Source: Anaerolineae bacterium
GTDB lineage: Bacteria; Chloroflexota; Anaerolineae; UBA4142; SHND01
Direction: 5' to 3'
Assembly: GCA_020851635.1 (NCBI GenBank)
Contig: JADZCJ010000075.1
Coordinates: 1-32,710 of the forward strand
DNA: 32,710 nt
Position numbers and translations under genes: made by a program. Positions within the stretch are counted from its first letter, which is position 1. Every line of letters starts with the position of its first letter. Below, piece after piece: positions 1-32,710 of the stretch. The notes beneath the pieces were generated by a model. It was given only the letters and a program-made list of their open reading frames with translations. It searched no databases and had not been told where the DNA came from.

Positions 1-1
1 A

Positions 2-97
2 GACACAGCGATGGCAGCCTTGTATCTACAGCAGCATGCGATTTGTCCGCAATGGAATTACACCATTTCTCCGCGTACCTTGCCAAGCCCGACCTAA
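2..97 (+). CDS. C-terminal end of an ISAzo13-family transposase (partial at window edge)
   Basis: Frame 2 is open from the window edge to a TAA at 95-97 and reads DTAMAALYLQQHAICPQWNY followed by TISPR. From memory, ISAzo13-family (Rhodopirellula-type DDE) transposases end in a motif of the form VSDxEMAALxxxxHxFHxxWNYTIxPR, which this matches closely. The protein would act in cutting and joining transposon ends. Only the last 31 residues are in the window, so whether the rest is intact is unknown. The next ORF starts in the same frame directly after the stop, consistent with an insertion that cut into an older gene. The family call rests on a short motif and is moderately sure. Confidence 0.6.
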   Translation, partial: DTAMAALYLQQHAICPQWNYTISPRTLPSPT

Positions 98-772
98 CGC
101 GGGAAGTTATTCTTTAATGAACCCTTAGTAACCGAATACAAAACAGCTAACGAAAAATCAAAAGATGGAAAAACTGGCGGCAAAGTCGGACTCGGTAAAT
201 TGCTCGGATTTGTGGGACTCGATATAGGTGCAAATGCGGAATTCACTCTTGCTGGAAAATCGATGGAAGAGGCAACCTCACAGCTTACTGTGGAGCAGAA
301 ACTGAGCAACTTGATTCGATACATGGAAGCGCATAAAGGATATGAATTCTTCGGTAATCTGGTAAGCGCCGCAGCTCGGTTAGAATCATCTGGTGGTTCC
401 GTTTTTGTTGAAATCCGCGAGAAATTCAGTCTTCCTCAGTTTTATAGTGGGCAAGATGGCGTTGCCGCGGTTAATAGCTCAAAAACATTGATGTTTGAAT
501 TGGGTGAGCCGACAAGCCCAAATGCTCCATTCACAGATGATTATTCTACTTATTCCGATGACTACTATAAAGGCAGGAGTAACATCCGTGTAATCATGAA
601 CGCAAGCCTCGGGAAGTTAGTGAGAACTAGTGGCGAGATGGGACAACATTCACATGATGCGATTTTGTTCCGCGGTTTCCAAGGAAGAAAAGTCCCGCTA
701 ACAGTCTTCGGACACCTGACTTCGGTCGCTCATCTCTTTTGCCAGATTAAACCATACGCCATTTGGTTATAA
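98..772 (+). pseudogene. 5'-truncated ORF, unknown function, next to transposase end
   Basis: The frame is open from the transposase stop (98) to TAA 770-772, about 224 codons. No ATG or GTG lies in frame before a TTG at 200, and the upstream residues (EPLVTEYKTANEKSKDGKTG) look like real protein, so the true N-terminus is probably lost. Visible features are a Gly-rich, weakly hydrophobic stretch (KVGLGKLLGFVGLDIGAN), an amphipathic segment (VEQKLSNLIRYMEAH), and a C-terminal part ending FQIKPYAIW-like (CQIKPYAIWL). It vaguely resembles uncharacterised proteins of the DUF6414 type, a weak impression only. Base composition is more AT-rich than most of the window, as expected for accessory DNA. 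Probably a remnant left by IS insertion; a live gene from the TTG cannot be excluded. Confidence 0.5.
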
Positions 773-866
773 GAACCAATCGTGGTTGTTCAGCAAGTGC
801 CTCAAGATTCGTCCTCGCTGGAGTACGCATAGGATTCCTTCCTTCGCGAATGCGGCATGACTACTG

Positions 867-886
867 ACCTAAATTTCGCCCAAATT
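867..886 (+). repeat. Left terminal inverted repeat of the IS
   Basis: ACCTAAATTTCGCCCAAATT is the exact reverse complement of 2346-2365. A second inverted copy of its inner half (TTTGGGCG, 898-905) lies just inside, so CGCCCAAA (877-884) can also fold back locally over a 13-nt loop. This could block transcription entering from outside, or be a subterminal transposase site. Confidence 0.92.
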
Positions 887-983
887 AGTGGACACGATTT
901 TGGGCGTGCATGAGCGGTGATGCTCGGTGTGTGATAGAACAAGGATAGCCAAATCCAAACTTACCACTCCCAGGAGCATCACC

Positions 984-2363
984 ATGAAACAGTTTAACAT
1001 CAAAAACGGTTCATCTTCGTTCACGAATCATGCCGTCTTAGCCGCACTTGGTCAGAAATTGCAGCGCATCCAATTGTTTGAACCGATCCGCAGCCACGTC
1101 AAGATTCAGCAAAAGACCGTGAAATATACGCCCGCCGACAAACTGGAGGATGTCTGGCTATCGATGCTGACGGGTGCACGCGGTCTGGTGGAGACCAACA
1201 AACGCTTGCGTCCGGATCGTGCCCTCCAACGTGCCTTTGGTCGCTCGGGCTGTGCCGAGCAATCCACGCTGAGCGAAACCCTGAATGCGGCAACGCCCGA
1301 AAATGTCCCCGAGTTAGAACAGGCCCTGACGACCATCTATCGACGGTTCAGTCGCGGCTATCGACATGATTACACCAAGCATTGGCAAATTCTGGATGCG
1401 GATACGAGCGGCTTGCCCGCCGGGCGTAACGCCGAACTGTGCACCAAAGGCTACTTTGCGCGGCAACGCAATCGGCGCGGGCGACAACTCGGGCGTGTCA
1501 TCGCCTCGCGCTACGACGAAATCGTGACCGATCAAGTCTATGCGGGCAAAGTGCAATTGACCGAGTGTTTACAACCCTTACTGCAGCATGCCGCCCAGGT
1601 CCTCGAACTCGATGCCGCCAAACGGGCGCGTACGATTTTACGCATCGATGCCGGCGGAGGCAGTGACGACGATGTGAACTGGATGTTGGACCAAGACTAT
1701 CAACTCATCACCAAAGCCTATTCGAGTAAGCGGGCAGCGAAATTAGCCCAGAGCGTGCGAGCCTGGTATCCCGATCCAAAAGTCAAGGGACGCGAGGTGG
1801 GCTTGGTTACCCAGCCGCATCCGTACGCACGTGCGACCACGCAGATTGCAGTGCGTTCGCCCAAGAAAGATGGGCGTTTCGGCTATGCGGTGCTGATTAC
1901 CACGCTGTCCGCCACAGACATTCTCGTACTGGTGGGACAACCGCGTGCCAAAGCCAAGGCGGTCCAGCCGGTCTTATTGGCGTATGTCGCCTTCTACGAT
2001 GCGCGCAGCGGCGGTGCCGAAACGCAGATCAAAGGCGACAAGCAAGGCTTGGGGCTGACCAAGCGCAACAAGAAGAAAATGGCAGCACAGCAAATCGTAG
2101 TGTTGTTAGCACAGTTGGCGCACAACGTCATCATTTGGGCGCGCCAGTGGTTGGCAGGTGGGGCGCCACAGTTGCAGCACTACGGGATTGTGCGCATGCT
2201 GCGCGATGTGTTCACCATGCGAGGTCGCGTGCAGTTCGAGGTAGACACGACACGGCTACACATTGTGCTGGATCAAGCTGACCGCTTGGCAAAAACCATC
2301 TCGGTCGGTCTGCGTCGTTTGTTAAAGAACACGAGTGCGTCCATCAATTTGGGCGAAATTTAG
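984..2363 (+). CDS. DDE transposase of the insertion sequence
   Basis: The protein has 459 aa from ATG 984, which has an AGGAGC ribosome site at 972-977. The frame is open further up (to 927), but that region lacks such support. It is the element's transposase, catalysing excision and insertion at the inverted repeats. Candidate catalytic residues are the Asp of LDADTSG (D138 or D140), the Asp of LRIDAGGG (D222) and the Glu of GGAETQIKGDKQG (E345). The last sits in a Y..R....E......K arrangement like the C1 motif of IS4/IS1380 transposases (Y337), followed by a hydrophobic helix (VVLLAQLAHNVIIWA). An N-terminal helical DNA-binding part (residues 1-120) precedes it. All motifs are present and unbroken, so it is probably active. 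The stop TAG (2361-2363) lies in the right inverted repeat. Confidence 0.88.
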   Translation: MKQFNIKNGSSSFTNHAVLAALGQKLQRIQLFEPIRSHVKIQQKTVKYTPADKLEDVWLSMLTGARGLVETNKRLRPDRALQRAFGRSGCAEQSTLSETLNAATPENVPELEQALTTIYRRFSRGYRHDYTKHWQILDADTSGLPAGRNAELCTKGYFARQRNRRGRQLGRVIASRYDEIVTDQVYAGKVQLTECLQPLLQHAAQVLELDAAKRARTILRIDAGGGSDDDVNWMLDQDYQLITKAYSSKRAAKLAQSVRAWYPDPKVKGREVGLVTQPHPYARATTQIAVRSPKKDGRFGYAVLITTLSATDILVLVGQPRAKAKAVQPVLLAYVAFYDARSGGAETQIKGDKQGLGLTKRNKKKMAAQQIVVLLAQLAHNVIIWARQWLAGGAPQLQHYGIVRMLRDVFTMRGRVQFEVDTTRLHIVLDQADRLAKTISVGLRRLLKNTSASINLGEI

Positions 2364-2365
2364 GT
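2346..2365 (-). repeat. Right terminal inverted repeat of the IS
   Basis: AATTTGGGCGAAATTTAGGT is the exact reverse complement of 867-886. It overlaps the last codons and the stop of the transposase gene. Confidence 0.92.
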
Positions 2366-2369
2366 ACTG

Positions 2370-2397
2370 AAGCACCACCGATTTCTCGATGGTGCTT
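2370..2397. terminator. Stem-loop beside the IS insertion (no T-tract)
   Basis: AAGCACCACCGA (2370-2381) pairs with TCGATGGTGCTT (2386-2397) in 11 of 12 positions around a 4-nt loop. No run of T follows on either strand, so it is not a standard intrinsic terminator. It may be the old 3' hairpin of the minus-strand gene ending at 2492, or a hairpin that attracted the IS, whose target duplication abuts it. The rest of 2398-2491 holds a short direct repeat (CGGTCTGCCGTC twice near 2458-2485) and no gene. Confidence 0.5.
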
Positions 2398-2491
2398 GAA
2401 CAGTCCAATCTGGATTTCACGTTTGACGATTCATTTTCTCACTCGCGCCCCTGTCTCCGGTCTGCCGTCCGCGGTCTGCCGTCTGTCGCTC

Positions 2492-4072
2492 CTACTTCTC
2501 CGCCAACACACATTTCAAGATGCCTCGCTCGAAATATTCAAATTCCGGCACCAACGGACTCGAATCCGTAAAACACACCGCGCGTCCTTCGGCAAACGTC
2601 ACACGCATTATCTCGCGCGCCCGCGCGTGCGCGTCCGTCACGACCGTCGGGTCCTGGAACTGCACCTCACTCATGGTCCGCCGCAAACTGTCATAATACC
2701 AATCGTATTGCAGCAACCCCTGACTCACTATCACCGAACGCGCGCCCTGATACGCCACCGCATGGCGGTAATACCACAACGCAAACAATGCCCGGTCGCC
2801 GTCCGCAAACAACACCGCATCTACGGGCAGCCCCTCAAAATTCTGCCGCGCATATTCGAACGCCGCGCGGTCTTGCGAAACATCCATCGTCGCAAAATTT
2901 GTTACCGCGTTATAGACAGGCAGCGCCGCAAACAACGCAACCGCGCCCGCGCGCGGTACTCGGTCATCCCCGACCCAGCTGACCACATTCGCAACCCCGC
3001 ACAGCATCCACAATAACGCAACCGCAAACGCGGGCAGCAGATACAAGAACGAATCGCGCGACGCATACAAGACGGCGTACAAGACCACGGGCACAAACAT
3101 CAACATCGTCGCCGCAAACAAGCGTCGCCGCGATATTGCCATCTGCAGCGCGCCCCACACGACCAGCGCCACACCGACGAACGTAAACTGGTCGAGCAGC
3201 GCCCGTGCCGCAAAGGCAAAACGGCCCAACACCTCACCCTCATCCACCGCAAACAGATACGGGCGATATTGCGCCGCCGTCACGAGCCAGAAAAACCGCT
3301 CCGGCATCACCGGATCGCCCCACTTGATTGGCGGGTTTGGCAGCGCCGCAATTGGCAAATACACATAAAACACCAGCGGCGCAGCCAACACCAAGAGCGC
3401 TTTCCAATCCCGCCGCGTCGGCTGCAATGCCAACAGCGCGCCGGGCGCCAGCAGCAAAATCGCAAGATGATGCGCCAACCCCAAGCCAAAAGCCAACGCC
3501 GCAATCATCACCCGCCACGAATTCGTCGTCACACTCGCCCACAAAATCATCGCGACCAAAAGCAGGTTCAGCGCATACACTTCGGGAATGACCGCCTGCG
3601 ACCATATCATCGGCGCCAACCCAAACGCCAATGCCCCAATCGGCGCAATCAACACCTCCACCCCAATCCCCGACCGACTTGATTCTTTCTCCCCGCTCTC
3701 CTCTCCATGCTCCTTTTCCCCACTCCTCTTGGGAGAAAAGCCGGGGGTGAGGGGCTGGGTAGGACTCGTCACCGCACTCCCCGCCCGCGCCAGCACAAAA
3801 ACTGCCGCGCTCGCCGCCAACGCTGAAAAAAGAGCCAGTCCGCCCGCAGGTTCAAAAAACGGCAAACGCGCAAATCCCGAGGCGATTAACGTATAAAGCG
3901 GGTACCCCGGTGGATGCGGAATCCCAAACACAAACGCCGCCGCCGCAAGGTCCCCGCTGTCTGCGCCGTTGTGCAGCCATGTGACCGTCTGCGCCAGCGT
4001 GAGCCAATATATTGCAAACGCAATCAACGCGGCGAGCAGCGCAAGCAAACGACCCAAGCGCGTTTCATTCAT
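2492..4072 (-). CDS. DUF2723 family membrane protein (GT-C / TMEM260-like)
   Basis: The protein has 526 aa from ATG 4072 (MNETRLG). The frame stays open to a TTG at 4129, but a transcription terminator lies between, so the inner ATG is preferred. It is an integral membrane protein with about ten hydrophobic segments. The loop after the first helix carries the DUF2723 signature: an acidic pair (ADSGDLAAAA) followed by PHPPGYPLY, and later APMIWSQAVIPEVYALN. DUF2723 proteins resemble lipid-linked-sugar-dependent O-mannosyltransferases (TMEM260), so a role in glycosylating envelope proteins or lipids is likely but not shown. Residues around 99-130 (TSPTQPLTPGFSPKRSGEKE onward) are a charged insert encoded by a repeat-like sequence. 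It lies downstream of the phosphohexomutase gene, which could supply its sugar phosphate, but the terminator suggests separate transcription. A TATCAT -10-like box lies at 4082-4087, 9 nt from the start. Confidence 0.82.
   Translation of the reverse strand: MNETRLGRLLALLAALIAFAIYWLTLAQTVTWLHNGADSGDLAAAAFVFGIPHPPGYPLYTLIASGFARLPFFEPAGGLALFSALAASAAVFVLARAGSAVTSPTQPLTPGFSPKRSGEKEHGEESGEKESSRSGIGVEVLIAPIGALAFGLAPMIWSQAVIPEVYALNLLLVAMILWASVTTNSWRVMIAALAFGLGLAHHLAILLLAPGALLALQPTRRDWKALLVLAAPLVFYVYLPIAALPNPPIKWGDPVMPERFFWLVTAAQYRPYLFAVDEGEVLGRFAFAARALLDQFTFVGVALVVWGALQMAISRRRLFAATMLMFVPVVLYAVLYASRDSFLYLLPAFAVALLWMLCGVANVVSWVGDDRVPRAGAVALFAALPVYNAVTNFATMDVSQDRAAFEYARQNFEGLPVDAVLFADGDRALFALWYYRHAVAYQGARSVIVSQGLLQYDWYYDSLRRTMSEVQFQDPTVVTDAHARAREIMRVTFAEGRAVCFTDSSPLVPEFEYFERGILKCVLAEK
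3681..3775. repeat. GC-rich imperfect inverted repeat inserted in frame in the DUF2723 gene
   Basis: This pyrimidine-rich then purine-rich block contains CTTTTCCC (3713-3720) facing GGGAGAAAAG (3731-3740), with CCCC-rich flanks facing GGGGTGAGGGG. It encodes a charged, low-complexity stretch in a loop between membrane helices, unlike its neighbours. The composition resembles CCCTCACCCC-type dispersed repeats common between genes in many bacteria. Boundaries are approximate. Confidence 0.5.
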
Positions 4073-4088
4073 CTCTTTGCTATGATAG

Positions 4089-4118
4089 AAAAAAATTTGG
4101 CGACCTCTCGCCAAATTT
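4089..4118 (-). terminator. Intrinsic terminator after the phosphohexomutase gene
   Basis: A perfect 11-bp stem (4093-4103 with 4108-4118, AAATTTGGCGA and its complement) encloses a 4-nt loop. On the minus strand it is followed by seven T (4089-4095, partly shared with the stem base). It sits 8 nt past the stop of the gene ending at 4126. The T-tract ends only 17 nt before the ATG (4072) of the next gene in the same direction, so it could also act as an attenuator for that gene. Confidence 0.85.
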
Positions 4119-4125
4119 AAGCCGT

Positions 4126-5562
4126 TCAATTCCCGTTTCGCATCGCATCCGACAGCGCGACTCCTTGCGTCAGCAGTTCCTCGACCAACTGCGGTGAGCG
4201 CGCCTCTGAATAGACCCGCAGCACCGGCTCGGTCCCCGAAGGACGAATCAGCAGCCAGCTGTTGTCGTCAAAGAGATATTTCACCCCATCACGGTCGTTG
4301 ATGGACACCAGGTCCCGCCCCGCCATGTGACTCGGCGCGTCATTCTTGAGTCGCTTGACCAGTTCGCTTTTGGAAAAGGGTTTGGTCCGCAAATCGCGGC
4401 GCGCATAATAGAACGCTCCCAGCTCCTCGCGCAAGTCCGACACCAATTCGCGCAGTCCCTTGCCATAATGCGACATCATCTCCATCAACAGCAGTCCCAT
4501 CAGGATTCCGTCGCCCATCGGCACGTGCCCGCGAATCGTGATTCCGCCGCTTTCTTCGCCGCCCATCAAGACATCATGCGCTTGCATCAAGTCCGCAATA
4601 TGGTTGAAACCAACCGGCGTCTCGTACAGCTCCAGATCATACTTGTCCGCCAGCAGGTTGATCATCTGCGTTGTCGAAATTGTCTTGACCACCGCCCCGC
4701 GCATCCTTCTCTCTTGCAGCAGATACCTCAGCGTCAACGCAAAGATCAGATGCGGATCAATAAACACGCCCACCCCGTCTACTGCGCCAATGCGATCGGC
4801 ATCGCCATCGGTCGCAAGCCCGATATCCGAATGGTGGTCGCGCACCGCTGCGATTAGCGCGGATAAATACTTTTCAATCGGCTCGGGATGTATCCCGCCA
4901 AATCCGGGATTCATCTCGCCGCGAATTTCCAGCACCTCGCACCCCGCCGCTGTCAAGATCGAGCGCAAATAACCGCGCCCTGCGCCGTGCATCGGGTCCG
5001 TCACCACGCGCCATTGTCCCTGCGACAGCACAGGCATCTGCACCAGCGTTTGAATATGTTTGAAATACAACGGGAAAAAGTTTGTGCGCGCAATCAATCC
5101 CACCTTGAGCGCGTCATCATACGCGCGTATTTTTGGCGTCCCCACCACCCGCAGTTTTTCTTCGACCCGCTTTGTCTCGCCGGTGGATGCCGAGCCGCCA
5201 TTCGGGTCTTTCAATTTGATCCCGCTGTAACGCGGCGGATTGTGACTCGCCGTAATCATCAACCCCGCTTGCGCGTTCAATGTGCGGACCGCATTCGATA
5301 CAACGGGCGTGGGACAGTCCGCGCGGGACAGGATCACGTGAAAATCATTGCCCGCCAGCACCTCGGACACGGCCATCGCAAAACGGTCCGACAGAAAACG
5401 TGTATCAAAACCGATCACAATCGGCGCGTCCGATGCCGCACTGCCCCCGCGCTCGTCACGCAAATAGTCGGCAATCGCCTGCGCGACCAACCGCACATTA
5501 TCGAACGTAAATTCCTCGCCAATCACCGCGCGCCAGCCGTCGGTGCCAAATTGAATGCTCAT
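4126..5562 (-). CDS. Phosphohexomutase (phosphoglucomutase/phosphomannomutase family)
   Basis: The protein has 478 aa, the usual size for the alpha-D-phosphohexomutase superfamily. These soluble enzymes move a phosphate between O1 and O6 of glucose, mannose or related hexoses through a phosphoserine. All four family signatures are present: the TASHNPP loop with catalytic Ser106, the metal loop DGDADR (D252, D254, D256), the sugar loop GEESGG (335-340) that favours glucose or mannose, and the phosphate loop RPSGTEP (440-446). The GlmM subgroup is less likely because it is usually shorter and uses a different sugar loop; the exact substrate cannot be read. ATG 5562 directly follows the TAA of the upstream DUF4012 gene (TAAATG), so the two are translationally coupled. 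An intrinsic terminator follows the gene. Confidence 0.9.
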   Translation of the reverse strand: MSIQFGTDGWRAVIGEEFTFDNVRLVAQAIADYLRDERGGSAASDAPIVIGFDTRFLSDRFAMAVSEVLAGNDFHVILSRADCPTPVVSNAVRTLNAQAGLMITASHNPPRYSGIKLKDPNGGSASTGETKRVEEKLRVVGTPKIRAYDDALKVGLIARTNFFPLYFKHIQTLVQMPVLSQGQWRVVTDPMHGAGRGYLRSILTAAGCEVLEIRGEMNPGFGGIHPEPIEKYLSALIAAVRDHHSDIGLATDGDADRIGAVDGVGVFIDPHLIFALTLRYLLQERRMRGAVVKTISTTQMINLLADKYDLELYETPVGFNHIADLMQAHDVLMGGEESGGITIRGHVPMGDGILMGLLLMEMMSHYGKGLRELVSDLREELGAFYYARRDLRTKPFSKSELVKRLKNDAPSHMAGRDLVSINDRDGVKYLFDDNSWLLIRPSGTEPVLRVYSEARSPQLVEELLTQGVALSDAMRNGN

Positions 5563-7434
5563 TTATTGCTTGCCCTCGATTTCGAAAAAAATTTTGAACG
5601 TCATATCCTGATACAAGGTTTCATGAAATTCCAAAACCTGTCCCTCGCGACGTGTCACGGTATGACTCGTGTCCCGCACCCACAGTCCCGGCGGCAGTTC
5701 CACGCGCACTGTCACGGGCGTCCCATCCGCTCCCGCCTGCTGCTGGACCTTGAGCGCGTACATTCCCCCCTCCATCACACTTGTCGGGACCGTATATCGG
5801 AATCGCACGGTTTCCCGCGTATTTCGCGGCACGACCACATAACCTCCAAACTCTGTCACATTCTCTTTATCCTCTGTCACTCCACCTTCGCTCACGCCCT
5901 CGGCGGCAACGAAACGGCTCCCATGCGGCGCCAGCACGCGTACATAATTCCAGTAACAGCTCTGCTCCATGCTCGCGTACGTGTCGTTCTTGTGCTGTTT
6001 GAGCAGATCGCATCCACCTTCCGCCCCGCGTGAAGGATTATCATACGTGATTTCTACGGTCGCCTCGCCGCCATTCTTGTCCAACCGCACGGAATATGCA
6101 ATCGCCCGTTTGACTCGCGCATTCACCTTGTTAAAGCCCACATTCGAGTCCACCACAAACAAATAATCGTGCTCGCCGGGTATCACTGCCCCCCCCCAAC
6201 CGGCATCAACCAACGCTTTTTCTGCATCAGCGTTTTCCAAATAAATCTGCACCGATTTCTCGCGCAGCCCGCGCCACAACGCCGTCGCCAGCGCATTAGC
6301 TTGCGCGTCACCCGCCCGAAACCGTTCCAGCAAACCGTTCATCAAGTCCGCCAAAAAACTCTTGCGGTCATTCTCAAACCACGCCGCGCTCATATCTCCC
6401 GGAGGCATCGGCTGCCAGCTCTCCTTGAGCATCTGAATCACATTCTCCTGCGCCAGCGGCTGCCCATCCAATTTCACATCACCCATCGCGCCCACCAGAC
6501 GCGGCAAGAATCGTGTGTCCACCGCAATCACGCCGTCGGTCCGCAAATGGCGGTCAAACGCCCACATCGTCTGCGCCCGACGCGCGCTCGTCGGAAAATC
6601 AGCATCCCAATTCGAATCGCGCAGCAGCCACTGCGACGCCCACATGTATTTTTGCAATGGCAGAGGTGGCTTCGGGTGAATCAGGGTCAGATCGTCCGCC
6701 GCAAAACTATCGCCAAACCATTCGACTCCTATCTCGCCGCGCTCGACCTTGAGAACACCCACGGCGCTGATAAATCCACCCGTCGCGCGGATCTCGTCGT
6801 TGTTTTGTGCCAACACCAAATAATAGCGCGGGGATGCATCGCCAAACAATTCCGGCGCCTGCATGACCAGACGCAGAGCCGCGTCCCATTCTAGCAGGGC
6901 GCGGTCCGCATCTCGCAAAATTCTCTGCGCCGCCGGGGACAGACTATGCTCATCAATCTTTGCCCGCGCCTCTATGGCGCTTGCGAGCGATGCTCGCGCC
7001 TTGAAAATTTCGGTTTCATTTTCTTTTGCAAACTCAATGAGCGCCGCGCCAAAGGAATCGTCCTGCCCCAACCTGACGATTAACAGTTCATACAACGCTA
7101 GCGACGGTTCGACCGCGTCGAGGGTTGCATCCAGGAATTTCGCCAGCTGCGCTGCTTGCCCCAAATCTCCACCGAGCAGTGGGAGCCACGCAAAAGCCGG
7201 CGCTGCGCGCACCAAAGGGGCGCTCTCGCTCTGCCAGGCACGCGCATCGCCCACAACCGCACGCGCGCTTGCCGTTACACTCACTCCATCCTTATCAAAT
7301 GTCCGTTGCAGCGCCAGCACATCCTTCCACGTCAGGACGGCAAGCGCCGCCGTACGCGGGGGCGTGACCTGGAGCAGCAACAGCAGTGCGACCCCAACGA
7401 CGATCGTTATTTGTCTCCAACCTGGCATGAGCAT
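5563..7434 (-). CDS. DUF4012 domain-containing envelope protein
   Basis: The protein has about 623 aa from ATG 7434; ATG 7428 is equally possible. The frame is open to a TTG at 7500, but a TATAAT box at 7445-7450 argues for the inner start. A short N-terminus leads into one hydrophobic helix (ITIVVGVALLLLLQV), a signal anchor, so the bulk is outside the membrane. The DUF4012 core is recognisable near the middle: YYLVLAQNNDEIRATGGFIS, then an FGDSFAADD segment and a WDADFPTSARRAQTMW motif. The C-terminal part is beta-rich. From memory DUF4012 proteins occur in Chloroflexota and Actinobacteria near polysaccharide genes; their activity is unknown. Coupling to a phosphohexomutase fits a role in making or attaching a surface polysaccharide, which is inference. 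Confidence 0.82.
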   Translation of the reverse strand: MLMPGWRQITIVVGVALLLLLQVTPPRTAALAVLTWKDVLALQRTFDKDGVSVTASARAVVGDARAWQSESAPLVRAAPAFAWLPLLGGDLGQAAQLAKFLDATLDAVEPSLALYELLIVRLGQDDSFGAALIEFAKENETEIFKARASLASAIEARAKIDEHSLSPAAQRILRDADRALLEWDAALRLVMQAPELFGDASPRYYLVLAQNNDEIRATGGFISAVGVLKVERGEIGVEWFGDSFAADDLTLIHPKPPLPLQKYMWASQWLLRDSNWDADFPTSARRAQTMWAFDRHLRTDGVIAVDTRFLPRLVGAMGDVKLDGQPLAQENVIQMLKESWQPMPPGDMSAAWFENDRKSFLADLMNGLLERFRAGDAQANALATALWRGLREKSVQIYLENADAEKALVDAGWGGAVIPGEHDYLFVVDSNVGFNKVNARVKRAIAYSVRLDKNGGEATVEITYDNPSRGAEGGCDLLKQHKNDTYASMEQSCYWNYVRVLAPHGSRFVAAEGVSEGGVTEDKENVTEFGGYVVVPRNTRETVRFRYTVPTSVMEGGMYALKVQQQAGADGTPVTVRVELPPGLWVRDTSHTVTRREGQVLEFHETLYQDMTFKIFFEIEGKQ

Positions 7435-7444
7435 GGCGCACGCG

Positions 7445-7450
7445 ATTATA
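7445..7450 (-). promoter_or_regulatory. -10 box (TATAAT) for the DUF4012 gene
   Basis: A perfect TATAAT on the minus strand lies 10 nt before ATG 7434. The -35 region is weak (TTACGC at an 18-nt spacing). Transcription would begin within a few bases of the start codon, so the mRNA is probably leaderless or nearly so. Confidence 0.55.
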
Positions 7451-7484
7451 CAGGCGGTAAGGATTTGCGCGTAATGCGAACATT

Positions 7485-7513
7485 TTGAGATAGTTTCCAA
7501 ACCTTGTTATAAT
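7485..7513 (+). promoter_or_regulatory. Sigma-70-type promoter of maf-pcrA
   Basis: TTGAGA (7485-7490) and TATAAT (7508-7513) are separated by exactly 17 nt, matching the consensus in 11 of 12 positions. The ATG of maf is 14 nt past the -10 box, giving a leader of only about 8 nt without a clear ribosome site. Confidence 0.8.
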
Positions 7514-7527
7514 CAAACAACTGTTCT

Positions 7528-8163
7528 ATGAAACAAATTCTCCTCGCCTCCGCGTCCCCGCGCCGCCGTGAATTACTGCGCTTGCTCAATATAGAATTTT
7601 CGAGCATCTCGACCGACACTGACGAAGCGCGTCTGGATTCCGAAAGCGCGCCCGCGCTCGTCGAGCGTCTTGCGCGCCGCAAAGCGGACGCCGCCCACCG
7701 GCAATTTCCCGACGCCCTAATTATTGCCGCTGATACCGATGTCGAGCTGGATGACGCAATCCTCGGCAAACCGCGCGACGCGGCAGATGCGCGCGCGATG
7801 CTGCAATCGTTACGGAACCGCGCCCATAATGTTTTTACGGGGCTGACTGTCGCAGATGGTTCATCCCGCGAATCCGAGCTCGTCCACACGCGGGTTTTCA
7901 TGCGCGATTATACGGACATGGAAATCGAGCGTTATATTGCAAGCGGCGATCCCTTTGACAAAGCTGCCGGATATGCCGTTCAACATCAGGGTTTTAGACC
8001 CGTTGCGCGCGTCGAAGGGTGTTTTGCCAACGTCATGGGTTTACCTCTCTGCCGTCTCTATCACGCCCTGACCCGACACATCGCCATGCCCGCGCCGACC
8101 GTACCCTGCATCAACCATCCCGAACGCGACTGCACCATCGAGCAGCACATCCGACAAGCATGA
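7528..8163 (+). CDS. maf: Maf family nucleotide pyrophosphatase
   Basis: The protein has 211 aa. Maf proteins hydrolyse non-canonical or excess nucleoside triphosphates (dTTP/UTP or m7GTP type) to monophosphates, cleaning the nucleotide pool and influencing division. The N-terminal LLASASPRRRELL signature is complete. The second motif reads AADTDVELDDAILGKP, where ADTVV is more usual, and GDPFDKAAGYAVQ places it with the dTTP/UTP-type (YhdE-like) branch. The C-terminus extends about 25 residues past the usual end (NVMGLPL) and contains CINHPERDCTIEQH, a Cys/His arrangement that could bind a metal. Its TGA overlaps the ATG of the helicase gene (ATGA), so the two are co-transcribed and translationally coupled. 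Confidence 0.9.
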   Translation: MKQILLASASPRRRELLRLLNIEFSSISTDTDEARLDSESAPALVERLARRKADAAHRQFPDALIIAADTDVELDDAILGKPRDAADARAMLQSLRNRAHNVFTGLTVADGSSRESELVHTRVFMRDYTDMEIERYIASGDPFDKAAGYAVQHQGFRPVARVEGCFANVMGLPLCRLYHALTRHIAMPAPTVPCINHPERDCTIEQHIRQA

Positions 8164-10541
8164 ACCTTCTTTCCCAGCTCAACCCCGCCCAGCGCCAGGC
8201 TGTCGAAATCGTGGACGGTCCTGTGCTCGTGCTCGCCGGTCCCGGCAGCGGCAAGACACGCGTGCTCACCTATCGAATCGCCTATTTGCTCGAGGAGATT
8301 CGCCTCGCGCCATACAATATTCTCGCCGTCACCTTTACCAACAAGGCGGCGCGTGAAATGCGCGAACGTCTCGGCAACCTCGTGGGTGAGGATAAATTGC
8401 GCGACCTTGCCATCGGCACCTTTCATGCCATTTGTGCGCGCTTTTTGCGGCGGGATGGTGAAACGGTGGGGCTTGCGCCCGGGTTTGTCATCTTTGACAC
8501 TGACGATCAGTCCAAACTCGTGCAGGATATTATTCGCGAACTCAACATCAACGACAAGGTTTATCGTCCCGGTCAGGTCTTGGCTGCCATTTCCAAAGCC
8601 AAGAACGAACTCGTCGGACCCGACCAATACGTGCCCGCAACCTATTGGCACGAAGCCATCGGACGCATTTACAAACTCTATCAGACAAAACTCCTCGACA
8701 ACAACGCCGTTGATTTTGATGACCTGCTCGTCTATACCGTCCAACTCTTGCGTGACCATCCCGATATCCTCGCGCGCTACCAGCGCCGCTATGCCTATGT
8801 CCATGTTGATGAATTCCAGGACACCAACATGGCGCAGTATCTCATCGTCAAACTTTTGGCGGGCAAGTATCGCAACATTTTTTGCGTGGGGGACGAGGAC
8901 CAATCGATCTACATGTGGAGAGGGGCAGACTATCGCAACGTCACGCGCTTTCGCCAAGATTTTCCCGATGCGCGCATCTTTTTGCTCGAACAAAACTATC
9001 GTTCCACCCAGACCATTCTCGATGTCGCCCATTCCGTCATTCGCCGTAACCCCACGCGCACCGACAAGAAACTGTGGACCGAAAACGCGCGCGGCATTCC
9101 CATCGAAATTCTTGAAGCATACGATGACCGCGAAGAGCCGCAGCTGGTGGCACAGGAGATCAATCGCCTCATCGCCCAGGGCAAATACAAACCCAAAGAC
9201 TTTGCCGTTTTTTATCGCACGCGCGCCCAATCGCGTATTCTGGGCGAAGAATTCTTCCGACGCGGCATCCCCTACAAAGTCATTGGCGCACGCGGCTTTT
9301 ACGAGCTCCGTGAGGTCAAAGATTTGCTCGCCTACATGCGCCTGCTCCACAACCCGCGCGACACGGTATCTTTCAATCGCATCTTGAACGTGCCAACGCG
9401 CGGGATCGGCAAGCGCACCCATCAAGACCTCGTCAAGGTCGCGGAAAAATTGGGCGTTTCGCCGGTTATGGCGCTCAAACTGCTAAAAGAAGACGGGATG
9501 GCTACTGATGAGACGCCAAAGGAAAACCGCTTTCCTTATGCCAATTATTTCGACACGCGCGCCCGCCGCGCTCTCATCTCGTTTTATGATGCGATGGTCG
9601 AGCTGAGCGCGCTCAAGGACCAACTCACCCTCACACAGTTTTTTGATGCGCTGGTAGGTAAAATCGGCTACGAAGAGTACGTCCAGGACGGAACGCGCGA
9701 GGGTCAAGACCGCTGGAACAACGTGCTCGAGCTCCGCAAAGCGACCGACGAGCACAGCGCGCTCGACTCCGCGGCGGCGCTTGCAGAATTTCTCGAAACG
9801 GCCGCGCTCGTCTCGGATGTGGACGCGCACGACGAGAGCGAAGGTGTCGTCGTTCTCATGACCCTGCACATGGCTAAAGGACTGGAATTTCCGGTCGTTT
9901 TTATTACGGGAATGGAAGAAGGGATTTTCCCACACTCGCGTTCTTTTGAAGAACCGCAGGAAATGGAAGAAGAACGGCGGCTGGCGTATGTCGGCATTAC
10001 GCGCGCCAAAGAAAAACTCTACCTCGTCTATGCCTTTCGTCGCTCGACGTTCGGCAACGTTTCCGAACCTTCCGAACCGTCCCGCTTTTTGGCGGACATT
10101 CCTCGCGACCTCGTCAACACCAGGTCCGGTGAACAGCGCAGCACATACGACGACTATCTCAACGCGCGCAAATACAAGGAACAAACTACCTGGGACAGTC
10201 CCGTCGCGCGTGACAGCTCGACCACGTCCACACCCAAAATGGCGTCGCCGAAAAAATCGGGGTCCGTCTCTCGTCGTCCCTCCCGCGTCGAGCGAGATGA
10301 CGATGACGAGGTTGACGAGCGCAAACTGGCTCCTGCGCGTTCCTCGTTCAAGGAGCGTCCCCAACCCTCCCCCGCCAAGACCGAATACAGCGCAGGCGAC
10401 AAGGTGTCTCATCCCACCTTTGGCGACGGCACAGTAGTATCATCCAAATTGGTCGGCGCGGACGAAGAACTCCAGGTCGCGTTCGAAGGCGCAGGCGTCA
10501 AACGTCTCCTCGCTGCCTATGCCAAGCTAACGCGCCGCTGA
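8160..10541 (+). CDS. pcrA: UvrD/PcrA-type superfamily 1 DNA helicase
   Basis: The protein has 793 aa from ATG 8160, chosen because it overlaps the maf stop (ATGA) and starts the family N-terminus MNLLSQLNPAQRQAV with the Q motif. The enzyme is a 3'-5' ATP-driven helicase acting in nucleotide excision and mismatch repair and in clearing proteins from DNA. Motifs seen are Walker A GPGSGKTR (27-34), the AVTFTNKAAREM motif Ia region, motif II VDEFQDTN (about 217-224), motif III GDEDQSIYMWRGAD, motif IV LEQNYRS, VVLMTLHMAKGLEFPVVF, and motif VI EEERRLAYVGITRAKEKL. After a charged, low-complexity linker, the C-terminus (AGDKVSHPTFGDGTVVS) is the Tudor-like domain by which PcrA/UvrD contact RNA polymerase. 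A bidirectional terminator follows. Confidence 0.95.
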   Translation: MNLLSQLNPAQRQAVEIVDGPVLVLAGPGSGKTRVLTYRIAYLLEEIRLAPYNILAVTFTNKAAREMRERLGNLVGEDKLRDLAIGTFHAICARFLRRDGETVGLAPGFVIFDTDDQSKLVQDIIRELNINDKVYRPGQVLAAISKAKNELVGPDQYVPATYWHEAIGRIYKLYQTKLLDNNAVDFDDLLVYTVQLLRDHPDILARYQRRYAYVHVDEFQDTNMAQYLIVKLLAGKYRNIFCVGDEDQSIYMWRGADYRNVTRFRQDFPDARIFLLEQNYRSTQTILDVAHSVIRRNPTRTDKKLWTENARGIPIEILEAYDDREEPQLVAQEINRLIAQGKYKPKDFAVFYRTRAQSRILGEEFFRRGIPYKVIGARGFYELREVKDLLAYMRLLHNPRDTVSFNRILNVPTRGIGKRTHQDLVKVAEKLGVSPVMALKLLKEDGMATDETPKENRFPYANYFDTRARRALISFYDAMVELSALKDQLTLTQFFDALVGKIGYEEYVQDGTREGQDRWNNVLELRKATDEHSALDSAAALAEFLETAALVSDVDAHDESEGVVVLMTLHMAKGLEFPVVFITGMEEGIFPHSRSFEEPQEMEEERRLAYVGITRAKEKLYLVYAFRRSTFGNVSEPSEPSRFLADIPRDLVNTRSGEQRSTYDDYLNARKYKEQTTWDSPVARDSSTTSTPKMASPKKSGSVSRRPSRVERDDDDEVDERKLAPARSSFKERPQPSPAKTEYSAGDKVSHPTFGDGTVVSSKLVGADEELQVAFEGAGVKRLLAAYAKLTRR

Positions 10542-10550
10542 ATCAGCAAA

Positions 10551-10596
10551 CAAAAAAAGGGCAGCCGGTCAATTCCGGACTGCCCTTTTTTGTTTC
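10551..10596. terminator. Bidirectional intrinsic terminator between pcrA and the M20 gene
   Basis: GGGCAG...CTGCCC with an inner CCGG/CCGG pairing forms a stem flanked by an A-run on the left (10552-10558) and a T-run on the right (10586-10591). It can therefore stop transcription of both converging genes. It lies about 10 nt past the pcrA stop and directly after the stop of the minus-strand gene. Confidence 0.88.
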
Positions 10597-10597
10597 C

Positions 10598-11950
10598 CTA
10601 ATTCCTCGCAAAATTCCGAATCAATTCTCGAATAAAGGTGATTCCCTCGAAATAATCCGCCACACGGATATTTTCATTCGGAGCATGTCCCCGCGAATCG
10701 GGATACCCCGCCCCCGCACTCACCGCAGGAATCCCCAGTTGCTGGCACAGCTCGTACATCGGTCCACTGCCCGCCGCAGTCGGATACACGACGGCTTCGC
10801 GTCCATACGTCGCCCGCGCGGCTGCTTTAGCTGCCTGCACAATATTGCTATCCAGCGGCGAGCGCGCCACATGTTCGCCCGCTTCGGTCCGCTCGATTTG
10901 AATGTCCGTGAACCCGCGCGCATCCAGATGTTTCCGCAGCAGCTCGATCACCTTTTCGGGCGTTTGTTCGGGGACCAGGCGAAAATCCAGTTTCACAAAG
11001 GCATGATTCGGCAGCACGGTCTTGCCTCCCGGTCCCGTGTAGCCGGAATGGAGACCGCAAATCGTTACCGTGGGCGTAAAATACAATTTTTTGATCGCTT
11101 CAAAATCGCGCACGCCGTTGATAAACTCTTTGACCCCGAACTTGGCCAATTCCAGGTTGGTATCGAACGGGATTTTTGAAGCGGCTTCCAATTCAAGTTC
11201 ATTCGGAGGGCGCACAAACTCGCTATACCCGTCAATCGTAATTTCATCGCGCTCGTTCTTGAGCGTAGCAAGCGCCCACACCAGCCGCCACGCGGGATTT
11301 TCCACGATGGACGCTGCGCCGGAATGCAAATCGCGGTTCGCCCCGTGCGCATGCAGCTCGATATAAATGATCCCCTTTAGCCCACAAATCAACATCGGGT
11401 TTTCATGCGCATCCTTTGCGCCAAACTCCCACAAACAACCATCGGCGCCTTGCACCAGCTCGCGATTGTCCGCCACAAATTTACCCAGGTTGGGGCTGCC
11501 AATTTCCTCTTCCCCCTCCAGCACCCATTTGATTTTGAGCGGCAGCTCACCCTCGGTCGCCAGCCAGCTCTCGATCGCTTGAATCCTCAAGAGCAGATCA
11601 CTCTTGTTGTCCGCCACGCCGCGCGCATAAAATTTCCCGTCACGGATTTCCGGCTCCCACGGCGGCGACGTCCACAACTCGAGCGGTTCGGGCGGCTGCA
11701 CATCATAGTGGTCATAGATCAACAGCGTCTTGGGACCGTCTCCGATTTCGCCATACACCACCGGGAATCCATCCTCGACCGGAATCAGCCGGGTTTTTGC
11801 GCCCAACTTGCTCAAGCGCGCCATCACCTTGTCCGCCATCTCTTGCATCCCCCACGCTTGCGCCGCCACACTCGGCTGGGACGTAAAATCCTTCAACTCC
11901 TCCAAAAATCGCTCGCGATTCGCTTCCACATATTCGGCAAACGTAGCCAT
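10598..11950 (-). CDS. M20 family metallo-dipeptidase
   Basis: The protein has 450 aa, typical of M20 dipeptidases (CNDP/DUG1-like). These cytoplasmic two-zinc enzymes cleave dipeptides or related amides. Ligand and catalytic motifs are visible: LLIYDHYDVQPPE (His81, Asp83), GVADNKSD (bridging Asp114), VLEGEEEIGS (catalytic Glu147 and ligand Glu148) and, near the end, DSRGHAPNENI with the last metal His. The lid or dimerisation domain (about residues 200-340) lies between. ATG 11950 is set by a strong ribosome site, AAAGGAGC at 11955-11962. The gene appears monocistronic, converging on pcrA. The exact substrate cannot be deduced. Confidence 0.92.
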   Translation of the reverse strand: MATFAEYVEANRERFLEELKDFTSQPSVAAQAWGMQEMADKVMARLSKLGAKTRLIPVEDGFPVVYGEIGDGPKTLLIYDHYDVQPPEPLELWTSPPWEPEIRDGKFYARGVADNKSDLLLRIQAIESWLATEGELPLKIKWVLEGEEEIGSPNLGKFVADNRELVQGADGCLWEFGAKDAHENPMLICGLKGIIYIELHAHGANRDLHSGAASIVENPAWRLVWALATLKNERDEITIDGYSEFVRPPNELELEAASKIPFDTNLELAKFGVKEFINGVRDFEAIKKLYFTPTVTICGLHSGYTGPGGKTVLPNHAFVKLDFRLVPEQTPEKVIELLRKHLDARGFTDIQIERTEAGEHVARSPLDSNIVQAAKAAARATYGREAVVYPTAAGSGPMYELCQQLGIPAVSAGAGYPDSRGHAPNENIRVADYFEGITFIRELIRNFARN

Positions 11951-11954
11951 GAAT

Positions 11955-11962
11955 GCTCCTTT
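11955..11962 (-). promoter_or_regulatory. Strong ribosome binding site of the M20 gene
   Basis: AAAGGAGC lies 4 nt before ATG 11950 on the minus strand. It is the clearest Shine-Dalgarno sequence in the window and fixes this start. Confidence 0.8.
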
Positions 11963-11999
11963 GGATATGGTCTCTCAAACTGCGCCTGCTCCTGCCTCG

Positions 12000-12062
12000 C
12001 CATCCATCAATCGAAACTTGAAACTCGAAAATCAGCCCTCTGCCATCGGCAATCAGCCATAG
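12000..12062. repeat. Intergenic low-complexity direct repeats
   Basis: Short near-repeats (CGAAACTTGAAACTCGAAAATC, here in pieces, and CATCGGCAATCAGCC after AATCAGCCCTCTGCC) fill the space between the divergent M20 and surface-protein genes. They look like the heptamer-type dispersed repeats seen between genes in Chloroflexota and cyanobacteria. A weak -10-like TAGAAT (12098-12103) for the plus-strand gene follows. Confidence 0.4.
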
Positions 12063-12119
12063 GATTATAACCCTCTTGCGCCAATTTCCCGTTTGAATAG
12101 AATTGAACCCGATTCGCCC

Positions 12120-14809
12120 ATGAATCAGCACCCCACGCTCCGCGCGCGACGAATTGGCATATTCGTCGCGGTGGTTGTTTGCTGCCTATTCACCCTCGTT
12201 GCCCTGACAGCAAACACAACGCCAAAGCAAACTGCGCTCGCCCAATCACCCAGCGCAGATTTGCGTCTGTCCCTGGCGTTCCTTGCGCCTGAACCCGCTC
12301 CCGACGGCGCATTTTCATATACTTATACAATCAAAAACGACGGTCCCGATATTGCGCGCAGCGTTTCGCTGCGCGCCCGCGTGCCGAAAAGCGTCACCAT
12401 TGACTCGATAGAAGCGCCGCGCGGCGTCTGCGCCCTCCCGGATGCCAACACCCCGCGCGCCTTACGCTGTGACCTGGGACGGTTGCGCGTGGACGCATCC
12501 ATCTCGGTCGTCGTTCACGCTCGCATTCACACCTCTCGCCCCTCGCTCAAATTCCGCGCCACTGTTACCGCCCAAACCGCTGACAAGAATCCCGGCAACA
12601 ACAAGGCATCCCAAACACAACGCTTCGAATCGAGATTTTTGCAAATTCTGTCTGCGACGGCTCCGGCTTGGGGGAGGGTGAAACATTTCTGGGTTTTGGC
12701 ACTGTCACGACCGACGGCGCGGGCTTTGCAAACATTGACCTTACGGTGACGCCGACCGCGTCAACCGGTCAATCCATCACCGGCACCGCTACCTCTCCAT
12801 CAAACAACACCTCCGAGTTCTCTAATTGTGCCTCCGTTGTTCCACCGACTGCGACCGCTACCTCAACCAATACTCTGACACCAACACCGACCAATACTCC
12901 AACAAACACGGCGACGCCCACCATCACCCTGACGCCGACCCGCACACCAACCTATACCCCAACGAGCACAATCACAAACACGCCAACCAATACGCCTACA
13001 AACACGGTCACAAACACACCGACCAATACGCCTACAAACACGGTCACAAACACACCGACCAATACGCCTATAAGCACGATCACAAACACAGCGACCAATA
13101 CGTCTACAAGCACTTTGACACGTACGCCCACGCGTACACCCACAAATACGCCCACGCGGACACCCAGCATCACGCGCACGCCGACACCGAGCCGCACCAA
13201 CACGCCGGACAGCGGTCCAACCAACACGCCGACCCTGACGCCGACTGTTCAAATCCCATCCGTCACGCCGGTGAATCCCAGCATCACACCAATAAATCCA
13301 CCGCCGGGGAATGGTCCCACCAATACGCCGATCATCATTATCCCGATCATCACCAACACACCCACGCTTACACCCACTCCGACCGTGACCGGCTCGCCGA
13401 CCAATACCTCGACCCCCACTTCAACGGGTACGGTTACGTCCACGTTTACTCCGACACCCTCAGCAACCGGCTCGCAAACCGTTTCGCCAACGCCGACCTC
13501 GACCGGGACAATCACATCCACATTTACGCCGACCGGAACGGTCTCACCGAGCGTCACACCAACAGGCACAGTTAACCCCTCGGTGACAAGCACGGCGACG
13601 CCTTCGATCACGCCCGCCGTCATTGGGACCATGACCGAAACGCCTGATTTTGTGGCGACCAATTTCGCCGCGACCCAAACGGCGGCGGCAAGCTCAGCCA
13701 CACCGCTTGCGGGCGGCGTGGGTTCGATCACACCCACGCCAACCCCGGGCGGAGGTGGCGCGCTCGGCGTGGGCGGAGGCGCGCCCCTCATCGCGTTGGG
13801 CGGTGTAGCGGATTACAACCTGACGTGGTTTGTCGAACACATCAGCACACCCCAGGAAGCGCTCGGCGGCGGGCTTGCCAAAATTTTGCCTAATCTGTTG
13901 CTCGCCATCATTCTCGCCCTCTTGTTCGGTTTCTTTGCAACCCTTCAGGGCGATGTGATGGAGAATCACGAACAAGAAATCGGCGGCTGGTTTGCACCCA
14001 TCACGCGTCCACTGGCGGGTCTCGCCGCGGCAGGGGCGGCATTTGATGCAAACTTGAGCGCACGCGGTCTGGGTTGGCTGTGGCAAGGCGCGAAATTATT
14101 GGGCATCCTTTTTATCTATGGGGTGATTTTCTCATTCCTCGATCCTTCATTTAATTTGGGCGAGTCGAGCTGGTTATTGCTCGTCGTCGCGGTCATGCTG
14201 AGCGTTGGACTGGTCAGTCTGATTGACGATGTGGCAAAAGTCGCCTATTCGCGTCGCTCCGGCGGAGCCGGAGCCATCGGAGTCAACGGCGCCAACTTTG
14301 GGGTCGCGATGGGCTCGATGATCTTTTCACGCTTTGCCGGTCTCGCACCGGGCATCTTGTTCGGCAGCGCGGGCAGCGCGCAGGGCGAACTCAAAGGGAA
14401 TCCTTACACCCTCAGCACTCTCGGGCTTGTTTCTGTGGGTGTCACCGCTCTGCTCGGATGGCTCGTCTCGGCATTCATTCCGCATGTCGGCGGAACAAAC
14501 CTCTGGCTCTCGAACATCTTTTTGCTCATCTTTGCCGTTGGGGTTCAAACTCTCTTTTTCGAGCTGATTCCCGTCTATGGCACGATGGGGCGCGATGTAT
14601 TCTCGCGCAGCAAAATTATGTGGGGTCTGACCTTTATCGCCATCCTGTTTCTCTTTATCCAGACCCAGCTCAACCCCGAGGGAGATTTTGTCCAGGCGTT
14701 CAACCAACGCAACATGGTCACGCTCGTCATTGTCGTCACACTTTTCTGTGCCATCAGCGGCGGGCTTTGGCTCTATTTCTGGAATCGTTCCCGCCGTCGA
14801 ACGGGGTAA
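12120..14809 (+). pseudogene. Surface/membrane protein with DUF11-like domain and Thr/Pro stalk, split by a frameshift
   Basis: The reading frame from ATG 12120 (MNQHPTLRARR) begins with a signal peptide or anchor (IFVAVVVCCLFTLVALTA) and a DUF11-like domain (SYTYTIKNDGPDIARSVSLR through [15 protein letters not shown]). It then loses sense and stops at 12749. The protein-like sequence continues one base back in the other frame, open from 12584 to TAA 14809: [35 protein letters not shown] and NNTSEFSNC, a beta-domain typical of such surface proteins. A Thr/Pro/Asn-rich stalk follows (about 12850-13750), then about eight membrane helices (YNLTWFVEH to LYFWNRS). A single-base indel near 12600-12630 joins them into one protein of about 895 aa. 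Without frameshifting the gene is broken; programmed slippage or an assembly error remain possible. Surface display or envelope sensing is inferred from layout only. Confidence 0.75.
12986..13129 (+). repeat. 36-bp tandem repeat (VNTR) in the Thr/Pro stalk
   Basis: ACCAATACG recurs at 12986, 13022, 13058 and 13094, exactly every 36 nt. The units encode [12 protein letters not shown] twice, then the diverged [12 protein letters not shown] and [12 protein letters not shown]. The first two copies are nearly identical in DNA. Copy number can change by slippage in steps of 12 residues, altering stalk length. The wider region, about 12850-13750, is low-complexity T/P/S/N. Confidence 0.85.
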
Positions 14810-14814
14810 AAAAA

Positions 14815-14853
14815 GCAAGCCCGCTCGATATTCGAACGGGCTTGCTTTTTTTT
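14815..14853. terminator. Bidirectional intrinsic terminator
   Basis: GCAAGCCCG...CGGGCTTGC with inner TCGA/TCGA forms a near-perfect stem around a TAT loop. An A-run lies before it (14808-14814) and a run of eight or nine T after it (14845-14853). It serves the plus-strand gene ending at 14809 and the minus-strand gene ending at 14861. Confidence 0.92.
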
Positions 14854-14860
14854 ATCGAAA

Positions 14861-15232
14861 TCAATACGCCCCGATTTCCACCAGCCGATCATCGTCAATT
14901 CCAAAATAATGCGCTATCTCGTGCCTCACCACGCGATGCACCATCGCGCGCACTTCCTGGTCATTGCGGCACTGCGCCAGAATGGGACGCCGATAAATGC
15001 TGATCTTGTCCGGCGCGACCATATTGTAACCGGCGTTTCGATGCGTCCTGGGAATTCCATGATAAAAGCCCAACAGGTTATATGGGCTTGAAACCCCCGC
15101 CGCTTCCATCGTCCACTTGTCCGGAAATTCCTCGACAACAATCGCAACGTTGTCCAGCTTGTCACGATAGGATTCAGCAAGCCCTTGCACTGCCTCATCC
15201 ACAAATTCTTCAAATTGCTCCACCGTCATCAT
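14861..15232 (-). CDS. Zincin-like metallopeptidase family protein (DUF1025 type)
   Basis: The 123-aa size and sequence fit the small PF06262 'metallopeptidase' family. These proteins carry a minimal zinc-protease fold whose substrate is unknown. The zinc motif HEIAH (104-108) is followed by FGIDDDRLVEIG, supplying the third ligand region. The centre has the family segments LLGFYHGIP and ISIYRRPIL. No signal peptide is seen, so it is cytoplasmic. There are two adjacent ATG codons (15232, 15229). The gene begins 1 nt after the stop of the NUDIX gene, so they form one operon. Proteolytic activity is assumed from the motif only. Confidence 0.88.
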   Translation of the reverse strand: MMTVEQFEEFVDEAVQGLAESYRDKLDNVAIVVEEFPDKWTMEAAGVSSPYNLLGFYHGIPRTHRNAGYNMVAPDKISIYRRPILAQCRNDQEVRAMVHRVVRHEIAHYFGIDDDRLVEIGAY

Positions 15233-15233
15233 G

Positions 15234-15779
15234 CTAAACGCTCATTTCTTTTCCAAAAAAATACCACAGCAGTCCTGTCACCGACATGCCATCCAGAATT
15301 TCGTTGTGCGCCATCATCGCCCGTACCTCTGCTTCCGAAAACCAGCGCGCCTCATCCACTTCGTTCGTGTCCTGCACCTCACTGATTCGTTCCAAGCCGC
15401 GTGCCACAAACAAAATAAATTTCTGATTCGAAGACCCATTTGACGGATGAAAATATCCCAATGGCTCGATCACGCGCGCAGCGTGCCCCGTTTCCTCGCG
15501 CAGCTCTCGCCGCGCCGCCGCTTCCGGCTGCTCTCCCTCCTCCACGCGTCCTGCGGGCAGTTCCCAATCGCGCGTCCGTGTCGTGAACCGAAATTGATTC
15601 ACCAGCAGCAGCGCGCCATCCTCCCGCACCGGCACAACGCCCACCGCAGGCGTGTGATATTCGATCCAATGCCAGCCCTGCCCAACCGAACCGTCCGCCA
15701 GTTCCAGGTCCGATTGTTGGATAGTCAAATAGTTTGTCTCCAGAACGGTCACTCGTTTCAGTTCATCCCAAACAGCCAT
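15234..15779 (-). CDS. NUDIX hydrolase (ADP-ribose pyrophosphatase-like)
   Basis: The protein has 181 aa. NUDIX enzymes split nucleoside diphosphates linked to another moiety; the size and the AVGVVPV..LLLVNQFR..TRTRDWELPAGRVEEGE pattern fit ADP-ribose pyrophosphatases (NudF-like). The NUDIX box is complete: GRVEEGEQPEAAARRELREE followed by TG (about 77-98), with the metal-binding REXXEE. The Pro about 16 residues downstream that marks ADP-ribose specificity may be HPSNG. A GGTGGAG ribosome site lies directly before ATG 15779. It is the first gene of a two-gene operon with the small metallopeptidase, and probably shares transcription with the histidine phosphatase upstream. Confidence 0.9.
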   Translation of the reverse strand: MAVWDELKRVTVLETNYLTIQQSDLELADGSVGQGWHWIEYHTPAVGVVPVREDGALLLVNQFRFTTRTRDWELPAGRVEEGEQPEAAARRELREETGHAARVIEPLGYFHPSNGSSNQKFILFVARGLERISEVQDTNEVDEARWFSEAEVRAMMAHNEILDGMSVTGLLWYFFGKEMSV

Positions 15780-15802
15780 TCTCCACCTCGCGCGCCCGCG
15801 AC

Positions 15803-15832
15803 CCCAAGCTCAAAAATCCGAAATCAAAAATC
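15803..15832. repeat. Short intergenic tandem repeat (TCAAAAATC type)
   Basis: CTCAAAAATCC and ATCAAAAATCC repeat with an 11-12 nt period between the phosphatase and NUDIX genes. It is the same kind of low-complexity filler as at 12000-12062. Confidence 0.45.
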
Positions 15833-15833
15833 C

Positions 15834-16460
15834 CTACGCGTCCTTGCCGTCCTCGTGCTGCCAACCGTCGCACTCCAGATGCTCGGTACGATTGATTGCC
15901 AGAATATGCCAGCGTCTTTCTTGCCATCGCAAAATATGAATCCCCGTATTCTCGGTTGTCATTGAAAAATGATGACTGCCGGTGAGCGAACGAATCATCG
16001 TCCCCATCGTCCCGCCGTGCGAAACAATCCCGATTTGCGCATCCGTCTCGTACAAGTCCGCATGAGCTTGCAGCACCTGTGACAACCCGCGCAGGACACG
16101 CTCATGAAACGTAATGTAATAGTCCGAGACATAGGCAGGTCTAATTGGCTCTGCCAGTTGCAGCGCCGTCACGGGCGATTCAAATGCCGGCATCCGGTCG
16201 GCATACTCTTCATTGAATTCTCGCAGGTCGTCCAGCAGCTCAATCCGTTCCAATTTCAAAAGAGAATTAATGATTTCCGCCGTGTCGCGCGCCCGTTCGT
16301 ATGTGCTCGCATAGAGCGCCCGCAAGCGGAACCGCGCCTTGCAATAGACGCCCGCGCGAAATGCTTGGGCGCGCCCTTTTTCCGTCAACGGCGCATCTTC
16401 GCCCCCGGTTTGGTCCAAATTCCATTGCGACTGTCCATGCCGTATCAATATCAAGTCCAT
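15834..16460 (-). CDS. Histidine phosphatase family protein
   Basis: The protein has 208 aa, typical of phosphoglycerate-mutase-like (branch 1) histidine phosphatases. The catalytic RHG (7-9, LILIRHGQSQWN) carries the phosphorylated His8. ASTYERARDTAEI supplies the second Arg, FNEEY the acid/base Glu and VSHGGTMG the second His. Substrates in the family range from sugar phosphates to phosphoproteins and cannot be fixed here. ATG 16460 is the family start. An AAGGAG element lies 21 nt upstream, too far to be its ribosome site. The gap of 54 nt to the NUDIX gene suggests co-transcription. Confidence 0.9.
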   Translation of the reverse strand: MDLILIRHGQSQWNLDQTGGEDAPLTEKGRAQAFRAGVYCKARFRLRALYASTYERARDTAEIINSLLKLERIELLDDLREFNEEYADRMPAFESPVTALQLAEPIRPAYVSDYYITFHERVLRGLSQVLQAHADLYETDAQIGIVSHGGTMGTMIRSLTGSHHFSMTTENTGIHILRWQERRWHILAINRTEHLECDGWQHEDGKDA

Positions 16461-16652
16461 AGCGCCTGATCTGCCAGCTCCTTATCCGCACATTTTACAT
16501 TCTTTACCGGGTATGTGTCCTGTTTTTGCTTGCGAGTAGGGCCCGCTCGCCGTAGTGTGCCGCGCGGGGAACGAAACAGCGTTCGTCCCTTACCGCACAA
16601 AATCGTGACGCACGCACTCCTTACTTGCGCTGTCCGGTCATCCTTCTGCTGC
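16461..16652. other. Intergenic stretch with a small hairpin
   Basis: No gene is seen. GAACG (16569-16573) faces CGTTC (16580-16584) in a repeat-like context (GGGGAACGAAACAGCGTTCG) resembling the hairpin at 31833-31852. It may be a weak end for the minus-strand DUF3592 gene. The -10-like TAAAAT on the minus strand near 16490 could serve the phosphatase. Confidence 0.3.
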
Positions 16653-17168
16653 TCACATTGTAAACATCGAACTAAACAATACCGCCCCCATACACGTAAC
16701 CAGCGCCACCAGGAACATGATCCCACCAATCACATATAACAGCAGTGACGCCGGGGTGCTCTTCTCCAGCGCCGCATCATTCGGGTCCTTGGGATTGTAA
16801 TACACTCGAACGCTGCTTCCGGTCGGAAATTTCCTGGCTTGATTTTCCGCCAGACTCTTGATGCTCGAATGGACAGTGCTTCCAAAGTTGATGCGTTCGC
16901 CGACATAATCACGCCCGCCTACGCGATATCCATAGATTACCCGCGCTCGATATCCCGTTGAGGTCCCATCGTCGCTCGAATACTGGTATTGTTCGACAAC
17001 CGATTCGAGCACTTGACCTTGCACCGCGTTCCAATTCGCTGCGGCGCGCGCCCCGTGTCCCTGAAACCAACCGATGCCCGCCAGCAGCAAGCCGACGAGC
17101 ACGAGGATGCCGCTCGTCAGGAGCACAGTCGAGATCGTAGTGAATTGCCCCAACGTCTCGCCACTCAT
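16653..17168 (-). CDS. DUF3592 domain-containing membrane protein
   Basis: The 171-aa protein has two hydrophobic helices (ISTVLLTSGILVLVGLLLAGIGWF near the start; LLLYVIGGIMFLVALVTCMGAVLF near the end). These flank a beta-rich domain with the DUF3592 pattern: W..VQGQVLES...Y, YRARVIYGYRVGGRDYVGERI, then FPTGSSVRVYYNPKDPNDAALE. The function of DUF3592 is unknown. The domain probably lies outside the membrane between the two helices. ATG 17168 follows the MFS stop by 2 nt, so it is the second gene of an operon with the transporter and may modulate it. Confidence 0.85.
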   Translation of the reverse strand: MSGETLGQFTTISTVLLTSGILVLVGLLLAGIGWFQGHGARAAANWNAVQGQVLESVVEQYQYSSDDGTSTGYRARVIYGYRVGGRDYVGERINFGSTVHSSIKSLAENQARKFPTGSSVRVYYNPKDPNDAALEKSTPASLLLYVIGGIMFLVALVTCMGAVLFSSMFTM

Positions 17169-17170
17169 GG

Positions 17171-18484
17171 TTACTCGGCTCCCATTGGCGCCGCTTCCCC
17201 CTGCTCCGGAACGCGCGTATCAGTCATTGTGCCCGTCTCCCACATTTCCGGCGAACGGCGTTGGCTCAGCTTGACCACCAGCGTCCACAGCACACCATAA
17301 ATGATGAACGTCAATCCGAGACCAACCGCCACGATGTGCGGATCAAAATAATCCACCGCCAGCCCTGTCACAAACGTCGAAATTGCCAGCGTCAGCGTCA
17401 CAAGCCCCAAGTCCATCGAGAAAATTCGCCCCCGCACAAAATCCGGCGTCAGCTGTTGCAGCAGCGCCGCCGAGAGCATCCAGTTGCTCCCCCAGCCCAT
17501 GTGCGCCATAAACACAAAAACCATCGCTATGCCAAGCGAGGGCGCCAAACCAAACGCAAGATAGCTTAGCCCCGTCAGCATAAAACCAACCACAATCAAC
17601 CGCTGCGAACGATCAATCCGTTCCATCGCAAATCGCGCCGCCAAAAGCGGTCCGACCACAATTCCAATTCCCCGCGCCAACTGCAGCATCCCGATCCCAA
17701 TCGCCCCGGCATTGAATACATCTTCCGCAAAGACCGTAAGCAGCAAAATCACGCCGCCTGCCAGCGCCGCCCCCGATTTCACAAACAACAGCAGAAACAC
17801 CTGCGGGCGCGCCCGCGCAAACTGAAAGCCCTCGACAAAATCGCCGAACGGATTCAGCCCCCGGCGCGTGATGCTTCGCTTTTCCGAAAGCGCCGTTCGA
17901 ATGCGCCAGATAAAGAACGCGCTGACCAGAAACGATAACGAATTGAGCACAAAGGCAAGATCGCGTCCAACCAGCGCAATAGTCACCCCCCCCGCGAGAC
18001 TGCCCACCGCCAACATGCTCCCCCAGGTCGCCCCCGACAGCGCGTTTGCCGTAAATAATTGGTCCCGCCTGACCAGAGTTGGGATTGACGCATTCAGCGC
18101 GGGGTTAAAGAAACTCGCAAACAACACGGACAGCGTTTGAAACACATAGACCATCCAGATTTGGTCCGCCGTCCGCACCAGGAGCAGCGATAATGCCAAC
18201 CCGGCGCGCACCAGATCCATGGACAGCATGATCTTGCGCCGGTCAAAACGGTCGGCAACTGAACCGGCAAGCGGCGTCAGAAAAAACGAAGGAAGTGAAG
18301 AGGCAATAATCGCAAAGCCCGCCGCCAGTCCCGAATTGGTCAGCTGATAGACCAGCGTTTGGACGGCGATGAATTCAAACCAATCACCCAGCAAGGAAAC
18401 AACCTGGGCGGAATAAAGCTTGCGAAATTCGGGATTATCCTGAAGGAGTACAATATATTTGTTATGGGCGAGGAGTGTGGTCAC
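17171..18484 (-). CDS. MFS transporter (EntS-like MFS_3 type)
   Basis: The 437-aa protein has twelve hydrophobic segments, typical of a major-facilitator exporter in the inner membrane. The cytoplasmic loop after helix 2 carries GSVADRFDRRKIML, matching motif A (G-x3-D-R-x2-R/K). Other family segments are FNPALNASIPTLV and GATWGSMLAVGSLAGG. It is closest in look to EntS/MFS_3 proteins that export small molecules, but the substrate is unknown. The start is GTG 18484. A TAAAAT box 6 nt upstream (18491-18496) suggests a leaderless message. The gene diverges from the large membrane-protein operon at 18685 and is followed by the DUF3592 gene. Confidence 0.9.
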   Translation of the reverse strand: MTTLLAHNKYIVLLQDNPEFRKLYSAQVVSLLGDWFEFIAVQTLVYQLTNSGLAAGFAIIASSLPSFFLTPLAGSVADRFDRRKIMLSMDLVRAGLALSLLLVRTADQIWMVYVFQTLSVLFASFFNPALNASIPTLVRRDQLFTANALSGATWGSMLAVGSLAGGVTIALVGRDLAFVLNSLSFLVSAFFIWRIRTALSEKRSITRRGLNPFGDFVEGFQFARARPQVFLLLFVKSGAALAGGVILLLTVFAEDVFNAGAIGIGMLQLARGIGIVVGPLLAARFAMERIDRSQRLIVVGFMLTGLSYLAFGLAPSLGIAMVFVFMAHMGWGSNWMLSAALLQQLTPDFVRGRIFSMDLGLVTLTLAISTFVTGLAVDYFDPHIVAVGLGLTFIIYGVLWTLVVKLSQRRSPEMWETGTMTDTRVPEQGEAAPMGAE

Positions 18485-18573
18485 GCAAGAATTTTAGCAC
18501 AGCTTTCTTTTACAGCGGCTCGCTCACGCTCGCCTTCTATGCTTGAGCATTTTGCAAGCTTCTTTGCTTTTCA

Positions 18574-18602
18574 TTGACGCTCTTGGACCCAGATGCTATA
18601 AT
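18574..18602 (+). promoter_or_regulatory. Near-consensus sigma-70-type promoter of the paralogous membrane-protein operon
   Basis: TTGACG (18574-18579) and TATAAT (18597-18602) are 17 nt apart, 11 of 12 consensus matches. Transcription would start near 18609, leaving a leader of about 76 nt before ATG 18685. GGCGGTG (18671-18677) is a plausible ribosome site. Confidence 0.85.
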
Positions 18603-18684
18603 CGCGATCGGTGCGGCGTATTTTACAGCATCATTCCTGATTACCTGGGTGCTGGAGTAAACTGCAATCCGGCGGTGTTAATCA

Positions 18685-21603
18685 ATGTCATTCTCATCCA
18701 ACCGGCGCACTCTGGCAGGATTATCGGGCATACGGATTTTCAGTCCCATTGATCTCTTTTTCAAACGCTTTACGTGGCTCTCGGCAGTTGTGGCGACTAT
18801 AGTCTATATCTTGCTGACCGCCGCCATTACTTGGAATTTTCTGCCTTCCTTAGGGATCACTCTCTACAACTGGGGTGACGCGCTTCAGCAGACGTGGACA
18901 TTGGGTTGGAATGCGCAGCAATTCCTGCATAATCCGTTGAAACTGTACGAAGCGCCCATTTTTTACCCGTATCCCCATTCACTTGCGTTTAGCGACACCC
19001 TGGTCCCTCAAAGCGCACTGGCGCTTCCCCTCATCCTGTTCACAAATAACCTCGTCCTCGCCCACAATTTGGGTGTCTTTGCGACCTTTGTTCTCAATGG
19101 CTTGGGTATGTTTCTTTTGTTGCGCGCCTGGAAACTCAATTTCTGGGGGGCGCTCATTGGTGGGACTGTCTTTTCGTTCGGGAGCTATCACATCGCCCAC
19201 TTTGGACACCTCAACTTGCTCTCGACAGAATGGATGCCCTTCACATTATTATTCTTCGATCGGGCGTTAAAGACCCCGCGCGTCAAATACTTTTTCCTCT
19301 TCGGTCTTTTCTTCTTTTTGTCTGCGACTTCATCTTTTTACTTTGCCTTCATGACGCTGATCTTGGTCCTTGTCTATGGCTGCGTTGTTTTGGCACAGGA
19401 CCGTAGTAGGTGGAGTCGGACTGTGTGGGCGAGATTGACTATTACGACTGTGGTTGTGTTTCTACTGATTGTGCCTTTTGGATTCCCTTATATTGAACTC
19501 GCTCAAAGTTTTGGATTACAGCGCACATTACAAGAAATGCAAGACCTCAGCGCGATACCCTCCAGTTATCTTGCATCTGTGACCAAGCATCCTCCGGTCG
19601 CTTGGCTGAAGGACCTTTTTCCGCCAATTCATGGGGAAGCGCAACTATCACCTGGTATTTTGGCTTGGTCTCTTGCTTTCTTTGGCATTCTTCAATGGAA
19701 GCGGTGGAAACCAACGCTGGCTCTGCTGGCTATCGGCATCACTGGTTTTGTTTTGTCTCTCGGTCCTGAGCAAAACTTTGGGGATATCGCGGTAACGATG
19801 CCATACAGGTGGTTGTATGAATGGGCGCCCGGCTTTGGTGGCGCCATGCGCGCCCTGGCACGATGGGGCGTGCTCGTTTTATTTGCCACAGCAGCGCTTG
19901 CGGGATTCGGATTTCATCAACTCACGCTCATGCGTGGTCAAAGGCGCGTTGCTCTTGCGGCAATAATTGCTATGCTGGCAGTCGGTTGGCTATATTTGGA
20001 ATACGACAAAAGCCCGGTTCGTCTCATGACGGGGACCCTGATCCGGGAACCGGTCCCACCGGTCTACACCTGGCTCAAGACACAGCCGGATGGAGCTGTG
20101 CTTGAACTGCCGATAGGTGATGATGGAATCGGAAGAGCGCGCGATGTCTGGTACCAGTATTATTCTCTCATTCACCGACACCGTATTGTAAATGGTTCTC
20201 TTGCCATCGCCCCACGAACCTATGCGGAAGTGATGGAACGCGCGGATCATTTCCCTTCGGCAGACGCGATTGATCTTGTCCGCGCGCTGGATATTCGCTA
20301 TGTGATTCTGCATTCTCCCGAGGATGCCGACACCGGCAATTTGCAGGCACGTGTCAGTTTGTTTGAAAACTCGTTACGGCAGGTAAACCAATTCGGAAAC
20401 GACCATGTATTTGAGGTTCTTCCGCGCCCGCCGGCAGCTAATTCCGACATACGGCTTGAGGTAGAGGCCTCGCTGCCGCCTGATTCCACAGCGCGCGCTC
20501 ACATTGTCGCTGATCCTTCACCTGCTCAGCATCAGTTATTCAGCGAACGCGGTCTGGTTGACATAGCAACTCAGTGGCAAAGAAATGACGGGAGCCTCCT
20601 GCAAGGAGAATCTGTGCGCGAAAGGGCGCCGTTATTGCGAGACGAAAATGGAGTTGTCATACCATTCGAGACAAAGACTCCCTCCCAAACGGGAATTTAC
20701 CAATTTGTCATAGTCGTAAATGGCTTATCGGCGCCGGTAAAGTTGGAACAGACTGTTGAAATTAGGGTTCCCGTTGCTGATTTGAGAACGCCTGCGATCC
20801 AGCTTATAGATGCATTTGTTGGGCGACGCGCAGCGCGCTCCGGAGAATGGCTCAAGTTGCGAGCGCATTGGAAAGTAATAGGCAAGGTCGAAAGCGATTA
20901 TGTCTTTTTTGCCCATCTTGTGGACTCTCAAGGCAGAACGCGTGCCGAACTGAACGCAGAGGCGTTGGCTTCAAGCTGGCAAGCCGGCCAGACCAGGATC
21001 GAAGAATATTCCGTTCCGATTCCGTTTGGTCTACCACAAGATACCTACACAGTTGTAGTTGGGTTGGCACAACCACAAACCAGTCAGCCGATTGAGATTC
21101 GCGGACCCGATGGATCAATAGAGACCGCCTTGACCTTGGACATGCCTGCGTACGTGGGAAAGGGATGGGGCGCCAAACCCTTGACTCCGATGTATCCCTC
21201 GACAGTTGATTTTGGCAATTGGGTGCGCTTTGCGGGCTATGATCTTGAATCGGATTCATTTATGCCGGGCGAAACGATGCCATTGACGTTGTACTGGATC
21301 GCGCGAGAACGCACCGACCAATCAAACACAGTCTTTGTGCATCTTGTACACGCGTCCGGGAAAATCGTCGCACAAAACGATTCCCCACCTTTGAAAGGGC
21401 GCTACCCGACATTCGCATGGAATGATGGAGAATGGATTCGCGATCCGTATCCCGTAGCCCTGCCGGATAACTTGTCTCCGGGCAAATACACCCTGGAAAT
21501 TGGTTGGTATAATTCAATCTCCGGAGAACGAACGCTTGCCAACGTAGGCAAGCTGCCGGTTGATCATCTGGATATCGCCATAATCAACGTTTTAGATGAA
21601 TAA
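18685..21603 (+). CDS. Large multi-pass membrane protein (GT-C/YfhO-like) with beta-rich C-terminus
   Basis: The 972-aa protein has an N-terminal half with about ten hydrophobic segments and an outer first loop with an acidic signature (NWGDALQQTWTLGWNAQQFL, IFYPYPHSLAFSD) as in GT-C glycosyltransferases that use lipid-linked sugars. A periplasmic-type part follows from about residue 450 (PPVYTWLKTQPDGAVLELP). From about 620 come two beta-sandwich-like repeats, each with a FVHLVxxxGxxxAxxxxxP pattern (VFFAHLVDSQGRTRAELNAE; VFVHLVHASGKIVAQNDSPP). I know such proteins as common and uncharacterised in Chloroflexota. Addition or transfer of sugars at the cell surface is inferred. It is followed by an overlapping paralogue. 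Codon use is less GC-biased than in neighbouring housekeeping genes. Confidence 0.8.
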   Translation: MSFSSNRRTLAGLSGIRIFSPIDLFFKRFTWLSAVVATIVYILLTAAITWNFLPSLGITLYNWGDALQQTWTLGWNAQQFLHNPLKLYEAPIFYPYPHSLAFSDTLVPQSALALPLILFTNNLVLAHNLGVFATFVLNGLGMFLLLRAWKLNFWGALIGGTVFSFGSYHIAHFGHLNLLSTEWMPFTLLFFDRALKTPRVKYFFLFGLFFFLSATSSFYFAFMTLILVLVYGCVVLAQDRSRWSRTVWARLTITTVVVFLLIVPFGFPYIELAQSFGLQRTLQEMQDLSAIPSSYLASVTKHPPVAWLKDLFPPIHGEAQLSPGILAWSLAFFGILQWKRWKPTLALLAIGITGFVLSLGPEQNFGDIAVTMPYRWLYEWAPGFGGAMRALARWGVLVLFATAALAGFGFHQLTLMRGQRRVALAAIIAMLAVGWLYLEYDKSPVRLMTGTLIREPVPPVYTWLKTQPDGAVLELPIGDDGIGRARDVWYQYYSLIHRHRIVNGSLAIAPRTYAEVMERADHFPSADAIDLVRALDIRYVILHSPEDADTGNLQARVSLFENSLRQVNQFGNDHVFEVLPRPPAANSDIRLEVEASLPPDSTARAHIVADPSPAQHQLFSERGLVDIATQWQRNDGSLLQGESVRERAPLLRDENGVVIPFETKTPSQTGIYQFVIVVNGLSAPVKLEQTVEIRVPVADLRTPAIQLIDAFVGRRAARSGEWLKLRAHWKVIGKVESDYVFFAHLVDSQGRTRAELNAEALASSWQAGQTRIEEYSVPIPFGLPQDTYTVVVGLAQPQTSQPIEIRGPDGSIETALTLDMPAYVGKGWGAKPLTPMYPSTVDFGNWVRFAGYDLESDSFMPGETMPLTLYWIARERTDQSNTVFVHLVHASGKIVAQNDSPPLKGRYPTFAWNDGEWIRDPYPVALPDNLSPGKYTLEIGWYNSISGERTLANVGKLPVDHLDIAIINVLDE

Positions 21604-24016
21604 AATGTTCACCGGACGCAGACACCTAAATCCGTCACTTGCTGTTCTTGTTTTTTTTGTTATTGCAACTGGAGTAATGCTGTTTCCCCTCTCGATCCAT
21701 TTGCCAGATCATGTGCCTGACCTGGGCGACCCATTGGAATATGCTTGGGTTCTGGCATGGAATGCACGACAACTCTTGACCGATCCATCCCAAATCTATA
21801 ACGCAAATATTTTCTATCCATTCCTAAACTCACTCGCCTACTCAGAGAGTCAGTTTGCAAGCAGCGTTTTGGCAATACCGGTTTATTTGGCGACTGATAA
21901 TGCTATTCTCGCATATAACGTTGTATTCTACGTCGCATTTGTATTCTCTGCGTTCAACACCTATCTGCTTGCTTTTGATTTGACACGGCATCGCCCAGCC
22001 GCGATCCTGGCGGGATTTGCGTTTGCCTTTTGGTCGTATCCCCTCAATCATTTGTCACATCTGAATCTGGTAACTCTCCAATACGTTTCGCTCGCATTTT
22101 TTGCCTTTCGTCGCGCCTTCTTGTTAGGACAATGGAAATTCGCGATCGTATTTTGCATTGCGCTCTCGGCCCAGGTGCTGTCATCCTGGTATTCAGCTTT
22201 GATGTTGGTGTTAGCGCTTGGCATTTATGCGGCATATCTTTTGGCTGCGCATTACAAGCAGATTCGCTTCAAGAATATCATTCGGCTTTTGTTTGCCTTG
22301 ATACCCTCCTTACTTTTGATAGCAGCGGCTGCTTTGCCCTATTTTCAAGTTAATCAGACATTTGGCTTGGGTCGTTCTTTGGAGCAAGCACAAATTTTCG
22401 CGGCGCTTCCTGGAACCTTTCTTACAGTTGCATCTCGCAATCTGATTGCGAGCAACTGGCTGAGCAACGCGGGCGCCGATGCGCTATTTCCTGGCGTGGT
22501 CATAATAATTCTGGCGTGCATTGGCGTCATCACCCGCCAGACTATGCCGGAAAAATTGTTCTGGATGATTCTGGTAGGAATTTTCCTGCTGATAGCGTTC
22601 GGCCCAACGGTTGAACTTGCAAATGATTTTCGGGTTCCTTCGTTACTTTACCGGGCACTACATCAATGGGTCCCCGGATTTCAAGGGACACGCGCGCCAT
22701 CGCGCTTTTTCGTAATCGGAATGCTTGGGTTGTCTCTGTTAGCAGCACTCGGCTTTAAACGCCTCGTGCTGAATCGTCCGACAACAATAGCCACCTTGCT
22801 AAGCATTGGCGCGCTCTCTTTGGTGGGACTGGAATTTTTCGCGCCCCCCCTGGATATCGTGCCTGTCCAGGTTGGACGAGATATTCCAGCTGTCTATAGA
22901 TGGCTCGCGCAACAGCCCAAAGGTAACTACATCGAGATGCCTTTGCGCGGTGACGGTGTAGAGTGGCTTACCCGTCCCATGTATTTCAGTACTGTGCATT
23001 GGCATTCGACACCGTTGGGATATGCAAGTTTCACACCGGCGACAATGCTCGATTTTTTGAGCGTAATGAATGATGACATTTTAATATCGGCAACCCGAAT
23101 CATAAACATGCTGCGAGAATTTGACGTGCGGTATTGGATCTTTCATGCCGACGAGTATAGCGAGGACGAGTGGAACAAGACCCGGGCTGCCTTGAGCAAA
23201 CTAGAGGGTTTGATGCTCGAATGGCATGACGCAAATATTTTTGTTTATCGCGTTCAAGGTGATGCGCCCAAACATCCGCTCACTATCGAGTATCTCGCCC
23301 CGCACTTTGGGCGCGCCGGAGAGGAGTATATTGGGTATCTTGTCTTGCAACATTCCAGACACTATCCGATTGTGAATGATGATCTCGCTGCGCATCCCCT
23401 CGCCATTACTTGGTACTGCCCAAATTCGCTCCCAATGACATATCATTCTTTGATTACATTCCCTCCTGTCTTGCGAGGCCGCCCCGACGGTGTCAAATGG
23501 AAAATCGTTGCTCCGAACAAGAGCGGCGATTGTGAAATTGAGGTGACGCTCGATGGCAAATCGCTCAAAGCACTGGACGATAACTCTCGCGTACAGCTCG
23601 TCGCTGATACAAACCCGACAAATACTGCGCCAAGCATGGGCCTGCTGACAGTCATGTCCAACGAACTGGAATTTGAGCCAAACGATACAGCGGTCGTGCA
23701 GATTGCATGGCGTTCCAGGGAACGAATTTTGGAACCCTTGCGAGTTGGTGTCACCCTGAGAGACCCGACAGACACAATCGTTTACGAGACTACAGATAAT
23801 CCGGTCCTGTCTTTTCTTTACCCGACACATCACTGGCTCGCGCAAGAACTCGTGATGACCGAATATCCAATTTCACTTCCCGCCGTCCTCCGTAAGGGAC
23901 GCTATCGGCTCGAGGTCGAGCTTCTGGACAGCACAGAGTCTCGACAGATTCCTTTTACGGGAGTGGATGGTCTTGGCCACAATTCGATGAGTATTGAAAT
24001 ATTTGAATTGCGCTGA
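21596..24016 (+). CDS. Second large multi-pass membrane protein, paralogue of the preceding gene
   Basis: The 806-aa protein has the same layout and matching motifs: LGDPLEYAWVLAWNARQLL, IFYPFLNSLAYSESQF, YPLNHLSHLNLVTLQYVSLA, GFQGTRAPSRFFVIGMLGLS and VYRWLAQQPKGNYIEMP. These align with the first protein, so the pair arose by tandem duplication. The C-terminal part is shorter, with one beta domain rather than two. ATG 21596 overlaps the previous gene by 8 nt (ATGAATAA), giving translational coupling; ATG 21605 is an alternative. The two may form a heteromer or act on successive steps of one glycan. Function is inferred from the GT-C-like fold only. Confidence 0.8.
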   Translation: MNKMFTGRRHLNPSLAVLVFFVIATGVMLFPLSIHLPDHVPDLGDPLEYAWVLAWNARQLLTDPSQIYNANIFYPFLNSLAYSESQFASSVLAIPVYLATDNAILAYNVVFYVAFVFSAFNTYLLAFDLTRHRPAAILAGFAFAFWSYPLNHLSHLNLVTLQYVSLAFFAFRRAFLLGQWKFAIVFCIALSAQVLSSWYSALMLVLALGIYAAYLLAAHYKQIRFKNIIRLLFALIPSLLLIAAAALPYFQVNQTFGLGRSLEQAQIFAALPGTFLTVASRNLIASNWLSNAGADALFPGVVIIILACIGVITRQTMPEKLFWMILVGIFLLIAFGPTVELANDFRVPSLLYRALHQWVPGFQGTRAPSRFFVIGMLGLSLLAALGFKRLVLNRPTTIATLLSIGALSLVGLEFFAPPLDIVPVQVGRDIPAVYRWLAQQPKGNYIEMPLRGDGVEWLTRPMYFSTVHWHSTPLGYASFTPATMLDFLSVMNDDILISATRIINMLREFDVRYWIFHADEYSEDEWNKTRAALSKLEGLMLEWHDANIFVYRVQGDAPKHPLTIEYLAPHFGRAGEEYIGYLVLQHSRHYPIVNDDLAAHPLAITWYCPNSLPMTYHSLITFPPVLRGRPDGVKWKIVAPNKSGDCEIEVTLDGKSLKALDDNSRVQLVADTNPTNTAPSMGLLTVMSNELEFEPNDTAVVQIAWRSRERILEPLRVGVTLRDPTDTIVYETTDNPVLSFLYPTHHWLAQELVMTEYPISLPAVLRKGRYRLEVELLDSTESRQIPFTGVDGLGHNSMSIEIFELR

Positions 24017-24100
24017 CAAGCATCGGTATGCTTCTTGAGATGCTGTTGCCTGCCAATCTCAGTCGCGCCATACCCCAACCAGTACGCAATGCCGGTGCCC

Positions 24101-24131
24101 AGAACAAGAATGCCCGCGAGTTGCGCGGGCA
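24101..24131 (-). terminator. Intrinsic terminator of mfd
   Basis: On the minus strand TGCCCGCG and CGCGGGCA form a perfect 8-bp stem with a 5-nt loop (24111-24131), followed by T-rich TTCTTGTTCT (24101-24110). It lies 29 nt past the mfd stop. The remaining spacer to 24016 holds a small hairpin (AAGCAT/ATGCTT, 24020-24035) that may end the plus-strand operon. Confidence 0.7.
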
Positions 24132-24159
24132 AAGAGGTCACTCCCATAGATTCAAATCA

Positions 24160-27100
24160 TTACCGCCGCGGCATTTGACGCGCGAGCCAGTCCAGCACGT
24201 CGAGCAGGTGGTCACGCCATTGCTCATCAATCTCGGGTCCCGGCAGCCACATACGATCGCGCGAGGCGCGCACGCGCGGCGCAAACTTTATATTCAGCCG
24301 TTCCATCCGCGCGCTGTCCTCCTCTCGAAACCGCACTAAAATTCGCCCATCATCGAGCATCACCGTCGCCGCGTTCACCCGGGTCGCCGCCAGCTTGACG
24401 CGCAGCAAAAACAAGAGATTCGCAACCTGTTCCGGCAACGGACCGAACCGTTCTTGAAATTCGCGCACCACTTCTTCGACCTGCTTGTCTTCGTTCACGT
24501 CCGCTAGGCGCCGGTACAAGCGCAAACGCAGCGCGCTGTCAGCCACATAGTCTTCGGGAATCTGCGACACGAGCGGCAAATCAATCGCAGGCGCGTTCAA
24601 CATCCGCTGCGCCGGATTCACACCCATCTTGCCATTCTTGCGCTCCGGCTCTGCGTTCGCGCGCGCCTCTTGAATCGCGCCCGCCAGGAGCCGCGCGTAG
24701 AGGTCCAACCCAACCGCCGCGATATGCCCCGACTGCCGCGCGCCCAGAATCTCGCCCGCGCCCCGAATTTCCAGATCGCGCATCGCCACCTGAAAACCCG
24801 CACCCAATTCCGTCGCCTCGGCAATCGTTTGCAACCGCGAGCGCGCTTCGTCCGACAAATTCGACCGTTTGTCATACATAAAGTACGCATACGCCCGCGC
24901 CGCGCTCCGCCCTACGCGCCCGCGCAGTTGATACAATTGCGCCAGCCCGAACTTGTCGGCATTATTGATAATGATCGTATTGGCGTTCGGAATATCAATC
25001 CCGCTCTCGATAATGGTCGTGCACACCAGCACATCATACTTCCCCGCGGCAAATTCGCCCATCACCAATTCGAGCCGGTCCTCATGCATCTGCCCGTGTC
25101 CGATGCTGATGCGCGCTTCAGGCACAAGTTTTCGCAGTTGGTCTGCCACAATTCCGATGCCCTGCACGCGGTTATGCACAAAAAACACCTGTCCGCCGCG
25201 GTCCAGTTCGCGCAAAATCGCATCGCGCACCAATCCGTCTTCATAGGTCGCCACATACGTCCGAATCGGCAAGCGCTCGTCCGGCGGTGTCTCGATCGTG
25301 CTCATGTCGCGCGCGCCGCTGAGCGAAAGATATAACGTGCGCGGAATCGGCGTCGCCGTCAGCGTCAACACATCAACGTGCGCGCGCAGCTGCTTGAGCC
25401 GTTCCTTGTGCTGAACCCCAAAGCGCTGCTCCTCGTCCACAATCATCAAGCCCAGGTCCTTAAAGACTACATCCTTGGACAGAATGCGATGTGTGCCGAT
25501 TACGATATCAATCGAACCCTCGCCCAGCTTGGTCACAATCTCATCCGCTTCCTTGTCCGAACGGAAACGTGACAACATTTCCACGGTGACGGGGAACGGC
25601 GCGAGCCGTTCTTTGAACGTGTTGAAATGCTGCTGCGCCAGGACGGTCGTCGGCACCAAAATCGCCACCTGTTTGCCATCCATCACCGCTTTGAACGCCG
25701 CGCGCAGCGCCACTTCGGTTTTCCCATAACCCACGTCGCCGACCACCAGCCGGTCCATCGGACGCTTTTGCATCATATCCTGTTTGACCTGATCAATGAC
25801 CGTCAACTGGTCGGGCGTCTCGATATAAGGAAACGACGCCTCCAGTTCGTACTGCCATTGCGTGTCATCAGAAAACGCGTGACCGCTCACTATTTCGCGC
25901 GTCGCATACAGCTCCAACAACTCTCCGGCAATATCCGCGACCGCTTTTTTTGTGCGTTCTTTGACCTGCACCCATTCTGCCGTGCCCAAACGATGCAGCG
26001 TCGGTTTGTGTCCGCCGGGCGCTACATACCGGCTCAGGCGATCGAGCTGATGCACCGGCACATATAATTTGTCGCCTTGCGCATATTCCAGCCACAGGTA
26101 TTCGGTATCGGGTCCGCCCAAATCCAGTTTTGCAAAACCCTTGAAAACGCCAATCCCATGATCAATATGCACAACATAATCGCCCACGTCGAGGTCCGAG
26201 AAAAATGCTTCGGGCGATTGCGTGCGGGCATGCGTCGTCAAACGGCGCGGTTTCGGACGTGACCAGCCAAAGATCTCTGCATCCGTCAATAGAACGAGAC
26301 GGGAGACTGGAGATTCAACACCAGAGTTTCCGGTCTCCGGATTCGAGTCTCTGATCTCCAGTCTCCACCCTTCCGTCAGCGCGCCCTGCACCAGTTCAAT
26401 TTGTGCGGGTTCGGGTACGTGTGTAATCTCCGTCCTCGGCTTGAGAAAAAAACCGCGCTCGTGCAGCAAATCGGCAATGCGTTCCGCCTGCCGCGTCACC
26501 ACCACCGTGCGCGCCCCATCGCCGCGCTGTGCCATCATTCTTTCCACAACGCGTTTCACCTGACCCCCAAACCGTTCGCCGGGCACAAACGGCAGCGCGG
26601 GAACTTGATCCACGCCGCGATAATCAAACAAGATACGCGAATAACACAACATTTTGTCGCGGAGCTCCGCCCATGAAAAATAGGGTTTTGCCAGGTTGTG
26701 CGGAATCTCCCCGCGTGTTTCCAAGTCCTGGCGCACCTGCTCCGCCTGCTGCTCAAACTGCTCGGTCATGGCTTCCAGTTCTTGCCAATCGTCCGCCACC
26801 AGCAGCGCATTTTCGGGCAAATAATCCAACAACGCAGCTGACCTCTCTGTAAAATAAGGCAGGTAAAATTCAATGCCGCGGAACCGCTGTTTGTTTTCGA
26901 GCTGGTCAATATCCTGCCGAAAGCCATTTGCGGCCACAGGATGAAGGGTGGACATGTCCCAACCGCGCGCAATTTCCGCCACCTGCGGGGCGCGCGTGAT
27001 CTCGGCTTCGCTCGCGGGCGTAATCATCAACATTTCAATATTTCGCCCTGACCGTTGGGTCGCGGGATCAAATTCGCGCAGCGTCTCGACCTCATCGCCG

Positions 27101-27708
27101 ACCAATTCCACGCGTACCGGGCTTGTCCGAGAAGGCAGCCAGATATCCACAATCCCGCCGCGCCGCGAAAACAGCCCGGGCATATCCACTACCGCCGCGT
27201 GCTCGTACCCCAGCGCCGTCCACGCGGAAAACATGTTGCTCAGCGACAACGATTCCCCGCGTCGCAGCACAAACACCCCGCGTTGAAAATCTGCGCGCGG
27301 CGTTGTGCGCGTCATCAATGCGCGCATCGTCGTAATAACCGTCGGGTGAGCATTTCCCGCCTGCGCCGAGAGCGCAGAGAGCGCCGCCAACCGCAGCGCA
27401 ATCGTTTCTGACGCCCACGGCAGTCGCTCGTAAAGAAGCGGGTCAGGTTCGGCAAAGAAAAAAATGCGTTCCGGGTGCGCGCTCCACGAGGTCAGGTCCG
27501 CCCACAACTGTTTCGCCCGTTCCGTCCGCGCCGTCACAATCACAATCGGTACCGACCGCTTTTCCTGCAGCGTCGCCAAAACAAACGGGCGCGCGGCGTC
27601 CAGCACCTCCAGTGGTTCGGTGACAACACTCCCCGCATCGAGACGCGCCAACAACGCCCGAAATTCGGGCGTATCATCCAGTAAAGGCAAAATTCCAGCC
27701 AGATTCAT
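24160..27708 (-). CDS. mfd: Transcription-repair coupling factor Mfd
   Basis: The 1182-aa protein is full length for Mfd, which removes RNA polymerase stalled at lesions and recruits UvrA. The UvrB-like N-terminal part ([19 protein letters not shown]), the RNA-polymerase-interaction domain (about 500-570, [20 protein letters not shown]) and the RecG-like translocase are present. The translocase has Walker [17 protein letters not shown] (about 656), [12 protein letters not shown] (about 757), [11 protein letters not shown] and a TRG-like [16 protein letters not shown]. The C-terminal D7 domain ends in [20 protein letters not shown]. About residues 447-472 ([20 protein letters not shown]) are foreign-looking and encoded by a palindromic insert between GALTEG and [12 protein letters not shown]. 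This is a surface-loop position in domain 3, so function is probably kept. No clear ribosome site precedes ATG 27708. Confidence 0.95.
26302..26366. repeat. Palindromic element inserted in frame inside mfd
   Basis: GGAGACTGGAGAT (26302-26314) and ATCTCCAGTCTCC (26354-26366) are perfect 13-bp inverted repeats. Inside, CAGAG/CTCTG (26322-26326, 26349-26353) and CCGGTCTCCGG (26330-26340) form nested stems. The 65-bp block keeps the mfd frame open and encodes a hydrophilic insert. Confidence 0.8.
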
Positions 27709-27743
27709 GCTATTTATGATCTACAACTAGAGTCCTGTTGATG

Positions 27744-27781
27744 GGCGAGGGAATGCCCCAGAGTCGCCGCATTCCCTCGCC
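27744..27781. terminator. Perfect 13-bp stem-loop after pth
   Basis: GGCGAGGGAATGC (27744-27756) pairs exactly with GCATTCCCTCGCC (27769-27781) around a 12-nt loop, overlapping the last base of the pth stop. No T-run follows on the minus strand, so it may act by RNA stability or as a processing site between pth and mfd rather than as a simple terminator. Confidence 0.55.
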
Positions 27782-28410
27782 TATCCGTTATATAAATTCA
27801 TCGCCTTGACAATCCCCTCACCCACCCAAACCCGCAGCGCCCCTTCCGCGCGCTTTAGCACATCATCCAACACACTCTGTTCCTCTTCCGAAAAATTTCC
27901 CAACACATGCCCCACATCTTGCTTGGGGTCCGGTCTCCCGATGCCCACACGCAAACGCGGAATATCCGAGCCGCCAAGCGTGTTTATGATTGATTCCATC
28001 CCGTGATGCCCGCCCGAACTCCCGTTCGCGCGCAGCCGCAGCTTGCCCAGGGGCAGGTCCAGGTCGTCATACACGACCATCACATTCGCGCGCCCCACGC
28101 GATAAAACGCGGCAAGTTTCCCCACCGCGCTCCCCGAAGCATTCATATACGTTTGTGGCTTGAGCAAAAGCACCCGTTCCCTGCCAAGCGTCACCTCAGC
28201 CAACTGCGCATTGAACCGCTGCCGGTTAAATCCGGTTCCCTCGGTCCGCGCCAGTTGATTCAAGACCATAAACCCCACATTGTGACGATTGCGCGCGTAT
28301 TTGAGACCGGGGTTGCCCAACCCCACAATCAATTTCATCGGCTTGTGCGAGGCCAGTACCGCATCACTGCGCCCCAGTTTGCGCGTCAACCATTTCGTAG
28401 AAATCGGCAT
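27781..28410 (-). CDS. pth: Peptidyl-tRNA hydrolase
   Basis: The gene encodes 209 aa from ATG 28410 or 185 aa from ATG 28338 (MKLIVGLGNPG), the usual family start. GGGGGG lies upstream of 28410 and the intervening residues are open, so a short extension is possible; the still longer open frame overlaps the microprotein gene and is unlikely. Pth frees tRNA from prematurely released peptidyl-tRNA. Conserved residues are present: Asn in GLGNPG, Tyr and His in YARNRHNVGF (catalytic His), the KPQTYMNASGSAV loop, VVYDDLDLPLG with the catalytic Asp, and GSSGGHHGMESI. It sits downstream of the microprotein gene and upstream of mfd in the same direction. Confidence 0.93.
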   Translation of the reverse strand: MPISTKWLTRKLGRSDAVLASHKPMKLIVGLGNPGLKYARNRHNVGFMVLNQLARTEGTGFNRQRFNAQLAEVTLGRERVLLLKPQTYMNASGSAVGKLAAFYRVGRANVMVVYDDLDLPLGKLRLRANGSSGGHHGMESIINTLGGSDIPRLRVGIGRPDPKQDVGHVLGNFSEEEQSVLDDVLKRAEGALRVWVGEGIVKAMNLYNG

Positions 28411-28448
28411 TACCGGATCCATCCCCCCTCGTCGCTTGAACGAGCGGG

Positions 28449-28589
28449 CTATAAATACCTTTTCAAAAAATACAAAATCCCCACCAACACAAACAACCCA
28501 ATCGCGTATTGGGCGCCGCGCCAAAACGCGTCAAACAAGTCAGGCATTGACGAGACGAACGAGTTGATGATTTCGTTAAAATCAGGCAT
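28449..28589 (-). CDS. 46-aa single-pass membrane microprotein
   Basis: This short ORF reads MPDFNEIINSFVSSMPDLFD, then AFWRGAQYAIG, LFVLVGILYFLKRYL and stop. An acidic amphipathic N-terminal half is followed by one hydrophobic helix and a positively charged end, the pattern of a membrane-bound small protein with its C-terminus inside. ATG 28589 lies 6 nt after the stop of the stalk-protein gene (28596), with GAGCGGGC in between as a possible ribosome site, so the two are probably co-expressed. It may be a partner or regulator of that membrane-anchored protein. I do not recognise a family. A chance ORF is possible, but the spacing, composition and clean helix favour a gene. Confidence 0.6.
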   Translation of the reverse strand: MPDFNEIINSFVSSMPDLFDAFWRGAQYAIGLFVLVGILYFLKRYL

Positions 28590-28595
28590 GCCCGC

Positions 28596-29348
28596 TCACA
28601 ACACCCGCCGCACAAAATACACAACGCCGACGAAAAAGAAAATGCCTGCCATGGCGACAATCCCAAACAAAAAGATACGCCCGATCGCCGTCGCAAAATC
28701 CTCTGCAGCTTGCAAGATCTGATCAAATTCTATACCGCCCAAGCTGCCGGAACCCGCTTCGGGGGTTCCTTCCGGCGCCGCCGGTGTCGCAGTCGGTTCG
28801 GGTGTGCCGCTTTCATCCGCCGGGGGCGTCGTCGGGAGGGGCGTGGGCACGGCGTTCTGAATTGGCGGCGCTTCGGTCTCTTCGGGAGTCGGACTGGGCA
28901 GGGTTTGATCGAGCGTCGGGGTTGGTGGCGCGGAATTTTGCACGAGAATATTCGTGACCATGGCTTCGCAATAGTTACCGGTCGGGTCCACCACGCGCAA
29001 ACGCAGGGTATACGATCCATCCGGAACAGCTGCGCTGTCCCAGACGCCCAGCTGACCATTCACAACTTGTTGCGGCGCTTGCCCCGCGAGGTCGCCCCAT
29101 GCTTCGGTTCCGGCGGGCGCAAATTCCAGCTTGTAATACTGAAAATCTGCGCCGAGCGATGCCGTTCCTTCGATTTGGACAATTCCAAAAACGGTCGTCC
29201 CACCCACCGGAGCGAGGATGGCGGCGTTCCCGCCGCTGCAATCACGCGCGTTGGGCGCAGCCCAAACAGGCAACAAGGTGATCGCCAGCAGCGCGGCAAC
29301 AAGCCACAAGACCGTCAAAGAACGTATTATTTTCAGTGTCACGCGCAT
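28596..29348 (-). CDS. Secreted Ig-like protein with Pro/Thr stalk and C-terminal membrane anchor
   Basis: The protein has 250 aa from ATG 29348, chosen for the CGGAG ribosome site 4-8 nt upstream; the frame opens further up but without support. A signal peptide (LTVLWLVAALLAITLLPVWAAP) is followed by an Ig-like domain, about residues 40-135, with an FGIVQIEGTA...YYKLEFAPAGTEAW...LGVWDSAAVPDGSYTLRLRV pattern as found at the C-terminus of some penicillin-binding proteins. A Pro/Thr/Glu-rich stalk follows (about 140-200), then a C-terminal helix (IFLFGIVAMAGIFFFVGVVYFV) ending RRVL. It is thus anchored in the cytoplasmic membrane and displays the Ig-like domain outside. Function is unknown. It is followed closely by the 46-aa membrane ORF. 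Confidence 0.8.
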   Translation of the reverse strand: MRVTLKIIRSLTVLWLVAALLAITLLPVWAAPNARDCSGGNAAILAPVGGTTVFGIVQIEGTASLGADFQYYKLEFAPAGTEAWGDLAGQAPQQVVNGQLGVWDSAAVPDGSYTLRLRVVDPTGNYCEAMVTNILVQNSAPPTPTLDQTLPSPTPEETEAPPIQNAVPTPLPTTPPADESGTPEPTATPAAPEGTPEAGSGSLGGIEFDQILQAAEDFATAIGRIFLFGIVAMAGIFFFVGVVYFVRRVL

Positions 29349-29393
29349 AATACTCCGCATTTCCGAGTAAAACCGGATGCACAATAGCAACAT

Positions 29394-29423
29394 ATTGTAC
29401 CACAGCAAGAAACGAATTGACAA
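29394..29423 (-). promoter_or_regulatory. Promoter of the Ig-like stalk protein gene
   Basis: On the minus strand TTGTCA (29418-29423) and TACAAT (29394-29399) are 18 nt apart, 10 of 12 consensus matches. The start would be near 29387, about 40 nt before ATG 29348. The -35 box overlaps that of the divergent tRNA promoter. Confidence 0.7.
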
Positions 29424-29445
29424 ACTATTCCGCCAATGTTACATT
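29417..29445 (+). promoter_or_regulatory. Promoter of tRNA-Val
   Basis: A perfect TTGACA (29417-29422) and TACATT (29440-29445) are 17 nt apart. Transcription would start near 29452, about 12 nt before the mature tRNA. Confidence 0.75.
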
Positions 29446-29463
29446 CGCGTTCGCAAAATAATT

Positions 29464-29537
29464 GGGCGAGTAGCTCAGCTGGTCAGAGCGCCTCGTTTAC
29501 ACCGAGGAGGTCGCGGGTTCGATCCCTGCCTCGCCCA
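29464..29537 (+). tRNA. tRNA-Val (anticodon TAC)
   Basis: The 74-nt cloverleaf is complete: acceptor GGGCGAG/CTCGCCC, D-arm GCTC/GAGC, anticodon arm CCTCG-TTTACAC-CGAGG with anticodon TAC (reads GTA/GTG codons), variable loop AGGTC, T-arm GCGGG-TTCGATC-CCTGC, discriminator A. CCA is not encoded. It has its own promoter and terminator, so it forms a single-gene transcription unit. Confidence 0.97.
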
Positions 29538-29552
29538 CTCTCTCTGCTCCAC

Positions 29553-29589
29553 CCGGACGCGTCGCAATCCAAACGCGCCGGTTTTTTTT
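29553..29589 (+). terminator. Intrinsic terminator of tRNA-Val
   Basis: CCGG-a-CGCGT (29553-29562) pairs with ACGCG-CCGG (29573-29581), leaving one bulged A, and is followed by eight T (29582-29589). Confidence 0.85.
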
Positions 29590-29649
29590 GCGTCGCTGGC
29601 AAGCGGCATTTTTTTCTTCACCTCAAAGGTCTTTTTTCTAAACTCGCGT

Positions 29650-29655
29650 TATAAT
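29650..29655 (+). promoter_or_regulatory. -10 box (TATAAT) of the aminotransferase gene
   Basis: A perfect TATAAT ends 7 nt before ATG 29663 and no good -35 is seen. Transcription would start at or next to the A of the ATG, so a leaderless mRNA is likely. Confidence 0.55.
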
Positions 29656-29662
29656 ATCCCAC

Positions 29663-30988
29663 ATGAGCATCTCTTTGGAATCAAACACCCGCTCTGCCGA
29701 ACTCTTTGCCCGTGCGCAGGAATCCGTCGCCGGTGGTGTGACCTCGATCGTGCGCGGCACCTCCGCCGGTTGGCTGCCCTATCCTCCCATGATTCAACGC
29801 GGAGATGGTTCGCACCTCTATGACGTGGACGAGAACGAATACATTGATTACGTTCTCGGGCATGGTCCGCTCATTCTCGGGCATCGTCCCCGCAGCGTCA
29901 CGCAGGCGGTCGCCGAAGCGATTCTCGAATATGGCAACATGTTTGCCCTGCCCTACGAAATGGAACAGCGGGTCGCTGAAAAAATTCGCGACCGCTTTCC
30001 TTCGATGGAGCTTGTCAAGTTTTCCAATTCCGGTTCCGAAGCTTCGCACTATGCCATCCGTCTCGCGCGTGCTGTTACAGGGCGCGACAAAATTATCAAA
30101 TTTGAGGGGCAGTACCACGGCTGGACCGACGCTACCGAGTACAGCTATCATCCTGCCATCAAAGACCTGGGACCGCGCACCTCGCCCCGCACCATTCCCG
30201 CGGCAGCCGGCACGCCAATGGACTATGCGCGCCTTGTCATCACTCAACCCTGGAACGATGCCGACATCCTGCGCAAGACCATCCGTGACCATCGCGGCGA
30301 AATCGCTGCCGTCATCACCGAACCTATCATGGCAAACTGCGGCGTCATTCCACCGATGGAGGGTTATCTCAAGTTCCTGCGCGAGGTGACGCGCGACAAC
30401 GACATTCTTTTGATTTTTGACGAAGTCATCACCGGCTTGCGCGCGTCGCGCGGCGGCGCACAAGAGTTATACGGCATCAAACCCGATATCACCATCCTTG
30501 CAAAAGCGCTCGGCGCGGGGTTTGCGGTCGCAGCGTATGGCGGCAGTCGCACAGTCATGGAACCGATCGCGCGGGACGAGATTCTGCATGCAGGCACCTA
30601 TAACGCCAACGTCGTCGCCATGAGCGCGGCGAACGCCACGCTCGACGAATTGGACCGACCGGGCACATACGAACATCTGGAGCGCATCAGCGCAAAACTC
30701 GCCGCCGGAGTCAAGGACATTTTCGAGCGCGCCGGCATTCCGGTTCAGGTCCAGCGTGTCGCTTCTTTTATGCAGATTTATTTTTCGCCCCAACCCATTC
30801 GCGAATATCGTGACGCCGCCCAGTACGCCGATCTGGCAAAATTCCGCAAACTTCAAGTCGCCCTGCGTCGGCGCGGCGTACTCATCTATCCAAACGGTTT
30901 GGGCCGCTGGTTCATCTCGACCGCACACACCAACTCGGACATTGAAGCAACGCTGAACGCTGTTCAAGATTCCGCCGATGAAATCTAG
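29663..30988 (+). CDS. Class III PLP-dependent aminotransferase (GSA 2,1-aminomutase-like)
   Basis: The 441-aa protein belongs to fold-type I class III aminotransferases and resembles glutamate-1-semialdehyde 2,1-aminomutase (HemL): ARAQESVAGGVTSIVRG at the start, YDVDENEYIDYVLGHGPLILGH, NSGSEASHYAIRLARA (phosphate-binding loop), FEGQYHGW, then LLIFDEVITGLR with Asp253 binding the pyridine nitrogen. The PLP Schiff-base Lys is K281 in TILAKALGAGF. HemL usually has SGTEA and GKxxGGG here, so this may be a HemL paralogue acting on another amino acid; no other haem genes are nearby. The ATG lies 7 nt after a TATAAT box. It is preceded by tRNA-Val, which has its own terminator. Confidence 0.87.
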   Translation: MSISLESNTRSAELFARAQESVAGGVTSIVRGTSAGWLPYPPMIQRGDGSHLYDVDENEYIDYVLGHGPLILGHRPRSVTQAVAEAILEYGNMFALPYEMEQRVAEKIRDRFPSMELVKFSNSGSEASHYAIRLARAVTGRDKIIKFEGQYHGWTDATEYSYHPAIKDLGPRTSPRTIPAAAGTPMDYARLVITQPWNDADILRKTIRDHRGEIAAVITEPIMANCGVIPPMEGYLKFLREVTRDNDILLIFDEVITGLRASRGGAQELYGIKPDITILAKALGAGFAVAAYGGSRTVMEPIARDEILHAGTYNANVVAMSAANATLDELDRPGTYEHLERISAKLAAGVKDIFERAGIPVQVQRVASFMQIYFSPQPIREYRDAAQYADLAKFRKLQVALRRRGVLIYPNGLGRWFISTAHTNSDIEATLNAVQDSADEI

Positions 30989-31129
30989 ACCCCATCACAG
31001 GGGATCATTACAAAAAATGAGAAAGCTCGCACCGGTTATTGGCAAATGCCATTTCGAACAATCTCGAGCGCAGCCGAGCGAGAGAAATCTCGCACCGAAA
31101 AATGAATGACCTCATCAACTTGATACATA

Positions 31130-31822
31130 ATGACAACGAATGAACTCGCACAACTCGGCACGACGCTGGTGAATGACGCGCAGGCGCGCGACATCGCTCT
31201 ACGCATGTTCGGCGGCGTTGCCATCTATGCCCGCTGCCCCAGCATCGAATCCAACCAGCGCCTTCAGCGCGAAAACAAGGACCTTGATTTTGTCGTAGCG
31301 GTGGACGCCTGGACACGCGTGAGTCAAGTGTTCACCGACCGCGGCTTTGTGCCCGCGGATGAATCGGCGAACGAACTGCGCTATACCCAAGACAAAGTGA
31401 TGATCAAAGTTTTCCAACCGCGCCTGCATCAAGACTTTACCCTCGATTTCACATCGCGTCTCAGCATCACGCCACTCACCCTGTCGCTGGCGGATCTGCT
31501 CCTGCAAAAACTCGCGCGCATCAATTTTGTAGTCGAGGATATCCAGGATTCGGCGGCGCTATTGGTTGACCATCGAGTTACCGACGGCGGTGATGAAGCA
31601 GAAGAAATCAACCGCGGGCGGTTGTATCACATTGCCAATAATGACTATCGGCTCTGGAAAACAGTCTTCGACAACACGGTTACTCTCGAAAAAACCTTTG
31701 ATCAATATCTCGAGCCCGAACAAGCCCAGCTTGCTTGGCGCCGTATCGAACTCGTGCAAGAGGTCCTCGACGGCAAAAGCCATTCCTTTGGCTGGTGGGC
31801 GGGGCGGGTTTTTGCAGGATAA
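31130..31822 (+). CDS. Nucleotidyltransferase-fold protein (AbiEii/MNT-like), unknown role
   Basis: The 230-aa protein begins with a nucleotidyltransferase-like pattern: ALRMFGGVAIYARCPS, then ENKDLDFVVAV, where the paired acidic residues (D52, D54 region) would bind metal. LTLSLADLLLQKLARINF and EDIQDSAALLVDH follow, as seen in uncharacterised nucleotidyltransferase-superfamily proteins of Actinobacteria and Chloroflexota. The GG...DLDF arrangement suggests transfer of a nucleotide to a protein or small molecule, as in MNT/AbiEii toxins and aminoglycoside enzymes. No HEPN or antitoxin partner is adjacent, so a toxin-antitoxin role is not supported. ATG 31130 lacks a ribosome site. A terminator-like hairpin follows. 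Confidence 0.72.
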   Translation: MTTNELAQLGTTLVNDAQARDIALRMFGGVAIYARCPSIESNQRLQRENKDLDFVVAVDAWTRVSQVFTDRGFVPADESANELRYTQDKVMIKVFQPRLHQDFTLDFTSRLSITPLTLSLADLLLQKLARINFVVEDIQDSAALLVDHRVTDGGDEAEEINRGRLYHIANNDYRLWKTVFDNTVTLEKTFDQYLEPEQAQLAWRRIELVQEVLDGKSHSFGWWAGRVFAG

Positions 31823-31876
31823 ATCTGGTAGCGAACGCTCGCCGCAGCGTTCATCCGTCGGATTTGAGCTTTTTTT
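31821..31876 (+). terminator. Stem-loop with T-tract abutting the next start codon
   Basis: GAACGCT (31833-31839) and AGCGTTC (31846-31852) form the inner stem; AAATC (31821-31825) and GATTT (31861-31865) can close an outer one. Seven T (31870-31876) end exactly at ATG 31877. It probably ends transcription of the nucleotidyltransferase gene; it could also attenuate the next gene. Confidence 0.55.
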
Positions 31877-32524
31877 ATGAACACCATCTCTAGCGCAACA
31901 ACCAATCCCCGCACGTTTCTTGCGGGCGCGTCCCTTGCCGGGGCGCAGGGCTTTGCCATCGCATTCGCCGCGATGGGACTCTTGACGCGCATCTTGACCA
32001 TCAACATCGTAGATCCAAACCTGCTCCTGGCGCTGGGCACATTACTCTATGGCGCGGCGGGGGCGCTCGGCGCGGCATATCTCGCCTCGACGATGCAGTG
32101 GAAATCGTTCACACTTTTGTTCGCGCTCAGTGGCATCCTTGGCTGTGGTGGCGGATATCTCGCAACCGGCATGCTCTTGATCGCGCGCATCCAACCCGAA
32201 GTCGTCAGCCGAACGACCGTCGAAGCGTATGTGATCTTGCAACACGCCATTATCGGCGGCTTGCTCGGTCTGTTTTTGGGTATCGCAATTTGGGATTTCA
32301 AAAAACTCGCCCTGCTTGTCGTCGCCGGGGCAGTGGGCTTTGGGATTGGTTATTTGATGCAGGCCTCGTTGAACGATCTCCTGGCAGAGCCGCTCGCCGA
32401 ATTGGTCGCCCGTTTTACGGCAAGCGATCCATTCAACTTGATTGTTGCCAGCTTGTTGTGGGGTTTGGGAAGCGCGCTCTGCGGGCTGTTGGGCGGTGGC
32501 GCGTTGGGGTACGTAATCGAGTAA
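31877..32524 (+). CDS. Six-helix integral membrane protein of unknown function
   Basis: The 215-aa, very hydrophobic, Gly/Ala-rich protein has about six helices: AGAQGFAIAFAAMGLL, LLLALGTLLYGAAGALGAAYL, FTLLFALSGILGCGGGYLA, LQHAIIGGLLGLFLGIAIW, LALLVVAGAVGFGIGYLM and LIVASLLWGLGSALCGLLGG. Repeated Gly-rich helix motifs suggest tight packing, perhaps duplicated halves. I do not recognise a family. The ATG immediately follows a T-tract and no ribosome site is visible. A strong stem-loop follows the gene and separates it from the converging rRNA operon. Confidence 0.75.
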   Translation: MNTISSATTNPRTFLAGASLAGAQGFAIAFAAMGLLTRILTINIVDPNLLLALGTLLYGAAGALGAAYLASTMQWKSFTLLFALSGILGCGGGYLATGMLLIARIQPEVVSRTTVEAYVILQHAIIGGLLGLFLGIAIWDFKKLALLVVAGAVGFGIGYLMQASLNDLLAEPLAELVARFTASDPFNLIVASLLWGLGSALCGLLGGGALGYVIE

Positions 32525-32544
32525 ACTCCTCCCAAAACCGGAAA

Positions 32545-32582
32545 CAAAAGACCGCATGTCATTTGAAACATGCGGTCTTTTG
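32545..32582. terminator. Terminator stem-loop between the membrane protein and the rRNA operon
   Basis: A perfect 15-bp stem (32545-32559 with 32568-32582, starting CAAAAGACCGCATGT) has an 8-nt loop. CTTTT lies inside the stem base on both strands, so it can work in both directions. Confidence 0.8.
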
Positions 32583-32592
32583 CTGCGAAAAC

Positions 32593-32610
32593 AAAAAAAA
32601 GAGAATTCTC
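32593..32610 (-). terminator. Terminator of the rRNA operon
   Basis: On the minus strand the palindrome GAGAATTCTC (32601-32610) directly follows the 5S gene and is followed by eight T (32593-32600). The stem is short, but its position and T-tract are convincing. Confidence 0.7.
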
Positions 32611-32710
32611 ATGGCGATGACCTACTCTCCCGGAGGGTCGCCCCTCGAGTACCATCGGCGCTGGTGGGCTTGACTTCCGGGTTCGGAATGGAGCCGGGTA
32701 TTTCCCCACC
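32611..32710 (-). rRNA. 5S ribosomal RNA (5' end beyond the window)
   Basis: The reverse complement reads GGTGGGGAAATACCCGGCTC, then CATTCCGAACCCGGAAGTCAAG, CCCACCAGCGCCGATGGTAC and GGGAGAGTAGGTCATCGCCA, given here in pieces. This is the conserved order of 5S helices, including the CCGAAC loop and the AGCGCCGATGGTA core. About 20 nt at the 5' end are outside the window. The 3' end is estimated from the pairing and lies near 32611-32613. The 23S and 16S genes should lie beyond the right edge. Confidence 0.92.

Follow-up and report, generated by a model that had tools for sequence, protein, structure and literature searches.

We analysed a window of 32,710 nucleotides, the whole stretch of Anaerolineae DNA considered here, taken from an assembly of 5.8 Mb in 144 contigs. 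The following features lie at the locus:

28596..29348, minus strand: gene of the stalk protein, 250 aa (start picked from an orthologue alignment)
28599..28733, minus strand: 3' part of the stalk gene, its last 45 codons, homologous to the microprotein gene
28590..28595, minus strand: spacer GCGGGC, 6 nt, between the stalk stop and the microprotein ATG
28449..28589, minus strand: 46-aa membrane microprotein, a headless anchor, called from its ATG start, orthologues, codon statistics and AlphaFold2
27781..28410, minus strand: pth, peptidyl-tRNA hydrolase, with a genus-conserved start (MPIST/MPVST) 38 nt past the microprotein stop
24160..27708, minus strand: mfd-like transcription-repair coupling factor, the next gene on the same strand, named by sequence reading and not by a family search

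A divergent tRNA-Val gene (anticodon TAC, 29464-29538) lies upstream of the stalk gene.

The microprotein ORF occupies exactly 28449..28589 on the minus strand and encodes MPDFNEIINSFVSSMPDLFDAFWRGAQYAIGLFVLVGILYFLKRYL. A gene of 46 codons is missed by size cut-offs. The original prediction had placed a short ORF 6 nt after the stalk stop, and the window confirmed both its position and the spacer; no Shine-Dalgarno-like match was found by eye within these 6 nt. The AlphaFold2 model (mean pLDDT 85) consists of a helix at residues 4-14 and a helix at residues 16-45, the latter containing the membrane span, and the protein ends in a KR-Y-L tail. The model is consistent with the amphipathic N-terminus, single hydrophobic helix and basic tail that had been read from the sequence. 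Searched against Pfam and NCBIfam, the microprotein matched none of their families even with E values as high as 1 allowed, and the NCBIfam models of C-terminal sorting signals matched neither the microprotein nor the stalk protein.

The microprotein frame was found in all five other genomes of the genus that were examined, at full length, without internal stops and with 67-72% identity. The gene order stalk, microprotein, pth, mfd is common to 6/6 genomes. Pooled over the six genomes, pS was 0.67 and pN 0.20 (pN/pS 0.31). Pairwise pS values of 0.54-0.87 correspond to saturated or near-saturated synonymous sites, and pairwise dN/dS was 0.11-0.29 wherever dS was finite. Invariant sites at codon positions 1, 2 and 3 numbered 24/46, 32/46 and 7/46, and 21 residues are invariant across the genus. 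The microprotein is a protein-coding gene under purifying selection. A chance ORF was ruled out by the conservation and the codon-position pattern. The claim of a real, unlisted small membrane-protein gene beside the stalk gene is thus borne out by the conserved frame, gene order and low dN/dS; it was not refuted by the proposed test of frame loss in orthologous loci, all six frames being intact, and a search for low dN/dS gave the predicted outcome. Conserved spacing to the stalk gene held in part: the spacer is 5-6 nt in 5/6 genomes but 66 nt in the sixth (G005).

The partner had been described as an anchored Ig-like protein on a stalk, and the structural model agrees. It predicts a signal-like helix (residues 2-29), a seven-stranded Ig/Fn3-like sandwich (~42-136), a disordered Pro/Thr-rich stalk (~149-206) and a C-terminal membrane helix (208-249) ending in RRVL. 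Foldseek placed it near sandwiches of the Ig, Fn3 and related types. Two matches alone had E < 0.001, and query TM-scores were low; the model thus supports an Ig/Fn3 fold class and no specific family. Pfam Big_13 (PF19077) resembles the sandwich in a weak match at residues 95-129, but at 15.4 bits versus a cut-off of 27 the stalk protein is not a member by the Pfam rule. A sequence search of solved structures gave nothing better than E > 0.1. Two cysteines of the stalk protein, C37 and C127 (28866-29240), are kept together in 5/6 genus sequences and are absent from the Caldilineaceae homologues. They may form a genus-specific disulphide in the sandwich, a possibility raised by this pattern.

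We compared the microprotein with the C-terminal 45 residues of its neighbour, the stalk protein. An ungapped local alignment of 44 residues scored 55 (BLOSUM62). Shuffle controls scored 22.6 ± 4.4 when the full sequence was shuffled and 27.1 ± 5.6 when shuffling was kept within hydrophobic blocks, with 1/2000 reaching 55. A profile of the six microproteins (A2) picked up the C-terminal ends of stalk proteins from other families at E values down to 7.8e-8, the next best matches likewise being stalk-family C-termini; some weaker matches were unrelated membrane proteins. For the reverse comparison, 23 anchors were chosen by stalk similarity alone. An earlier anchor profile, partly picked with the microprotein profile and hence biased, had given the microproteins 29-45 bits versus ~18 for the genus stalk ends, and this gap shrank when only stalk-picked loci were used. 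With the stalk-picked profile, five microproteins reached 23.6-30.4 bits, the sixth had 9.8 and the genus stalk ends had 15.6-25.1; block shuffles had means near 0 and maxima of 10.9 and 16.9, so that the sixth microprotein falls within the range of the 10.9 shuffle maximum. At the nucleotide level, the microprotein gene and the 3' stretch of the stalk gene were 42-47% identical in 6/6 genomes, versus 29-30% for codon shuffles.

The two proteins have an anchor core in common, F-x2-G-x7-F-x3-G-x5-[KR], which corresponds to F22, G25, F33, G37 and K/R43 and is found in all six microproteins. Among 42 outgroup anchors of the class, the first Gly is kept in 42/42, the second Phe in 40/42, the second Gly in 39/42 and the basic residue in 42/42. 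The class-wide conserved sites of these 42 anchors fall on one face of the helix (period 90-100 degrees, p 0.02-0.04), the pattern that a surface for helix packing would show. The same test on the microprotein itself gave p 0.6, with six sequences only. Taken together, these comparisons show homology, at the level of sequence, between the microprotein and the C-terminal membrane anchor of the stalk protein itself, as well as the class-wide anchor. It is an anchor alone with its own ATG and is not joined to an Ig/Fn3-like ectodomain, so it is not a stalk protein. The "helper helix" of the original prediction stands as a membrane helix encoded next to the stalk gene; it must, however, be revised from an unrelated helper to a homologue of the stalk anchor, given the alignment and profiles.

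The first core Phe of the anchor is replaced by Cys in 9/42 outgroup anchors ("AC..GA"; many other families, L045-L066), and this Cys might be a lipidation or disulphide site.

Where else do the stalk gene and the free-standing anchor occur? Relatives of the stalk gene were found in MAGs labelled Chloroflexota, Chloroflexi, Anaerolineae or Caldilineaceae. Stalk-like matches were present in 292/298 class genomes at E 1e-5, a count that must include other Ig-like proteins. Outside the genus, pth lies directly downstream of the stalk gene in 21 of the 24 best loci, which were picked by similarity, so this fraction is not a class-wide estimate. The pth-mfd linkage is also widespread in Anaerolineae. 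In the sister family, which belongs to the same taxonomic order, pth was located in nine genomes (L087-L095) and had no stalk gene upstream; one of these loci (L088) ends ~200 nt upstream of pth and cannot be judged. Where the flank is readable, the stalk-pth linkage was lost or moved. An Ig/Fn3-like stalk protein upstream of pth/mfd (27781-29348 in the window) is a widespread protein that no Pfam or NCBIfam family names.

Outside this one genus, no free-standing anchor was found in ~390 other class genomes. Matches of the microprotein profile there sat within long frames or at the edges of contigs, and the best of them were stalk C-termini. A search for short hydrophobic ORFs between the stalk gene and pth at ~40 other loci gave one unconvincing 27-aa frame (L022). 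The small envelope module that had been proposed is not fixed: the stalk-pth pair is widespread in Anaerolineae and the microprotein was found in the one genus only.

The microprotein gene may have originated when the 3' end of a stalk gene was copied and the copy acquired a start codon. Matching codons of the two stretches lie 147 nt apart in the window, and nucleotide identity is above that of codon shuffles in all six genomes, both of which are predicted by a partial 3' duplication. In a FastTree anchor tree of 34 columns, which is not decisive, the microproteins and the genus stalk anchors formed separate clades that were not sisters: the stalk anchors were placed in a group (0.93) together with those of families f38 and f9, and the microproteins fell weakly elsewhere. 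A recent simple tandem duplication within the genus is thus not demonstrated, and the copy may instead go back to a duplication of greater age, to the loss of the head from a second stalk gene, or to transfer.

What might a stalk anchor do without its head? We put at about an even chance that this free-standing copy pairs with the stalk anchor as a microProtein-like partner. We suggest more tentatively that it is a membrane microProtein that regulates how the stalk protein assembles, by forming hetero-pairs through helix faces that are nearly identical. The 5-6-nt spacing in five genomes and the lack of an evident ribosome-binding site suggest that ribosomes re-initiate on the microprotein frame once past the stalk stop, which would fix the ratio of the two proteins; the 66-nt spacer in G005 indicates that this close coupling is not universal. 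By the positive-inside rule, the basic C-terminal ends of both anchors predict an N-out/C-in orientation, so the microprotein would insert like the stalk anchor with its basic residues in the cytoplasm. It would then pair with the stalk anchor through the common face G25/A29/F33/G37 and join the helix assembly without bringing an ectodomain. Such pairing may dilute, space or cap clusters of stalk proteins or stabilise the anchor, thereby setting their spacing, stoichiometry or stability, in the way that microProteins act within homotypic complexes.

Pairing with the neighbour is not the only way to read a conserved, homologous anchor. The microprotein may have acquired a new role of its own, such as that of a small regulator acting on another membrane protein or on envelope stress, with the neighbour as its origin only and left unbound; likewise, a homotypic-pairing interface could have become specific to other partners. 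An independent role is favoured by the positions that are invariant in the microprotein outside the anchor core (P2, D3, N5, N9, P16, D17, Q27 and Y45) and by the failure of the microproteins to group with the genus stalk anchors in the tree. It accords less well with a gene order kept in 6/6 genomes, a 5-6-nt spacing in five and an unchanged anchor core, and we consider it unlikely, if a serious contender. Alternatively, the peptide itself may matter little, translation of the short ORF serving to pass ribosomes on to pth or the ORF merely spacing the operon. The microprotein stop does abut the pth start (0 nt) in 2/6 genomes, but 38-92 nt separate them in the other four, the amino-acid sequence is constrained (pN/pS 0.31) and carries a specific anchor core, and most of the class has the stalk gene followed by pth without any such ORF. 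A leader of this kind is therefore improbable.

The narrow distribution in one genus and the derivation from a larger gene would also suit a decaying remnant, an anchor fragment left by gene fission or duplication and now being lost. Decay is hard to reconcile with a frame that is full length and undamaged in six genomes despite pS of 0.54-0.87 and with dN/dS of about 0.1-0.3, and we hold it to be very improbable. Finally, ribosomes reading through the stalk stop codon could append the second anchor to the stalk protein, which would then have two membrane helices. The 6-nt spacer does keep the microprotein ORF in frame with the stalk gene in the window. However, the 5-nt spacer of G004 puts the ORF in a different frame, stalk genes end in TGA in three genomes and in TAA in the other three, without a context common to these stops, and the microprotein has its own conserved ATG in 6/6; we give readthrough next to no credence, the broken frame in G004 counting against it.

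How does the free-standing anchor compare with known systems? Single-helix small proteins are a known and common kind in bacteria, mostly without a known partner. Small membrane proteins of the CydX/YohP type are, like the microprotein, under 50 aa, with one membrane helix, and overlooked by size cut-offs; CydX is part of an enzyme complex (PMC4325964, PMC7549839). The likeness is one of kind. CydX is not known to copy any part of its partner, whereas the microprotein resembles its neighbour's anchor. C-terminal sorting signals such as LPXTG and PEP-CTERM have, like the microprotein and the stalk end, a hydrophobic helix followed by basic C-terminal residues; unlike them, the microprotein follows no domain that could be sorted.

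The microProteins of plants and animals (LITTLE ZIPPER, miP1a/b) are likewise small, single-domain and related to a larger multi-domain protein (PMC6003976, PMC5381583, PMC4807768), and the majority of those known go back to a duplication followed by truncation (PMC5381583). Like them, the microprotein carries only what could be a pairing region. Unlike them, it is bacterial, has a membrane helix in place of a soluble dimerisation domain, and apparently shares an operon with its large relative; two method or survey papers on microProteins make no mention of bacteria or transmembrane domains (among PMC6003976, PMC5381583 and PMC4807768). The microprotein thus fits the structural half of the microProtein definition, and its binding to the larger relative is putative.

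In the open-access literature, we found no precedent for a recognisable copy of a neighbour's anchor as a small protein, and no paper joining Anaerolineae, peptidyl-tRNA hydrolase and Ig-like proteins. Because the microprotein copies its partner's anchor and adjoins its gene, a likely partner can be named from sequence alone, and the pairing reading makes a testable prediction, that the helices pair in a manner dependent on the two glycines. The finding also suggests a cheap general search, for short ORFs that share homology with the terminal membrane helix encoded by an adjacent gene. The analysis further brings to light an Ig/Fn3-like surface protein that is conserved in Anaerolineae, where its gene is linked to pth and mfd across the class.
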